NCBI GenBank assembly: GCA_016280395.1
Contig: JAEEGQ010000142.1
Span: 1-64,000, forward strand
Direction: 5' to 3'
From: Lachnospiraceae bacterium
GTDB lineage: Bacteria > Bacillota > Clostridia > Lachnospirales > Lachnospiraceae
DNA: 64,000 nucleotides
Translations under genes and position numbers: made by a program
Shown here: positions 1 through 64,000 of the stretch, one piece after another
Position numbering within the stretch: the stretch's first letter is position 1
Layout: each line of letters opens with the position of its first letter
Notes under the pieces: model-generated
Database searches by the model: none
Told to the model about the DNA's origin: nothing
Seen by the model: the letters and a program-made list of their open reading frames with translations, nothing else

Positions 1-1420
1 TTATGGTCCTGTGCTTTCCGCTGCCAAAGAGCAGTATCTTTAAGAAAAGCATGGGAAAAACATCTTCATAAGGCAGGAGCGCGCCCTGTTTTACGCCGGT
101 CACGTTGCAGTCGATGCCCTTCTTATCCAGAGCCTCAAGAAACTCGATATAAAGCTGTTTCAGCGCACGGGTACGGTAAAGACCAAGGAATTTTCCGCGG
201 ATCATCTCGGCACGGATAGGGTCCATATCCTTGTTTTCTTTTGCTTCGATCTGCCCCATCACATAGTCCGCAATGGATGAAAGCCGCACAAGCACAGGCT
301 CGTCGGGGAAACGGTTGAAGAACATATCGGCAATCTCCTCGCCCGCCACGTTTACGCCCTTTGCGGTTATATCCTTAAAATCGACGATATCATCCTCAAG
401 CCCGTTTACAAAGCCGTAGAGCTCCCTTAAAAACTCTTCGCTCTGCTTATAGCCGATCATCTCTTTCTTGACGGCAAGCACACCGGGATCTTCGCAAAGG
501 AGCGATTCTTCCTGCGCAAAACGGCTCTCAAAGCCTGTTATGTCCTTCAGCTCGCGCTCGGCATAATCGTCAAAGCTCATCTCGACTATGGATTCCTCGC
601 CAAGCTCAGGCAGTATCCCGGAAATATAATCCGAAAAGACCGGATTTGGCGTGAGGATCATGACATTGCCGCTGTTGAGCTCTTTCCGCTTATGATACAG
701 CAGATATGCTATCCTGTGCATGGCTACCGAGGTCTTGCCTGAACCGGCTGCGCCCTGGACCACGAGGATCCTGTCCTTTTCGTTACGGATAATGCTGTTC
801 TGCTCGCGCTGGATCGTTGCGACGATAGTCTTAAGCCTTGCGTTGGCATTCATTCCGAGCTCACGCATCAGGATGTCGTCGTCTATCTTCATGTCGTTCT
901 CAAAATAATATTCAAGAACACCGTTTTTGATGCTGTACTGCAGCTTATGGGTTATCTCGCCCTTTGTTACGCCCGCGGGCGCGACAAAAGAAGCCGGACC
1001 CCTGTCATAATCGTAGAAAAGGCTCGCGATCGGAGCGCGCCAATCGTAGACCGCGGGGATGAAGGATTTGCCCGATGAGAAGGAGGCAAGACCGATGTAA
1101 AAGGATTCATCTTCGCTCTCGCCGTCGTAAAGGAAATCGACGCAGGCAAAATACGGCGACTTTAACAGACGCTCATAGGTCTGGCGCTTGTACATCTTCT
1201 CCGCCGCCATGTTTATCTCGCTCTGGATCATCTGACGGTTCGTGAATTCCTCGTAGCCGAACTCGTCAAATTCGTTTATGCTCTCCCAGAAATACTTCTT
1301 CATCCCGACTATCTCTTCCTGTTTGTCGGAAAGCGCGATATTCATGGAATCGATCTCTTTTTGTATGAGGGCTTTTGTCTCAGCCAGCTTTTTCTGTTCA
1401 TCCTGTTCCGAATGTGACAT
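1..1420 (-). CDS. helD: HelD-like UvrD/Rep superfamily helicase (partial; C-terminus beyond window edge)
   Basis: Minus-strand frame open from ATG at 1420 to the window edge; my translation gives MSHSEQDEQKKLAETKALIQKEIDSMN...DRILVVQGAAGSGKTSVAMHRIAYLLYHKRKELNSGNVMILTPNPVF, i.e. Walker A and HelD-type N-terminal region. Confidence 0.82.
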   Translation of the reverse strand, partial: MSHSEQDEQKKLAETKALIQKEIDSMNIALSDKQEEIVGMKKYFWESINEFDEFGYEEFTNRQMIQSEINMAAEKMYKRQTYERLLKSPYFACVDFLYDGESEDESFYIGLASFSSGKSFIPAVYDWRAPIASLFYDYDRGPASFVAPAGVTKGEITHKLQYSIKNGVLEYYFENDMKIDDDILMRELGMNANARLKTIVATIQREQNSIIRNEKDRILVVQGAAGSGKTSVAMHRIAYLLYHKRKELNSGNVMILTPNPVFSDYISGILPELGEESIVEMSFDDYAERELKDITGFESRFAQEESLLCEDPGVLAVKKEMIGYKQSEEFLRELYGFVNGLEDDIVDFKDITAKGVNVAGEEIADMFFNRFPDEPVLVRLSSIADYVMGQIEAKENKDMDPIRAEMIRGKFLGLYRTRALKQLYIEFLEALDKKGIDCNVTGVKQGALLPYEDVFPMLFLKILLFGSGKHRTI

Positions 1421-1482
1421 GAACCTACCTCCATCACATGCTGCATCATGCCTGCAGCAGGCATTTTAAGCGGTATAAAGCC

Positions 1483-2958
1483 TCAGTCGTGCTCAAGGGT
1501 CTTCTTTGCCTGTGTTTCCACGGGCGCGTAGAGTATCCTGAAGCGCGGCAAACTCTTTATCTCGCTGTAATAATTTATATCCCCGTCTTCAGCTCCCGAT
1601 ATATCGTTCTTTCCCGTTGCCGGCGGAGCATAAAGCTTGAAAGTGAGTTTCTCCGGAGCCTTTTTGTCAAAGAAGGCGCTCATGCAGTCTATGCACTTTA
1701 CTCCCGGAGCTTTATAGAACCATCTGCCGTTTACTTCGAAAATGAAATTACCGGGGAGAAGGTCATCCTCAAAATATACTTCAAAATAGTGGGGATCGCC
1801 TTCAAGGGAAAGCTCAAGTGCTATGCCCTCCGCATCCTCGGCGCCGCCCCAGCGGAGCTTCGCCGGAAGGGCAAGCTCCTCCGCAGTCTCGTCTGTCGGC
1901 ATGAAATAAGGATCGTTCAGCATCTCATCCCTGTAGGCCTTTAAGATCGGCTGTTCGATACCGACCTGTTTGTTGTTGGGGTCCTCGATCTCAAGCCCGA
2001 GCCGTCCTTTATCCCTGAACTGGTAGAAGCTGATGCCTTTGAGCCAGCCGTCATCCTGCTTCAGGCGTTCAACGAACTGACGCATCATAAGGCACTGGTC
2101 GTAGGGCCCGACAACATCACCGTCGGCATTGAATTCCGACATGTACATTGGCTTCTCTTTGCCGCCGTTAAGCTCCTTAAAGCGCAGGAAGCTGTTCTTT
2201 GCCGTTGTATAGGTGAAATCTATGGAATAGCGGGCATGCGAGTTTCCGCCTGTTTCGGCCACATCATAGGGCCAGCCCCAGTGAAGTGCCATGTATTTGT
2301 CAACGGACCAGATATCCGCTGCGGGCACGGTCTGCGCGAATTCCGCCTCTTTTGTGATCTCTTTTGCGTCAAGGGCCTCAATGCCTCCCATGCAGATGAT
2401 CGTCTGCACATTAGGCGCGTTTTCCCTGATTATCCGGCTCGCACGCACGAAGAAGTCCGCAACTTCCCTGTAGGAGCAGCGTTTATTGAAGGAGAACCAG
2501 TCGCCCGTCGCCTCGTGGTTGATGCGCATCAGCACACGGCCGTAAGGACGGAGATCCTTGGCGATCGCGACAAGATGCTCGTCGCTTACATGAGGATCGA
2601 TGGTAAGGGTCAGGAGCACATCCTGCCCATGCCGGCGTATATCCTGCATCTTTTCGAAGGTCTCGCTGTCCGGAGAACCGTTGAGCCCGCCGGTATAAGG
2701 GAAATAATCATCATAAGGATAATCCCAGGCGAAAGCAACATCATCATGGGCATGGACAACGCTTGCGCGTCCCGGCCACCCCTCGTCAAGCGGGTAATAG
2801 CAGTACATTAACGTTACCGCGCGATGCGGGCGCCCAAGCCTGTTCAGGATATAATCCTGGTCGACATATTCTCCGCGTTCGCTTCCGTCGCCAAGGTCCA
2901 GTGCGCAGCGCGCGGGACCTCTGTTAAGTCTCTTGATCCTCTGTTCCATTGCGGTCAT
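1483..2958 (-). CDS. Putative glycoside hydrolase (clan GH-A-like TIM barrel), no signal peptide
   Basis: 491-aa ORF; RINHEATGDWFSF (acid/base-like strand) and PMYMSEFNADG (nucleophile-like strand) resemble GH-A/GH26-type catalytic motifs. Confidence 0.6.
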   Translation of the reverse strand: MTAMEQRIKRLNRGPARCALDLGDGSERGEYVDQDYILNRLGRPHRAVTLMYCYYPLDEGWPGRASVVHAHDDVAFAWDYPYDDYFPYTGGLNGSPDSETFEKMQDIRRHGQDVLLTLTIDPHVSDEHLVAIAKDLRPYGRVLMRINHEATGDWFSFNKRCSYREVADFFVRASRIIRENAPNVQTIICMGGIEALDAKEITKEAEFAQTVPAADIWSVDKYMALHWGWPYDVAETGGNSHARYSIDFTYTTAKNSFLRFKELNGGKEKPMYMSEFNADGDVVGPYDQCLMMRQFVERLKQDDGWLKGISFYQFRDKGRLGLEIEDPNNKQVGIEQPILKAYRDEMLNDPYFMPTDETAEELALPAKLRWGGAEDAEGIALELSLEGDPHYFEVYFEDDLLPGNFIFEVNGRWFYKAPGVKCIDCMSAFFDKKAPEKLTFKLYAPPATGKNDISGAEDGDINYYSEIKSLPRFRILYAPVETQAKKTLEHD

Positions 2959-4406
2959 TCCTCGTTCCTGTCGTTTTTGTTGTATTTCATCTCGTATTCC
3001 CCTATAAAATCCGCAAATTCTTTCACAAGTACCGGGTCGAAGGCATGCCCCGCTTCCTCTTTTAGCCGGTTCAGCGCCTCATCCTTTGGCATTTCGTACC
3101 CGAAAGGCTTTCGGGAAATGTATTTCGTATACTGCATAGTGATCCTGATCAGCCGTATCGGCCTGCAGATGTCTTCTCCGGCAAGATGTGCCGGCTTTCC
3201 CGTCCCGTCAAAACGCTCGTTCCACTGCATGACATAATGGGCTACCGGTGCGGTTTCCTCAAACATCATGGCTATACGGTACTCTGTGCCCACGTAATCG
3301 TATTTCCCCGCAAGCTGGTCCGCCACAGGCTGTTTCGCGACTGTGAGTACATCGGCGGGAATTATCAGCATCCCGAGCGGATAAAGCTTTAGCAGGAGTA
3401 TTATCTGCTGAAGCTCTTCGTCGCTCACACCGATACGGTTGCAGAAATCAAGGGTAAGGTTCACGGAGGCGATGGCATCATCATAATTGAAATGACCTGT
3501 CTCCATAAGGCACTGCCGTAATATCTCAAGTATCTTGCCATCGCACTTCATATCGATCTTCCTGAAGTACATGGCATCCTCGGCCTCTTTTATGATCTCC
3601 TGCAGATCCTCGTCCTTCTCGTGTTTTGTTGCGATACCGTACGCAAAAGAGGGCGGGATGCGGGTGCAGTAATCGTTACGGGTACGCTCTACAACGCGCT
3701 TTAAGTAATTCTCGGCTTCCTCCCTGCCCGTTCCGACCATGACAACATAGAACTCGTCACCGCCGCATCTGCAGCAGAAATAATTCGGCTTCTTTTCCTC
3801 CACGAGAGCTGCGCTTATAAGCTGCAGAAGACAGTCGCCTTCGGAGTGTCCGAAGATATCGTTTGAAAGCTTTAAGAGATTGGCATCGATAACAGCCACG
3901 GAAACGGGAGCCGTTCCGTCTAAGATAACTTCCGTTACCTTTCTCTCGTAAAAATAACGGTTGTAAAGATTTGTGAGCATGTCATGCTCATTGCGCTGTT
4001 CAAGCTTGCGCTCGAGTTCACGTCTGTAGGCCAGCTCACGGTTGAGGTCGCTGTTACGCATACCTTCATATACCATGTATTTTGCGGCTTCGGTGAGGAA
4101 TCCGCAGATCTCCTCAAAGCGGGATATATCGGTCTTTTCGCCCTTTATTATGCATATCCTGCCTTTAAGCGTCTCGGAAAGATCGACATCGACGACTCTG
4201 TCCCATTCCGTTGCACCGTTCCGCTTCTTTGCGGCAAGGTACTTAGTGTTGCTCGGAGATGTTACGGGAGTGCCGTCTTTTTCCTGCAGCAGGAGGGCAA
4301 TGTCAAAGACTCTGGCCAGAGCGTCCTGGACTTTCTGGACAGTGTCGAGCACCAGAAGATCGGTCAGCTTTTCATATGCGGGGTTTCCGGTTCTTTTTCT
4401 GTCCAT
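2955..4406 (-). CDS. Diguanylate cyclase (GGDEF) with N-terminal PocR/GAF-like region and degenerate HD-GYP-like C-terminus
   Basis: CRCGGDEFYVVM motif; C-terminal WNERFDGTGKPAHLAGEDICRPIRLIRI...FDPVLVKEF resembles HD-GYP. ATG at 4406 preceded by GGAGG. Confidence 0.82.
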   Translation of the reverse strand: MDRKRTGNPAYEKLTDLLVLDTVQKVQDALARVFDIALLLQEKDGTPVTSPSNTKYLAAKKRNGATEWDRVVDVDLSETLKGRICIIKGEKTDISRFEEICGFLTEAAKYMVYEGMRNSDLNRELAYRRELERKLEQRNEHDMLTNLYNRYFYERKVTEVILDGTAPVSVAVIDANLLKLSNDIFGHSEGDCLLQLISAALVEEKKPNYFCCRCGGDEFYVVMVGTGREEAENYLKRVVERTRNDYCTRIPPSFAYGIATKHEKDEDLQEIIKEAEDAMYFRKIDMKCDGKILEILRQCLMETGHFNYDDAIASVNLTLDFCNRIGVSDEELQQIILLLKLYPLGMLIIPADVLTVAKQPVADQLAGKYDYVGTEYRIAMMFEETAPVAHYVMQWNERFDGTGKPAHLAGEDICRPIRLIRITMQYTKYISRKPFGYEMPKDEALNRLKEEAGHAFDPVLVKEFADFIGEYEMKYNKNDRNEE

Positions 4407-4466
4407 AGGCACCTCCGTGGATGTCCGGATGCTTGCCGGGTCCGCGTAAAGCGGCCTTGGCAACGT

Positions 4467-5648
4467 TTATTTTTTCTTCTTCAATCCCAGCATTTCCGCG
4501 GCTTTCGAGATCAGATCCTCGCCCTTTCCGGACGTTTGCTCATCTTTTTTGCCGGCATCACCGGTTTTTCCCTGTTCGGCCTGCCAGCGCTCGTATTCCG
4601 CGTCAAGATCCTGGGAAGTGATGACCACCGGTCTGTCGGGATCGTCCTCAGGCTCTACTGCAAGCGTTATCTCCTCATCATCAAAATCATATCTGGACTT
4701 CTTCTTTTTGTCAGGCTTTTTGCCGTGTTTCTTTTCCCTGTCGCGTTCCCGCTTTGTGCGGGCGCGTCCGGTCTCGAGCACATTATTCTCCCTTGTGCCC
4801 CAGTTGGTATTGAACTGAACATCCACAGCCACTTCCTGAACGGGCTCGTCGGGCCACTTTATGTCTTCAAGATCCTCTTCGTCGGGCTCAAGAAGATGGT
4901 TGAAGTTCTTTTCGAATACGTCCGAACGCCCTTCCTCGCCCATGGCATGGGGTTCTGTGCGGCGCTTCCTCAAACTGTCCGGAATAACGGTTTCGCTTTC
5001 CTGATCGGATTTCTCGAAAGCCTTGCCGCTTATGATATCGTCAACATTCTGCATGCCGGCGTTCTTGTTCTTGCCTTTTCCCTTCGGCTTGTCGCCCTGC
5101 TTTGCAGCTGCTTCGCGCTTGGCGTTCGCGGCCTCGAGCTCGGCCCGTTTCTTCTCGGCTTCCGCAAGCCTCCTGTTGTAGTCTTCAATAAGGCCGAGAT
5201 ATTTGTTGCCCTGCTGGAGCGCCTTTAAGGTGTCCATAAGCTCCTTCTGGTTCTTGCGGATGACCTCGAGGCGTTCGTCTATCCTGTCCTCAAAGCGTTC
5301 AAACTCGCGGCGCATGCCGACTCTTGTGTTTGTTATGTCATCGTAGAGCTCGTTTATCGCCCCGTCTGTATAGAGCAGCGAGGCAGCGTAAACATCCTCT
5401 GCTTCGGCAGTTGCGTTGCTTATTATCTCCATTCCCGTCTCTTCAAGCTCGCGTCTTGCCCTTGCCTTTGCGGCAGTCGTCTGTTCGAAGCTGTCCATTG
5501 CATCCGCGACGGCGCGGTTTAACTGCTCTAAGCAGTCAAAAAGCTCACGTTTGGTGATCACCACCTTGCCCGGATCACCGTTGTATTTTTCCCCGCGCGA
5601 CACAAGGATATGGATCGCGCGCATTATTTTTTCAATATCTTCAGGCAT
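4467..5648 (-). CDS. Coiled-coil, highly charged hypothetical protein
   Basis: 393-aa ORF; long heptad/charged segments (EERRRAELEAANAKREAAAKQ-type), Lys/Glu-rich C-terminus. Confidence 0.75.
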   Translation of the reverse strand: MPEDIEKIMRAIHILVSRGEKYNGDPGKVVITKRELFDCLEQLNRAVADAMDSFEQTTAAKARARRELEETGMEIISNATAEAEDVYAASLLYTDGAINELYDDITNTRVGMRREFERFEDRIDERLEVIRKNQKELMDTLKALQQGNKYLGLIEDYNRRLAEAEKKRAELEAANAKREAAAKQGDKPKGKGKNKNAGMQNVDDIISGKAFEKSDQESETVIPDSLRKRRTEPHAMGEEGRSDVFEKNFNHLLEPDEEDLEDIKWPDEPVQEVAVDVQFNTNWGTRENNVLETGRARTKRERDREKKHGKKPDKKKKSRYDFDDEEITLAVEPEDDPDRPVVITSQDLDAEYERWQAEQGKTGDAGKKDEQTSGKGEDLISKAAEMLGLKKKK

Positions 5649-5690
5649 TTTACCGCACTCTCCCCGATAAATCTGTTTCGCAGACCCGCA

Positions 5691-6581
5691 TCAGGCCCCG
5701 CGTCTTAAGAGCATTTCCTTTAATTCAAGCGTTGAGAAGGAATATGATGTATTGCAGAAGTTACAGCGGACTTCCGCCGCCCCCTCTTTGATAAGATCCT
5801 GCAGGTCCTCACGGCTCAAAGTCGAAAGCACGGATGATATGCGCTCTTTTGAACAGCCGCATACAAAGGCCGTGGGAATAACGTCATTTATCTCGGGATC
5901 AAGACCCTTTAGAAGCTTCTGCAGCATATCCGTCGGGGACATATTCCCTTCTTCGGGGTCGAGCATCTTTGTTACCGATGCAACGCCCGAAAGGGATTCT
6001 TCAAGCTTTTTCACCACTTCCGCACCGGCCTCCGGCATAAGCTGGATCATAAAGCCGCCCGCGCATTTTACGGTATTGTCCTTGTTCATCAGCACCCCGA
6101 GGCCTATGCCCGAAGGTGTCTGCTCGCTGACAGAGTAGTAATATGTCAGGTCCTCCGCGATCTCTCCCGTGACAAGCTCGACCGTGCCTGAATAGGGCTC
6201 TTTTAACCCGAGGTCTCTTATGACCGTAAGGGAGCCGCAGCCGATGGCACCGCCCACATCAAGCTTTCCGAGAGCATTTGGCGGATTGACGAAAGAGGGA
6301 TTATTGACATATCCCTTGACCTCGGCCTTCGAATTGGCTGTAACGGTGATGCCGCCAAGCGGCCCGTCGCCCTTTATCTGAAGCGTAAGGAGGTCCTTTT
6401 CGCCCTTCATCATGCTTCCCATCATCGCGCCTGCCGTAAGGAGGCGTCCGAGGGCAGCCGTAGCCACGGGGCTTGTGTTGTGACGGGTCCTTGCATATTC
6501 GACAAGTTCCCTTGTGGTGGCGGCAAAAGCGCGGATCCTGCCGTTTGCCGCTGTTGCTCGTACTATGTAATCTTTCATCAC
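5691..6581 (-). CDS. hslO: Hsp33 redox-regulated chaperone
   Basis: 296 aa; C-terminal CGCSKERI...CNFCN (CXC...CXXC) zinc/redox switch and canonical N-terminus. Confidence 0.93.
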   Translation of the reverse strand: MMKDYIVRATAANGRIRAFAATTRELVEYARTRHNTSPVATAALGRLLTAGAMMGSMMKGEKDLLTLQIKGDGPLGGITVTANSKAEVKGYVNNPSFVNPPNALGKLDVGGAIGCGSLTVIRDLGLKEPYSGTVELVTGEIAEDLTYYYSVSEQTPSGIGLGVLMNKDNTVKCAGGFMIQLMPEAGAEVVKKLEESLSGVASVTKMLDPEEGNMSPTDMLQKLLKGLDPEINDVIPTAFVCGCSKERISSVLSTLSREDLQDLIKEGAAEVRCNFCNTSYSFSTLELKEMLLRRGA

Positions 6582-7345
6582 TCGTAATGCTTTCCGGGGC
6601 AGAACTTTTCTCTTGCAACGACGGTTATCCTTGAAGACTCCTCCGTTGGCGGGGCAGAGGAATAATCGTCGTATGCAGCCTCAAATTCAAGGCCTGCCTC
6701 CTGTATCAGTTTTTTTATCATTTCAAGCGTATAGCTGCGCTGAATATGCAGTTCTTCGTGTTTTCTGTAAGTCTCACCGCCTTCTTTTGCGAAGATCGTG
6801 AGGAAATAGCTGTTTTTCCCGGAACGCGGCTCATATTCGTTTTCCCAGATAAAGCTGGCTTCATCAAGATTCCCCGCGAAGGTGTTGCATGCAAGGATAT
6901 CCCTGTAATAGTGCTCTGTATGGAAATCGAAGACAAAAAGCCCTCTCGGTTCAAGATAATTGTTCACCAGCCTGAAAACGCTCTTCAGCTCCCGTACGTC
7001 CGTTATGTAATTGATGCAGTCGCAGGCGGAGCATATGGTACCAACCGTGCCGAAAAGCTCGAATTCGCGCATGTCCTGGCACAGATAGAGAGTCGTGCCG
7101 GTATCGTCATGCTCCCTTGCAATATCGAGCATTTCGGGAGAGATATCGACCGCTATCATGTCAAAGCCTTTTTTCGAGAGCTCACGCGTTAACCTTCCCG
7201 TACCGCAGCCTAAGTCACAGGCGAGTCTTGACTTGATCTTTGCCGCCTTGAACTGCTTTTCTATGAAACCGGCCCATTTTCCGTAGGGCACGTCCTCCAT
7301 AAAAGCATCATATACTGCGGCAAGTGAGGAATATGCATCATTCAT
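6578..7345 (-). CDS. Class I SAM-dependent methyltransferase
   Basis: ACDLGCGTGRLTRELSKKGFDMIAVDISPEMLDIAR motif I/II; overlaps hslO start by 4 nt. Confidence 0.88.
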   Translation of the reverse strand: MNDAYSSLAAVYDAFMEDVPYGKWAGFIEKQFKAAKIKSRLACDLGCGTGRLTRELSKKGFDMIAVDISPEMLDIAREHDDTGTTLYLCQDMREFELFGTVGTICSACDCINYITDVRELKSVFRLVNNYLEPRGLFVFDFHTEHYYRDILACNTFAGNLDEASFIWENEYEPRSGKNSYFLTIFAKEGGETYRKHEELHIQRSYTLEMIKKLIQEAGLEFEAAYDDYSSAPPTEESSRITVVAREKFCPGKHYE

Positions 7346-7467
7346 GGTCTTTTCCGTTCAGCCGGTCTTTAGGCCAAAGCATTTAATGCCGGCCGTGTCC
7401 CGGCTGCTGATATCTGTTGTTTATATTCTGCCTGTCCCGCAGCTTTGCGGACTCTCCGCAGTTTTAA

Positions 7468-8934
7468 TCAAAGTTTTTTAAATACGGGTTTTAATGCGGG
7501 ATACAGCGCAGTGAACGTGCGGTATCTCTGCTCATATTTTTCGACAAGTTCCGGATCCTGTTCTGTCGTTTCAACCACGCGTATCAGGCGTTTTGCGGCT
7601 TCTTCCGTGCTTTCAAACACTCCGCAGCCTACAGCGGCAAGTATCGCCGCGCCAAAGCCCGGTCCTTCTTCGCTGTTGATGATATCGACTTTGACATTCA
7701 TGATGTTTGCGATTATCCTGCGCCAGAGCGGGCTCTTTGCCCCGCCGCCGTTAAGCCTTACACGGGTTATCTCAAGGCCGCCTGCCCTTGCTATCTCAAG
7801 CGCGTCGCGAAGCGCGAACGCAACGCCTTCAAGGACCGCCTGCGTCATATCGGCGCGTGTGGTATCCATTGTCATTCCCGTAAAGGTGGCTCTTGCAAGA
7901 GGGTCGTTGTGAGGTGTCCGTTCACCCATCAGGTACGGGAGATAATAAACATGGTTTTCACCAAGCTTCGTGATCTTTTCCTGTTCGCCGGCATAATCCT
8001 TTGTACCGATTATGTCGTCCATCCACCACTTGTTCGAAGAAGCGGCGGACAGCATGCATCCGAGCAGGTGATACCTGCCGTTTGCGTGTGCAAAGGAATG
8101 GAGCGCGTTGTCCTTATCCACCGAGAAATTGTCGGAGGCGATGAATACCGTTCCGGAGGTCCCGAGGGATATGCTGCACATGCCGTTTTCAAGAGTGCCC
8201 GTGCCAACTGCGCCGGCAGCGTTGTCGCCTGCTCCCGCTATGACTTTTACGGTCTTTGGAAGACCGAGCTCTTTTGCCGTTGCGTCGGATATCGTGCCTA
8301 CAACGGCGCTGCTCTCGAAGATTATGGGAAGTTGGGATTCCGAAATGCCGGTTATTTCAAGCATTTCCTTTGACCAGCACTTATTCTTTACATCCATAAG
8401 CAGCATGCCCGAAGCATCTGAAACGTCGGTGCAGTGGATGCCGGTGAGACAATAGGCTATGTAATCCTTCGGAAGCATGATCTTGCTTATCTTTTCAAAT
8501 ATCTCGGGTTCGTTTTTCTTTACCCAGAGGAGCTTCGGTGCCGTAAAGCCCGTAAGGGCCATGTTTGCTGTACAGGCCGAGATCTTTTCGCGCCCTATCG
8601 TGTTGTTGAGATAGTCACACTCTTCCTGCGTACGGCCGTCGTTCCAGAGAATCGCGGGGCGAAGGACATTATCCTCAGCGTCAAGGATGACAAGCCCGTG
8701 CATCTGACCGCCAAAGCTTATGCCCGCAACATCTTCCGCGCTGTCATACCTTAAAAGGTCGCTCATACCGTCTTTTACGGCATTCCACCAGTCCCTCGGA
8801 TTCTGTTCGGACCAGCCGGGCCTTGGGAAAGACAGGGGATATTCTTTTGAGACTATGTTGCGTATCTCACCTTTTTCGTTCATAAGAAGCAGTTTCACTG
8901 CCGAAGTACCGAGATCGATTCCGATGAAAAGCAT
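7468..8934 (-). CDS. xylB: Xylulokinase (FGGY carbohydrate kinase)
   Basis: MLFIGIDLGTSAVKLLLMNEKGEI...WNDGRTQEECDYLN...GGGAKSPLWRRIIANI; ATG at 8934 with GGAGG upstream (the listed ORF start 9012 is probably too early). Confidence 0.92.
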   Translation of the reverse strand: MLFIGIDLGTSAVKLLLMNEKGEIRNIVSKEYPLSFPRPGWSEQNPRDWWNAVKDGMSDLLRYDSAEDVAGISFGGQMHGLVILDAEDNVLRPAILWNDGRTQEECDYLNNTIGREKISACTANMALTGFTAPKLLWVKKNEPEIFEKISKIMLPKDYIAYCLTGIHCTDVSDASGMLLMDVKNKCWSKEMLEITGISESQLPIIFESSAVVGTISDATAKELGLPKTVKVIAGAGDNAAGAVGTGTLENGMCSISLGTSGTVFIASDNFSVDKDNALHSFAHANGRYHLLGCMLSAASSNKWWMDDIIGTKDYAGEQEKITKLGENHVYYLPYLMGERTPHNDPLARATFTGMTMDTTRADMTQAVLEGVAFALRDALEIARAGGLEITRVRLNGGGAKSPLWRRIIANIMNVKVDIINSEEGPGFGAAILAAVGCGVFESTEEAAKRLIRVVETTEQDPELVEKYEQRYRTFTALYPALKPVFKKL

Positions 8935-9110
8935 ATTTTCCTCCAAAGCTGTCAGTTTATGGACCTGTGCGGATAAACCAACCAAGCAATTTTTATGGCC
9001 TCGTTTTTTCATAACAATGCTTATGCGGTCCGCGTCCTGTTATTTTATCAGAAAAAGCTGTTTTTGTCAATGAAACAAGGGGTTTTGGTCAACTTTCGGG
9101 AAACTTTCGG

Positions 9111-12100
9111 TCAAAGCGATATGAAAGACCTGTTTCTGAAGGAGTAGATCAGTTTTTCCTTTATCTTCAGTCCTCTTATGCGCCCGATAGCCCCGGCATA
9201 AATATCAAGCTGCCGTTCGTAGCGGTTCCTTAAGGCATCTTCGGGGGCGTTATCCGTCTTATAATCTATAAGGACTGCCCCGTCCTCTTCCACAAAATAT
9301 GCATCTATGACACCCTGGACAAGGCTTATGTCATCATCATCGCCGCCCTGTACCGTATCGCCTGTTGTAAACGGCTGTTCCCTGAAAAGCATCCCCTTTG
9401 AACGGGCTGTACACATCCGTGTATATACGGGGGATGATGTAAATTCCGCAATGTCGTTCAAGGAGACAAGCTTAGCGTCATCCTCCGGGATAAGCCCCTT
9501 CTTTACAGCATCTGACACAAAGTTCTCCACTTCCCCAAAGTCCATTGGCTTTTCAAAGGGCAGCAGTTCCATGATACGGTGCGTTGCGGTGCCGCGTCGT
9601 GCATAGTCTTTTGCGGTCTTTTTTCCTGCGGGGGCTTTTGCAGTCTTTTGGTCTGCGGGAACCTTTGCGGTCTTTTGTTCTGCGGAATCTTCGGTCAGCC
9701 ATCCGGCTTTAACACCTCTGTCATAATCATCTTCCGTGTCAAGGTCCGTTCTTTGAAGCTGCTCGTATTTAAGCTCTGAAACCGAACGCTTTACGGCTCT
9801 CCCGGTAAATTCCGCAAACGGATACATGAAGTCCGCGGCTTTCCTTAGGTTTTCGGCTTTCCCGGTGTCTGCGGATTCCCTTCCCGCGCGGCCGGACAGC
9901 ACATCCTTTGCAAAAGCAAGGGCTTCCTCTGTTTTTTCACTCTTTATGAGTGCGTTTATCGGTTTTCCGTGGCCGGGAACAATTGAAACATCCCATTCCA
10001 CAATGTTTCCTGTGGTCTTTGACCTTAAGGTGACCTTTTCGGATAAGGGCAAAAAGGTGTGGAACATGCCTTTTGCAGGCTCTTTATAGGCCTCGGAAAG
10101 CGCCTTTGCAAACTCGCGGAACCGCTCTGTTACGGCCGTTTCCCTAAATACCGCACCCTTTACGAAGTCAAAATAATTCTTCGAGGATAAAAGCTCCGAA
10201 TAGTCTATGATATCCGTTTCCGTGGCCTCAGGCAGAACCTTTGCAAGATCGTTTGCGGCTCCGAGGAGCACAAGCTTCTCTCTCGCCCTTGTAACGGCTA
10301 CATAAAGCACCCTCAGTTCCTCTGCGATAGTCTCGGTCTTTAAGAGCTCTGCAAGATAATTCCGTGACAGAGTTGCATCCTTTGTCCTCCGTTCATAATC
10401 CACATAGGGAAGGGCTGCCCCGAACACAGGGTGTATCACGAGCTTGCTCTTTATGTCTGAATCATTCATTTTTTTGAAGAGCTGCGGGATGATCACCACA
10501 GGGTATTCAAGACCCTTGCTGTGATGGATCGTCATGACGCTTACGGAGTCGCCGGTGTTTTCGTCGCTTGCTTCGCCAAAATCGACTTCCTTGTCCTCAC
10601 AGTTTTCAAGATATCCGACAAAGCTGTACAGCCCTGCATTTCCGGTCTTCTCAAACGTTACGGCCTGTTCCCTGAAGAATTCAAGGTTTGCCGCGCGCCT
10701 TGCCCCTTTGGGGAAGCCGAGCATCAGCCGGTAAAAGCCGGTAACGTCATATATCTCGTCCAACAACTCGGTAACAGGCAGTATCCCGGCACGCGTTTTA
10801 AGACAGCGGTATTTCCCGATGAACTGCCTTATGTGAGACGGCACTTTCTGCCCGTTTTCCATGGCATTGCATATATCATCATACAAAAAGCCCTTTTTTG
10901 AAACGAGCTCTCCAAGTTCTTCGTTTGTTGCTCCGACAAGAGGTGAAAGCAGCAGTGCGGCGAAGGGAATATCCTGTCTCGGATTGACCAGACATTTAAG
11001 AAAGTTAATTATAGTTTTAACTTCTCCTGTTCCAAAGAAGCCCTGCCCGACATTTGCATTTACAGGAATACCCTCGTCTGACAAAATTGTAGTATACTTG
11101 TCGATAACGTTCCTGGTCGACCTCAATAGAATCGCAATATCGGAATAGTGTGGTTTTTCAAGCTTTCCGTCATGCATTACTTTGAAGTCCGAATCGGGAG
11201 ACATGATCTTTTTGATGTATTCAGCTGTAGAATAAGCCTCCTGGTACGCAACGTCATTCTCGGCATTATCCTGTTCGTCCATCTTTACAAGTATTAATTC
11301 AGGATTAAACATTTCGTTTTCTACATCTGTGTAATCCATATTGCCTGTATAGAGGGCAGCTTCCTTGTCATACTCTATCCCGCCGAAGAATCTGTGCATG
11401 CACCATTCAAAGATGACATTTGAGCCGTCAAGTACCTGCTGTCTGCTCCGGAAATTCTTTCTCAGTATGATCTTGCGGTAAAGCCCGTCCTTACCGTAGG
11501 TATCGTACTTTTCCATGAAAAGCTCGGGCTTTGCCTCCCTGAAGCGATATATGCTCTGCTTTACATCACCCACCATAAAGATGTTCGGCTCGCCCTCAGG
11601 ATGCTCCGGTGTTATCCTGTTTTTGCGGGATATGGCGTTCAGGATGCTTTCCTGCAGGAGATTGCTGTCCTGGTATTCATCCACCACGATGTAGTCAAAG
11701 CGCTCACTGAGGCTCTTTGCGGCAACTGTAGGCTTAATATTCCCCGGATCGTCCGAAACAAGGATATACAGGGCCATATGCTCTATATCGCTGAAGGTAT
11801 ATACTCCCGCTTCTTTCTTTGCAGCCATGAGCCGTTCCATAAATTCCACGGTAAGCTCTGTCAGGACCTTGAGGTGCTCTGTCGTCCGTCTGCCGTACTC
11901 AACGATCTTGTCGAGAGGAAGCGGGAACAGGTGCTTTCCGGCATCAAGGAACTCTTTTTTGGCTGCATCCCTGTGTTTTTTGGCAAGATCCGAAAGTTCC
12001 GGATCTACGCCCTTTACCTTGCCCCTAAAGGCAGCAAAGGAGGCGCCTTCAAATATCCCAAGCATCCCTGTGTAGCTTTCTTCGCTTGAAAGCCGGGCAT

Positions 12101-12875
12101 ACATCCTTCTTTCGGTCTCAAGAAGATCAAGGGTGCAAGCCGGGCCGTCGGGCTCATTTGCGACCTCGATCGCTTTATCGACGGAAGCAAGCATTCCATG
12201 GGCCAGAAGATGCGCTTTTTTAACGATATCCTTTGCAAACTCTGCCGCATCAAGCTCCTCCGCGCTTTCGACGCGGTTCTTTTCAAGACATGTTTCGAGC
12301 CAGAAACGCGGGTAGGGATTGCTCTGGGAAGCCTCGTAAAGAGAAAGGATAAGAGGTTCAAGGTTGTCATCCTTTTTGCCGGAAGACCCGTAACACTCAG
12401 AAAATGCGATAAACCGCGGATCCGCTTCTGCGTATTTCTCCTCAAGCATCGCCTTAAGAATGTCACCCTGCATCTCGAGCATCTCGCTTTTGTCTGCAAT
12501 ACGGAAGGAAGGATCGAGATCGATCACATGGAAGAATTCCCGGACTATGGAGTTACAGAAGCTGTCGATCGTTGTGACGGCGGCATTGTTGATAAGGGTA
12601 GCCTGACGGCGCATGTGGGCATCATACGGGTTGTCGTTCACATACTCCGATATCTTGCGTCCTATCCGTTCCTTCATTTCCGCTGCCGCAGCGCGCGTAA
12701 ACGTGACAACCAGCAGCCTGTCGACATCAAAGCCGGCTTTTTCGTCCTTTAAGAGCTCGAGGATCCTCTCCGAAAGGACAGCGGTCTTTCCGGAGCCCGC
12801 AGCAGCCGCAACAAGCAGGTTTCCTGTTTTATGCTTTATAACTTCCGATTGTTCTTCTGTCCATTTTGTAGCCAT
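9111..12875 (-). CDS. addA: Helicase-exonuclease AddAB, subunit AddA
   Basis: 1254 aa; AAAGSGKTAVLSERI Walker A, VDEYQDSN, nuclease GVIDAYFVEEDGAVLIDYKTD. Confidence 0.95.
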   Translation of the reverse strand: MATKWTEEQSEVIKHKTGNLLVAAAAGSGKTAVLSERILELLKDEKAGFDVDRLLVVTFTRAAAAEMKERIGRKISEYVNDNPYDAHMRRQATLINNAAVTTIDSFCNSIVREFFHVIDLDPSFRIADKSEMLEMQGDILKAMLEEKYAEADPRFIAFSECYGSSGKKDDNLEPLILSLYEASQSNPYPRFWLETCLEKNRVESAEELDAAEFAKDIVKKAHLLAHGMLASVDKAIEVANEPDGPACTLDLLETERRMYARLSSEESYTGMLGIFEGASFAAFRGKVKGVDPELSDLAKKHRDAAKKEFLDAGKHLFPLPLDKIVEYGRRTTEHLKVLTELTVEFMERLMAAKKEAGVYTFSDIEHMALYILVSDDPGNIKPTVAAKSLSERFDYIVVDEYQDSNLLQESILNAISRKNRITPEHPEGEPNIFMVGDVKQSIYRFREAKPELFMEKYDTYGKDGLYRKIILRKNFRSRQQVLDGSNVIFEWCMHRFFGGIEYDKEAALYTGNMDYTDVENEMFNPELILVKMDEQDNAENDVAYQEAYSTAEYIKKIMSPDSDFKVMHDGKLEKPHYSDIAILLRSTRNVIDKYTTILSDEGIPVNANVGQGFFGTGEVKTIINFLKCLVNPRQDIPFAALLLSPLVGATNEELGELVSKKGFLYDDICNAMENGQKVPSHIRQFIGKYRCLKTRAGILPVTELLDEIYDVTGFYRLMLGFPKGARRAANLEFFREQAVTFEKTGNAGLYSFVGYLENCEDKEVDFGEASDENTGDSVSVMTIHHSKGLEYPVVIIPQLFKKMNDSDIKSKLVIHPVFGAALPYVDYERRTKDATLSRNYLAELLKTETIAEELRVLYVAVTRAREKLVLLGAANDLAKVLPEATETDIIDYSELLSSKNYFDFVKGAVFRETAVTERFREFAKALSEAYKEPAKGMFHTFLPLSEKVTLRSKTTGNIVEWDVSIVPGHGKPINALIKSEKTEEALAFAKDVLSGRAGRESADTGKAENLRKAADFMYPFAEFTGRAVKRSVSELKYEQLQRTDLDTEDDYDRGVKAGWLTEDSAEQKTAKVPADQKTAKAPAGKKTAKDYARRGTATHRIMELLPFEKPMDFGEVENFVSDAVKKGLIPEDDAKLVSLNDIAEFTSSPVYTRMCTARSKGMLFREQPFTTGDTVQGGDDDDISLVQGVIDAYFVEEDGAVLIDYKTDNAPEDALRNRYERQLDIYAGAIGRIRGLKIKEKLIYSFRNRSFISL

Positions 12876-12969
12876 TCTCAGTCCTCATTTACAGTTAATG
12901 CGGTTTTGTGTTTACGTTTCTGCGGTTCTGCGTGTTAGCATGTTGGCGGTTTTGCGGGATCGCCGGGGA

Positions 12970-15900
12970 TTACTCTTCGCCTTCGCCGTCTTCACCGTCA
13001 TCCGCGCCATCCGTATCGCCGTCGTTATAAGCCTTTCCTATCACTCTTTCGCGTTTTCCGGAAAGGCTCCCAAAGGCGCACACATCCTTGAAATCGCAGT
13101 ATCTGCAGACCGATGCTTTCCTGTATCTTGCAGGATTTGCCGAAGCCTCACCGCAGTTTATCGCATTTACGTATTCCTTCGACTTTTCAACAAGGAAGCC
13201 GGTTATCTCATCAAAACGCTCCTTGCTCCAGATCTTCGAATACCGGTCAAACTCGCCTTTCGCGGTAATGTTTACAGGGATCTTGTCCGTTTTATAGCCG
13301 GCTCTTAGCTCTGTTTTGGCGTCTTCATCAGGCTTAAAGCCTTCATCAAGGCGGATAAGCACCGCAGGATCCGCATTTACCCTGCCGTTCGGCGTAAGCT
13401 CTTTGTTTACCTTTGCTTCAGGGTCATCGCATTCATCGACTATCGGATCCTCCATGGTATAGTAGAAGACCGCACCGGGAACATATTCGCGGTCCGGGAA
13501 TCTCTCCTGCACCAGTGCCTTTGCGGCTGCCGCGTAAATGCCAAGCTGCAGCTGCAGCCCCGCCTCGATCTTTTCATCATCCACAACATGCGGGCTTGAC
13601 TTGTAATCCACTATCTTTACATAAATGCTTCCGTTGTCCTCACAGATATCGACGCGGTCAAAACGCCCGTAAAGCTTAAGATCGCCGTTGTTAACGGCAA
13701 AAGACTCCTCAAGCCACGCAGGTTCAAAACTTCCTCCTTCAAGCTGGTGGACCGTTGTAAGCATTGTCCTAAGGCATGTGTTCTTCACAAGGGCTGCGAT
13801 ATGCTCGCGGCGCTTTGAATCGTGCATCATGCCGTTTTCGTATTCGCTGAATTCCTCCGCTGCCGCATCCTCGACAAGCTGCCTGCAATCCTCCGCCGAA
13901 AGCGCCGAGAACTTCCTGTTTTCCTCAAGCACGCGCCTTCCGCATTTCTCGATTATGTTGTGGCACAGGTTTCCGATATCGTAGGTCTGGATCTTGTATT
14001 CCCTGCGCTTTGAAAGGTCAAGACCGTATTTGAGGAAATGGGCAAGATTGCAGCCCGCAAAGTCCTCAAGTCTCGAAACGCTTGCAAAGAAGTCGCCGTA
14101 GAGCCGCTTTGCGGTCTCTTCTTCTATCTTCTGCTCCTTTGACTTGTAGAAAACAGATGCAATGATCTGCTCGTATTCCTGTTTTGTGAGGCGGACCGCG
14201 CCTGAAAGCATCGCTGCTTTTGCCTTAAGCCCCTCGCTCCATGCGCCGCCCTCGAGCATATCGGCTTTAAGATCCCTTAATGTTTCAAGCAGCGCTGTCC
14301 TTCCGTTATCCGAAAGAAGCCTGTATTCCGGTTTTTCGACATGTGATGCCGGAATAACCTCAAACCCTTTGTACATACGCTTGAACATTGAAACAAGGTA
14401 CGAGGGCGAAAGCTTTGAATCCGTGGCATCATTTTCCGCGTAGCTTATGTAGATGCTCTCCGCGGGTTTTGTCAGGTTCTGGTAAAGGTAAAACTCCTCC
14501 GTATAGGCCTTTTCCCGCAGTGTGGGAGAAAGCTCAAAACCGTTTTCCAAAAAGAAAGTCCTGTCGGAATCAGAAATTATCCCGCTGCCCGATGCAGCCT
14601 GCGGGATAACGCCCTCGTTCACGCCTATAAAGAAAAGTCTCTTTATCCGGCCGATACGGCTTCGCTCTACGTCACCGACAAGCATGCAGTCCATGCTCTG
14701 CGGCAGTATCCCCACCTTTGTCTCGATAAACCCGAGCTCGAGAAGCTCGACAAAATCCTTTAAGGGCATGATCTCATCTCCGATAAGCCCCTGCATACGC
14801 TCAAAGATCTCTTCTATGTGCGCAAGGATCTGGGTGTATTCGGACACAAGAGATGCATTCCCCGGCTCCCCTGCGAGCATCTCACAGAGCTTCCCTAACC
14901 GTTCCTCTATATCCTCCGATGCAAGGAATCCCCTTAAAGCCTCGATCTTTGCAGACACAGTAGTACCGGCTTCAAGGATATCCGCAAAGGGCAGTACGCG
15001 CGCGATCACGGCTTCCCTCGTCCTGTTTATCTCCGGAATGACGGGCGGATGTCCCTTTCTCCAGGTCCGCTTCCACTCGCTCTTCCATGTGCTTTTCCCG
15101 TGGATACCCATCGCAACAACGTAATTTTCAAGTTCATCCGTCTCTTTTTCGTCTGTTTCGAACAGTGTGCAGCGGAGCAGCCGGAACACAGCCTTGGCGC
15201 TGTATCCGTAAAGCGGGATATATGTAAGCGCGCGAAGCAGCTCTACTACGGGGTTTGACATGATGCCGCGTCTGAAATCCAGGAATGCCGGGATACCGGC
15301 TTTTTCGAGTTCTCTTGAAAGAATTGGCGCATAATCGTCAAAAGCGCCTGTGATGACCGCAAGATCGCGGTAGCGGAGCCCTTCATGTATCGCGGCGTTG
15401 ATCTCGCACACAAGAGCCCTGACCTCTGCAACGGGATTCTTTGCGGAGCGCAGGGTTATCGGGCATGGGAGGGTATTTGCGTCTGCACCTGTGTTAGCAC
15501 CTGCACTTACACCCGTTTCACCCGGTTTTACGTCAGTATCGGCTGCATTCCCACAGGCATTGACTGCCTTTGCGGCTCTGTGATCTGCTTTGTTCCTCGA
15601 GTTTGCAAAAAGCCTGCTCTCAAGGTCTGCCATGGCAGGGCTTGACGCAAAACGAGGCAGGGGGCTGCCTGCTTTAGAGCGTATCGCCGGATTTCCTTCT
15701 TTACAGCTGTTTTCCGGAAGTACCACCGGCACCCCCTCTTCGCAGCCGGCCTCCGCCGCAAGCTTTCTTATCTGCTCCATTGTCTTGAAGCTTAAGTAAA
15801 AAAGGTCGTGTTTATCAAGGATCCTGCCTGCTTCCTGAGGGTCCATGGTTATAGTGATATATACATTTTCGCAGGTTGACAGAAGCGCCGAGAGCAGCCT

Positions 15901-16545
15901 GAACTGTGAGGGCGTAAAACCTGTGTAACCGTCGAGGGCTATCGTTGAGGTCTTTAGCAGCGTCGACTCGTAAACTGCGTCGGCAAGGAGGTCGTAGATC
16001 TCCTCGGGCGCGATGAAACGGTCCTCTATATACTCCTTAAAACCGTCATAGCAGACGGCTATATCATGCATTTTCTTAGAAAGGAGCTCTTTTGCCCCGC
16101 CGGACTTTTTTAACAGTTCCTGCATTCCCGCAAGGCGCTTCCTGTCTATGCCGTACTGCATAAGTTCGGAAATCACGGATTTCATCTCTATGCAGAAGCC
16201 CCTTCTTGACGCGTTTGCGGCAAAATACCCGAGTTCTCCGGCACGCTCTTTAAGGACACGCTTTACCACAAGCGTCTTCCCCGCATCATCAAGAGCCACA
16301 TGCGGATTTTTGCCTGTTTCCGCAAATATCTTGTGCGCAAGACGCATAAAACTAAGAGCATCAATATTCATGATGCCCTTACAGGGATGTATTTTTACAA
16401 GTGATTTCTGTGCTTCGAGACTCGCCTGTTCAGGCACAAGGACGAAGAACTGCTTCTCCGGCTCCTTTATTGAAGCATTGATGATCTGCTGATAGACATA
16501 GTGCGTTTTACCGGCACCGCTCGCCCCAATGACAAAATGAAACAT
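12970..16545 (-). CDS. addB: Helicase-exonuclease AddAB, subunit AddB
   Basis: MFHFVIGASGAGKTHYVYQQI start; Cys residues CRYCDFKDVCAF at the C-terminus typical of the AddB Fe-S nuclease; ATG 16545 preceded by GGAG. Confidence 0.93.
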   Translation of the reverse strand: MFHFVIGASGAGKTHYVYQQIINASIKEPEKQFFVLVPEQASLEAQKSLVKIHPCKGIMNIDALSFMRLAHKIFAETGKNPHVALDDAGKTLVVKRVLKERAGELGYFAANASRRGFCIEMKSVISELMQYGIDRKRLAGMQELLKKSGGAKELLSKKMHDIAVCYDGFKEYIEDRFIAPEEIYDLLADAVYESTLLKTSTIALDGYTGFTPSQFRLLSALLSTCENVYITITMDPQEAGRILDKHDLFYLSFKTMEQIRKLAAEAGCEEGVPVVLPENSCKEGNPAIRSKAGSPLPRFASSPAMADLESRLFANSRNKADHRAAKAVNACGNAADTDVKPGETGVSAGANTGADANTLPCPITLRSAKNPVAEVRALVCEINAAIHEGLRYRDLAVITGAFDDYAPILSRELEKAGIPAFLDFRRGIMSNPVVELLRALTYIPLYGYSAKAVFRLLRCTLFETDEKETDELENYVVAMGIHGKSTWKSEWKRTWRKGHPPVIPEINRTREAVIARVLPFADILEAGTTVSAKIEALRGFLASEDIEERLGKLCEMLAGEPGNASLVSEYTQILAHIEEIFERMQGLIGDEIMPLKDFVELLELGFIETKVGILPQSMDCMLVGDVERSRIGRIKRLFFIGVNEGVIPQAASGSGIISDSDRTFFLENGFELSPTLREKAYTEEFYLYQNLTKPAESIYISYAENDATDSKLSPSYLVSMFKRMYKGFEVIPASHVEKPEYRLLSDNGRTALLETLRDLKADMLEGGAWSEGLKAKAAMLSGAVRLTKQEYEQIIASVFYKSKEQKIEEETAKRLYGDFFASVSRLEDFAGCNLAHFLKYGLDLSKRREYKIQTYDIGNLCHNIIEKCGRRVLEENRKFSALSAEDCRQLVEDAAAEEFSEYENGMMHDSKRREHIAALVKNTCLRTMLTTVHQLEGGSFEPAWLEESFAVNNGDLKLYGRFDRVDICEDNGSIYVKIVDYKSSPHVVDDEKIEAGLQLQLGIYAAAAKALVQERFPDREYVPGAVFYYTMEDPIVDECDDPEAKVNKELTPNGRVNADPAVLIRLDEGFKPDEDAKTELRAGYKTDKIPVNITAKGEFDRYSKIWSKERFDEITGFLVEKSKEYVNAINCGEASANPARYRKASVCRYCDFKDVCAFGSLSGKRERVIGKAYNDGDTDGADDGEDGEGEE

Positions 16546-16559
16546 AGTCTTCTCCGTGC

Positions 16560-16769
16560 AGGGCCCGGCAGACCGGCGCCCAAAAGGGTATAGAAAAATC
16601 CCAAAGTGCCGTTCCCCGTACTTTGACTCCCAGCAAAAAAGCCAGGTGGGCGACCTCATGTACGCTTCCGAAGTCCCCTCGATGGAGGCTTGTCTTCCAC
16701 GGACAAATTTGGAATCCCATATAATCGTTGTAGGTTCAAAATAACGGAGTTCTCGCACACCCCAGGACT
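16560..16769 (-). ncRNA. ssrS: Candidate 6S RNA (SsrS), transcribed from the sigma-A promoter at 16776-16803, upstream of addB
   Basis: Minus-strand RNA begins AGUCCUGGGGUGUGCGAGAACUCCGUUAUUUUGAACCUACAACGAUUAUAUGGGAUUCCAAA; resembles the conserved 6S 5' strand (E. coli CUGAGAUGUUCGCAAGC...CCGAUAUUUCAUACCACAAGAAU, from memory). Rod-like pairing possible: UUCCAAA-GU-CCGU / ACGG-C-AC-UUUGGGA and terminal GUCCUGG / CCGGGCC. Confidence 0.6.
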
Positions 16770-16775
16770 GATTAT

Positions 16776-16803
16776 ATTATACCACATTATGAGAATTTTT
16801 CAA
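16776..16803 (-). promoter_or_regulatory. Sigma-A promoter for the putative 6S RNA / addB
   Basis: Minus strand TTGAAA-N16-TATAAT (TTGAAAAATTCTCATAATGTGGTATAAT). Confidence 0.7.
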
Positions 16804-16859
16804 TAAATTGAGGCCTTTTTATCAAACAATTTTCCGGCTGTAATTTCCGGCCGGCTGCA

Positions 16860-17177
16860 TCAGGTTCCGCCTTCGCCGCCTTCGTTCTCTCCGCCTTCGC
16901 CGTTTGTTTCACCGGGGACTTCGATCTCGAGTATCATACCGGGCATTGTCTCGTCATTCTTGCTGCCTGCAAGCCTTACATATACGAACAGGCCCGGGGC
17001 TGCATCCTGTTTTTCCTTGCTGAAGAAGTATTCATACTTTTTCCAGCCTTCGGGAACAGTCAGCTTCATAACATCACGCTCTTTTGCGTCTTTAGCCATA
17101 GAGACGCCTACATCTTCCGTTAAAAGCTCAGCAGGAGCGTCAAACACGATCTTTGCCGCATAAGAAGCATATTTCAA
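16860..17177 (-). pseudogene. 3' remnant of a third paralog of the secreted protein family at 19198-22604
   Basis: Starts at TTG inside the motif KYASY that aligns to SATxKKYAS(W/Y) in both paralogs; shares LFVYVRLAGSKN...MPGMILEIEV and a low-complexity acidic tail; no signal peptide and no ATG. Confidence 0.5.
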
Positions 17178-17338
17178 GTCCGGAATATATCCGATTTTGT
17201 ATCTTTTTTGTCCGCAGGATCGATTTGAGACAATTCTTTAACGATTCACACATTTATCATTTAAAACAACCGGCCCTTGTGGTATTCTCTAATCACAAAC
17301 AAACAAGCCCGCGAGGGCTCACAGACAATGGAGGGTTT

Positions 17339-18841
17339 ATGAGAACAAACATGTTACTGACTTCCGGCGGCGGCGACCTTACAATGCTGCTCGTCATCGG
17401 CGTCATCGTACTTGTGGTGCTTTTGATCGTCATCCTTGCAACAGGTTACGTAAAAGCATCGACCGATGAGGCTTTCATCATCACAGGTCTTCACAAAGAG
17501 CCAAGATATCTTATCGGCCGTGCAGGCGTTAAGATACCTTTCTTTGAAAAGAAGGATGTCTTGAAGCTCCAGCTTATCCCCATCGATGTAAAGACCAGCT
17601 CGGCAGTGCCGACGGCCGATTACATCAACATCAATGTGGACGCGACCGTAAACGTTCAGATCGGTCACACGCCCGAGCTTTTGAAGAAGGGCGCAAGAAA
17701 CTTCCTTAACAAGAAGCCCGAATACATCGCAGCCGTAGCGCGCGAAGTCCTTGAAGGTAACGTTCGTGAGATCGTCGGCAAGATGCACCTTGAAGAGATG
17801 GTCTCCGACCGTCAGAAGTTCGCGAACCTCGTCAAAGAGAACGCAGATCCGGACCTTGAGGCAATGGGCCTTGTGATCACAAGCTTCAACGTACAGAACT
17901 TTATGGACGATCAGTCCGTTATCGACAACCTCGGTGTTGACAATGTTGTAAGGATCCAGAAATCCGCAGCCATCTCCCGTGCAGAGTCCGAGAGAGATAT
18001 AAAGGTTGCACAGGCGCGTGCCGACAAAGAGGCAAATGATGCGCAGGTTGAGTCGCAGACAGCTATCGCGATGCGCCAGACCGAGCTTTCCATCAGGCAG
18101 TCCGAACTTAAGTTAAAGGCCGACACCAAGCAGGCAGAGGCAGACGCAGCTTACCAGATCCAGCAGGAAGAGCAGCGTAAGACGATCGAAGTAACACGTA
18201 CCAACGCCGATATCGCGCGTCAGGAACGTGAAGTAGAGCTGAAGCAGAAACAGGCTGATGTTGCAGAGCAGGCTCTTAACGCAGAGATCCGCAAGAAAGC
18301 GGACGCAGAGAAATATCGTCGTCAGCAGGAAGCAGATGCAGCGCTCATCGAGCGTCAGCGTGAAGCAGAAGCTAAGAAGTACGAGGCAGAGCGCGAAGCA
18401 GAAGCCAAGAAGGCTCAGGCAGACGCAGACATGTACCGCAAGCAGAAAGAGGCTGAAGGTATCGCAGCTGTGGGCCGTGCAGAGGCTGAAGCTATCCAGG
18501 CAAAGGGTCTTGCGGAAGCAGAGGCAATGGAGAAGAAGGCGCAGGCTTACGCTAAGTACAACAATGCAGCCGTAACGGAGATGATCATCAAAGAGCTTCC
18601 CAATATCGCACGCGAAGTTGCAGCTCCCATCGCTTCCATCGACAAGATCACCGTTATCGACGGCGGCGGCGCAGAGTCCGGCGTTGGCAGCGTAGGCGGT
18701 TACACACCGGCTGTTATGGCAAAGGTTTTTGAATCTGTTAAGGAGACCACCGGTTTCGATCTGACAGAGATCATGAAGGGCTATACGTATGATGCAAAGG
18801 TTAACCACAACATCAACGTGACAGGCCTCGATAACAAGTAA
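17339..18841 (+). CDS. SPFH/Band-7 domain protein, flotillin family
   Basis: N-terminal TM then ATGYVKASTDEAFIITGLHKEPRYLIGRAGVKIPFFEK; long coiled coil EAEAKKYEAEREAEAKK; ATG 17339 with GGAGG spacing (listed ORF start 17153 too early). Confidence 0.92.
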   Translation: MRTNMLLTSGGGDLTMLLVIGVIVLVVLLIVILATGYVKASTDEAFIITGLHKEPRYLIGRAGVKIPFFEKKDVLKLQLIPIDVKTSSAVPTADYININVDATVNVQIGHTPELLKKGARNFLNKKPEYIAAVAREVLEGNVREIVGKMHLEEMVSDRQKFANLVKENADPDLEAMGLVITSFNVQNFMDDQSVIDNLGVDNVVRIQKSAAISRAESERDIKVAQARADKEANDAQVESQTAIAMRQTELSIRQSELKLKADTKQAEADAAYQIQQEEQRKTIEVTRTNADIARQEREVELKQKQADVAEQALNAEIRKKADAEKYRRQQEADAALIERQREAEAKKYEAEREAEAKKAQADADMYRKQKEAEGIAAVGRAEAEAIQAKGLAEAEAMEKKAQAYAKYNNAAVTEMIIKELPNIAREVAAPIASIDKITVIDGGGAESGVGSVGGYTPAVMAKVFESVKETTGFDLTEIMKGYTYDAKVNHNINVTGLDNK

Positions 18842-18845
18842 TCCA

Positions 18846-18886
18846 AAAAAATGAGTCAGTGGGTCGTTTCCCGCTGACTCATTTTT
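18846..18886 (+). terminator. Rho-independent terminator of flotillin gene built from the TGAGTCA/TGACTCA palindrome
   Basis: AAAAATGAGTCAGTGGG-tcgttt-CCCGCTGACTCATTTTT immediately after the stop codon. Confidence 0.85.
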
Positions 18887-18902
18887 CAGTCTGTTCACCT
18901 CG

Positions 18903-19096
18903 TCTGCCGGCGAAATGCCCCGCCGCACGGCCACGAGCGAGGCTTTCGTAGGGAGTCGCAAGTTCGCCGCGGATGCGACCCGCGTTCCGCGCAGCGGACG
19001 AGGACTATGCTCCGAGAGCGCGGGAGCAGGAGCAAAAAGGCGACCTGCGACGAGTAGAAAACGAGCCGTAGTGCAAGGCAGCATTTCGCCGGCAGA
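18903..19096. repeat. Large intergenic palindromic element A (194 bp, 16-bp perfect terminal inverted repeats)
   Basis: TCTGCCGGCGAAATGC (18903-18918) and GCATTTCGCCGGCAGA (19081-19096); GC-rich structured interior. Confidence 0.75.
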
Positions 19097-19116
19097 AGGA
19101 GAACGATATCCCAAAG

Positions 19117-19147
19117 TGAGTCACCGGGAAACTACCACGCTGATTCA
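19117..19147. repeat. Degenerate copy of the TGAGTCA/TGACTCA dispersed palindrome
   Basis: TGAGTCACCGGGAAACTACCACGCTGATTCA. Confidence 0.6.
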
Positions 19148-19197
19148 AAAAAAAAACTGCAGGAGCGCTTCCTGCAGTTTTCTCATTATATCCGGTA

Positions 19198-20925
19198 TCA
19201 GGGGGTAGGAGTCGGACTGGTTTCCTCGGGCTTTGCATCACCGTAGGTCACATCTATCAGGACCACGGCGCCTTTTGTAAGCGTTCCTGTGGAATAGAAG
19301 CCATCCTTATCCGCTGTGAGCGGCTTGCCGGACAATTTGACCAGAAGCTCCGTTGACCGTTCTTTTCCGTCCTTGTCTTTTACAACATTCGGTATTACCT
19401 TGAACTTTATAGGTTCACCCTTTAACTGTACCGATCTTACTTCCTTGCCGTCAACGGTAACGGTCGCGCCGCCGCCTGCTACATTGCCGACTGCCGTAGC
19501 TATGAAGGACACAACGTTTGCAGCTTCCTCGTCAAGCGTGACGATCGTAGTCTCCTCAACGGCAGCAGCCTGCATCTTCACGCAGAGACCGGGGTGTTTT
19601 TCTTTGTTCTTTACGGAAATGCCCGCGTAACGTACGTAGAGATATGCTTCCTCTGTTTTAAGAGTCTTGATCTTGTCTCCGTTCAGGTTAAAGTATTCCG
19701 CAGCAACACCGATCTTGCTGTCCAGCTTAACGGCAACGAATTCGCCGTTTTTCTTCTTTACATCCGTAAATTTCAGCTGGGCAACATCCGCATCTGCACC
19801 GCCCAAAGCATACTGCACGGTCCTGTCGTCAACAGGTTCGCCCGCAAAGGCGATCCTTAACGACGTATCCTTTGAGCAATACTCAAACCGTGCGGTAAGT
19901 TCTTCCCCGGGTGCAGCCTCCGGAAGCGCGATCTCGACAAAAGCCGGCCACGAAGCATATTTCTTTGCCGTAGCGGACATCCTGACCTTTAAGGTGAAAG
20001 AACCGCCTTCTTCAAATTCCGCCCCGTCTTCCTTAAGCGCGGTCTCAAGCTCTTCAATGCTTATCGCGGAAACCTTTGAGGATATTTCATCGGTTGTGGT
20101 CTTCAAGTGCCCCTTTATCGCGGAACTGCTCTTGAAAGCCGGGATATAGTAGGTTTTATCGCTATAATCAAACTCCATGCCGTTCTTTATGGCAATGGTA
20201 CCTTTTTTGTAATCCTGCTTGACAGAAGGTGCCGCAGCAGTCTTGCCGATCTTCACCTTAACTTCCTTAGAAGGTATGATCTTTTCGATGCTTTCGCCTG
20301 TTTTAGCCTTTGAAACGCGCAGGTAGAGCGCAGCGTCCGTTGCCCGGAGCATGGCAAATTCAAGGGCAAAATCCGGATCGGAATCCTTTGCTTCCCTCCA
20401 TGTGCCGTTCATGCCTCTCTTCCACTCGAGGACATAATTCGCGTCAAAAACAGCCTTTTTTGTCTCTGTGCCATCATAAGATATGGTGGTTCTCGCCATA
20501 TCGGTCACTTCGATCTTTGACAACGCCTCAAAAACATTTGCGGGCTTACCTGTCAGATAATTGACGGCTGTCTTGATCGTCTTTACAGGGAACAGAAGCT
20601 CTATCACGTCCTTCTCTTCCACCTTTGTAGCGGTCGGGTCCGTTGTAATTGCCACATAGCTTGTCTTCTTGACATCGGAGAAGTCGATGTAGCTGCGGCC
20701 GTCCGCATATACCGCAGGGATCCACGCGGTTGCTTTTAGCGAAGCCGGTGTCTTCGTCTTCACAAACTGGAAATAAACCTGCCCCTTGCAGTTGATCCTG
20801 AACTCATCATACTCTGTAAAAGTCGGGGTCTCTTCCGTTACTTCCGCTGCCTTAGCCCTCATACACGAGAACAGGACGGGCAGCATAACAATAAGCGCCA
20901 GTAAAATGATAATACGTTTTTTCAT
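19198..20925 (-). CDS. Secreted/surface lipoprotein-like protein of unknown function (paralog of 21246-22604)
   Basis: MKKRIIILLALIVMLPVLFSCMRAKA signal/lipobox-like; shares WIPA...GRSYIDFSDVKK, YVLEWKRGMNGTW, KYASWPAFVEIALPEAAP with its neighbour; ATG 20925 with GGAGG. Confidence 0.85.
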   Translation of the reverse strand: MKKRIIILLALIVMLPVLFSCMRAKAAEVTEETPTFTEYDEFRINCKGQVYFQFVKTKTPASLKATAWIPAVYADGRSYIDFSDVKKTSYVAITTDPTATKVEEKDVIELLFPVKTIKTAVNYLTGKPANVFEALSKIEVTDMARTTISYDGTETKKAVFDANYVLEWKRGMNGTWREAKDSDPDFALEFAMLRATDAALYLRVSKAKTGESIEKIIPSKEVKVKIGKTAAAPSVKQDYKKGTIAIKNGMEFDYSDKTYYIPAFKSSSAIKGHLKTTTDEISSKVSAISIEELETALKEDGAEFEEGGSFTLKVRMSATAKKYASWPAFVEIALPEAAPGEELTARFEYCSKDTSLRIAFAGEPVDDRTVQYALGGADADVAQLKFTDVKKKNGEFVAVKLDSKIGVAAEYFNLNGDKIKTLKTEEAYLYVRYAGISVKNKEKHPGLCVKMQAAAVEETTIVTLDEEAANVVSFIATAVGNVAGGGATVTVDGKEVRSVQLKGEPIKFKVIPNVVKDKDGKERSTELLVKLSGKPLTADKDGFYSTGTLTKGAVVLIDVTYGDAKPEETSPTPTP

Positions 20926-21030
20926 ACAGCCTCCTATACCGGGTATGCCGTAAAGCATACCTCACCGTATTGTATATCGGATTAACCCTGAGATAAAATA
21001 ACCTCCCACGAGAAATTTACAGGCGAAAAC

Positions 21031-21180
21031 CGGGCGGGATCGTTTCCCGCTGACTCGCGCAAGGGGTATACGGGGCAGACAAAATGAGTCACCGAGGGAA
21101 CGATCCCGGTGACTCGCGCAAGGGGTATCCGGGGGCAGACAAAATGAGTCACCGGGGAAAAGCCCCCGCTGACTCACTTA
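21031..21180. repeat. 60-bp tandem array (about 2.5 units) carrying the TGAGTCA...TGACTC palindrome
   Basis: Units begin at 21085 and 21145: TGAGTCACCGAGGGAACGATCCCGGTGACTCGCGCAAGGGGTATCCGGGGGCAGACAAAA; preceding half unit at 21031-21084. Confidence 0.85.
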
Positions 21181-21210
21181 AAAACGGTCGGGACATTAAG
21201 TCCCGACCGT
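21178..21210 (-). terminator. Rho-independent terminator of the 21246-22604 gene
   Basis: ACGGTCGGGAC-ttaat-GTCCCGACCGT followed by TTTTT on the minus strand. Confidence 0.85.
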
Positions 21211-21245
21211 GTGTTTTAATACTTTAATGCTTGTTTGGCAGCAAA

Positions 21246-22604
21246 TCAGTTTCCGCTTCCGGAGCCTGAATCTGCAGGAGCCTGCTCGCCTGAGCCACCG
21301 TCATTTCCTTCTGTCTTTTCAGCAGTAACGGTGATCTCTACATAAGCACTCGGGAATACGCCTTCAACAGCCGGATTCTTCTTGAGGTCTTCCTTAACGC
21401 CCTTAACGCGGACATAAACCTTGCTGTCCTTTTTAACGCCGGTGATCTTTGTAGCTTTTGCAGGGATTGCTTTCCACTTGTTTGCCTTAAGATCTACGCA
21501 GTACTCATAATCTGTAGCTTTGGTGTCAAATGTAAGCTTATCGCCTTCGCCGATCGTTATAGCAAATGCTTCGGGAGCAGCTGCGGGAGCCTTGAAGGAA
21601 ACTACTGTGTAGTAAGAAGCATACTTCTTTTCGGTAGCAGATGTACGAACTTTAAGAACAACCTCTGCACCTGCTTCGAGCTCAAATTCCTTAACAAGCT
21701 CATCAACACCTATCTCTTTTGTACCTGTCTTGCTGAACTGCTCGGTCTTAGCAAAATTGGTTGTTGCGGTACCGTCAGACTTCTTGCCTGTTGCATAGTA
21801 TGTGGTTCCTTCGTAATCGAATTCCATACCTGCCTTAATAGCAAGCGTGCCTTTAAGGTGATCTACTTTAACATTGGGAGCTGCTGCAACCTTTGCAAGT
21901 TTAACCTTTGCTTCCTTAGAAGGAAGTTCGCCATCTTTAGCTGTACGGATGTACAGAGTACCGTTCGAGGATTTCATTGACTGGTAAGCAACGTCAAAGC
22001 CTTCAGCATCCTTAACCCAGGCGCCGTTAGCACCCTTCTTCCACTCAAGTGTGTAAGCGATCTTGTCAAAACCTTTTTCCTCATCGCCCTTAACGTACTT
22101 GGTAGTTTCTCTACCAACGGTAATCTCAACTGTAGCAAGAGCTTCTTTGATCTCTGCAGGGAACTCTTTCTTGTAATCAAGCGTAGCTTTTACTTTGCCG
22201 ACATTAAGGTTAAGTTCGAAAGCTTTGCCAACCTTTTCGGTTGCATCACCTTTAACTGCAAATACAAAAACAGTTGACTTGGTAACGCCCGAAACATCGA
22301 TGTAGCTCTTACCGTCCTTAACTGCAGCGGGAACCCAGTTCTTAGCCTTGGGAGTATCATCTGCTTTCTTTACGGTCTGGTAATAAACGGTACCATCGAT
22401 CACGATATAGAAATTGTCGAGATCGAGTTTAGCTGCGTTGATAGTGGTCTCTGTTGCTGCTTCTGCCGGAGCTTCTGTTTCGGAACCCGAACCGCTGCCG
22501 CTTTCAGCTCTAACGCCGAGCACATTGCCACCAAATGCTTTTGCTGCCACGGTGAGCACTAATGCAAGTGCAAACACCATAAATACATTCTTAAATTTCT
22601 TCAT
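21246..22604 (-). CDS. Secreted protein of unknown function (paralog of 19198-20925)
   Basis: MKKFKNVFMVFALALVLTVAAKAFG signal peptide; shared motifs WVPAAVKDGKSYIDVSGV, YTLEWKKGANGAW, TSATEKKYASYYTVVSFKAPAAAP; Gly/Ser-rich tail; ATG 22604 preceded by GGAGG. Confidence 0.86.
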   Translation of the reverse strand: MKKFKNVFMVFALALVLTVAAKAFGGNVLGVRAESGSGSGSETEAPAEAATETTINAAKLDLDNFYIVIDGTVYYQTVKKADDTPKAKNWVPAAVKDGKSYIDVSGVTKSTVFVFAVKGDATEKVGKAFELNLNVGKVKATLDYKKEFPAEIKEALATVEITVGRETTKYVKGDEEKGFDKIAYTLEWKKGANGAWVKDAEGFDVAYQSMKSSNGTLYIRTAKDGELPSKEAKVKLAKVAAAPNVKVDHLKGTLAIKAGMEFDYEGTTYYATGKKSDGTATTNFAKTEQFSKTGTKEIGVDELVKEFELEAGAEVVLKVRTSATEKKYASYYTVVSFKAPAAAPEAFAITIGEGDKLTFDTKATDYEYCVDLKANKWKAIPAKATKITGVKKDSKVYVRVKGVKEDLKKNPAVEGVFPSAYVEITVTAEKTEGNDGGSGEQAPADSGSGSGN

Positions 22605-22966
22605 TCTTTTTACCTCCATGTAAGTTGTGAATGTCCATCCATGACAATCTTGATAATCCGGCATAAAGGCTTACCGGGCCTTTATGTCCCAAACAATACC
22701 AAACCGGTAGAGGGCACCACCCCTCTGCCTGTCTGCCTCATGGAGCCATGAAGCAATTTGATCTGATACCAACACTGTCCATCCCTACAAAACATATATC
22801 GGATGATCCGGACGAAACTTTAGCCATATGTACGGAATTTAAAAAGATTTTTTCGAAAATGTATCCGAATTTGTATCTTTTTTATACACCCAAAAAACCA
22901 TTTTGTCAAGTTTCGTTTTCATGGCGGGTTTCGTGCCGTATTTCACGCTGTGGTCCGTGCCGGGTT

Positions 22967-24382
22967 TTATGCGGGTTCCGTACCGCGGTCCGTCCCGCCG
23001 CCGCTCACATATCCCATTCCGAGGAAGATGAAAAGGTACACTGCCGTAGAGAAGACCGTAAGCCCGAAGAATGAGCTGACAAGATACCCGAATGCCGCGG
23101 TAAGGCAGCAAAGAGTTGCTCCGTCAAGGTATTTCTTTTTCCTTAAAGCGCGTATAAAGATCATCAGACATCCCGCAAAATACAGGATCGTTACGGGGAT
23201 CCCGTGGAAGATCGCGTATTGCAGGAACTCGTTATGCGGCCTGATATTCCACGGCGCGCCTTTGTAATGATCGTACGCGACGCCTTCATACCCTATCCCG
23301 AGCCACTTATTTTCCTTGATGATATCTATCGTCGCAAGCCATATCTTGATCCTTGAACTTCCGGCCATACCGACGTTTTTGTCACCGGTTGCGATCATGG
23401 TGATATCCTTCCCAAGCTCGGACGCCGAATTCTCGAAAGTCCCGAGGATGTGTCCCGGAACATACAGACAAACGCAGAATACCAGCAAAAGCGCTATAGC
23501 CTGAAGATTTATCTTTTTTTCAAGTATCAGGCGGGTGATGATGATGAAGATCATCGCGGCTCCGGCGCCTACCCAGCCGCCCATGGAATTGTCTATGGAC
23601 AGGGCCACCGTGTTTGCAGCAAACGAAACGCCGGCAACTGTCTTCCATGCAAGCTGCTTTTCCGTGAGAAATGCGGATGCAGCGAGCGGAACTGTCAGCG
23701 CGAGATAATACGAATAATAATTTGTATTTGAAAAGATAGAAGAAAAGCGGGGTGTCCAGTTATAGAAAAACGTTGATTCTGTCTGGGTATGCCAGAGGAT
23801 GAACGCCGCTATGACAAGGATCACACTCGAGATCACCTGGCCTCTTATCAGTATCTGCTTGTATTTCTCCTTTTTCACCTGAGATGCTGCAAAAAGGATG
23901 AACACAAAGTATCCCATCTCCATGAGGAACGTCTCGCCGAGCGCCGCCGCGCAATACCCCTTTATCGCATGCGGAAGCCCGTTATACCACTGGCTTATAA
24001 ATATCAGAACGATCATCACGGCAAAAATGATGATCACCGGATTTGCAAAGACCGCCCTGAAAAAGCTTCCACCGTTAAGTTTCAGCCGTATTATGACACA
24101 GATATAAAGCAGCAGCGAGATAAAGCATGCAAACGGGAATACCCAGCTCTTGATCATCTCAAGATAGGTGTTCATTGTAAAGTCGATCTTTCTCACAAAC
24201 ATGGCCATAACAGCCATAATTGTGGGAGCGATGATGAACAGGGCCATAGCCGCCGACGCGACCAGACTTATCTCATCATCCGTCAGATTTTTAATCTTTT
24301 CAAGGAGCTCTCTCGCGGCCGATCCTTCGGGCTGCTTCCCTGCATTCTGGATGTTGTCGGTATTTTTGCTCATCATTCTCAT
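22967..24382 (-). CDS. O-antigen ligase/polymerase-like (Wzy_C) multi-TM membrane protein
   Basis: About 10-12 hydrophobic segments; NKWLGIGYEGVAYDHYKGAPWNIRPHNEFLQYAIFHG typical Wzy_C segment. Confidence 0.82.
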   Translation of the reverse strand: MRMMSKNTDNIQNAGKQPEGSAARELLEKIKNLTDDEISLVASAAMALFIIAPTIMAVMAMFVRKIDFTMNTYLEMIKSWVFPFACFISLLLYICVIIRLKLNGGSFFRAVFANPVIIIFAVMIVLIFISQWYNGLPHAIKGYCAAALGETFLMEMGYFVFILFAASQVKKEKYKQILIRGQVISSVILVIAAFILWHTQTESTFFYNWTPRFSSIFSNTNYYSYYLALTVPLAASAFLTEKQLAWKTVAGVSFAANTVALSIDNSMGGWVGAGAAMIFIIITRLILEKKINLQAIALLLVFCVCLYVPGHILGTFENSASELGKDITMIATGDKNVGMAGSSRIKIWLATIDIIKENKWLGIGYEGVAYDHYKGAPWNIRPHNEFLQYAIFHGIPVTILYFAGCLMIFIRALRKKKYLDGATLCCLTAAFGYLVSSFFGLTVFSTAVYLFIFLGMGYVSGGGTDRGTEPA

Positions 24383-24397
24383 CCTGCCTTCCGGATA

Positions 24398-25444
24398 TTA
24401 TTTCCCCTCCACAGGGATGTCTTCCTTTTCCGCGTAAGCAGCGCCTTCGCTGCCTTCCGTCACTTTAAGCTTAAGCTCCGGGCAGTTATCAAAGGCCTGC
24501 TGGCCGATAACGCTTGTGCCTGCCGGGATATTCGCGCTTTTCAGCGCCTCGCACCCCGAAAAAGCAAACTCGCCTATAAATGTCACACTTTCCGGTATGA
24601 CCATCTTTGCAAGTGCGGTACAGCCTTCAAAGGCATTCGCGCCGATGGAAAGAAGCCCGTCCGGAAGCACTATGTTCTTTAGTGAAGTACAGTCTGCAAA
24701 AGCATAATCGTTTATAAGCGTGATCCTGCTCTCAAAGATCACGGTCTCAAGCTCGTGCTTCATGTAAAACGCATCCTCAGCAACAGCGGAGCCGTCTGTG
24801 ATCGTGACTTTTTTTAAGGGTGCGTCGATAAAGATGTCATCAAGCCCCGAAGTGAACGGAACCGACAGCTCGGTCAGGTTCTCACAATACGCAAACGCAT
24901 AATTCTCGATCTTTTTCGCGTTTTTGGGGATAACGACACTCTTTAGCCCCTTACAGCCGTAAAAAGCGCTGTCGTTTACAGTTTTCAGTGTTTCCGGCAA
25001 GGACAGCTCCACCATCCCTTCGCAGCCTTCGAAGGCATAATCAAGAATCTCTGTCACACCCTCGCCGATAACGACTTTCTTTATAGCCGTATTGCCCTGA
25101 AAGGCTGTTCTCTCCACGGTTGTGATCTTTTTTCCCGCAAGCTCGCCGGGAATGTAGAGCAGCCCGTCAGAAAAACCTCTGATCTTCACATCACCTGCCT
25201 GTACCTGCTCTTCGTATTCCTCGGAAAACCCAAGCACCGAGTAAGTCTTGTCGTCTTTTTCTTCAAGCGAGAACAGCTTTTCATCAACTTTTACGGTCTC
25301 AGGAGGCGTCGGGGTCGTTTTCCCGCCGGGATTAAGGCCGCCGGGATTGCCGGTTTTGCTCAGTACAACGATCATAACCGCGAGTAAGATCGCGGTTATG
25401 GGAAGTACGATATATCTGATCGGGATTTTTTCTTCCATGCTCAT
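24398..25444 (-). CDS. LRR_5 (BspA-type) leucine-rich repeat protein with N-terminal TM
   Basis: Repeated AFxGCxxLxxVxIPxxxxxIGxxAF units. Confidence 0.9.
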   Translation of the reverse strand: MSMEEKIPIRYIVLPITAILLAVMIVVLSKTGNPGGLNPGGKTTPTPPETVKVDEKLFSLEEKDDKTYSVLGFSEEYEEQVQAGDVKIRGFSDGLLYIPGELAGKKITTVERTAFQGNTAIKKVVIGEGVTEILDYAFEGCEGMVELSLPETLKTVNDSAFYGCKGLKSVVIPKNAKKIENYAFAYCENLTELSVPFTSGLDDIFIDAPLKKVTITDGSAVAEDAFYMKHELETVIFESRITLINDYAFADCTSLKNIVLPDGLLSIGANAFEGCTALAKMVIPESVTFIGEFAFSGCEALKSANIPAGTSVIGQQAFDNCPELKLKVTEGSEGAAYAEKEDIPVEGK

Positions 25445-25480
25445 CCTTTCACAAAACAGACTTTTTGCGGACTTTTCGGA

Positions 25481-26410
25481 TCATTTGAAAACAAGCTCGA
25501 CATCAAGAGCGCCGTACATCGATGTAAGCGTCTCCTTAAGTGCATTCGGTGCCGTGATCTTCTTTAATGCCCCGCAGAACGCAAAGGCCTCCTTGTCTAT
25601 CTGCGTAAGACCTGCGGAAAGTGTTGCTTCCGTAAGCTTTTCGCAGTTATAGAAGCATCTTGCACCGAGCGTTTTTACGGAATCGGGAAGTGTGATGGTC
25701 TTAAGCGAGGTACAGTACCAGAAAGCTTCGAGCCCGATGCTCTCTACGCCTGAAGGGATCTCGAGGGACGCAAGAGATGCACATTCGTCGAAACAGTCAT
25801 CGGGGATGGCTTTAAGATTCTTTGAAAGCGTTACGGAGTTAAGGAGCTGGCAGCCATAGAAAGCGCAGTCTCCAAGGCTCGTTACGGAGTCAGGGAGAAC
25901 AATGGTCTGCAAGGTCTTACAGCCAAAGAACACTTCGGCGCCGAGGGACTCGAGGTTCTTCGGAAGCTCTATCTTCTGCAGTGCTTCACACCCCGAGAAT
26001 GCACCGTCTCCTATCTTTTTAATGCCCTCCGGGAGTGTCACATCCGTAAGTGCCGTGCATTCATAGAACATTGTCGCGGGGATCTCCGTCATGTTTGCGG
26101 AAAGTCTTACCGTTGTAAGCTCGTCCTGGCTTGCAAACAGGCTCGGATCGGCTGCGACGATATTGTATTTTTTGCCGTTGACCTTGATATAGTCGGGCAT
26201 CCAGTAGTTTGTTATCGAAAGCGAATAAACGCCGTTAGCCTTTGCAGTCTTTGCGCCATGGTCAAGTTCGTATGTCACACCGTCAAGGTAGTATTCTCCG
26301 CTTGTTTCGTCGAGATAGGATTCGGTTGGCTTTGGAGTGGGCTCGCTGCCGCATGCTGCGGCAAGGACCGGCAATAAACAGATGACAATACCAAGCAATA
26401 ATTTCTTCAT
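25481..26410 (-). CDS. LRR_5 (BspA-type) leucine-rich repeat lipoprotein
   Basis: Lipobox LLPVLAAACGS; repeats CKTLQTIVLPDSVTSLGDCAFYGC etc. Confidence 0.9.
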   Translation of the reverse strand: MKKLLLGIVICLLPVLAAACGSEPTPKPTESYLDETSGEYYLDGVTYELDHGAKTAKANGVYSLSITNYWMPDYIKVNGKKYNIVAADPSLFASQDELTTVRLSANMTEIPATMFYECTALTDVTLPEGIKKIGDGAFSGCEALQKIELPKNLESLGAEVFFGCKTLQTIVLPDSVTSLGDCAFYGCQLLNSVTLSKNLKAIPDDCFDECASLASLEIPSGVESIGLEAFWYCTSLKTITLPDSVKTLGARCFYNCEKLTEATLSAGLTQIDKEAFAFCGALKKITAPNALKETLTSMYGALDVELVFK

Positions 26411-26531
26411 AAACAGCCTCCATGCATTTTACGGGCTAAACCCCTTTAGAAAGTATATCGTCAAAAATGACGCGATATTTAATTTTTTTCTTGATTTTTC
26501 ATCGTGAATGTTGTAAGATACTCATGCACTT

Positions 26532-26602
26532 GCGGATATAGTACATCGGTAGTATGCAAGCTTCCCAAGCTTGAGAGGCGGGTCCGATTCCCGTTATCCG
26601 CT
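26532..26602 (+). tRNA. tRNA-Gly (anticodon CCC)
   Basis: GCGGATA ... CAAGC-TTCCCAA-GCTTG ... GCGGG-TCCGATT-CCCGT-TATCCGC; 7-bp acceptor stem; CCA not encoded. Confidence 0.93.
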
Positions 26603-26606
26603 TCCT

Positions 26607-26633
26607 GACCTGCTTTACGGCAGGTCTTTTTTT
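26607..26633 (+). terminator. Rho-independent terminator of tRNA-Gly
   Basis: GACCTGC-tttac(g)-GCAGGTC-TTTTTTT. Confidence 0.85.
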
Positions 26634-26654
26634 ATGCCGTGTGCCCGTCACACC

Positions 26655-26990
26655 GGGACAAACTGACAGGCGTAGTCAGCCAGACAGCCGCGGGGCCTGC
26701 CACTGCAGGTCGCAAACAACGGCTCCGCGACTAAGGTTCTTCCGGCAGGCCGCCGTGCACCCGCCACAACAGGTCGCAAACAACGGCTCCGCGACTAAGG
26801 TTCTTCCAGCGCCTCGCTTAACGGGCTCTTAGCGGCAGAGCCGCACGAGCCCTACTCGGCTTGGAACAACCTAAGGGCTACGCCTATCAGTTTGCGACCT
26901 GTTGTGGCGGGCGCCCGGCTATCGGCTTGGTACAGCCCAGTGGCTACGCCTATCAGTTTGCACCCTGCTGCGACGGCCCCCGGCCGGTTT
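26655..26990. repeat. Large modular palindromic intergenic element B
   Basis: Perfect 38-bp direct repeat CAGGTCGCAAACAACGGCTCCGCGACTAAGGTTCTTCC at 26706-26743 and 26770-26807; diverged pair of about 54-nt repeats at 26857-26910 and 26923-26976; 22-bp inverted repeat CCCGCCACAACAGGTCGCAAAC / GTTTGCGACCTGTTGTGGCGGG. Confidence 0.85.
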
Positions 26991-27001
26991 ACAACACCGG
27001 T

Positions 27002-28114
27002 TTATTTCAGCAGTCTGTCTGCCAGTGCGAATGCCTCGGCAATAACCTTGTCCATGTCATAGTACTTGTAAACGCCGAGCCTTCCGCCGAAGTAAACGTT
27101 TTCTTCCTTGTCGGCAAGCTCTTTATACTGTGCATAGAGCGTGTTGTTACGCTCATTGTTTACGGGATAATACGGCTCGTCCCCTTCCTTCCACTCCGAA
27201 GGGTATTCGCGGGTAACAACTGTTTTTTCCTGTGTTCCGAACTCGAAGTGCTTGTGTTCGATGATGCGTGTGAACTTCTCATCATGTGAGGTGTAGTTGA
27301 CAACGGCATTTCCCTGGAAGTTGTCGCAGTCGAGGATCTCGGATTCGAAGCGCAATGTCCTGTATTCGAGCTTTCCGAAGGTGTAGCCGTAATACCCGTC
27401 CACGGGACCCGTGTAAATGACAACGGTATTCTCGTCAAAGAGAGCCTCGTGGGTATTGCGGAATTCGAAGAAATCTGTATTTAAGAGCACTTCGGAGCCT
27501 TCGAGCATCTTTTCGACCATCTTTGTGTAGCCGCCGATGGGTATGCCCTGGTAACGATCATTGAAATAATTGTTATTGAAGGTAAAACGCAGCGGAAGCC
27601 TCTTGATTATAAAGGACGGAAGCTCCGTGCAGGGGCGCCCCCACTGCTTCTCGGTGTATTCTTTTATCAGCTTTTTGTAGATATCGGTCCCGACCAGTGA
27701 AATGGCCTGTTCCTCAAGGTTTTTCGGCTCGGTTATGCCGGCTGCCTTTTTCTGCTCTTCGATCTTTGCCTTAGCCTCCGCCGGTGTCTTTACGCCCCAC
27801 AGCTTGCTGAAGGTGTTCATGTTGAAGGGCAGGTTATAAAGCTCGTCATGGAACACTGCAACAGGCGAATTCACATAATTATTGAAATCCGCAAAGGTGT
27901 TGACATAGTCCCAGACCTCTTTGTTGGAGGTATGGAAGATATGTGCGCCGTATTTATGGACATTTATCCCTTCCACGTCTTCGGTGTAGATGTTTCCTGC
28001 GATATGCGGCCTCTTTTCGAGCACGAGGCAGCGTTTTCCCGCTTTTGTCGCAAGATTTGCAAAGGTCGCTCCGAAGAGTCCCGCCCCCACAATGATAAAA
28101 TCATACTTGTACAT
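27002..28114 (-). CDS. glf: UDP-galactopyranose mutase
   Basis: 370 aa; YDFIIVGAGLFGATFANLATKAGKRCLVLEKRPHIAGNIYTE...HKYGAHIFHTSNKEVW. Confidence 0.96.
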   Translation of the reverse strand: MYKYDFIIVGAGLFGATFANLATKAGKRCLVLEKRPHIAGNIYTEDVEGINVHKYGAHIFHTSNKEVWDYVNTFADFNNYVNSPVAVFHDELYNLPFNMNTFSKLWGVKTPAEAKAKIEEQKKAAGITEPKNLEEQAISLVGTDIYKKLIKEYTEKQWGRPCTELPSFIIKRLPLRFTFNNNYFNDRYQGIPIGGYTKMVEKMLEGSEVLLNTDFFEFRNTHEALFDENTVVIYTGPVDGYYGYTFGKLEYRTLRFESEILDCDNFQGNAVVNYTSHDEKFTRIIEHKHFEFGTQEKTVVTREYPSEWKEGDEPYYPVNNERNNTLYAQYKELADKEENVYFGGRLGVYKYYDMDKVIAEAFALADRLLK

Positions 28115-28135
28115 GCTGTAAACCTCCCAATAATA

Positions 28136-29083
28136 TCATTTATCTTTTTCTTCAAGATTAAGCGTCTTGTCCACTATATAAACCGGCCTGTTGCGCACTT
28201 CCCGCATTATATTCCCGAGATATTCCCCGATGACCCCGAGAAGCAGGAACAGCAGTGAAAACAGGAATGTGAGCAGTGTGCACAGGAGCGCTGTGCCCGA
28301 GCCGCCGCCGTCGCGCACCCAGAGCACGATGTAGTAGGTAAAGCTTGCAAGGGTGAGAAGTATCGAGAGCGCAGCGGCAACGATACCGGCTTTGAGCGGT
28401 GTTACGGAGAAGCAGTCGAAGGTATGGAACGCGATCCCTGCCAGCTTGCCGATGGAATACTTGCTCTCGCCCGCAAATCGCGCCGGAGCCTTGTATTTTA
28501 TGACACTGTGCTTAAAGCCTATCTGCTGGATGAAGCCGCGAAGATACCGCGTTTTCTCGCGGTAATTCTCCCTTACAAGATCCGCAGCCCGCTTCGATAT
28601 CCCGAAGAAATCCGAGACATTCCGCTCGAATTCAACCTCGGACATCTTGTTTAATATCTTGTAGAACAGGTTGGAAGTGATCTTTTTAAGAAATCCCGCC
28701 GACTTGTTCTCTTCACGCGCCATGAGCACAACATCCGAGCCCGCCTCGTATTCCGCAAGTATCTGCGGGATGAGCTCCGGCGGATTCTGCAGGTCCGCGT
28801 CAAGACAGATGAGAAAATCCCCCGTTGCATAGTCGATACCGGCTGTCATTGCAGCTTCATGGCCAAAATTTCGGGAAAAGTTCACGACTTTTACACGGCT
28901 GTCCCGTCCGGCCAGCCCGGCCAGAATCTCACCGCTCCCGTCCTTTGAGCCGTCGTTTACAAAGATAAGCTCCGTTTTCCATGCGTTTTCTGTTGTTTTT
29001 AAGACTTCCGTTGTAACATCATAGAAATGCGTAAGCGACGCCTCTTCGTTATATACGGAAACTATCAAAGAAAGCTTTTTCAT
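28136..29083 (-). CDS. Glycosyltransferase family 2 (DPM1/GtrB-like, two C-terminal TMs)
   Basis: LSLIVSVYNEEASLTHFYD...VNDGSKDGS...CLDADLQNPPELIP; C-terminal TM pair. Confidence 0.93.
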   Translation of the reverse strand: MKKLSLIVSVYNEEASLTHFYDVTTEVLKTTENAWKTELIFVNDGSKDGSGEILAGLAGRDSRVKVVNFSRNFGHEAAMTAGIDYATGDFLICLDADLQNPPELIPQILAEYEAGSDVVLMAREENKSAGFLKKITSNLFYKILNKMSEVEFERNVSDFFGISKRAADLVRENYREKTRYLRGFIQQIGFKHSVIKYKAPARFAGESKYSIGKLAGIAFHTFDCFSVTPLKAGIVAAALSILLTLASFTYYIVLWVRDGGGSGTALLCTLLTFLFSLLFLLLGVIGEYLGNIMREVRNRPVYIVDKTLNLEEKDK

Positions 29084-29198
29084 GTGTATCCGTCCCCAAA
29101 TGGTCTATAAAATAAGTATAGCATTTTTTTGTATTTTTTCAATGAGTGACGTGATATATATCATTTTTTTATTGTATCGTGTCAAAAATCATACAAAA

Positions 29199-29224
29199 AA
29201 GGAGCAGTCCGTTCGGGCTACTCA
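29199..29224 (-). terminator. Terminator-like hairpin at the end of the hicAB cassette (near-copy of the flagellin terminator)
   Basis: + strand AAAAAAGGAGCAGTCCGTTCGGGCTACTCA; minus-strand hairpin followed by TTTTTT. Confidence 0.7.
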
Positions 29225-29494
29225 CATTTCACTCAAGGTCTTTTTATAGTATTCAAGATACCGATATGCGGTCCGCCGGCTTATACCTCCCTCATCCACT
29301 ATTTCCATTAGTGTCTTTCCGCCTTTATATTTCAGCATGAAATCATTGTAAGAGGCCATCCATGCATCATCATGCAACTTTCTGCCTGCGGTCTTCCTGT
29401 TTCTTAGACGCTCGTTTTCTGCAGACAGTTCTGCTATTTTTCTTTCAAGATCCGCTATTCTATTAAGTGCCTCTTCCAATGACATCTTTTTCAT
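29222..29494 (-). CDS. Small coiled-coil + helix-turn-helix protein
   Basis: 90 aa; leucine-zipper-like IADLERKIAELSAENERLRNR and HTH-like GGKTLMEIVDEGGISRRTAYRYLEYYK. Confidence 0.7.
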   Translation of the reverse strand: MKKMSLEEALNRIADLERKIAELSAENERLRNRKTAGRKLHDDAWMASYNDFMLKYKGGKTLMEIVDEGGISRRTAYRYLEYYKKTLSEM

Positions 29495-29509
29495 GCCGAT
29501 TCACCCCTT

Positions 29510-29929
29510 TCATCCTTTGATCTTTGCAATTAATGCTTCCTGAAGAACCTGCGAGAAATTAATGTTTTTTTCCTGCGCCGCAAGGTTAAGCCACGCAGGG
29601 ATTGTAAGTGTTTTACGGACAGACTTTTCAAAATGTGCCTTTGCATATTCTTTTACATCCACAGAGACCATATTTACAAAAGCATCTTTGGAATCTGCCT
29701 CCAGCTCTTCTGCAACTTTATCAACAGAAATATCTTTCAAGTTCGAAGCCGCAGGAACTGAATCCCCGTCTTGTTTAAGCACATATAGATAGCCCGCAAG
29801 ACACTCTACGGCTTTATTATACGCATCCTTTTCATTTTTGCCGCTTGTAGCCAGCCAGTTAAGATCCGGGAATACTACAGAATAACCGTTTTTTTCTTTA
29901 AAAAAGCACGCGGGATAAATTGAAAGCAT
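29510..29929 (-). CDS. hicB: HicB-family antitoxin
   Basis: YPACFFKEKNGYSVVFPDLNWLATSGKNEKDAYNKAVECLAGYL HicB fold; C-terminal RHH-like KTLTIPAWLNLAAQEKNINFSQVLQEAL. Confidence 0.87.
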   Translation of the reverse strand: MLSIYPACFFKEKNGYSVVFPDLNWLATSGKNEKDAYNKAVECLAGYLYVLKQDGDSVPAASNLKDISVDKVAEELEADSKDAFVNMVSVDVKEYAKAHFEKSVRKTLTIPAWLNLAAQEKNINFSQVLQEALIAKIKG

Positions 29930-29949
29930 ACAGTTCTCCTTTCGTGTTC

Positions 29950-30138
29950 CTATTCCAATCCTGCTTGTTTTCGGATTGATTTTTCAATAATCTTGGACAG
30001 TTCTTTACTATGGAACGGAATTGTTACTTTTCCAGTTTTTATCGGATGAACATAATGTCTATGGGAGCCTTCCTGGCTTTTAAAAACCCAGCCATCTTTT
30101 AATATTTCTTTTTCCATTTCTCTTGGCTTTTTAGGCAT
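29950..30138 (-). CDS. hicA: HicA-family toxin
   Basis: KPREMEKEILKDGWVFKSQEGSHRHYVHPIKTGKVTIPFHSKELSKIIEKSIRKQAGL; catalytic-type GSHRHY; ATG 30138 with GGAGA upstream. Confidence 0.88.
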   Translation of the reverse strand: MPKKPREMEKEILKDGWVFKSQEGSHRHYVHPIKTGKVTIPFHSKELSKIIEKSIRKQAGLE

Positions 30139-30193
30139 AATGCTCTCCACTGTTATTATAATATGCAGCACGTGTCGTGTCAATGCGCATTTT

Positions 30194-30209
30194 GATGATA
30201 CGTATCATC
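30194..30209. promoter_or_regulatory. Candidate operator upstream of hicA
   Basis: Perfect 16-bp palindrome GATGATACGTATCATC; adjacent palindrome AATGCGCATT at 30182-30191. Confidence 0.55.
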
Positions 30210-30284
30210 CTGTGCCGTTTTATTTATGGCACCTAGTATATCACAGCAATGAGTTTGTGTCAATAATTTTACGGCACAGGACGG

Positions 30285-30315
30285 TAAAAAAGGAGCAGTC
30301 CCTTCGGACTGCTCC
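30285..30315 (-). terminator. Flagellin Rho-independent terminator
   Basis: GGAGCAGTCC-gaag-GGACTGCTCC-TTTTTT on minus strand. Confidence 0.88.
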
Positions 30316-30355
30316 CTGAATGTGCTTATTAACATGCTTTTCAGTAGCCTTAGGC

Positions 30356-31168
30356 TTATCTGAGGAGTGAAAGAACACCCTGAGTACTCTGGTTAGCCTG
30401 AGCAAGCATAGACTGAGCTGCCTGCTGAAGGATGCTATCCTTCGAGAACTTAACCATTTCCTTAGCCATGTCAACGTCACGGATACGGCTTTCAGCTGCC
30501 TGTAAGTTCTCAGATGTGTTATCATCATTGGTGATGGTGTGCTCAAGCCTGTTCTGCCAAGCACCAAGCTGAGATCTCTGCTCGGAAACTGTCTTGATCG
30601 CATTGTCAACTGTGGTGATTGCACCTTCAGCCGAAGCCTGATCTGCGATGGAAAGACCGTCAACGCCGATACCGCTTGCTGACATATCACCGATCGAGAT
30701 TGTCATTGTCTGACCTTCGTTTGCACCGATGTGTAAGAGCTTGTCCGAGAAGGAATCGTCAAGAAGCTTCATGGTGTTGAACTCTGTATCGGTGGAGATA
30801 CGTGTGATTTCTTCTGCGAGGGAATCAACTTCCTTCTGGAGTGCTGCACGATCGTCTTCAACGTTTGTATCGTTTGCCGACTGAACTGCAAGTTCTCTCA
30901 TTCTCTGAAGCATTGCGTGTGTCTCGTTAAGAGCACCTTCTGCTGTCTGGATAAGGGAGATACCGTCCTGAGCGTTGGTCGAAGCCTTGTCAAGACCACG
31001 GATCTGTCCGCGCATCTTCTCGGAAATCGAAAGACCAGCTGCGTCATCGCCTGCGCGATTTACTCTGTAACCGGATGATAATTTCTCAGTTGCCTTCTGT
31101 AAGTTGCCGTTTGTGATACCAAGCTGTCTGTTGGTATTGGCTGCTGTCATGTTGTGTTGAATAATCAT
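30356..31168 (-). CDS. hag: Flagellin
   Basis: 270 aa; MIIQHNMTAANTNRQLGITNGNLQKATEKLSSGYRVNRAGDDAAGLSISEKMRGQIRGL...LAQANQSTQGVLSLLR. Confidence 0.97.
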   Translation of the reverse strand: MIIQHNMTAANTNRQLGITNGNLQKATEKLSSGYRVNRAGDDAAGLSISEKMRGQIRGLDKASTNAQDGISLIQTAEGALNETHAMLQRMRELAVQSANDTNVEDDRAALQKEVDSLAEEITRISTDTEFNTMKLLDDSFSDKLLHIGANEGQTMTISIGDMSASGIGVDGLSIADQASAEGAITTVDNAIKTVSEQRSQLGAWQNRLEHTITNDDNTSENLQAAESRIRDVDMAKEMVKFSKDSILQQAAQSMLAQANQSTQGVLSLLR

Positions 31169-31191
31169 AAGTTTTCCTCCTTGAAATTAGT

Positions 31192-31207
31192 GTAGCGTCC
31201 TTGCTAC
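31192..31207 (-). promoter_or_regulatory. Candidate CsrA-binding hairpin in flagellin leader
   Basis: Minus strand GTAGC-AAGGAC-GCTAC (GGA in loop), just upstream of the Shine-Dalgarno AAGGAGG. Confidence 0.6.
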
Positions 31208-31223
31208 AATTTGATTTTGTTTT

Positions 31224-31323
31224 GGCCTTTGGCCGTTTGCTTTTGGAGCTTTGCTCCGATGTGGACCTTCGGTCCTTTTTTGTTGTGGGGCTTTGCCCCG
31301 TGTGGGCGGCTTGGTTTACCGCC
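31224..31323 (-). repeat. Array of five short stem-loops in the flagellin 5' UTR
   Basis: + strand GGCCtttGGCC (31224-31234), GGAGCtttGCTCC (31245-31257), GGACCttcGGTCC (31263-31275), GGGGCtttGCCCC (31287-31299), GGCGG...CCGCC (31305-31323). Confidence 0.85.
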
Positions 31324-31388
31324 TAAATCTTTTGGTATGGTGTGTTGGTATTGTTTGTGTAAGCAGTTGTTGTTTGCTTACACTAAAT

Positions 31389-31415
31389 ATATCGGAGCCC
31401 TTTCGAAATACTTTA
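31389..31415 (-). promoter_or_regulatory. Sigma-28 (SigD/FliA) promoter of flagellin
   Basis: Minus strand TAAAGTAT-N11-TCCGATAT. Confidence 0.8.
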
Positions 31416-31536
31416 GTACTTTTTTAAAAATTTTTTTGTTTTTTTCAAAAGTCGCGTATCTGCTGGGTTTTCGGGCCTTCCGTTTTATCTTTCTGCCGGC
31501 TGTTTTCCGGTTTCATGCTGCCGGGTCCACCGGATG

Positions 31537-32022
31537 TCACTTCTTTTTATCCATAAAGTAGGCGTCTCCATCCTGGGGTTTTCCGGTCATGTTCTTATAA
31601 TATGTACTTACCGTTTTGCTGCTTACTTTGAAATCCTTGATCTTCTTTTTCTCAAGAGCGGATACCTGTTCAAACAGCATCCTGTTCTGTTCCTCAAGCG
31701 CCTGGATCTTAACGCCCGTATCCGTAAGCAGCCTGATTTTTCCCTGCAGGCCTTCTATTTCGGTCCTGTACTTTTCTTTATTGGAAAGAAGCTCCGCGGA
31801 AACCTTGGCGTATGTATCGGAGAATCCCCTGTCAAGACGTTCGAGCCGGTTCAGGAGTTTTTCTTTTTTATCAAGGGTCTCCTCGAACTCATCACCGGTC
31901 CGCCCGTCTTTTAAGATCGCGTTCTGGTCCTTTGTGACTGAAAGGATCTCATCAAGCGTCTTTTCCTTATTCACAAGGATATCGGAAAGCATACCTATAT
32001 AGGTCTTTGCATTGTCAGCCAT
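31537..32022 (-). CDS. Coiled-coil protein in flagellar locus (possible export-chaperone-like)
   Basis: All-helical charged protein MADNAKTYIGMLSDILVNKEKTLDEIL...; position between fliS and flagellin. Confidence 0.6.
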   Translation of the reverse strand: MADNAKTYIGMLSDILVNKEKTLDEILSVTKDQNAILKDGRTGDEFEETLDKKEKLLNRLERLDRGFSDTYAKVSAELLSNKEKYRTEIEGLQGKIRLLTDTGVKIQALEEQNRMLFEQVSALEKKKIKDFKVSSKTVSTYYKNMTGKPQDGDAYFMDKKK

Positions 32023-32087
32023 CTCTTCTACCTTCTTTCTCTCTTTTCTATATAGTAACAAACCTGCCGTCCCTTTTCAAGAGCAAG

Positions 32088-32118
32088 TGAGTCAGCGGGG
32101 TCGTTTCCCGGTGACTCA
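32088..32118. repeat. Copy of dispersed TGAGTCA/TGACTCA palindrome
   Basis: TGAGTCAGCGGGGTCGTTTCCCGGTGACTCA. Confidence 0.8.
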
Positions 32119-32212
32119 TTTTCTTCCTCAGGCCCATCCTGCAAGAAAAACCGCATTGCTGCGGTTTTTCATGGTCTAACATTATAAGGGGGAGTTTTAT
32201 GAAAAAAGAGGG

Positions 32213-32596
32213 TTATGCAACATAAAGGTGATTCTTCTTCATTACTTCCTTCCATGTATCACGCATGGTACGGATGTGGCCTAAAGCCTCAAGAGCGATC
32301 TCTTTATCCTTCTTGATATTGGCCTCTACAAGCCTGCGGTAGATGTAATCGTAAACAACATCAAACTGGTTTGCAACCTCATACTTGAAATCAAGAGTCA
32401 TACGGAACTCTACGATTATCTTCTGTGCTTTGATAAGGTTGGTGTTTGCCTTCGCAACGTCTCCTGCCTCAAGTCCGTCGATAGCCATGTTGCAGAACTT
32501 GATCGCTCCGTCGTAGAGCATCAGTGTAAGCTCTGCGGGAGATGCTGTGTTTATTCTGTTTCCCTTATATAAAGCCGCTGCATTGGGTGGTGTCAT
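32213..32596 (-). CDS. fliS: Flagellar export chaperone FliS
   Basis: NAAALYKGNRINTASPAELTLMLYDGAIKFCNMAIDGLE; ATG 32596 with GGAGG. Confidence 0.93.
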   Translation of the reverse strand: MTPPNAAALYKGNRINTASPAELTLMLYDGAIKFCNMAIDGLEAGDVAKANTNLIKAQKIIVEFRMTLDFKYEVANQFDVVYDYIYRRLVEANIKKDKEIALEALGHIRTMRDTWKEVMKKNHLYVA

Positions 32597-32706
32597 ATTA
32601 TTTGCCTCCGCCGTGATTATTCTAAACTCATTCTGATCAACCGGTTGTGTCAACAGCCTTGGACTTTCTGTTGTAAAATGTCCCGCGCTGTTTTCTTACA
32701 CAAGAT

Positions 32707-32734
32707 ATATCGGACCGACCCTTACATAACTTTA
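32707..32734 (-). promoter_or_regulatory. Sigma-28 promoter upstream of fliS
   Basis: Minus strand TAAAGTTA-N12-TCCGATAT. Confidence 0.65.
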
Positions 32735-32845
32735 GAGCAAAAACAAAAAGAGATGAAAATCCCGTCAAAGCGCGCCACTGCACGCAAAATCAAAACAGGG
32801 GCACCCGCAAAAGGCGCCCCCGCATACTGCAATATCTTTATGCCA

Positions 32846-34777
32846 TTACTGTCCGAGCATTCCCGCAAGGCTGTTCTGCTGCTGCTGGAGACTGGCCATT
32901 GCCTTCTCCATTGCGGTGAACTGCTTGTAGTACCTGTCTTCGATAGCCGCAAGCTTTTCTTCAAGCGTGGACAGGTCTTTCTGGTAACCCTTCAGGGTCT
33001 TGCTCATTTCCTTATCGTTATAGAATGTAAGCGCCGAGCTCACACTAGAGCTCTTCATCTTGTCGGACATGGTGCTGTACATGTTCTTCATTACCGAGGT
33101 CATTGTCTCGATAACCGTCTCCGGATCCTTTGCAAGAGCCGCTTTGAACTTATCAGTGAACTTCACGCCGTACGGATCCGTCTCATCGCCGTGGATGTGG
33201 AGCAGACCGTTTTCGGAGTAATCATCACTCGTGGTGATGCCAAGCTCCGCAAGCGAATGGTTTACGCCGTCAATGTTTACGCTGCCTGAGAGCGCTGTCC
33301 TTAAAGATGAGATGAGACTTCCGAGTGTCGAATCCCTTCTTAAGAGCGAATCCTTGATCTTGGTCTCCCATTTCTCGATCTGGTCATCGGTCATGGCCTC
33401 TTTTTCGTCATCCCTGAGAACATCATAGCTTCTTGCGGAAGGAGCATTGTAAAGAGTATTCATCTCCTTAAGAAGCTCATTATATTTTGTAACGAAATTC
33501 TTGACCTTGTCGTAAACCGCGTCAACGTCCTTGGTAACGGTAACGGTGATGGACTCGCCGGCTTCCGTCTTACTGTTTGCGGTAAAGGTCAGGCCGTTTA
33601 TGGAGAAGGTGCTCGAGCTTGATGCGTAGCTTACACCGTTGTAGGTGATGCGGGCGTTATCCGCCTTTACAAGCGTTGCGCCGGCATTCTCATCATAATC
33701 ATAGGTGATCGCTCCGTCCTCGCCGAGTGTGTAATTCACGTCGGTAAGACCAAGAGCACCGAGTGCCGATGTGCCGGCTCCCGCAAAGTCGCCGCTCTCG
33801 ACTGCGCTTACATAATCGTCGGCTGCAGCGCCTACATTGGTTTCGATCTCTTCAAGAGCAGCTTCGGCATTTTCAAGAGCTGCGTCAACAGCTTCCTTAA
33901 CTGCGGCATTAAGAGCTTCCTCATCAGCCTCTTCGCCTTCGGGAAGGCTTGCGTTGTATGCTTCCCTTGCTGCATTTGCGGCTTCTTCGGATATTGTCTT
34001 CTTATAGTTGTCCTGTGCGAACTTGACAAGAGCTTCCTTCGCGCTTTCGACAGCCTCATCGTCTCCGCGCTCGGCGGCGGTCCGAAGATCTGACATAAGG
34101 CTCTTTGCCTTCTGCCTGTCTGTATCCGAAAGCTCATTGAGCTTTAAGGAATCCTCAAGTGCCGTTTTCTGCGCTCCGGAAGAAAGTTCGCCGGTCGTAA
34201 TGCTGAATGCGCTGTCCGTGCCGCTTCCTGCAGCGCTCACGAAGATCCTCTTATATGTATTGTCGAAGTTGGCGTTTACGCCTGCTTCCTTCAGTTTGTT
34301 GACAAACTCCGAGATCGTGGTGTCGTCATCGATCTCCACCATCTTTGCGTCCTTGCCTTCAACCTTTACCTGTATCGATTTGCCCGTGTCAAATCCAAGA
34401 TCCGAAAGCTTAGTCGATCCTGTAACATCCGAACCGAGCGCCTTTCCTGTCAAGTGCTGTGCGCTTGCCAGGTTGTCAACGGTAACGGTGTGGGTGCCTT
34501 CTGCGGCGTTTGAAGCAGCAGACACGGAAAGCTTTGCCTCATTGGTACTTGCGGCCTTCTTTGTCCTGTATGAGCCTTCAAGACGCATGGAAGAAACGGT
34601 ATCGGTGTAAAGAGTGTATATCTTCGCATTAAGCTCTTTCCACTTATCCTGCTTCCACTCAAGTTTCGTAGTCTTGCTCTGTATTTTATGCTTTTTTAAG
34701 TTCTGGGCGTTCATTAACTGCTGGACGATGCCTTCAGTATCAATACCGGATGAAAGCCCTGACAAACGTAGAGCCAT
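32846..34777 (-). CDS. fliD: Flagellar filament cap FliD
   Basis: MALRLSGLSSGIDTEGIVQQLMNAQNLKKHKI...; C-terminal coiled coil KSLQQQQNSLAGMLGQ-like. Confidence 0.95.
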   Translation of the reverse strand: MALRLSGLSSGIDTEGIVQQLMNAQNLKKHKIQSKTTKLEWKQDKWKELNAKIYTLYTDTVSSMRLEGSYRTKKAASTNEAKLSVSAASNAAEGTHTVTVDNLASAQHLTGKALGSDVTGSTKLSDLGFDTGKSIQVKVEGKDAKMVEIDDDTTISEFVNKLKEAGVNANFDNTYKRIFVSAAGSGTDSAFSITTGELSSGAQKTALEDSLKLNELSDTDRQKAKSLMSDLRTAAERGDDEAVESAKEALVKFAQDNYKKTISEEAANAAREAYNASLPEGEEADEEALNAAVKEAVDAALENAEAALEEIETNVGAAADDYVSAVESGDFAGAGTSALGALGLTDVNYTLGEDGAITYDYDENAGATLVKADNARITYNGVSYASSSSTFSINGLTFTANSKTEAGESITVTVTKDVDAVYDKVKNFVTKYNELLKEMNTLYNAPSARSYDVLRDDEKEAMTDDQIEKWETKIKDSLLRRDSTLGSLISSLRTALSGSVNIDGVNHSLAELGITTSDDYSENGLLHIHGDETDPYGVKFTDKFKAALAKDPETVIETMTSVMKNMYSTMSDKMKSSSVSSALTFYNDKEMSKTLKGYQKDLSTLEEKLAAIEDRYYKQFTAMEKAMASLQQQQNSLAGMLGQ

Positions 34778-34861
34778 AGTATTACCTCACTTTCTATTTG
34801 AGCGCACAACTCCAAAGGCCTCGTAAAAGGCCTTTCCCGGAGTCGTTTAGTAAGCTGCTGC

Positions 34862-35281
34862 TTATCTGGCCTCGTCTACCATGAGACCGGCCATCTCCCA
34901 CATCTTCTGAACAAGTTCAAGCGCTTCCTCCGAAGGGATCTCGCGGATGACTTCGTGTGTTTCATCATCATAAACTGTGATGGATACACGTCTTGTCTTG
35001 TCATCATACTTGAACTGGCAGCTGGAACGGTGAATACTGTTGAGCGAATTGTTTGCTCTCTTTACCGCTGCCTGGATGCGAGCTTCGTCTTCCGCTGCGT
35101 TCTGCGGATTGGTGTTCGCACCGTTCTGTTCGGTCTGCGCAACAACCCTGCGCTCGATCTGTGCGGAAGTACTGACGTTCTGAACGTCTGCATGCTGCTC
35201 AACTGAACGCTGAACAGTCTCCTGCGGCTGCACGGGCTTAATGTTGCTGCTGATGCTTGAGGACATAACTTCTAGTGCCAT
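34862..35281 (-). CDS. flaG: FlaG family flagellar protein
   Basis: C-terminal RANNSLNSIHRSSCQFKYDDKTRRVSITVYDDETHEVIREIPSEEALELVQKMWEMAGLMVDEAR. Confidence 0.92.
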   Translation of the reverse strand: MALEVMSSSISSNIKPVQPQETVQRSVEQHADVQNVSTSAQIERRVVAQTEQNGANTNPQNAAEDEARIQAAVKRANNSLNSIHRSSCQFKYDDKTRRVSITVYDDETHEVIREIPSEEALELVQKMWEMAGLMVDEAR

Positions 35282-35341
35282 AGTCTACACCTCCTTGTGT
35301 AATTGACGCCATCATGGCGAAACTTTAGTCTTCTGAAAACT

Positions 35342-35369
35342 TTATCGGACATAACAGAAGAAAAAGTTA
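35342..35369 (-). promoter_or_regulatory. Candidate sigma-28 promoter upstream of flaG
   Basis: Minus strand TAAC-N16-TCCGATAA; a second match TCAAGTTT...GCCGATAA lies at about 35409-35436. Confidence 0.5.
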
Positions 35370-35567
35370 GAAAAACTTTAAAACATTTAAATAAATTTCT
35401 CCGATTGCTTTATCGGCAATACCTGTCCGAAACTTGATATCTTTTCGCAAATCGTTCGGATGCATCCGTTTATCGCCAAAAACCGTATCCAGCAAAGCCC
35501 CGCGTATCCCGCAAAAAAAAGACCCCGCGTTCCCGCAGGGTCTTCTGAATACAAATATTCCCGTTCC

Positions 35568-35786
35568 TTAGAACAGCTTGTTGATGTCGTCCACCGAAGC
35601 CTTGACTTCCATAGCTTCTTTGTTGGACTGCTGGATCTGTGTGTAGATCTCTTTTCTGTAGATCGGAAGCGACCTCGGGGCAGTGATGCCGATCTTTACC
35701 TGGTCGCCCTTGACCTCGAGGATCGTCACCTCGATGTCGTTGCCAAGCATGATGGACTCATTGCAATGTCTCGATAATGCTAACAC
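35568..35786 (-). CDS. csrA: Carbon storage regulator CsrA (GTG start)
   Basis: (V/M)LALSRHCNESIMLGNDIEVTILEVKGDQVKIGITAPRSLPIYRKEIYTQIQ; GTG at 35786 with GGAGGG upstream (listed ATG at 35876 is upstream of this). Confidence 0.93.
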   Translation of the reverse strand: MLALSRHCNESIMLGNDIEVTILEVKGDQVKIGITAPRSLPIYRKEIYTQIQQSNKEAMEVKASVDDINKLF

Positions 35787-35787
35787 T

Positions 35788-36249
35788 TTAAGCCCTCCCC
35801 TCTTTCTTCGCCTGCAGGATATCGTAGATCTCGTATTTGATGGGGAAATCCTGATTCTCAACGATGATCTGCGCACCCTTGCGGTTGTCGGAATTGATTA
35901 TGATGGGAGCACGAAGGTTAATGGACATCTTCTTAACATCCGCAGGTACGGTAAGCGTGGTAAGAAGCACGATATTCTCGTCCGTAAGCTCGCCGAGGGG
36001 CTTCAAGAGCTCGTCTTCAACATCCGGATTGTAATCCTCGGCAATGCCGAGAGGACTTATAACCGGGATGGCAAGCTCAGGGATATCACAGCACTGAAGC
36101 CACGATACCGGAGGACGCTCGCCCTCGCTCGAATCGTACAGGAGCGTGTACTGCTTGTGATCTTCAAAGCCCAGGATGCCGTTATCAAAGGTAAGGATCC
36201 TGTCGTCTGCGATGTCTACTTCACCAAAATGTCTTGTTTTGATAAGCAT
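35788..36249 (-). CDS. fliW: Flagellar assembly factor FliW
   Basis: MLIKTRHFGEVDIADDRILTFDNGILGFEDHKQYTLL; ATG 36249 with GGAGG; abuts csrA. Confidence 0.94.
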   Translation of the reverse strand: MLIKTRHFGEVDIADDRILTFDNGILGFEDHKQYTLLYDSSEGERPPVSWLQCCDIPELAIPVISPLGIAEDYNPDVEDELLKPLGELTDENIVLLTTLTVPADVKKMSINLRAPIIINSDNRKGAQIIVENQDFPIKYEIYDILQAKKEGRA

Positions 36250-36375
36250 GTGGGTAACCTCCCTGTCACCGGATTTCAGGCTTACAGTCCGTTTGTAAAC
36301 CGCAAGTCCGATCACTTTTATATTATATTGATTTTTCTTTCAGGTCAAGAGTAAAATGACTCCCGCCTTCAATTT

Positions 36376-36459
36376 GCGTCCGTTGGTCTTGCAACCGCTG
36401 CTTCCCTTCTTTACGTGGAAACGTCCGTTGGTCTTACGACTGCTGATCCCTTTCTTTAC
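36376..36459. repeat. Two-copy tandem repeat (about 38 bp, spacing 45) in flgL-fliW junction
   Basis: CGTCCGTTGGTCTTGCAACCGCTGCTTCCCTTCTTTAC / CGTCCGTTGGTCTTACGACTGCTGATCCCTTTCTTTAC. Confidence 0.8.
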
Positions 36460-38000
36460 AGGAAATCAAGAAGTGAATTCTGCACTACCTTTCCCGCTGC
36501 CGAAAGAGAAGCATTGTAAACGGTCTCTGCCGCAGTATAGTTAATGACCGTATCAACAAGATCCGCATCCTCGTTGCTTGAGAGCAGCTCCGTGAAATCA
36601 TCCTGCTGGATGGAAAGGCGGCTTTCGGTAAGCTCAAGGCGTACCACGCGGCTTCCCAGATCCGAGACCGCAACTCCTACGTAATCCTGCTCCTTCTGGG
36701 TCTCGGTCATGCCGTGCCTGCACTTGTTGCGAAGCGCTGTGTTTCTTAAAACAAGCTCTGTATCAAGCATTTCCTTCATGGTCCCGAGAGCCTTTTTCTG
36801 CTCGTCGCTTAAGGTATTGTCCGCAAGCATGCGTTCTACCTGGGTTATCTTGTTCTCTACCTGTACAACGCTGTCAAAGCTTTCAAGTATCTCGTCCACA
36901 AGGCGTCCCGGATTATGCGAGATGGCATCGGAACCTTCGGTATTGATCTTAAGCTTCTGGTTGAAATTTATCTCATATTCGATATCCTGGACGGATTTCG
37001 TGAAGGTCACCTCTGTTGTGTCGTCAAGGTTCCCTGCATCATCATATTCCGTGCGGACGCAGTCAAAATAATGCTCCGGCTTGAGCTCGTTCTTGTTAAA
37101 GGAGTTCTTGCTGTAGGTCACGTCTATCTTGCGTTCGTTCTTTACCCAGTCGTTGTAAACATCCTTTGCGATTATGATCTCGCCGGTCTCCGGGATGAAG
37201 TTCACGGTTCCGTCGGCGGGTGTAAAAGCATCGGGAGCGCTTGCCGAAACGGTGTTGACATTTGTAAAGGTCTCGGCATAAACCGTATTTCCGGAGGCAT
37301 CCTTTACGATATTGCCGTATTCGTCATACTGGGGATCAAGGTTTACCGTCACTGCCTCATCGCCCGAAAGACCGTTGTACGCAAGCCTTATTCTGTAAAC
37401 ATCAAGCATCGAAGGGCGGTTGTCAAAATCGCTGCTTGCGGGATCCGCCTCGTTATACTGCGAAAGCGACACGGAATTTACTATCTTTGAGGTCTGGTTA
37501 ATGTCCGAAAAGTCGAGCTTTTCAGTCATGGTATAGTGGAATTTCGAGGTATTCTCGGCAAAAACAAGGGGTGTGTCGGTCTTAAAGCCCGTGAACACAT
37601 AACGGCCGGCATAGTTTGCATTGCCTTCCTGATATATCTGCTCCTTTAATTCCCTTAAGTTCTCCGCGATGGCATTCCTGTCCTTTGCGTTTAAGGGGTC
37701 GTTTGACGCCTGCTCACAGTAGGTATGCATCTGCGAGATGATGCTGTCGATGTTCTTTAACGAGCTTTCGGTCACATCAAGCCATGCCTGCGCATCCGGA
37801 ATGTTCTTCTCGTAGTACTGGTTGAGTTCAGCCAGATTGGTACGCAGCTTCAGGGCACGAACGGCAACGATGGGATCGTCCGAAGGCTTCTGGATGCGTT
37901 TTCCCGTAGAATACTGCTCCTCAAGCTTCGAGAGCCTGTTCTTGTTCCCGTTGATGTTGGAAAGCATGTTGTTGGTCATCATTCTGTTTGTTACTCTCAT
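36456..38000 (-). CDS. flgL: Flagellar hook-filament junction protein FlgL
   Basis: MRVTNRMMTNNMLSNINGNKNRLSKLEEQYSTGKRIQKPSDDPIVAVRALKLRTNL. Confidence 0.93.
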   Translation of the reverse strand: MRVTNRMMTNNMLSNINGNKNRLSKLEEQYSTGKRIQKPSDDPIVAVRALKLRTNLAELNQYYEKNIPDAQAWLDVTESSLKNIDSIISQMHTYCEQASNDPLNAKDRNAIAENLRELKEQIYQEGNANYAGRYVFTGFKTDTPLVFAENTSKFHYTMTEKLDFSDINQTSKIVNSVSLSQYNEADPASSDFDNRPSMLDVYRIRLAYNGLSGDEAVTVNLDPQYDEYGNIVKDASGNTVYAETFTNVNTVSASAPDAFTPADGTVNFIPETGEIIIAKDVYNDWVKNERKIDVTYSKNSFNKNELKPEHYFDCVRTEYDDAGNLDDTTEVTFTKSVQDIEYEINFNQKLKINTEGSDAISHNPGRLVDEILESFDSVVQVENKITQVERMLADNTLSDEQKKALGTMKEMLDTELVLRNTALRNKCRHGMTETQKEQDYVGVAVSDLGSRVVRLELTESRLSIQQDDFTELLSSNEDADLVDTVINYTAAETVYNASLSAAGKVVQNSLLDFL

Positions 38001-38043
38001 GTCCGATCTCCTAAACCGTGGCTGTGCGGTTATCTTGCCGGGC

Positions 38044-39927
38044 TTACACGCCCATTTCGTTGATCATCTTGTCGTAGATCTCGTTCATTACGCTTACAAC
38101 CTTTGCGCTCATCTGATATGCGCTCTGGTAACGTACAAGATTCATTGCCTCTTCGTCCTGATCTACTCCGGATACGGAAAGACGCTGGTTTGTAATGGTC
38201 CCGAGCACATCCTGCTGGTTCTGCGCGAACTGCGCCGCCTTGTTGCAGTCGATACCGACTTCCGAAACAAGTGTCTGCAGGTACTGTGCGGGTGTACCCT
38301 GTCTGAACATATCCGAATCAGCTTTAAGACGGATAAGCTTCTTTACGATATCCGAGTTCTCGACGCCGTTCACAACTTCACTTGCTGCAACAACGCGTCT
38401 CGGATCCGCCTTGACAGCCTTTGTTATTGCCATGTTGCCGGCTGTCATGAAATAATACGAACCGTAATTGTTTGTGTCGTTTTCAACTTCATACTCGCCG
38501 GTCTTTGAAGTAAAGAAAACATCCGGTGTGCCGTAATCGCTGAAATCCTTAACGAACCTGTAGTCCTGGCCGCTCACGATCTGTGAAGTGTTGAACATGT
38601 CAAGGCCTGCGTTCCCGTCAAGGTCGACGCCTTCCTTGCAGACATCATTATACTGTTCGGAGAAGGTCCTTACAAACTCGTTAAGCCTTGAAAGGTAGTA
38701 CGGAACGCCCTTGTAATCCACATCTTTGCCGATTATCGCATTGTACTGGAATCCGGAAACGGCCTCGGTCGCAGGCGCGATCTCATCCGTGCCGAGCACT
38801 ATCTCCTTATCGAGTGAGAAGGTGTATTCGTACTTGCCCTCGTCATTTATCGATACGGAAAAGCCGTTGTAATCGTAATTGCGGCTTCCGAGTGTTATCG
38901 TTCCGGTCGTATCGAGAGTCAGACGGGAAACCTCGTTATTATAGGTAAAATCCGAAACAAGCGTGAGGGTCTTTGAACCCTGGGCACCTGTTGCCATTCC
39001 CTTGAAGGCCATCCTGTCGTTGCCGTCCATAACGGCGTAAAGGGCCTTTAAAGAGCCGGAAGTTGTGTCATCGCCCAGATTAAAGGCCTGCCCGTCCTGC
39101 TTCCAGTAGATATCGTAAAGACCTTCGGCATCATTCTGGGTAACCTTCTTTGTACGGGGAACTACCGTAAGCTCGTTTGAATGATAGGTATCAACAAGGA
39201 GCTGGCCGTTTATCCGCACTTCGTAGCTTACAAGACCGGTCTTCTGCGAGATCGGGACCTCGTTAACGTCAACATCAACTATCTGCGAAAGTTCGTCGAT
39301 GAGCAGCGCACGCTGGTCGCGAAGATCGCTTGCCTTGCCGCCGACTACCTCGAGCGTATTTATCTGCTTTGTAAGATGCGCTACCTGAACGCCGATGGAA
39401 TTGATCTTCGAAACCTCGTTTGAGATCTCGTAGTTTACTTCCTTCTGGACATTCTGCACACTTGAATACACATAATTAAAATATTCGCAGAGAGCATTTG
39501 CGTAGTTGGTCATCTGGGTACGGACCGTAAGGTTCGTGGGCGCCTTCTGCAGCTCCTGCAGAGTGTCGAAAAAGCTGTCAAAAGTCGTTGTGAAGCCTTC
39601 AAGCTTGATCTCGTTGAAGTAATTCTCCACCTCGGACATATAATAATTCTTTGTATTGAACTCGCCGTAGATGGTGTTGTTTGTGCGGAACTTTACATCA
39701 TAATACTCGCTCCGTACCTGGTCTACGCCAAGCACGTCAACACCGGTGCCGATCATGCCGTTCTTGTTCCAGACGCGCATTGCCTTGCTGGCCTGCATGT
39801 CCGTAACCTGACGGCAGTAGCCTTCCGTTTCCGCATTCGATATATTGTGCGCGGTGGTAGTTATGCCTGTCATCGACGCATAAAGACCTGATTTTGCGAT
39901 TGTAAGACCAAAAAAGGTGTTAGGCAT
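38044..39927 (-). CDS. flgK: Flagellar hook-associated protein FlgK (paralog 1)
   Basis: FFGLTIAKSGLYASMTGITTTAHNISNAETEGYCRQ...VSGVDQDEEAMNLVRYQSAYQMSAKVVSVMNEIYDKMINEM. Confidence 0.93.
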   Translation of the reverse strand: MPNTFFGLTIAKSGLYASMTGITTTAHNISNAETEGYCRQVTDMQASKAMRVWNKNGMIGTGVDVLGVDQVRSEYYDVKFRTNNTIYGEFNTKNYYMSEVENYFNEIKLEGFTTTFDSFFDTLQELQKAPTNLTVRTQMTNYANALCEYFNYVYSSVQNVQKEVNYEISNEVSKINSIGVQVAHLTKQINTLEVVGGKASDLRDQRALLIDELSQIVDVDVNEVPISQKTGLVSYEVRINGQLLVDTYHSNELTVVPRTKKVTQNDAEGLYDIYWKQDGQAFNLGDDTTSGSLKALYAVMDGNDRMAFKGMATGAQGSKTLTLVSDFTYNNEVSRLTLDTTGTITLGSRNYDYNGFSVSINDEGKYEYTFSLDKEIVLGTDEIAPATEAVSGFQYNAIIGKDVDYKGVPYYLSRLNEFVRTFSEQYNDVCKEGVDLDGNAGLDMFNTSQIVSGQDYRFVKDFSDYGTPDVFFTSKTGEYEVENDTNNYGSYYFMTAGNMAITKAVKADPRRVVAASEVVNGVENSDIVKKLIRLKADSDMFRQGTPAQYLQTLVSEVGIDCNKAAQFAQNQQDVLGTITNQRLSVSGVDQDEEAMNLVRYQSAYQMSAKVVSVMNEIYDKMINEMGV

Positions 39928-39964
39928 TTTCTAACCTCCTGCGTTTATAGGATCATCACCCGGA

Positions 39965-41788
39965 TCAGAGCCTCTCGATGATGGTCGCTATCATTTCGTT
40001 AACTACATTGATATATCTTGAGGATGCGTTGTAAGCATGCTGGAACCGGATAAGGTTCGTAAGCTCCTCGTCCGACGAAACGCCTGTCACGGACATGCGC
40101 TGGTCGTCGATCTTGCCGGTCATTACCTGCTGATTCTCGCTTATCGTATGCAATTCCTCACCTCTTGTCGCAAGGGCTCCGATGAGCTCGTTGTAATACT
40201 CATAGAAGGTATCTACCGAAAGGCTTGTGGGCGTAAGGATGAGCTGAGGGTTCTGCCATGCTTCGATGAGCTTGTTGCAGACGCTTGCGTCATAGTCTCC
40301 CGTTCCGCCGTTCATGCTTAAGGGAAGCCTTGAAAGATTCTCTTTTATGAGGGGATTGACCTCGATCTCTCCGAGTGTGAAGAGCGTGTAATTGTTTCTC
40401 GCGTCCTCCTGATTGTAAACAAGGGCCGTCATTGTGGTCCCGTCCTCAAGAGTGATCTCCTTCTGCGTGTAGCGCGGCTCGGATTTTCTGTTGAAGAGCG
40501 CTTCGCCCCTGGTCCTGTTCACATCCATGCCGATGGGTGCGTTCTCCTCGTCAAGTATCATTACCTTTGAGCCGTCTGCAAGAGTTACTTCCTTGTTGGG
40601 GCAGAGGATGTCGTTTATCGTGGTAACGATGCCGTGCACAAGTGTATCGAACTGCGACTGGACATTTACTATAACCGAAGAATCAACATAGGTCTTGTAA
40701 TACTGGTAATCCGTCTGGAACTGTGCCATCGCCTTGTCGTAACCCGGCTTGTCGAAAGTCCCGTCGGCTGCGGTGTAATCCGCTATCTTGGGCTCGTAGG
40801 GGATATCCGTATAATTGCCTGTCTTGATGCCCTTTGTGAGGAGCAGGCCCCGGAGCCCGCCGACATCCGTGTTCTGTTCGGAGGTCGGGAGGACGGACAT
40901 GTTGACTACTTCCGCGTAGCCGTATGCCGGCCATACCGGAACAAGTCCCGTAAGCGCGGTATTTGTCTCGGTCGTATCCGCTATGATGCCCTGTGCTGCA
41001 AGCTGCGTAGCCTGAAGGTCGGCGGAGCGGACCGTTGTCATCTTGAAGTATGTATCCTCGGTTACGAAGGGAACTTCCTCAACATTTACATAAATGCGGC
41101 TGTCCGCGTTTTCCTTATATGTAATGCGCGCCATCGTCCCAAGCTCGTCAAGGAGCTCGTTGCGCCTGTCGCGAAGGTCGTTGGCGTTTTCCTGTCCGCC
41201 CGTCTCGGCTTTACAGATCCTGTCGTTTAAGTCCACTATCTCCTCGCCGATCTGGTTAAAGCGGTTGACCATGGTCTGTATCTGCGTGTCAAGGTCTGTC
41301 TGGTATTTCTTGAGCATCTTGTAGATACTTTCGGTGCGGTCCGCAAATGTTACCGCGGTCTCCACAAGCGTTGCCCTCGTTGTAAGGGACGTCGGATCCT
41401 TTGCAAGCTCCTGTACCGAATACCAGAGCTGTTCAAGATTATCCTGGAAAGCTACGCCGTTCATCTCGCCGAAGAGCTCTTCGATCTCCTGTACGGCCGC
41501 ATACTGTGTTGAGTAGAAGGACTCACGCCCGATCTCTGTCCTGTACTGTCTGTCAAGGAATGTATCCCTTGCCTGATAGACCGCTCCGGTGTCGACACCG
41601 ATACCGACCTGCAGGTAGTTCGTTGCTGTATATCCTATGGTGTTATAGTGCGAGGGGTCCTGAATTATCTGCTGTCTTACAAACCCTTCGGTCTCAACGT
41701 TCGATAAGTTGTGTGCTGTTACGGTGATGGACCGCTGGGCTACATTAAGGCCCGATACTCCAACGAGTAAATCCTGCATTAACGGCAT
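39965..41788 (-). CDS. flgK: Flagellar hook-associated protein FlgK (paralog 2)
   Basis: LLVGVSGLNVAQRSITVTAHNLSNVETEGFVRQQI...VTGVSSDEELTNLIRFQHAYNASSRYINVVNEMIATIIERL. Confidence 0.92.
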   Translation of the reverse strand: MPLMQDLLVGVSGLNVAQRSITVTAHNLSNVETEGFVRQQIIQDPSHYNTIGYTATNYLQVGIGVDTGAVYQARDTFLDRQYRTEIGRESFYSTQYAAVQEIEELFGEMNGVAFQDNLEQLWYSVQELAKDPTSLTTRATLVETAVTFADRTESIYKMLKKYQTDLDTQIQTMVNRFNQIGEEIVDLNDRICKAETGGQENANDLRDRRNELLDELGTMARITYKENADSRIYVNVEEVPFVTEDTYFKMTTVRSADLQATQLAAQGIIADTTETNTALTGLVPVWPAYGYAEVVNMSVLPTSEQNTDVGGLRGLLLTKGIKTGNYTDIPYEPKIADYTAADGTFDKPGYDKAMAQFQTDYQYYKTYVDSSVIVNVQSQFDTLVHGIVTTINDILCPNKEVTLADGSKVMILDEENAPIGMDVNRTRGEALFNRKSEPRYTQKEITLEDGTTMTALVYNQEDARNNYTLFTLGEIEVNPLIKENLSRLPLSMNGGTGDYDASVCNKLIEAWQNPQLILTPTSLSVDTFYEYYNELIGALATRGEELHTISENQQVMTGKIDDQRMSVTGVSSDEELTNLIRFQHAYNASSRYINVVNEMIATIIERL

Positions 41789-41904
41789 AATTCAAAGGCT
41801 CCTTTCCTGAAAATTTATATACAAATGCATCTGTAGTCTGATATCTTACCCTATTTTAAAGTACAAAAAAGGAACGTTCGACAAACAAACGCATGTCTTA
41901 TGCG

Positions 41905-42420
41905 TCATTGTTTCGCGTCGAACATCCCTGTTCCTGCGACTGGTACATCGACCGTAGATGCCCCTTTGGTGTAGTTCCCTGTCCCCGGCGTCATCCTTGA
42001 GCTCTGAATCAAATTCAATTCGAATTGAATCATCTCCAGGGACTGATTTATCAGCATTTTGTTTTTATCGTTCTGCGCCGCAACTCTCTTGAGCTGCGCA
42101 GAAAGCAAATCATGAAGGTTTGCGAGGCGTTTCTGCTCCTGCGGCCTTTTTTCGAGAAGCTTTACCATCATCTTGAGCTTTAAGGTCTTAGGGTCGCGGT
42201 TCAATACCGTTCCCATGTTGATGATGATCTCTTCGCGCTTTTTTTCAAGTGCGGACACCTGGTCAACCACAGACTGTTCTTCATCTGTGATCTTCTGGAG
42301 TTCTTCAAGATCTCCCGAGATTATGACCCTTGTTTTCCGCTCCGTGATGGGAATAAGCCGGTCGTAAGCCTCATGCTCTTTTTCAAGAACGTTTATCAGT
42401 TCCTCTGTAAGACTTGCCAC
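41905..42420 (-). CDS. flgN: FlgN family flagellar chaperone
   Basis: LTEELINVLEKEHEAYDRLIPITERKTRVIISGDLEELQKITDEEQSVVDQVSALEKKRE. Confidence 0.88.
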   Translation of the reverse strand: MASLTEELINVLEKEHEAYDRLIPITERKTRVIISGDLEELQKITDEEQSVVDQVSALEKKREEIIINMGTVLNRDPKTLKLKMMVKLLEKRPQEQKRLANLHDLLSAQLKRVAAQNDKNKMLINQSLEMIQFELNLIQSSRMTPGTGNYTKGASTVDVPVAGTGMFDAKQ

Positions 42421-42444
42421 AAAATCCCTCCGTTTAGCTAAAAG

Positions 42445-42717
42445 TTATCGTGCGAAATAATTGCCGATAAGCTTGTCAGCTACGTCTTCCATAGATACAT
42501 TATATGTACCGGAAGCCATCTGTTCACGGATAGCGCTGACTCTGTCCTCTCTTATGTCGGACGCTTTGGATACAGCCTGCTTTGCAACCTGGAAGTCGCG
42601 GCCGATCTGGGAAATCTCAACCTTATCAGTGGCTACGGTTGTGCCAACCTTGCCTGTTTTTTTGGTACCGTTGCTGCGGTACAGCTGACTTACCTGATTG
42701 AACGCATCAATACGCAT
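42445..42717 (-). CDS. flgM: Anti-sigma-28 factor FlgM
   Basis: MRIDAFNQVSQLYRSNGTKKTGK...DKVEISQIGRDFQVAKQAVSKASDIREDRVSAIREQMASGTYNVSMEDVADKLIGNYF. Confidence 0.92.
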   Translation of the reverse strand: MRIDAFNQVSQLYRSNGTKKTGKVGTTVATDKVEISQIGRDFQVAKQAVSKASDIREDRVSAIREQMASGTYNVSMEDVADKLIGNYFAR

Positions 42718-42806
42718 ATGTATCACTCCTTTTCTAATACTGAACAGACGGGAGTCTATCCCGTAGGCGCTCATCCTTGAGCCTCCACTTACCTGTTCTG
42801 TAAGTT

Positions 42807-42833
42807 ATATCGACTTATCTTCATATAACTTTA
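42807..42833 (-). promoter_or_regulatory. Sigma-28 promoter of the flgM operon
   Basis: Minus strand TAAAGTTA-N11-GTCGATAT. Confidence 0.78.
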
Positions 42834-42919
42834 GATTTTTTTTGAAAAATTTTATACAAATCTTATTCGTTTTCGAAATGAAGCTCCGAGCTTTTACCGA
42901 GGGCATTCGTTTATCGTGC

Positions 42920-42961
42920 AAAAAGCCGGCTTCCGTGCCGCGAAAGCGGCCGGAAACCGGC
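42920..42961 (-). terminator. Terminator at the end of the topoisomerase-queH transcription unit (nested hairpin)
   Basis: GCCGGTTTCCG...GCCGCtttcGCGGC...CGGAAGCCGGC-TTTTT on minus strand. Confidence 0.75.
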
Positions 42962-43040
42962 AGTGTTTTTCCGTAAGCGCCTTCTATTTATATGTATCGA
43001 CAGTTATCGTGTCAAGATCAATACCCTTTGTATTATTTCA

Positions 43041-43649
43041 TTATCTGTTTGCCGCAGGTTTCGAATATACGCACCCACAGAAATTCTGTCTGTAAAGCTC
43101 ATATTCCTTTGAAAGTTCTATCGAACGCTTGTAGCCGTTCCGCTTCTTAAAATCCGAAGGCAGGAAAGCGACACCGTATTCTGCGGCAAGTTTTCTGCCG
43201 ATCTCGTTAAGTTTTTCAGCGTTTTTAAGCGGGCTGATGGTAAGAGTTGTCGTAAAGTAATCGTAATTTCCTTCGGCAGCGATGCGGGCTGCTTCCCTAA
43301 GGCGCAGCTCATAGCACACAAAGCAGCGCTCTCCGCCCTCCGGAACGCGTTCTAAACCCTTTACGGCATCAAAAAACTCTTTGGGGTCATAATTCCCCGG
43401 CATAAAGGTCACAGGGTGTTTTAAGGGCATCTGCGAGATCAGGCGGGATAATTCCTGTTCGCGGTGCCTGTACTCCTCTTCCGGATAAATGTTCGGATTA
43501 TAGAAAAAGTCCGTTATCTCAAAGTATTCCGAAAGATATTCAAGGCAGTAACTCGAACACGGCGCGCAGCAGCTGTGCAAAAGCAGCCTCGGGACAGTGT
43601 CTCCGAGGCTGTTTATTATCTTATCAAGTTCAAGCTGGTAATTAGGCAT
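43041..43649 (-). CDS. queH: Epoxyqueuosine reductase QueH
   Basis: [42 protein letters not shown]...[13 protein letters not shown]. Confidence 0.93.
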
Positions 43650-45891
43650 TTATTTTCCCCGCTTTTCCTGTCCTGCGTTTGAGTTTTATCTTCTTTACCA
43701 TGTAATTCTTTGAATGCAGCGTCACAATCTCTGCTGCAGGGCTTGCAACCGCGACATCGAGCACGGAGTCGCCCTGGTCGAGCGTTATGCCCTTTACACC
43801 GCGGCTTACTTTCTTGAGCTCGGGTACGTCGGAAAGCGGGTACGCCAGAACAAGCTTCTTCTGCGTAAGCATGATGACGCGGGTATCCTCACCGATGACT
43901 TCAGCCACACCAAGCCGGCATATCGAAACGATCGAGTCTTTTTCCTCAAGTTTTGTGGTATTCACAACAGTTCTTCCGGTCTCAAACTCCGCGCCCGAAA
44001 CCTGCTTAACGTAGCCGTGCTTTGTCGAAAACAGCAGCATGCTGTCAAACAGTTCCTCAAATGAGGTATAGAAGATGAATTCCTCGTTTTTCGTCTTGCA
44101 GAGCGCATGGATAAGGGTTCCCTTGTCCTTGATCTTACAGCGCGGAAGGGTTCCGGCTTTAAGCTGGTACAGGTTGCCCTGGGCCGTAAATGCACAGAAC
44201 TTGTCCGTATTCTTAAGCTTTACGACATGTGTGTATTCGGCAAGAGCCTCAGGTGTCGCCTTTGTATAGGCTGCTTCGTCAACGGTCTTTGTGTATCCGA
44301 ACTTGTCCACGAGCACAACCAGTGTCTCTTCAACAAATTCCTCAACATAACTTGCCGTCTCGGCATTGATTATCTGTGTGCGGCGCGGAACGGCGAACTG
44401 TTTCTTGTAGTTCCTTAAACGCTCCTTGATGGCCTTATGCAGCTCCTTCTCCGATCCGAGCACGCGGCTGCAGTCGGCAACCGTATCCTTAAGCTTCTGC
44501 TCTTCCTCGTGAAGTTTCATGATCTCAAGCCCGATGAGGCGTGAGAGCTGCATGCTTAAGATCGCGTCGGCCTGGGCCTCCGTAAAATCAAGCTGCGATG
44601 CGGGCAGCGCCGATTCAGGATTCCTGAAGCGTATAGCCGTGGTATCGCCGTGGCAAAGGCAAGCCTTGGCCTGCGCCATTGAAGTCGACCCCCGGAGTAT
44701 TTCGATTATAAGGTCGATGATATCCGTTGCCCTTATAAGCCCGTCAACTATCTCAAGGCGCTTGTTCGCCTTGTCGAGCTTGTAGGTGTATTCCTTTGTG
44801 TATATATCCTCCTGGAATGCGACAAACTCTGCGATAAGGCTCTTAAGGCTTAAGGTCATGGGCTGCTGTTCCTTAACGGCAAGCATATTCACGCCGTAGG
44901 TATCTTCAAGCGGCGATTTCCTGAACAAACCGTTAAGAAGGTTTTCGGCGTCGCGGTCCTTCTTTACTTCGATAACTATGCGGATGCCTTCCTTTGAAGA
45001 TTCATCCCTCACGTCATATATTTCGTCAAAAGCCTTGTCGCGCATCAGCCCTACAAGAGATTCCACAAGACGGCTCTTCTGGCCGCTCGAGGTGTAGGGG
45101 ATCTCCGAAACAACGATATTTGTGCGCCCCGCATCGCCCTTTTCAAGTGATGTTGCGGCACGGCACCTTATCTTTCCTTCGCCTGTCTCGTAAACAGCCT
45201 TTAAGGCATCTCCGTTGGTAATGATACCGCCTGTCGGAAAATCCGGCCCGGGGATATACTTCATCAGCTCCTCGGTCGTAATGGAAGGCTTGTCCATATA
45301 CGCAATAACGCCCTCTATAACTTCGCCCGTGTTATGCGGCGGGATGTTCGTTGCCATACCTACGGCAATACCCGTAGTACCGTTGATAAGGAGGTTTGGA
45401 AGCGTTGCAGGGAGTACTGTCGGCTCCTGCTCCGAATCGTCAAAGTTCGGCATGAAATCCACAAGGCCTTTATCAAGGTTTTCAAGCAAAGTCATTGCGC
45501 CGCTTGAAAGCCTTGCCTCCGTGTAGCGCATTGCAGCGGGCGGGTCGCCGTCGATGGAACCGCAGTTTCCGTGCCCGTCAACAAGCGGCAGTGACAGTGT
45601 GTACCCCTCCGACATATGCATTAAAGCCTCATAGATCGAGGAATCACCGTGCGGATGGTATTTACCCATTGTATCACCGACGATACGCGCCGACTTCCTG
45701 TGAGGCTTCTTAGGATCGAGCCCAAGTTCGTTCATTGCATACAAAACCCTGCGCTGAACGGGTTTCAAGCCGTCCCGCACATCGGGAAGTGCTCTGGCTA
45801 TGATGACGCTTATCGCGTAATCGCGGTAAGAATTCTTCATTTCCTCGGAAAAATCTATCTGTATTACTTCGTCTTCACGTTGTGTGTCCAT
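43642..45891 (-). CDS. parC: Type IIA DNA topoisomerase subunit A (ParC/GyrA; topo IV-like)
   Basis: [34 protein letters not shown]...[16 protein letters not shown]...[11 protein letters not shown]; symbol uncertain between parC and gyrA. Confidence 0.88.
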
Positions 45892-46001
45892 GATCCACCT
45901 TATTAATGGCAAATGCCTTTATTACTGTATTTGAGACCAGTCCGGATCTCCGTACTCCTGCTTTACTGCGGCCTTCCGCGTGTTTGCAGGATGTCCTGCC
46001 G

Positions 46002-47933
46002 TCAGATGTCGAGTTTTGCGTACTTTGCTTCATCCATTATGAAAGCCCGGCGCGGAGGAACATTGCTGCTCATGAGCATTGTCGTTACCTCGTCGGCTTC
46101 TATGGTATCGGAAAGGGTAACCTGTGCAAGCACGCGGCGTTCCGGGTCGAGTGTCGTCTCCCAGAGCTGCTCCGCATCCATCTCGCCAAGTCCTTTGTAA
46201 CGCTGTATCCCGGTGATCTTCTTGCCCGAATTTTTTCTGAACTTCTCGAGTTCGGCATCATTGAAGATATATTCGAAGGCTGCGGATTTCTTTCCTTTCC
46301 CGGGAGCTTCGTATTCTACCCTGTAGAGCGGCGGAAGCCCGCGGTATACATGGCCTTCTGTGATAAGGTCAGGCATAAAGCGATAGAAGAACGTCAGCAT
46401 GAGTGTTGAAATGTGCGCCCCGTCAACATCCGCATCCGTAAGGATTATTATCTTCCCGTAGCGGAGCTTGTTAATGTCGAATTCTTCGGCGATCCCGCAG
46501 CCGAAGGCCGCTATCATGGTCTTTATCTCGTTGTTTGCAAGTATCTTCTCAAGAGGCGCCTTCTCAACATTTAAGATCTTTCCGCGAAGAGGGAGAACTG
46601 CCTGTGTTTTGCGGTTCCTTGCCTCTTTTACGGTGCCGCCGGCGGAATTACCCTCAACTATGTATATCTCGCATTCCTCCGCCTTTTTGGAGCTGCAGGA
46701 GGCAAGCTTCGATTTTGTATCAACGTCATTTATGGACTTTAATACCGCATTCCTTGCCTTATCGCTCGCGTGCCGCGCGGACGACGCGCGTTTCGTACTC
46801 TCGAGGATGGCCTTTAAGACCTCAACGTTTTTATCGAAATACCTCGTTACTTCCTCGGAGAAAACGTCCTCTACCGCAGCTTTTGCGTCATTATTGCCAA
46901 GCTTTGTCTTAGTCTGGCCTTCAAACTGCGGGTCGGGATGCTTTATGGAAACAATGGCAAAAATGCCGTTTCGGATGTCGCGGCCGTCAAAGTTTTCATC
47001 CTTGTCCTTAAGATATCCGAGGTCCCTTGCATACTGGTTCATTACACGGGTAAGGCCCGCCTTGAAGCCCGTTACAAGCGTTCCTCCCTCGACAACATTT
47101 ATACAGTTGCAGTAAGAATTTATCTGTTCAGTGAACTGGTCCGTGTACTGGAATGCCACCTCTACCTCGATACCATTGTCTGTACCGCTTATATAGATGG
47201 GTTCGGGATGCAGTGTGTTCATTTCGCGTGTAAGGTACGATATATAGCTCTTTATACCGTCTTTCTCGTAGAAAGTCTGCTCCGTGCCGTTTATCTTATC
47301 TTTGAACACAAGGGTAAGCCCCTTGTTCAGGTATGCGGTTTCCTTAAGCTTTTTAATTATAGTCTCGGGATTGAAGGTCACTGTGTCAAAGATGGAAGGA
47401 TCGGGGTAAAAAGTGACCTTTGTGCCTGTATCGGATTTCGCGCACTTTCCGACCACCGGAACAAGCCCGTTCACAAGCTCCGTTACCGGATGCCCTCCGT
47501 CGCGGTATTCATCACGATAAACAAGTCCTCCGCGTTTTACTTCCACCGTCATTTTTGTGGAAAGGGCATTTACTACCGAAGCGCCTACACCGTGAAGACC
47601 GCCGGATACCTTGTAGACTGTAGAATCAAACTTGCCGCCGGCATGAAGGATGGTGAAGATAACACGGATAGTTGGTATCTTCTTTACAGGATGCAGGTCC
47701 GTAGGAACACCGCGGCCGTGGTCCTCTACTATCACGCTGCCGTCCTTTGCGAGTGTGATCTCGATCTTGTCGCAGAAACCGGCAAGATGCTCATCTATAC
47801 TGTTATCAAGGATCTCCCAGATAAGATGGTGCAGACCTCGTGTACCGGTAGACCCGATATACATGCCCGGTCTCTTCCTTACTGCCTCGAGGCCTTCAAG
47901 TACCACTATCTGGCTGCCTGTGTATTGTTCCAT
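46002..47933 (-). CDS. parE: Type IIA DNA topoisomerase subunit B (ParE/GyrB)
   Basis: EAVRKRPGMYIGSTGTRGLHHLIWEILDNSIDEHLAG...EGNSAGGTVKEARNRKTQAVLPLRGKILNVEKA...LTDADVDGAHI; ATG 47933 with GGAGG; symbol uncertain. Confidence 0.88.
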   Translation of the reverse strand: MEQYTGSQIVVLEGLEAVRKRPGMYIGSTGTRGLHHLIWEILDNSIDEHLAGFCDKIEITLAKDGSVIVEDHGRGVPTDLHPVKKIPTIRVIFTILHAGGKFDSTVYKVSGGLHGVGASVVNALSTKMTVEVKRGGLVYRDEYRDGGHPVTELVNGLVPVVGKCAKSDTGTKVTFYPDPSIFDTVTFNPETIIKKLKETAYLNKGLTLVFKDKINGTEQTFYEKDGIKSYISYLTREMNTLHPEPIYISGTDNGIEVEVAFQYTDQFTEQINSYCNCINVVEGGTLVTGFKAGLTRVMNQYARDLGYLKDKDENFDGRDIRNGIFAIVSIKHPDPQFEGQTKTKLGNNDAKAAVEDVFSEEVTRYFDKNVEVLKAILESTKRASSARHASDKARNAVLKSINDVDTKSKLASCSSKKAEECEIYIVEGNSAGGTVKEARNRKTQAVLPLRGKILNVEKAPLEKILANNEIKTMIAAFGCGIAEEFDINKLRYGKIIILTDADVDGAHISTLMLTFFYRFMPDLITEGHVYRGLPPLYRVEYEAPGKGKKSAAFEYIFNDAELEKFRKNSGKKITGIQRYKGLGEMDAEQLWETTLDPERRVLAQVTLSDTIEADEVTTMLMSSNVPPRRAFIMDEAKYAKLDI

Positions 47934-48073
47934 GATTCCTCCCAAAACCGGCTCTCTTCAAAAACCGGCTTCTCCAAAAAATAAACACAGTACCTTGTAT
48001 TAAACACTAACAAAACAACAAGGTCTTGTGATACAAAAATTATAAATAATCCGTTTGAAAATGTCAATCGAAC

Positions 48074-48109
48074 AAAAAAAACGGCCCCGATATTGTCTAT
48101 CGGGACCGT
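48074..48109 (-). terminator. Terminator of the chemotaxis operon (after MCP)
   Basis: ACGGTCCCGATA-gacaa-TATCGGGGCCGT-TTTTTTT on minus strand. Confidence 0.88.
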
Positions 48110-48122
48110 TCGATCAACCTTT

Positions 48123-49580
48123 TTAATATTTTCCGAAGTTATCGTCAAGCGAGATAACGATCTCTTCTTCTTTCTTTGTTTCGAGAAGACCTGCGGTTTC
48201 AGGCACATCGGGTGCGGGCTCTTCTTTCTTTTCGGCCTTGAAAGTTTTGTCCGGCTTTAACATGCTGTTCCGCCTTCTCTTTCTCCTGTTTTCCACCAGC
48301 TTGTAATGTCCTATCATCTCACGCAGCTTCATTGCCTGGCTTGAAAGTATCTCGCTCGCTGCCGCGCATTCCTCGCTTGTTGCGGAATTGTTCTGGACAA
48401 CTATCGAAACCTGGCCAATTGCCTGGTTTATCTGGTTCACGGCCACTGCCTGCTCGTTTGAAGCTTCCGCAATCGCGGCAATGATGCCTGCCACCTGCTC
48501 GATCGCAGCAACTATCTCTTTTAGGGAGACAGCCGTTTCTTCCGCGATCTTAGAGCCCCTGTTCACCTTCTGGATGGAGTTCTCGATAAGCTGGGCAGTC
48601 TCGCTTGCAGCCTGTGCGGATTTGCCTGCAAGGTTCCTTACCTCGTCGGCGACTACCGCAAAGCCTCTGCCCTGCGAGCCGGCACGTGCCGCTTCAACCG
48701 CTGCATTGAGTGCAAGGATATTGGTCTGGAACGCGATGTCGTCTATAACCTTTATGATCTTGGAGATATTCTCCGAGGATTCGTTTATCTCCGCCATGGC
48801 CACTACCATGTCGTTCATGTGTCTGTTTCCGAGATCCGCGCCGCTCTTTGCGTCGTTCACAAGCTCGTTGGCATGGTTCGCGTCGGTGGCGTTGACCCTT
48901 GTACGCCGTGCGATATCTTCGATCGAAGCGGTGATCTCCGTGATGGCACTCGCCTGCTCCGTTGAACCCTGGGCAAGTGTCTGGCTCGCTGCGGCAACCT
49001 GATCCGAGCTCTCCGAAACCATCTCGGCGGAATTCTTCATCTCTCCGAGAGCCATGTTGTTGTCTTCTATAAGCTGGCGAAGGGCGACATTAAGCTCGTC
49101 CTTTTCACATCTTGGAACAACACTCACCGTCAGGTCTCCGTCTGCCACGCGCTGGGCAGCGTCCGCCTGGGCGCGCATATTCGCGGTCATTTCGTTGATG
49201 GCATCGGTGATCTCGCCAAGCTCGTCATTCCCGTATTTTTTGATGGCAAGTATCTCACCCTGCGAGATCTTTGAGATACCGTTCTTTATCTCTGTAAGCG
49301 GCTCCCTGATGCTCTTTAAGACAAGTCTTACGCCTATCACTATTCCGGGGATGGCGATGACCATAAGTCCGAGGAGCCCCCATACCGCAGCCGTTCTCCA
49401 TTTCTCGAGTTCAGCAAGCTTTTCGGCATTGGCGTTTGCTTCCTGTGCAAGCTTTGAAAGACCCGAGGTCGTAAGATACATTGCCGCTACAGCTGCGCAA
49501 AACAGGATGAAGAGTATTACAGCCTGCGATACTATGATCGTTGTCAGCCTTTTTTTGATCGAACTGTCCTTAAGATACAT
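48123..49580 (-). CDS. Methyl-accepting chemotaxis protein (two closely spaced TMs, HAMP, MA domain)
   Basis: MA hairpin tip IIKVIDDIAFQTNILALNAAVEAARAGSQGRGFAVVADEVRNLAGKSA; TMs separated by only about 30 residues. Confidence 0.93.
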   Translation of the reverse strand: MYLKDSSIKKRLTTIIVSQAVILFILFCAAVAAMYLTTSGLSKLAQEANANAEKLAELEKWRTAAVWGLLGLMVIAIPGIVIGVRLVLKSIREPLTEIKNGISKISQGEILAIKKYGNDELGEITDAINEMTANMRAQADAAQRVADGDLTVSVVPRCEKDELNVALRQLIEDNNMALGEMKNSAEMVSESSDQVAAASQTLAQGSTEQASAITEITASIEDIARRTRVNATDANHANELVNDAKSGADLGNRHMNDMVVAMAEINESSENISKIIKVIDDIAFQTNILALNAAVEAARAGSQGRGFAVVADEVRNLAGKSAQAASETAQLIENSIQKVNRGSKIAEETAVSLKEIVAAIEQVAGIIAAIAEASNEQAVAVNQINQAIGQVSIVVQNNSATSEECAAASEILSSQAMKLREMIGHYKLVENRRKRRRNSMLKPDKTFKAEKKEEPAPDVPETAGLLETKKEEEIVISLDDNFGKY

Positions 49581-49609
49581 TAGTTTTTCCTCCCATTGTA
49601 CCGGCAGCT

Positions 49610-50119
49610 TTATGCCATATTGCTCAGTGTTTCCTGCTCTTCCTCGGAAATGAGGTTTGCGGGATCTATAAGCATGATAACTTCATCATCAGTCCTTACG
49701 ATACCGTAGATAAAGCGGTTCTGCCCGCTGTTGTTTACAACAGACGGCGGCGGGACGATCTGGTCCTCCTCCACGGTACGCACTTCTGCGATCTTATCTA
49801 CGATAAGCCCCACAACCGTCTTGTTGACGGTAATAACGATAACGCAGGTCCTGTCGTTGTATTCGAGGGGTTCCTTGCCAAAGCGCATCCTGACGTCGAT
49901 AACGGGGATGATCTTTCCGCGCAGGTTTATGAGCCCTCGCACATAAGATGCCGTTTCCGGCACGCTTGCGATCTTTGAAAGCCCCACTATCTCATTTACG
50001 CAGCGGATAGAGATGCCGTAGCACTCACCGCTTGACGTGAACGTCATGTATTTATCCTTCTGGGTATCCTCTTCCTCAAGAAAAACGTTGTTCTCTTCTA
50101 CCATACCTGATCCTTTCAT
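49610..50119 (-). CDS. cheW: Chemotaxis coupling protein CheW
   Basis: KYMTFTSSGECYGISIRCVNEIVGLSKIASVPETASYVRGLINLRGKIIPVIDVRMRFG. Confidence 0.94.
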   Translation of the reverse strand: MKGSGMVEENNVFLEEEDTQKDKYMTFTSSGECYGISIRCVNEIVGLSKIASVPETASYVRGLINLRGKIIPVIDVRMRFGKEPLEYNDRTCVIVITVNKTVVGLIVDKIAEVRTVEEDQIVPPPSVVNNSGQNRFIYGIVRTDDEVIMLIDPANLISEEEQETLSNMA

Positions 50120-50141
50120 CCAAAGCGTATTTTGCCGTTTC

Positions 50142-52343
50142 TTATCTTGTCAGTTCAAGGCCCTTGAGGATGTTCCCCACGTCAAGTATCAGGCTTATGG
50201 AGCCGTCACCGAGCTGCGTGCATCCCGACAGTCCCTTGATCTTCTTAATATACGGAGGAAGCGGCTTTACCACTATCTCCTGTTCGCTTATCAGGTCATC
50301 CACGAAGAATGCGGCCTTTGTGCCCTCGTACTCTGCGATGATGAAAGTTCCCTGTTCCACATCATCGAAGCCCTCGGAAAGATGATAATACTCCTTGAGC
50401 CTTATGACCGGATAACACTCGCCGCGGATCATGATGGATTCGTTGCCCTCGGGTTCAACGAGCAGATCCTTCTTTTCGATGCAGACAAATTCGCTGATGT
50501 CGCCTGTAGGCATGACATAAGAGGAACTGCCGATCTTTAAGATCACACCCTTCACTATCGCAAGTGTGAGCGGGATCTTTATCGTCATGGTGGAGCCTTC
50601 CCCGGGAACGCTGTCTATCTCAAGGCTTCCGCCGACATCCTGGATCGACTGCACCACAACATCCATTCCGACGCCGCGACCGGAATACTCGGTAACCTGT
50701 TCCTTTGTGGAAAAGCCCGGAAGGGTGATGAAATTGTAGATCTCCTTATCCGTAAGATCCTTTTCGTTCCTGTTGCCAAGCAGTCCGTTAGCCTTTGCTT
50801 TTGCAAGGATCTTGTCACGGTTTAAGCCGCCGCCGTCATCCTTGACTATGATCCAGACCTTGCCGCCCTCGTTCTTTGCTTCAAGAGTTATCTTGCCGCG
50901 CTGGGGTTTTGTGGTCTTTGCGCGCTCTTCCCTTGTCTCGATGCCGTGATCCACGGAATTTCGCACAAGGTGCATCAGCGGGTCGGATATATGTTCTATG
51001 ATATTCTTGTCCACCTCGGTATTTTCACCGATTATGTCAAGATCTATGTCTTTCCCGAGCTTTCTCGACACATCGAAGACGATCCTGTTCATTTTCTGGA
51101 AGGTAGGCGCAAGCGGCAGCATGCGCATGCCCATAACGACCTCCTGAAGGTCGCCTATTATCTTTCGAAGCTGTGCCGAAGCCTTCTGGAAATTGGGAAG
51201 CTCAAGGTTTATCCCCTGCAGATCCGGGTTGTTTACTACCACCGATTCGGCTATGACAAGCTCGCCCACAAGATCCATGATCTCGTCCATCTTGCTGACG
51301 TTAACGCTGATAAAGGTCTGCTTTGACGCTGAGGGAAGCGGCTTCTGTACGGCCTTTTCTTCTTTTACGTTCTTGTCCTCGGCCTTTTTGACCATATCCG
51401 ATACGGATACAGGCTTTTCCTCTGCGGGCGGGGCAAGCAATACTTCGCTCTCGGCAGGCTTCTTTTTGGACTTTCTCGTGCTCTTTTTCTTTGGCTGTTC
51501 CGCGGGCTCTTCGTCAAGGCTTATGACAACATCGCCTTTATCTCCCGTGCCCTGGCCGCCGTTTGCGTATTCCTCGGCGGAGATGCGCTCCACATCGATG
51601 TTCACAACGCCGGAGCTCTGGCCTATCATCCTCATCAGCTCTTCTTCATCGACAGAAGCCTTGATATAGAGGTGGAAGCCTTCGTTTATGATCACCTCCG
51701 CGACAGACTCATCCGTGATGAGCTCCTCGGGGATGTAATACATGTCGTCAACACGGTTCTTTAGCGAAAATACTGCCGTGTAGGCACGCACATTCGCCAT
51801 TTCCGTGTCGCTCCTGTACTTTATCGTAACATGGAAATAATTCGCGTTGCCGCTGACTGCGGGCGCAATATAGAAAACCTCGGGTCCTTTTGTACGCGTA
51901 TCCTTGGGAAGCGCGTCGCCGCCGTCGGTTATCTGCTTTTTAAGACGTTCGAGGAATGCCTTGTTTTTGGCCACAAGACTCTCGGAGCTGCCGTCGGGCT
52001 GCCCTCCGTCCCGTATCTTATCAAGCTCTGAGCTTATGAATTCGCACGAATCAAACACAAGCGCGACAACATCCGAAACAGGGATGTTGTCGGGCTTTGA
52101 TTCGCGGATATAGTAGAATACGTCCTCAAGGCTGTGGGCGCAGGTCGTGATGTCATTGTACATCATTATGCCCGATGAGCCTTTGAGTGTATGCATGATG
52201 CGGAATATTTCGTTTACGCCGGCCTCCGAAAGCTCTCCCGACTTGTCGCATTCCATTGCGAGATTTTCAAGGGTTTCGAGATTCTGGCTGCTTTCGTAAA
52301 GAAACATGTCAAGCATGCTCTCTGTAATGTATGATTCCGCCAT
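50142..52343 (-). CDS. cheA: Chemotaxis histidine kinase CheA
   Basis: HPt IMHTLKGSSGIM; DPLMHLVRNSVDHGIETREER; CheW-like C-terminus; ATG 52343 with GGAAGG. Confidence 0.95.
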   Translation of the reverse strand: MAESYITESMLDMFLYESSQNLETLENLAMECDKSGELSEAGVNEIFRIMHTLKGSSGIMMYNDITTCAHSLEDVFYYIRESKPDNIPVSDVVALVFDSCEFISSELDKIRDGGQPDGSSESLVAKNKAFLERLKKQITDGGDALPKDTRTKGPEVFYIAPAVSGNANYFHVTIKYRSDTEMANVRAYTAVFSLKNRVDDMYYIPEELITDESVAEVIINEGFHLYIKASVDEEELMRMIGQSSGVVNIDVERISAEEYANGGQGTGDKGDVVISLDEEPAEQPKKKSTRKSKKKPAESEVLLAPPAEEKPVSVSDMVKKAEDKNVKEEKAVQKPLPSASKQTFISVNVSKMDEIMDLVGELVIAESVVVNNPDLQGINLELPNFQKASAQLRKIIGDLQEVVMGMRMLPLAPTFQKMNRIVFDVSRKLGKDIDLDIIGENTEVDKNIIEHISDPLMHLVRNSVDHGIETREERAKTTKPQRGKITLEAKNEGGKVWIIVKDDGGGLNRDKILAKAKANGLLGNRNEKDLTDKEIYNFITLPGFSTKEQVTEYSGRGVGMDVVVQSIQDVGGSLEIDSVPGEGSTMTIKIPLTLAIVKGVILKIGSSSYVMPTGDISEFVCIEKKDLLVEPEGNESIMIRGECYPVIRLKEYYHLSEGFDDVEQGTFIIAEYEGTKAAFFVDDLISEQEIVVKPLPPYIKKIKGLSGCTQLGDGSISLILDVGNILKGLELTR

Positions 52344-52422
52344 TCCCTTCCTCCATACATTTGCCCGGACCAAAGGTATTCCCGGATCCGTGCGGTTTTT
52401 GCCCCGTAAGTCAAGTCACTTC

Positions 52423-52818
52423 TCAGGGAATGAGCTCTATCTTTCTTAATACGTTCTCAAACTTCTCCTGATCGATAGGCTTGCCGGCATAAGCAACGCA
52501 GCCGAGTTCGAACGCCTTCGACACGTTCCTGCTCTCGTTAAGCGCGGTCGTCATGATGATCTTAGCGCGTTTTTCCTCAGGGATGTTCTTTTCCTTTTCA
52601 ATGTCCCTTATGGCCTTGAGTGCCTGATATCCGTCCATAGCCGGCATCATGATGTCAAGGCAGACAAGATCGTAGCCCTCACCGGATTCAAGCGCCATAA
52701 GAAACGCATCCACAGCCTCAAGTCCGTCAACTGTGATATCGCACTCGCCAAACTTCGAAAGGAAGCGGAGCATAAATTTGCGGCTCGCGAAATCGTCTTC
52801 TGCAATCAATGTTTTCAT
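52423..52818 (-). CDS. Response regulator (CheY-like receiver)
   Basis: MKTLIAEDDFASRKFML...YDLVCLDIMMPAMDGYQALKAI...KIIMTTALNE...YAGKPI. Confidence 0.9.
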   Translation of the reverse strand: MKTLIAEDDFASRKFMLRFLSKFGECDITVDGLEAVDAFLMALESGEGYDLVCLDIMMPAMDGYQALKAIRDIEKEKNIPEEKRAKIIMTTALNESRNVSKAFELGCVAYAGKPIDQEKFENVLRKIELIP

Positions 52819-52848
52819 AAGGTTACCTCCATGATCCTGTAATTCCGG

Positions 52849-53883
52849 TCAATGCCGGATCTCACTGTATTTAAGTATTTCGTGTATTTTCTGCGGGATA
52901 TCGTCGAGAGACAGCTCGTCCTCAACACCGCCTTTATCCTTTGCCACCTTCGGCATTCCGTAAACAACGCATGAGCGCTCGTTTTCGCCTATGGTAAAGG
53001 CCCCGGCCTTTCGCATCTTCAAGAGCCCTTCCGCGCCGTCCGCTCCCATTCCTGTCAGGATCACGCCTATCGCGTTATGTCCCGCGGCCCTTGAAACGGA
53101 TTCGAACATCACATCCACCGAAGGACAGTGCCCGCTCACTTTCGGACCCTCCTGACAAGTTACCGCATATCCGTCGGCAGTCTTTACAACGCGCATCTGC
53201 AGCTCGCCGGGAGCAATAAGCACCGTCCCGCGCTCAACCGTATCGCCGTCCTTAGCCTCCCGCACGGTCACCTCGCACTCACGGTCAAGGCGTTCCGCGT
53301 ACATTTTCGTGAAGCCCGCCGGCATGTGCTGCACAACAACGGTGCCGGGATAATCCTTCGTAAAGGAGCTTATGACACTTAAAGTGGCTTCTGTTCCGCC
53401 TGTTGAGGCACCTATCGCTATTATCCTGCTGTCCGACGCATTAACCTGCCCGCCGCCGCTCCTTACCGTTTTGCGCGGTTTTACCGGAACATTTGCGATG
53501 GAAGCGATCTTTATCTTTGCATTGAGCTCGTTTTTTACAAAAAGCTCAAGCGACTCCGGCGACTGAAGCTGTGGTTTGTTCACGAAATCCACCGCTCCCG
53601 CAGCCATCGCGTCGAAAACGGCTTCGTTCAAAGAGCTTACCATAACGACCGGAATAGTGTACTGCGGCAGGAGCCGCCTTACAAACTCGATCCCGGACAT
53701 TCCCGGCATCTCAACATCCAGCGTCATGACATCAGGCCTGTATTTGATTATTGCGTCCCTTGCCTCGTAAACGTCGGCTGCCGCAGCCACCACCTCAAGC
53801 GAGGGATCGCTGTTTATCCCGTCTGTCAGGACTTCCCTGAACATCCTCGAGTCGTCGACGACAAGGACCCTTATCTTCCTCAT
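52849..53883 (-). CDS. cheB: Chemotaxis methylesterase CheB
   Basis: Receiver TLDVEMPGMSGIEFVRRLL plus IAIGASTGGTEA...VVQHMPAGFTKMYAERL...ILTGMGADGAEGL. Confidence 0.96.
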   Translation of the reverse strand: MRKIRVLVVDDSRMFREVLTDGINSDPSLEVVAAAADVYEARDAIIKYRPDVMTLDVEMPGMSGIEFVRRLLPQYTIPVVMVSSLNEAVFDAMAAGAVDFVNKPQLQSPESLELFVKNELNAKIKIASIANVPVKPRKTVRSGGGQVNASDSRIIAIGASTGGTEATLSVISSFTKDYPGTVVVQHMPAGFTKMYAERLDRECEVTVREAKDGDTVERGTVLIAPGELQMRVVKTADGYAVTCQEGPKVSGHCPSVDVMFESVSRAAGHNAIGVILTGMGADGAEGLLKMRKAGAFTIGENERSCVVYGMPKVAKDKGGVEDELSLDDIPQKIHEILKYSEIRH

Positions 53884-53916
53884 ACCCGTCTCCGTAATAT
53901 GTTTTACGCCGTCGTA

Positions 53917-54723
53917 TCACTTTTTATAGATCGAAGGCTGTATCATTTCGAAATCAAGCCCTTTTCTGTCGATGATCTCCGTTACGCCGATAAACAGATA
54001 GCCGCCGGGCTCCATTGCGTCATAAACCTTTTTTAAAAGCTCCCGCTTTGTGGCATCATCAAAATAGATCATGACATTACGAAGGAACACTATATGGAAC
54101 CTGCGCTTGAAATTAAAAGGACTCATGAGATTAAAGCTCCTGAAGAGCACCTGTCTTCTTATCTCATCACAGACCTTATATTTTCCGTCCTTCTGCGTTT
54201 CAAAATAATCGCGAAGCCACGCGGCAGGCAGGTTTCCGACACGTTCAGCGTCATAAATGCCGGCATTTGCGACCGTAAGTGCTTTTGTTGATATATCCGT
54301 CGCAAGGATCGTCGTATCCCACTTCTTCGCCTCGGGGCCGAAGAAATCCCGTATCGTCATGGCTATCGTGAAGGCTTCCTCACCGCTTGAAGCCGCGGCA
54401 GACCAGATCCCTAAGTCCCTGAACATGCTGTTCTTTTCGGCAAGCTCAGGCAGCGCCGTATCTTTTAAAAAACTAAAATGCTCGGGTTCCCTTAAGAAAA
54501 AAGTGTGGTTGGTCGTAAGGGAATTAACGAGGGTGGATACTTCCTCTCCGAGCGGATTTTTATATACCCGGGCAAGCAATTCCGAGCATGTCTCATAACC
54601 GCCCTTAGCCATAACGGAAGCAAGCCGTCCTTCCACGAGCGCTTTCTTTCCGGCCAGATCTACGCCATAATTTTGTTTTATAAACGAAACTATCTGCAAA
54701 AACTCTTTTTCGGTAAGAACCAT
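53917..54723 (-). CDS. cheR: Chemotaxis methyltransferase CheR
   Basis: NSLTTNHTFFLREPEHFSFL...IWSAAASSGEEAFTIAM...HIVFLRNVMIYFD. Confidence 0.95.
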   Translation of the reverse strand: MVLTEKEFLQIVSFIKQNYGVDLAGKKALVEGRLASVMAKGGYETCSELLARVYKNPLGEEVSTLVNSLTTNHTFFLREPEHFSFLKDTALPELAEKNSMFRDLGIWSAAASSGEEAFTIAMTIRDFFGPEAKKWDTTILATDISTKALTVANAGIYDAERVGNLPAAWLRDYFETQKDGKYKVCDEIRRQVLFRSFNLMSPFNFKRRFHIVFLRNVMIYFDDATKRELLKKVYDAMEPGGYLFIGVTEIIDRKGLDFEMIQPSIYKK

Positions 54724-54754
54724 AAGTACTTCCTGCGAACGGGTTTATATTATG

Positions 54755-54783
54755 ATTATACAATTTTCTTTTCTTTTTGTCAA
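54755..54783 (-). promoter_or_regulatory. Consensus sigma-A promoter of the cheR operon
   Basis: Minus strand TTGACA-N17-TATAAT, perfect consensus and spacing. Confidence 0.8.
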
Positions 54784-54854
54784 CTTGACTATGAACTCCA
54801 CGTTTTCGAAAAACAGCATGTTTTGAATGTGCGGGAGGAGGGATGAAGGTAAAT

Positions 54855-55053
54855 GCCTGACCTGTGCCGGAGGAGACAGGGGGCCTTGCGGGGCCGGCTC
54901 GCGCCTTAGGTCGCGCTTCGTAGCGGAGACCCTGCGCCGAAGAGCGGCGCAGGGGCGCTAAACTCATGCTGCGCCTCCGGCTTGCATTCGTTAAGCGCCG
55001 ACGGCGCGACATATCCCCGCAAGGCCCCCTGTCTCCTCCGGCACCGGTCAGGC
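54855..55053. repeat. Large intergenic palindromic element C (199 bp; 39-bp terminal inverted repeats, 38/39 identical)
   Basis: GCCTGACCTGTGCCGGAGGAGACAGGGGGCCTTGCGGGG (54855-54893) versus reverse complement of 55015-55053; internal hairpins CCTGCGCCGaagagCGGCGCAGG and GCGCCGacGGCGC. Confidence 0.88.
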
Positions 55054-55079
55054 CCCCCCGTCCCCCCCTGAAACCGCAA

Positions 55080-55113
55080 AAAAAAGCGCAGCCGCTAATC
55101 CTTGCGGCTGCGC
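55080..55113 (-). terminator. Terminator of hisC
   Basis: GCGCAGCCGC-aaggatta-GCGGCTGCGC-TTTTTTTT on minus strand. Confidence 0.85.
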
Positions 55114-55145
55114 CAAAGCACTCGTTATCACATATTTCTAAAGCT

Positions 55146-56204
55146 TCAGGTATTTATGATCTCGTAAAGAGCACAAAGCAGCTTCTCCATCTGCTCATCC
55201 GTTCCGACCGTGATCCTCAGGTAATCCTTTAACCGCGGCTTATTGAACCACCGCACAAAAATGTGCCTCTCCTTAAGTTCTGTAAAGATCCTCTCCGCAG
55301 GAACCTCCGGATGCGTCGCAAACAGGAAATTCGTGCTTGAATCATTGACCCTGAACCCGAGCTTCTTAAGCTCCTTTGCGGAATTCTCCCTGGTCCTTAT
55401 GATCCTTTCGCACGTCCTTTCAAAATACTCCCTGTCCTCTATGGCTGCAGGTCCAACAGCTGCGGAAAGCCTGTTTATCGTATATGAATTATACGAATTC
55501 TTCACATCATTCAGTGCGCGGATAAGCCTCCTGCTTCCAAAGGCATATCCAATGCGGAGTCCCGCAAGCGACCTTGACTTTGAAAAAGTCTGCACAACAA
55601 GCAGGTTCTCGTACTTATCAAGCAGGGGAAGCGCCGTCTCGGCTCCGAAATCAACATAGGCTTCATCCACGACAACAACCGAATCCGGATTGTTCTTAAC
55701 GATAAATTCCACAAACTCAAGCGGTTCAGCTATCGAGGTCGGAGCATTGGGATTACAGATGATCACGCCGCCGTTCTCGCGGACATAATCCTCCTTATGC
55801 ATCCTGAAATCCGCATCCAGCGGGATCTGCTCAAAGGGAACCCCGAAAAGCTTTGCCCAGACATCATAAAAAGAGTATGTTATATCCGGAAAGAGCACAG
55901 GCTTATCCGAATTAAAAAGAGCGCGGAAAGCGGTAGCCAGTACATCATCCGAGCCTACCCCCGCAAATATCCTGTCGGTTTCGATCCCGTAGAACTCCGA
56001 GAGTGCCAAAAGTACCGGTTCTGCGGAAACCGCCGGATAAAGTCTTAAGGTATCCGCATCAAAAGCCTTAAGCGCCTTTTCTACGCCCGGCGCCGGCGGA
56101 TACGGGTTCTCGTTTGTATTGAGCTTGATCATGTCCGGGAAAGACGGCTGGTCCCCCGGAACATAAGGATCGATCTGTATCAGGTTCTTTTCCCAATTAT
56201 TCAT
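55146..56204 (-). CDS. hisC: Histidinol-phosphate aminotransferase
   Basis: IKLNTNENPYPPAPGVEKAL...VIICNPNAPTSIAEPLEF...FSKSRSLAGLRIGYAFGS; ATG 56204. Confidence 0.9.
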   Translation of the reverse strand: MNNWEKNLIQIDPYVPGDQPSFPDMIKLNTNENPYPPAPGVEKALKAFDADTLRLYPAVSAEPVLLALSEFYGIETDRIFAGVGSDDVLATAFRALFNSDKPVLFPDITYSFYDVWAKLFGVPFEQIPLDADFRMHKEDYVRENGGVIICNPNAPTSIAEPLEFVEFIVKNNPDSVVVVDEAYVDFGAETALPLLDKYENLLVVQTFSKSRSLAGLRIGYAFGSRRLIRALNDVKNSYNSYTINRLSAAVGPAAIEDREYFERTCERIIRTRENSAKELKKLGFRVNDSSTNFLFATHPEVPAERIFTELKERHIFVRWFNKPRLKDYLRITVGTDEQMEKLLCALYEIINT

Positions 56205-56291
56205 ATCACGACTCCAATCCGTAAACCCTCTGTGTTTTCCCTTTGTCAGCTGCCTGCATTCCCGTCTGCCGGTCACCTGTCTGTTCCGGCA

Positions 56292-57497
56292 TCAGGTACC
56301 TGCATTCCCCTGCAGCCCATACTCTTTTGCAAGTTTTTCGAATGCGGGAACCGAACGCTCTATCATGGCGTGGTCAACGCAATATGCTATCCTCACATAC
56401 CCTGCGCACCCGAAAGACGAACCCGGCACAAGGAGCAGGTGGTACTTCTTTGCTGCCGCGGCAAACGCCTTGTCATCCTCTGTAGGACACTTCATGAACA
56501 GGTAGAACGCGCCGTCGGGCTTAACGCACGTAAACCCGAGCTTTGTAAGCGTTCCGTACAGGAGCCTGCGGTTACTGTCGTAAGCTTCAACATTTACCTT
56601 TGCGTCAAGACAACGCGCTACGGCAAGTTGCTGCAGCGAGGGCGCGTTAACGAACCCGAGTATCCTGTTTGCGACATTTGCGGCATTTATGATATCGCCG
56701 GCATCATCAAGCGAATCCGGAAGCACAAGGTAGCCTATGCGCTCGCCCGGAAGGGAAAGGGATTTGCTGAAGGAATAACCGACAATGGTATTTCCGTAGA
56801 ACTTTGTGACATAGGGCACTTCAACGCCGTCATAGACAAGCTCCCTGTAGGGCTCGTCCGAAATAAGATAGATTGACGTTCCAAACTTCTTTTCGGCGTT
56901 TTCAAGGGCCTCTGCGAGTTTCTTAAGTGTCTCCGCCGAATACACAACACCCGTGGGGTTATTGGGCGTATTGATGATGACCGCCTTAGTCTTTGCGGTA
57001 AGCATAGCCTCAAAAGCGGGAATATTCGGCTGGAACGTGCTTGTATCGGGCTCAACCGCAAGCAGCTTCCCGTCGAAATTGGAAACATAATTCTTATATT
57101 CGCCGAAATACGGGGCAAAGGTAAGCACCTCATCCCCGGGATTAAGCAGCGCCTTTAAGATAACGTTCAGGCCGCCTGCGGCGCCGACGGTCATAAGGAT
57201 ATTCCTTGTGTCAAAGGACGTGCCGAACCGCTTGTTGAGCGAATCCGCGATCGTCTTTCTCACATCCTCAAAGCCGGCATTGTTCATATAACCGTGGACA
57301 AGAGTGGGCTTTTCGTTGTCAAGGATGTCCTTCATCGCGTTCTTTATCTCTTCCGGCGGCTCTACGCTCGGGTTTCCGAGGCTGAAATCATAAACGTTTT
57401 CGGCCCCGAACTCCGCCGCCATCTTCTTTCCTTCTTCAAACATAGCCCTTATCACAGAACTGCCCTGTACAAGCGCTTTCATCCGTTCCGCTATCAT
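56292..57497 (-). CDS. Pyridoxal phosphate-dependent aminotransferase (class I/II)
   Basis: FSLGNPSVEPPEEIKNAM...VIINTPNNPTGVVYSAETL...SLSLPGERIGYLVLP. Confidence 0.9.
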   Translation of the reverse strand: MIAERMKALVQGSSVIRAMFEEGKKMAAEFGAENVYDFSLGNPSVEPPEEIKNAMKDILDNEKPTLVHGYMNNAGFEDVRKTIADSLNKRFGTSFDTRNILMTVGAAGGLNVILKALLNPGDEVLTFAPYFGEYKNYVSNFDGKLLAVEPDTSTFQPNIPAFEAMLTAKTKAVIINTPNNPTGVVYSAETLKKLAEALENAEKKFGTSIYLISDEPYRELVYDGVEVPYVTKFYGNTIVGYSFSKSLSLPGERIGYLVLPDSLDDAGDIINAANVANRILGFVNAPSLQQLAVARCLDAKVNVEAYDSNRRLLYGTLTKLGFTCVKPDGAFYLFMKCPTEDDKAFAAAAKKYHLLLVPGSSFGCAGYVRIAYCVDHAMIERSVPAFEKLAKEYGLQGNAGT

Positions 57498-57524
57498 AAC
57501 CTGTCCTCCGGTGTGTTTCGTAAT

Positions 57525-59120
57525 CTAAGCCTGTGGCTGTGGCTTTGCCTTTTCCTGTCCGCGCATATCGACTATGGGACCGCCTTTTTTGCGGATATAA
57601 TCGCCTGTTATGGTCACGCGTCCGATATTGTCGTCTTTCGGTATCTCAAACATGATATCGAGCATGAATTCTTCAATGATCGCACGCAGCGCGCGGGCAC
57701 CGGTCTTTTTCTCGATGGCAAGCTCCGCTATCGCTTCAAGTGCCGAATCGTCAAAGACAAGCTCCACCTCGTCCATAGCAAGGAGCTTCGAATATTGCTT
57801 CAGGATGGCATTCTTCGGCTCTGTCAGTATCCTCTTGTAGGATTCCTTAGTAAGACCGTTCAAAGCATAAACAACAGGGAGACGGCCGAGGAATTCGGGT
57901 ATCATGCCGTATTCGCGCAGATCCTCCGTTGTTACCTTTGAAAGAAGGTCGGGATCGTTGTCGTATTTATCCTTAAGGTCTGCGTCAAAGCCCATCGAAG
58001 AATGCTCGTTAAGGCGCTCCTTTATGATCCCGTCGAGATCAGGGAAGGCACCGCCGCAGATAAAGAGAATGTTCGTGGTATTTACGGTGGTCGAAGGCAC
58101 CATTGCGCTCTTGCTCGAAGCTCCAACGGGAACTTCAACATCGCTGCCTTCAAGAAGCTTCAGAAGCCCCTGCTGTACGGACTCGCCGCTCACATCACGG
58201 GAATTGGTGTTCCGCTTCTTTGCGATCTTATCTATCTCGTCAATAAAGACTATACCCTTCTCGGCGCGCTCAACATCATTGTCCGCTGCCGCAAGGAGCT
58301 TTGAGAGCACACTCTCAACGTCGTCACCGATATAACCCGCTTCGGTAAGCGTTGTTGCATCCGTTATCGCAAGCGGCACGTTAAGGATCTTTGCGAGAGT
58401 CTTTACAAGATAGGTCTTTCCGCAGCCTGTCGGGCCGATCATGAGCATGTTGGACTTCTCTATCTCGATGCCGTCGTCTTCGGGCGCCATAACCCGCTTA
58501 TAGTGGTTGTAAACTGCGACCGAGATCACTTTCTTTGCGTGCTCCTGGCCGATAACATATTCGTCAAGTTTTGATTTTATCACATGAGGCGGCGGAAGCT
58601 CGTCGATCTTAAGCTCCGGGACGGGCTCGGCCTCCTTTTTTTTCTTCTTTATGCGCTGGCTGCTCGGAACTTCGGGCATCATGGAACCAAAGTTCATGAT
58701 AAACCTCGGCAGGTGCGACATCACATTCGGCGGTATCTCGCCGTTTGAGGGCTTCTTTGTTCCGGGTTCTTTGGGTTTCTCACCGGTCTTTGTCTCACCG
58801 GGGTCGTCAGTGCCTGAGCCATCGTTCTTTTCTGTCACTTTGCCGCTTGTCCCGTCATCCGTAACGGCAGGGTTTCCCTGATCCGCAGGATTGGTCCTCA
58901 GATCAAAAGTAAACTGGCCTGTTCCGTCCTTCGGGAACATAAAACCAAGGTCGAGGCCCCCAAAGGGAAAGCCGCCGGCCATGCTGTCAAGCGTCCGCTG
59001 AAGGCATTCCCTGCAGATATGCAGGTTGCCCGGCAAATGAAGGAGCGGACCCGTTACACTCTCTGTTCGTCTGCACATCCCGCAGACATCTTCGTACTGC
59101 TTGTTGTCGTTGTCTTCCAA
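57525..59120 (-). CDS. clpX: ClpX-like AAA+ ATPase with long low-complexity linker (TTG start)
   Basis: Zn finger CGMCRRTE...CRECL; MLMIGPTGCGKTYLVKTLAKIL; GYIGDDVES; FIDEIDKIAKK; MGF loop. TTG codon at 59120 with GGAG upstream. Confidence 0.9.
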   Translation of the reverse strand: MEDNDNKQYEDVCGMCRRTESVTGPLLHLPGNLHICRECLQRTLDSMAGGFPFGGLDLGFMFPKDGTGQFTFDLRTNPADQGNPAVTDDGTSGKVTEKNDGSGTDDPGETKTGEKPKEPGTKKPSNGEIPPNVMSHLPRFIMNFGSMMPEVPSSQRIKKKKKEAEPVPELKIDELPPPHVIKSKLDEYVIGQEHAKKVISVAVYNHYKRVMAPEDDGIEIEKSNMLMIGPTGCGKTYLVKTLAKILNVPLAITDATTLTEAGYIGDDVESVLSKLLAAADNDVERAEKGIVFIDEIDKIAKKRNTNSRDVSGESVQQGLLKLLEGSDVEVPVGASSKSAMVPSTTVNTTNILFICGGAFPDLDGIIKERLNEHSSMGFDADLKDKYDNDPDLLSKVTTEDLREYGMIPEFLGRLPVVYALNGLTKESYKRILTEPKNAILKQYSKLLAMDEVELVFDDSALEAIAELAIEKKTGARALRAIIEEFMLDIMFEIPKDDNIGRVTITGDYIRKKGGPIVDMRGQEKAKPQPQA

Positions 59121-59207
59121 AATGTTTCTCCGTTTGTCTTATGTCACCCTCAAAGAAAGTACCCGGGCCTTTAAGCTGAGGCTTTCGGCCCGGGGCTTTC
59201 GGGATGA

Positions 59208-61643
59208 TCACACATTAAATATGCTTCCGCCGATAAACTCGCGGATAAGCGAGTTCTTCGGGATATTTTCCGTGTTCATGCACAGGAAATAGTCGAGGAA
59301 TTTAAGGAGCCTCTTTGCCTCCGGGAATTCGGGGCAGGACTCATCGATGCCGAAAAGAAGGGGCTCGACAAACTGCTTTAATACCGGAAGCTCGTAGATC
59401 ATGGCCGAGTTAAAGATAACATCTGCCTTTTCCTGATACGGGAATATGTTCTGCTCCTCGCCGCGGCGTACGGAAGGCCACATCGCTATTGTATTCTTAG
59501 CGCTTGTGCCCCTTGTGCGCGCATCTCTTACGATACGTCTGAGCAGACGGCCGTCCGTTGTGGGTATGCGGTTGTGATCGTCAATATTGAGCTCCGTAAG
59601 GGCGCTGATGTATATCTTGAACTTGCTCTCCGAAGGAAGCGAGTAGGACATCTTCTCGTTAAGGCCGTGGATACCCTCGATAACGAGGATGTCGTCCTTG
59701 CCGAGCTTCTTTTTGTTGCCCTTGTATTCACGCTTTCCGGCCTTGAAGTTGAAGGTCGGGAGCTCTACTTCCTCACCGTTGAGGAGAGCCGTCATATCCT
59801 TGTTGAACTGCTCAACGTCAAGTGCCTCGAGGCATTCGAAGTTGTAGTTTCCGTCCTCGTCCTTCGGTGTATCCTCACGGTTCAGGAAATAATCGTCAAG
59901 ACCGATGGGATGCGGCTTGAAGCCAAGCGTACGGAGCTGGATCGAAAGCCTGTGGGAGAAGGTTGTCTTTCCCGATGAAGAAGGGCCTGCTATCATGATG
60001 AACTTCTTGTTGCCCGAATCCCTTATCATCTCTGCGATCTCGCCTATCCTCTTCTCGATGAGAGCTTCCTGGATAAGTATTATGTCGCTGCTGTTTCCGC
60101 AGGTGATCTCTTCGTTGAGGTTGCTCACATTTTCGATGCCCATCATCTTTCCCCAGCGGTTTGCTACCTGAAGGGTGTTGAAGAAGAGCGGCATATCCTC
60201 GAATTCCGGCAGTTCGTTGGGCTTCTTTGCCACGGGAAGGAGAAGCATAAAGCCGTCCTGATACGGGAAGAGATCGAATACCTTGAGGATCCCCGCGCTT
60301 GTGGGCATATAGCCGTAGAAATAGTCTTCATAGCCGTCAAAGCTGTAGATGTTTGTCCTTGATGTACGACGGAACTTGAAAAGGTGCTCCTTGTCGTTCA
60401 TGCCCTTCTTTGCAAACAGCTCGATAGCCTCTGCGGTGCTTACGGAACGCTTGCGGAAAGGGATGTCCTCCGTGATCATCTCGCGCATCTTTGCCTTTGC
60501 GCCTGCGATCTCTTCAGGGGTCACGGATCCGTTCTCAACTTCGCAGAACAGAGCGGGACCTACCGAGTGCTGGATCTTGATGTGAAGCTTCCTGTCGCCG
60601 AGCTCTCTTTCAAAAGCGCGGAGCATGACAAGGATCATGCCGCGGACATAGGTCTTGTGGCCGTCGCTGTCGCCTATCGTGAGGAAATCCACCCTGCAGT
60701 TGCCCGTGACTGTCTTGTTGAGCTCACGCAGACGCCCGTCGATGGAACCGAGGATTATATCGTAAGGGTATTCCGATGCGAAATCCCTGCTGATCTCATA
60801 AAGCGATACTCCCTTTTTGTATTCCTTTTTCTGTCCTTTTACCGTTACTGTAATAATGTTTTCCATACTTTCTTTTTTGTGCGTATCACCGCACATATAC
60901 TCCTTCTCTTGATATTTCTCCAGGGTTTCTTTCAGAAGCCCCGCCTCCCTGACAAAATCCTTTATCCGGTCCTTAGCTTCCGGTTTCCGGCCTTTTTCAA
61001 GCTCGTCAAGGATGATCTGCACCTTGCGGTACTCATGGCATAGATGATCGTAATACACGCCGTCCCCTGTTTCCGCAAGGTACCGCCCGTAAGCGATCTC
61101 GCTCTCGCTGTAGGGCCTTATTGAACAGCCGCTTGCGCAGGCATTTTCGCCGCGCCCCCCCTGTTCTTTTCTTTTTACCGCATGGATCGACAGATAGAAT
61201 TTGCCGTATTCCGTGCAGCACGCCTCTTTGTCGATGTTAAACCCCATATCGAGCACGGTCTTTCTTACAAGACCTGTATCCGACTGCGGCTGCAGCACAA
61301 GCTCCGAGGCCTTTTCCACCACTTCTTTTCCTGCTTTGAGGATGCTCTCCGTAAGACTGCCACCCATCCCGGTTATCAGTATGCAGTCGGCTTCCCCGGG
61401 AGCAAGAGCATCAAGACCGTCGGAAAGCCTGGTCTCTATGCTGTTTCCGCATCCGCAAAGAGCGATGTTTTCCGCGGCATGCAAAAGCGGACCTTCCCGC
61501 AAGTCCATTGCGATACAGCTTTTTGCCACGCCGTTTTCTATAAGCCAGATCGAAGTATGCGCATGATCACAGCCCACGTCGGCCACACGTGAACCGGGGG
61601 TTACCATCTGCGCACTCATCATGAGCCTTGTCGAAAGTCTCAT
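59208..61643 (-). CDS. Fusion: TrmK-like tRNA (m1A22) methyltransferase + TGS/ThrRS-like region + uridine kinase-like nucleoside kinase
   Basis: N-terminal [38 protein letters not shown]...[15 protein letters not shown] (TrmK); [34 protein letters not shown] (TGS-like); [42 protein letters not shown] (UDK/PRK). Confidence 0.88.
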
Positions 61644-61644
61644 A

Positions 61645-62754
61645 TCAGTCTTCAAGGAAATCGCGAAGACGTCTGCTCCTGGTGGGATGGCGGAGCTTTC
61701 TTAACGCCTTTGCTTCTATCTGTCTGATACGTTCACGGGTAACATCAAATTCCTTGCCGACCTCTTCAAGCGTCCTCTGGCGGCCGTCGTCGAGACCGAA
61801 TCTGAGTCTTATGACCTTGCGTTCCCTTTCTGTGAGCGTATCGAGGACTTCCATGAGCTGTTCCTTGAGGATCGAAGCCGCTGCAGCTTCGGCAGGCACA
61901 GGTACATTGTCGTCCTTGATGAAATCGCCGAGATGGCTGTCTTCCTCTTCGCCGATAGGCGTTTCGAGGGAAACAGGCTCCTGGGAGATGTTCTGGATCT
62001 CGCGTACACGCTCGACCGGAAGTCCCATTTCTGCGGCTATTTCCTCGGTCGAAGGCTCTCTTCCAAGCTCCTGGAGCATCTGACGCTGTACACGGATGAG
62101 CTTGTTGATCGTCTCTACCATATGCACGGGGATGCGGATAGTCCTTGCTTGGTCGGCAATGGCCCTGGTGATGGCCTGGCGGATCCACCATGTTGCATAG
62201 GTACTGAACTTGTAGCCTTTTCGATAATCGAATTTATCTACAGCCTTGATAAGGCCGAGGTTTCCTTCCTGGATAAGGTCGAGGAACTGCATCCCGCGGC
62301 CGACATAGCGCTTTGCGATGCTTACCACAAGACGCAGGTTGGCTTCGGAAAGCTTCTTCTTTGCGTCCCTGTCTCCGTCCTCCATCTTCTTTGCAAGCTC
62401 GATCTCTTCGTCTGCGGAGAGGAGCGGCACCTTGCCGATCTCCTTTAAGTACATGCGGACGGGATCCTCGATGCTTACGCCTTCGGGCACCGAAAGGTCG
62501 ATCTTTGCAAGATCTGTCTCCTCGTCATCAAGGATGATCTCGGAGTCGTCGATCTCGTCGATATCCTGGAACCTTAAGACGTCAACGCCGTTTCTTTCAA
62601 GAAAGTCGTATATCTTCTCGAATTTGCCCGCGTCAAGCTCCATATCCGCAAAGAAATCGTTGATCTCCTGGTAATCGAGCACGCCCTTCTTGCTCTTTGC
62701 AAGATTAACAAGCTCTTTTAAGCGGTCATTGAAGCTCTGTTTGTTTTCTTCCAT
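61645..62754 (-). CDS. rpoD: RNA polymerase primary sigma factor RpoD/SigA
   Basis: [29 protein letters not shown]...[37 protein letters not shown]. Confidence 0.97.
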
Positions 62755-62774
62755 AACGAAATTCCCCTTTTGTC

Positions 62775-64000
62775 TCATGCTTTTATTGTTATTATTTTCT
62801 TTTTGAGTTCGTTCTTTTCCCTTGATATCTGCATATAGAGGCTGTAATCCTCCGCCGCCTTTGCGGCTTCTTCCCTCTTTTGCAGCCCGTTCTCAAGGAG
62901 CTTCTTCACGGTGTCCGAAAAGATCTTTTCCCTGACACTCTCATCTTCCTCGCCCACGATCTCAAAGTTGAGGACATCCGCAACCTCATTCTGTTCCGAA
63001 TCGTCAAAACTGTTCAGGAGCAGAGCCGAGCTTATCTTCTCATCCCCGGACTTTTCAAAGAGCACCGATGCGATCCTTGAATTGATGCCGGTAAAATCCT
63101 CCGGTGAAAGGTAGCGCTTGACGGCCTTAAGTATCTCCCTGCTGTTGGCGCTCCATGCGATCAGCAGCTTTTCGGATTTCAAAAGGGCACTGTCGGTGTT
63201 GCGTGTCCGCCTTATCTCGGCCCTTGTCTCCTCCGCGGCTTCGACCGCATCCTCCTGCCGTTTTTTCTTCCGGCCGATGTTGTCGATCTCTTCGGTAAGG
63301 GCAGGCATTCCGAGGCCGTAGCGTTTTGCCACGTACTCCTGATAATTGGCGAGCTCGATCTGCTTGTCGAACTTTGCAAGCCTTATGGCAAGCTCCTCAA
63401 CAAATTTCGTCTTTTCTGCAGGCTGTGTCAGATCGTATTTCGCTTCCATCTGCAGAAGCTCGAAATCAAAGGACGGTATGGCGTCGAGTATGCGTTTGTC
63501 GTACTCTTCGCGTCCGAGATTCTTGATGAATTCGTCCGGATCCTTGTACGGGCTCATGTCAAGTACCCTGCAGGTGATCCCCGCGGCCTTTAATAGCGGT
63601 ATCGCCCTTAGCGCCGCCATCCTTCCGGCTTTGTCGCTGTCAAAGGTGAGGACGACATTGTCTATCCCGCTGTTCTTTATTGTCCTTGCATGGAGCGGCG
63701 TAAAGGAGGTCCCAAGCGCCGCCACGGCATTTTCAAAGCCCGCGGCCCACAGCGCGATGACGTCCATATAGCCTTCGCATATAAGAAACCAGTTTTTCCT
63801 GCTCTTTTTTGCATCCGCGATCCCAAAAAGCGTCCTGCTCTTCTCGAAGACAAGCGTCTCGGGAGAATTCAGGTACTTTGGCTCGCCGGTGCCCATCACA
63901 CGGCCTCCGAAGCCCAAGACCTTGCCTCTCTGGTCGATTATCGGATACATCACGCGGTTCCAGAATTTATCGTGGGCACCGTTCTTTTCATCTATGGAGA
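62775..64000 (-). CDS. dnaG: DNA primase DnaG (partial; N-terminus beyond window)
   Basis: [50 protein letters not shown]...[17 protein letters not shown]; frame stays open to the window edge. Confidence 0.95.

Follow-up and report, generated by a model that had tools for sequence, protein, structure and literature searches.

The flagellin locus and its leader

The 64,000-nucleotide stretch of DNA analysed here, hereafter the window, carries on its minus strand a flagellin gene (30356..31168, start codon ATG at 31168) with the Pfam domains Flagellin_N and Flagellin_C; in motile Lachnospiraceae, flagellin ranks with the most abundantly produced proteins, and it is a known immune signal. Upstream on the same strand stands a sigma-28 promoter, TAAAG-N15-CCGATAT (31389..31415; TAAAG at 31415-31411, CCGATAT at 31395-31389, spacer 15 nt), and the same motif precedes flagellin in most leaders of the family. 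With this promoter on one side and the Pfam-supported gene on the other, the initial annotation had correctly placed the promoter and correctly taken the interval between them for a flagellin 5' UTR. Counted from the predicted transcription start, the leader is about 215 nt long; a leader peptide was rejected, no minus-strand open reading frame of at least 20 aa being found within it, and an Rfam search of positions 30000-32700 gave no credible match above the gathering score.

The genes csrA (35568..35786, minus strand; Pfam CsrA, 4e-23), with a likely GTG start at 35786 inside the listed ORF 35568-35876, and fliW (listed ORF 35788..36315, minus strand; Pfam FliW, 8e-37), whose first homologous ATG is probably near 36249, lie in the same window, 4-5 kb upstream of the flagellin leader. 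Directly downstream of flagellin, 29510-30141 holds a HicB-like antitoxin gene preceded by a short HicA-like frame. A second, longer flagellin-like gene (L005, a 529-aa open frame) is located at G000 contig C54:54900-57600, and neither the array nor the CsrA-type hairpin described below was seen in its leader.

Read on the minus strand, the leader begins with a 9-bp hairpin at the predicted mRNA 5' end (GTGTAAGCA / TGCTTACAC; 31357..31383, pair probability 0.99), which had been overlooked and is added here. Many relatives have a hairpin at the same 5'-end place, often AAGTAA...TTACTT. Then come an A/C-rich block (ACAATACCAAC...ACCAxACC; 31331..31354, minus strand), identified by alignment and common to the genus-mates and G175, and the array of five mini-hairpins. 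A second overlooked feature, the CsrA-type hairpin TGTAGC-AAGGAC-GCTACA with its ANGGAN hexaloop (31191..31208, minus strand), lies about 10 nt ahead of the Shine-Dalgarno (SD) sequence AAGGAGGA (31175..31182, minus strand), itself invariant in the genus alignment and likely a second CsrA site.

In 65 of 73 family leaders, a permissive search recovered a GGA-loop hairpin upstream of the SD, its end in most cases 9-15 nt away and its loop nearly always NGGA closed by A-T, or ANGGAN. Over 58 of these leaders, the six pairs of this stem are 91% paired, with both-side changes at 6/6 pairs and 106 both-side cells against 27.7 in shuffles, figures to be read knowing that the 58 hairpins were selected for having the stem, which inflates the percentage paired and, in part, the covariation. 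The covariation signal is lost when the partner is shifted by 1 to 3 columns, and even with the selection, the range of pair types seen at a constant position before the SD is striking. The ANGGAN hexaloop is a known target of CsrA/RsmE (PMC7652899), binding of CsrA at two sites is a known mode in the hag leader (PMC6529632), and the same layout has been predicted for fliC of C. difficile (PMC8523840); our literature search on Lachnospiraceae flagellin leaders found no useful paper. The leader examined here combines an ANGGAN hairpin upstream of the SD, a GGA overlapping the SD, and csrA and fliW in the genome, from which we infer CsrA binding and a flagellin leader of the CsrA/FliW-controlled (hag) type. 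The suggested link to CsrA very probably holds for the leader, which does have a CsrA-type site, though by way of the separate hairpin and the SD and not of the array.

Content of the hairpin array

All five of the mini-hairpins claimed at 31224-31323 are present, with perfect stems and predicted pair probabilities of about 1 (0.99-1.0). On the minus strand and in RNA order, these are hairpin 1, GGCGGTAAACCAAGCCGCC (GGCGG-TAAACCAAG-CCGCC, 31305..31323), hairpin 2, GGGGCAAAGCCCC (GGGGC-AAA-GCCCC, 31287..31299), hairpin 3, GGACCGAAGGTCC (GGACC-GAA-GGTCC, 31263..31275), hairpin 4, GGAGCAAAGCTCC (GGAGC-AAA-GCTCC, 31245..31257), and hairpin 5, GGCCAAAGGCC (GGCC-AAA-GGCC, 31224..31234). Four of them have the 3-nt loops described earlier, whereas the loop of hairpin 1 has 9 nt (7 with a G-U pair), so that this hairpin is not a triloop. 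The loops had been assigned to the right sites but written as ttt/ttc, which is the complement; since the hairpins are read on the mRNA strand, the triloops are in fact AAA, GAA, AAA and AAA, and their closing pair is mostly C-G. The observation that stems vary while geometry is kept proved accurate, as the three triloop hairpins with 5-bp stems differ at paired positions 3 and 4, which change together. The spacing is even, with hairpin centres 18-24 nt apart.

Chance is not a good explanation of the array. A density like that of the array, 4 triloop hairpins (stem 4 bp or longer) in 100 nt, was reached in 1/5000 dinucleotide shuffles, and the array has a minimum free energy of -40.5 kcal/mol against a shuffled mean of -22.7 (z -6.04), figures which somewhat overstate the surprise because the array was picked out of a large window. 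It is the densest 100 nt for such triloop hairpins across the 64-kb window, and the whole leader, from promoter to gene start, has a folding z of -6.8. The frame GGNNCRAAGNNCC has 64 matches genome-wide: beyond the array about 5 of 61 are perfect palindromes, with about 4 expected, and inside it 3 of 3. Searches of the genome itself for a second copy of the array gave only short unrelated matches. A dispersed, REP-like or mobile repeat was rejected, the 25-nt match in C77 sharing only an A-rich stretch and the 19-nt match in C94 a single palindrome.

Three further candidates were considered and rejected. When the array is shuffled 200 times or deleted, the predicted folding remains at 0.95-0.96 for the CsrA hairpin and at 0.99 for the 5' hairpin, and SD accessibility with shuffled arrays is unaffected (about 0.6); the neighbours fold regardless of the array, which is therefore not there to keep them folded, and insulation of the CsrA hairpin and SD against misfolding was discarded. 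A CsrB-like sponge was likewise set aside, as the repeated loops are AAA, GAA or TAAACCAAG and the GGAs of the array are buried in stems, making them poor CsrA sites and the array no CsrA array. Lastly, a sense-strand intrinsic terminator or attenuator does not agree with hairpins that are followed by A-rich linkers and not by a U-run, and a search of the leader for terminator-like sites gave none on the minus strand.

Flagellin leaders in related genomes

The genus comprises four genomes, of which one is without the flagellin and two besides that of the window have a readable leader (L006 and L007). These genus-mates are distant, with about 70% flagellin identity and a G+C content of about 39%, against 44% at the locus and 50% in the window. 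The promoter, the A/C-rich block that follows the 5' hairpin and the SD align between their leaders and that of the window, and the genus-mates also carry a GGA hairpin (GGTTGCAAAGGATGCGACC), misplaced by the alignment. The array is missing from both, the stretch between the block and the GGA hairpin being A-rich and folding at -0.2 and 0 kcal/mol, and no compensatory changes in the array stems were obtainable from these two leaders.

The family survey covered 299 genomes, 84 of them with the flagellin; leaders of the family and of named Bacilli and Clostridia together gave 131 testable sigma-28 leaders, window's included. More than two GC-rich triloop hairpins were found in no leader among the 131 except that of the window, single ones occurring in L130, L143 and L165 among others. 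Because only this leader has more than two and the genus-mates have none, the array appears, on present data, to be specific to the window's lineage. The initial annotation had read its constant geometry as selection for structure, and conservation of that structure finds no support in the relatives, the genus being the closest range covered: hairpins are not kept at the genus level (L006, L007), and the array is unmatched in the 131 leaders. By the refuting condition that the annotation itself had set, a leader whose hairpins are lost in close relatives, the comparison speaks against conservation within the genus. Across the family, mid-leader hairpins show only a mild excess over shuffles (15 against 8.8 in the group without the GUACG element described below, three of the 15 coming from the window), so that the array is not an instance of a general rule.

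The same middle slot holds, in 23 of 47 Lachnospiraceae leaders (those that have a CsrA-type hairpin and whose middle segment is long enough), a covarying element with a GCGUACGG loop. Placed after the 5' hairpin and before the CsrA-type hairpin, it has two helices, an outer and an inner one, with a purine-rich internal loop between them and a 9-nt loop NGYGUACGR, and its carriers belong to other genera (L145, L152, L157, L163, L166, L026, L047, L171 and others); it is absent from the window genome and the two genus-mate leaders. Of its helices, the inner one covaries (26 both-side cells against 10.2 in shuffles), whereas the outer ones could not be aligned; the length of the internal loops is variable. 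The element is flagellin-specific. Across the 299 genomes, the exact core GGAGCGTACGGCC was counted 22 times, 7 copies lying inside long open frames and 15 preceding a flagellin start (11 by coordinates, plus L189, L200, L207 and L210, with L189 at 249 nt). No Rfam 15 family was matched by any of 15 leaders, a set in which 12 carry the element. The loop core CGUACG is self-complementary, and as the CGCGCG of L171 keeps this property, a loop-loop (kissing) dimer is possible from this single case. The element looks more interesting than the array.

Taken across the family, the plan of the flagellin mRNA is fixed, with a 5'-end hairpin, a variable middle, a CsrA-type hairpin and the SD, the support being covariation, for the CsrA-type hairpin; the middle slot is filled either by the conserved GCGUACGG-loop element or by lineage-specific sequence such as the array. 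Judged by its sequence, the leader of the window is a predicted CsrA/FliW-type leader with an unusual lineage-specific insert. The parts of such leaders are testable, which gives a way into how Lachnospiraceae set flagellin output.

Possible roles of the array and comparison with known systems

According to our prediction, CsrA would occupy both the ANGGAN hairpin and the GGA of the SD, thereby blocking translation; flagellin export would free FliW, which would remove CsrA and lift the block. The five mini-hairpins would be a lineage-specific insert in the variable middle of the leader, where the genus-mates have a plain A-rich stretch. With moderate confidence, we propose that this is a CsrA/FliW-type leader in which a lineage-specific array acts passively, by stability and spacing, a passive structure being preferred on account of the number, GC-richness and even spacing of the stems. 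Lying between the 5'-end hairpin and the CsrA site, these very stable local stems would leave less single-stranded RNA open to endonucleases and might in this way affect mRNA lifetime. The array would set distance, without any switching, and the CsrA hairpin would fold without it. For spacing alone, five separate perfect stems are more than is needed; the 5'-end hairpin alone may already give protection, and the genus-mates presumably produce flagellin without the array, so that a stabilising role would not be general.

It is also possible, if clearly less probable, that the array has no function, its palindromes having arisen through local template switching where an A-rich leader under weak constraint held imperfect inverted repeats, and having been tolerated there. 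Such template switching would yield perfect stems with 3-nt spacers, as are seen here, and the absence of the array in the genus-mates, the free variation of the leader middle across the family and the independent folding of the neighbours all agree with this; it would, however, require 4-5 evenly spaced events within 100 nt of one highly expressed leader, and perfect palindromes of the frame are at chance level elsewhere in the genome.

We consider it unlikely that the array is a lineage-limited, multi-copy platform for an RNA-binding protein reading A-rich triloops, which, if true, would put a second control layer on the flagellin mRNA beside CsrA/FliW. Repeated geometry, similar loops and mostly C-G closure on differing stems would be suited to such a protein, but the array is not conserved even within the genus, no such array exists elsewhere in the genome and there is no candidate protein. 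That the array serves as a CsrA decoy, or as a platform with several CsrA sites, is more doubtful still: two of the array hairpins start with GGA and the leader has a CsrA-type site, but those GGAs lie in stems with pair probability of about 1, and GGA within base pairs weakens CsrA/RsmE binding (PMC7652899). Least probable of all is that the opposite-strand hairpins are terminators against antisense transcription, since the plus-strand terminator-like sites in the leader (e.g. GGACCTTCGGTCC-TTTTTT) are a simple consequence of sense-strand linkers rich in A, every flanking flagellar gene is encoded on the minus strand, and no gene is known that would read in from the plus strand.

The leader can be compared with four known systems. 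One is the hag leader of B. subtilis, where CsrA has two sites and is antagonised by FliW: both are flagellin leaders with an upstream GGA site and an SD site, in genomes with csrA and fliW. Unlike hag, the window leader is longer (about 215 nt) and has a 5'-terminal hairpin and a five-hairpin insert, and its CsrA binding is predicted. In E. coli leaders of the glgC type, a hairpin site tethers CsrA beside the SD, and the window leader similarly has a GGA-loop hairpin just ahead of a GGA-containing SD; the gene and phylum differ, and the likely antagonist here is FliW and not CsrB/C. Stem-loops of the ompA type at the 5' end stabilise bacterial mRNAs, and a stable stem stands at the predicted 5' end of the window leader as well, whereas the array is internal and repeated and its stabilising effect is a proposal. 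Finally, the sponge RNAs CsrB and RsmZ share with the array a series of short hairpins, but the loops of the array are AAA/GAA and not GGA, and it sits in an mRNA leader.

Follow-up and report, generated by a model that had tools for sequence, protein, structure and literature searches.

A dispersed palindromic element with a conserved hairpin core, probably an RNA module, at the hisC–cheR junction of a Lachnospiraceae bacterium

The 199-bp palindrome between hisC and cheR in this Lachnospiraceae genome belongs to a dispersed family whose copies share a conserved fold, and we hold with moderate confidence that it is a non-autonomous, MITE-like palindrome carrying a structured RNA module on its minus strand, at which a host RNA factor probably binds or processes the transcript. 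A role as RNA is suggested by covariation in strand-asymmetric loops, by the placement of the same hairpin on the sense strand of operons in related genera, and by its same-strand placement at nine loci of the genome itself. The present copy stands behind one gene's terminator and ahead of the next gene's promoter, a position that counts against an RNA role at this junction.

The palindrome and its surroundings

The arms of the element are complementary at 38 of 39 positions, the exception being 54863, and the interior between them measures exactly 121 bp, in agreement with the near-perfect 39-bp inverted repeats described in the sequence-only reading; in a repeat search the pairing could be extended to 56 nt at 86%. 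In the window, that is, the whole 64-kb stretch of DNA that was analysed, only two inverted repeats have arms of at least 30 bp with at most two mismatches and lie less than 300 bp apart, and the element is one of them. Folded as RNA, the element reaches −157 to −161 kcal/mol, whereas dinucleotide shuffles of the two strands average −98 and −102 (z = −13.1 and −11.2), and none of 200 shuffles was as stable; on both strands the fold is far more stable than chance would give. As expected of a MITE, it is short and non-coding and has no transposase; a minus-strand open reading frame (54605–55012) crosses it, overlaps cheR and its promoter, and has no Pfam match.

Both neighbouring genes are encoded on the minus strand; their products are a HisC-like aminotransferase (PF00155) on one side and CheR (PF01739) on the other. 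The hisC terminator and the consensus cheR promoter were located on that strand outside the element, where they had been placed before (Table 1). A terminator scan around the element returned the hisC terminator only, with no T run after either element end, and the element does not have the form of an intrinsic terminator, a GC-rich hairpin followed by a T run; nor was a promoter-like site of its own found. Because it is located between the terminator of one gene and the promoter of the other, its effect on hisC or cheR is probably small, and RNA from it at this junction most likely forms only on read-through. A chimeric assembly was ruled out, since a congener keeps hisC adjacent to cheR, and the junction is therefore real.

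Table 1. Positions of the element, its parts and the neighbouring gene signals in the window
Feature	Position	Strand	Remarks
Whole palindromic element	54855–55053	-	Minus is the motif-carrying strand, the same as hisC and cheR
Left arm, outer stem	54855–54893	.	About 17 bp nearest the core alignable between copies; outer ~22 bp copy-specific
Right arm, outer stem	55015–55053	.	Complementary to the left arm
hisC intrinsic terminator	55085–55114	-	Outside the element
cheR promoter	54755–54783	-	Perfect sigma-70-type consensus, TTGACA-17-TATAAT; outside the element
Covariance model R1 match	54952–55001	-	71.6 bits, E 4.9e-14
Core hairpin	54958–54995	-	CUUAACGA-AUGC-AA-GCC...GGC-GCA-GCAU-GAGUUUAG
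5' half of helix below core hairpin	54998–55003	-	CGUCGG; covarying C-G / U-A position
3' half of helix below core hairpin	54919–54926	-	CCGCUACG; conserved CU bulge
Additional stable hairpin	54930–54954	-	CCCUGCGCCGCUCUUCGGCGCAGGG; in some copies, missing from others (e.g. L006)
Mini-hairpin	54896–54905	-	GGC-GCGA-GCC, GNRA-type tetraloop; preceded by conserved CCUAAG (54905–54910)
Junction helix	54910–55010	-	GUCGCGC (55004–55010) / GCGCGAC (54910–54916); compensatory change keeps pairing, e.g. L072

The core hairpin and the common fold

The core hairpin contains a U·U mismatch, a tandem GA/GA and a second internal loop, and follows the pattern CUUARYGA-stem-GARYUUAG; even a copy with a different, longer upper stem (L071) retains CUUAACGA...GAGUUUAG. 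In an alignment of 30 distinct hairpins, 93.5% of cells keep the pairing and 69 cells are doubly changed, compared with 20.6 in column-shuffled alignments. Among 92 model matches, in an alignment (A2) built by fitting to the model and biased in its favour, the pairs hold in 90.3% with 227 doubly changed cells against 72.9 in the shuffles. Compensatory changes thus exceed the column-shuffled controls, as expected of a structured RNA.

Beyond the hairpin, full-length relatives from at least seven genomes of several genera share a larger fold. The helix below the hairpin, CG[C/U]CGG / CCG-CU-[G/A]CG, has a constant pyrimidine bulge, mostly CU, and its switch position is paired in 38 of 38 full-length relatives, as C-G in 25 and as U-A in 13; the switch is seen both inside single genomes and between genomes and therefore arose more than once. 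Nearly all full-length relatives end with a GC-GNNA-GC mini-hairpin, mostly of GNRA type and often after UAAG. Strong covariation in the hairpin and in the helix below it, the absence of which had been named as a reason to doubt the element, supports the earlier suggestion of a structured RNA, a suggestion compatible with that of a MITE-like element. The third suggestion, a protein-bound DNA site for recombination or topology, gained no support.

If RNA pairing is under selection, mismatches in the arms should be G-U more often than A-C. This is so in the own genome, with 23 G-U and 8 A-C mismatches, but over all genomes the counts of 77 against 58 do not differ significantly (p = 0.12).

No curated model of Rfam release 15 overlaps the element at gathering score in a search over the window, and none matches the hairpins of the relatives at E up to 1–3 over their loci, so that identity with a known Rfam family was rejected. 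The window also contains a 6S RNA (16594–16771, minus strand) and a tRNA gene (26532–26602). A description of the CUUAR hairpin motif was not found in the literature searched, which covered few subscription journals.

Copies, distribution and mobility

In the draft assembly of the organism (3.43 Mb, 163 contigs), five other loci carry the interior of the element at 78–90% identity, never with the outer arms, and it is therefore not the single copy that the sequence-only reading had allowed for. Model R1 recovers 11 strong hairpins at 9 loci, and the family comprises about ten copies. When copies are compared side by side, the arms of each have their own sequence and are mutually complementary, and the ~17 bp next to the core have a consensus, by eye, near GCAGGGTGCNTTNCGGGGATAT. 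Two copies at unrelated loci (L003 and L004) are ~96% alike over ~235 bp, which points to a fairly recent duplication. Tandem repeats of ~280–300 bp bearing the same hairpin were also observed (L009, L011 and L012; C163:3558, 3858; C72:5946, 6226), and L009 and L011 also hold a GGGGCCGGTTCGCACCTTAG stretch in opposite orientation that resembles the 3' part of the window element.

At all nine loci the hairpin is on the strand of the upstream gene (1 in 512 for a fair coin), where Pfam identified seven of these upstream genes and the other two, with no Pfam match, rest on ORF length. The upstream genes include those for seryl-tRNA synthetase, a GGDEF protein, pseudouridine synthase, a reverse transcriptase, HypA (hypA) and DNA polymerase III. 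Several copies directly follow an intrinsic terminator, and the strand bias could also reflect a preferred location behind terminators. A UG26-type reverse transcriptase (DRT candidate) together with an RT-5 RNA occupies C127:61393–62825, and a second UG26-like gene lies at C71:1966–3156.

An exact-pattern scan with one genome per species returned 28 further stretches; every one came from Clostridia, and many of the records bear the names Lachnospiraceae, Blautia, Mediterraneibacter or Lachnoclostridium. With R1, the first pass of which drops weak matches in large searches, matches occurred in 30 of 60 draft genomes of the same family versus 2 of 38 of other families in the order, and in 4 of 8 family members versus 1 of 186 others in a class-wide sample. 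The core hairpin is nearly confined to one family, which the named records of the exact-pattern scan suggest to be Lachnospiraceae. A 42-nt core match was found in one plasmid record; a phage origin was rejected, with no match in phage records and the exact core pattern absent from viral contigs.

In several genera the hairpin occurs between genes on the sense strand, singly or as a tandem pair ~57 bp apart (mostly in tandem at L032, L041, L014, L024, L121, L139, L146, L151 and L158); orientation outside the own genome was read from mechanical ORFs, and operon gene names beyond the ARAGORN and Pfam calls are a reader's interpretation of translations. Sites in stable-RNA operons surround tRNA-Ile/tRNA-Ala in rRNA (16S-tRNA-23S) spacers, follow 23S rRNA, lie between tmRNA and tRNA-Leu, or fall within tRNA clusters, and sites in protein operons are rpmJ-rpsM, rpsM-rpsK (four genera), rpsH-rplF and gyrB-gyrA. 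Like the S4-Clostridia and Alpha_RBS leaders of Rfam, these hairpins would be structured RNA in ribosomal-protein operons, and weak sub-threshold matches to both models lie near those of L032; however, the hairpins are separate from those matches, stand between cistrons and also occur in unrelated operons. Tandem operon-type hairpins were not found in the window's genome with R1; here, as in other genomes, a longer palindromic element has the hairpin at its centre. In the WRIW records (Clostridiales metagenome assembly Nt197P3bin58; L016, L020, L023 and L035), a repeated element has two CUUAR hairpins flanked by TATACC/GGTATA stems, and at L025, L028, L156 and L202 half-elements stand in tandem, the repeated unit comprising one arm side alone, either the 5' or the 3' one.

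The congener that keeps the gene order (G002) has a hisC-cheR junction without the element and four copies elsewhere. A relative with such an empty site was one of the things on which the earlier proposal of a non-autonomous palindromic MITE-like element had been made to depend, and this junction and the multi-copy family now support it; at ~75% identity the two junctions are too diverged for insertion ends or a target-site duplication to be read. Dispersed copies and presence or absence between relatives are features of MITEs, and the element shows both. Every full copy has inverted repeats, but their outer arms are copy-specific in the own genome. Target duplications were looked for around the own-genome copies and none were found.

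In one relative (G288; CAMJIC records, a metagenome assembly), the core is carried within members of a MITE family whose common 12-bp ends, GTTACAAGTCAC, occur in 125 exact copies, against none of the reversed control pattern. Four core-bearing copies are flanked by 8-bp duplications, exact in two (GTAATTCC and GAGCCATT) and with one mismatch in two (AACAAGGC/AATAAGGC and GCCATTTT/GCTATTTT), and three others show no duplication; members of the family that carry these ends but lack the core can have duplicated targets too, e.g. CACTCACC. Core-bearing elements are mobile in this lineage, and the family is probably mobile in the own genome as well. A second palindromic dispersed family is present in the window at 26696–26981, where an inner element (26752–26919; 30-bp arms, 93%) is nested within another copy and separates its two halves. 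The ~100-bp core of the inner element recurs at three other places in the genome (C114, C35 and C10; 88%), with arms that are different but self-complementary.

The proposed mechanism would work much like that of known small repeats. Correia/NEMIS elements of Neisseria are small palindromic MITEs with terminal inverted repeats and target duplication, the transcript of which folds into a long stem that is an RNase III substrate (PMC2229807, PMC10969869). The present element is alike as a small palindromic MITE-like unit with a predicted long-stem transcript but, unlike them, has a conserved multi-helix core with GA/GA, U·U and GNRA features, and a family link is not claimed. BOX elements of Streptococcus pneumoniae are dispersed repeats built from modules that may be absent or repeated, and they have ends that pair and transcripts that fold strongly (PMC3049150); the likeness lies in modular, folded, dispersed repeats, membership again not being claimed, whereas the lineage differs and the core hairpin also occurs alone in rRNA, tRNA, tmRNA and ribosomal-protein operons. 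REP/BIME sequences are likewise short dispersed palindromes, often intercistronic, from which the element differs in its small family and multi-helix core. Structured-RNA surveys include mobile or repeat candidates, structured motifs in multiple copies per genome that were taken as parts of mobile elements (PMC11109978), a likeness to the present element; a search of the main text of that paper for Lachnospiraceae names gave no match.

Competing explanations and biological meaning

Arms that are copy-specific yet complementary, with mismatches that over all genomes favour no G-U over A-C, could also arise by replication template switching or selection for transposition hairpins in a purely DNA-level MITE-like palindrome, the RNA fold being incidental. 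Tandem half-elements (L025, L156) would be the expected product of palindrome-induced slippage, and the terminal inverted repeats and 8-bp duplications of G288 fit such a palindrome as well. Nevertheless, we consider this explanation unlikely, given that the core hairpin of stable-RNA and ribosomal-protein operons lacks long arms and, at every locus read, lies on the sense strand, that the GA/GA and U·U internal loops and the GNRA loop are kept across genera, and that placement is same-strand at all nine loci of the own genome.

It is less probable still, and indeed improbable, that the module is a passenger inserting into the tips of existing hairpins, such as terminators and palindromes, so that the arms would be the target's own hairpin. 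The ~110-bp conserved core of G049 flanked by unrelated terminator-like hairpins, the nesting in the second family of the window, and several own-genome copies right behind a terminator agree with such a process, but the arm sequence beside the core that is alignable between copies in the genus indicates that at least that part travels; the empty site of G002 has no hairpin of the element's sequence, but is too diverged to decide.

A very stable fold in a gene-gene junction could suggest that the element regulates hisC or cheR in cis in a site-specific manner, or that the locus has a small-RNA gene of its own, yet copies adjoin unrelated genes, the same junction of G002 is without the element, and both gene signals lie outside an element that has no promoter-like site, which makes this explanation very improbable. 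That the family spreads as a retro-element by means of the UG26 reverse transcriptase encoded directly upstream of L005 (61608–62825 of contig C127, with the RT-5 RNA upstream) is scarcely credible and was rejected, being largely refuted by genome distribution, as the reverse transcriptase is present in 5 of 98 genomes and missing from the element-bearing G002, G049 and G058.

Under the preferred reading of a mobile palindrome with an RNA module, a putative transposase acting in trans would spread the palindrome. Its invariant part is the CUUARYGA...GARYUUAG hairpin on its CU-bulged helix together with the GNRA mini-hairpin; a long outer stem closes this module and differs in sequence between copies, while the two arms of each copy stay complementary. 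In a transcript into which the palindrome had inserted, the multi-helix core would form in the RNA and would be bound or cut by an RNA-binding protein or RNase of the host that normally acts on rRNA, tRNA, tmRNA and ribosomal-protein hairpins; such a binding or processing site is suggested because the same hairpin lies on the sense strand of those operons in related genera. A more far-reaching reading, less probable than not, is that the CUUARYGA...GARYUUAG hairpin is a Lachnospiraceae-specific, previously undescribed RNA recognition module that is bound by a dedicated host protein in rRNA, tRNA, tmRNA and ribosomal-protein transcripts and has been captured and spread by palindromic mobile elements.

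The element would be a case in which palindrome arms that differ from copy to copy and an RNA core that is conserved evolve within a single element. If the RNA reading is true, a common gut-bacterial family would have an uncatalogued RNA module in its translation-machinery operons, and a mobile element would carry this module to new genes, so that the direct question would be whether a hairpin-binding protein processes, stabilises or antiterminates these transcripts.
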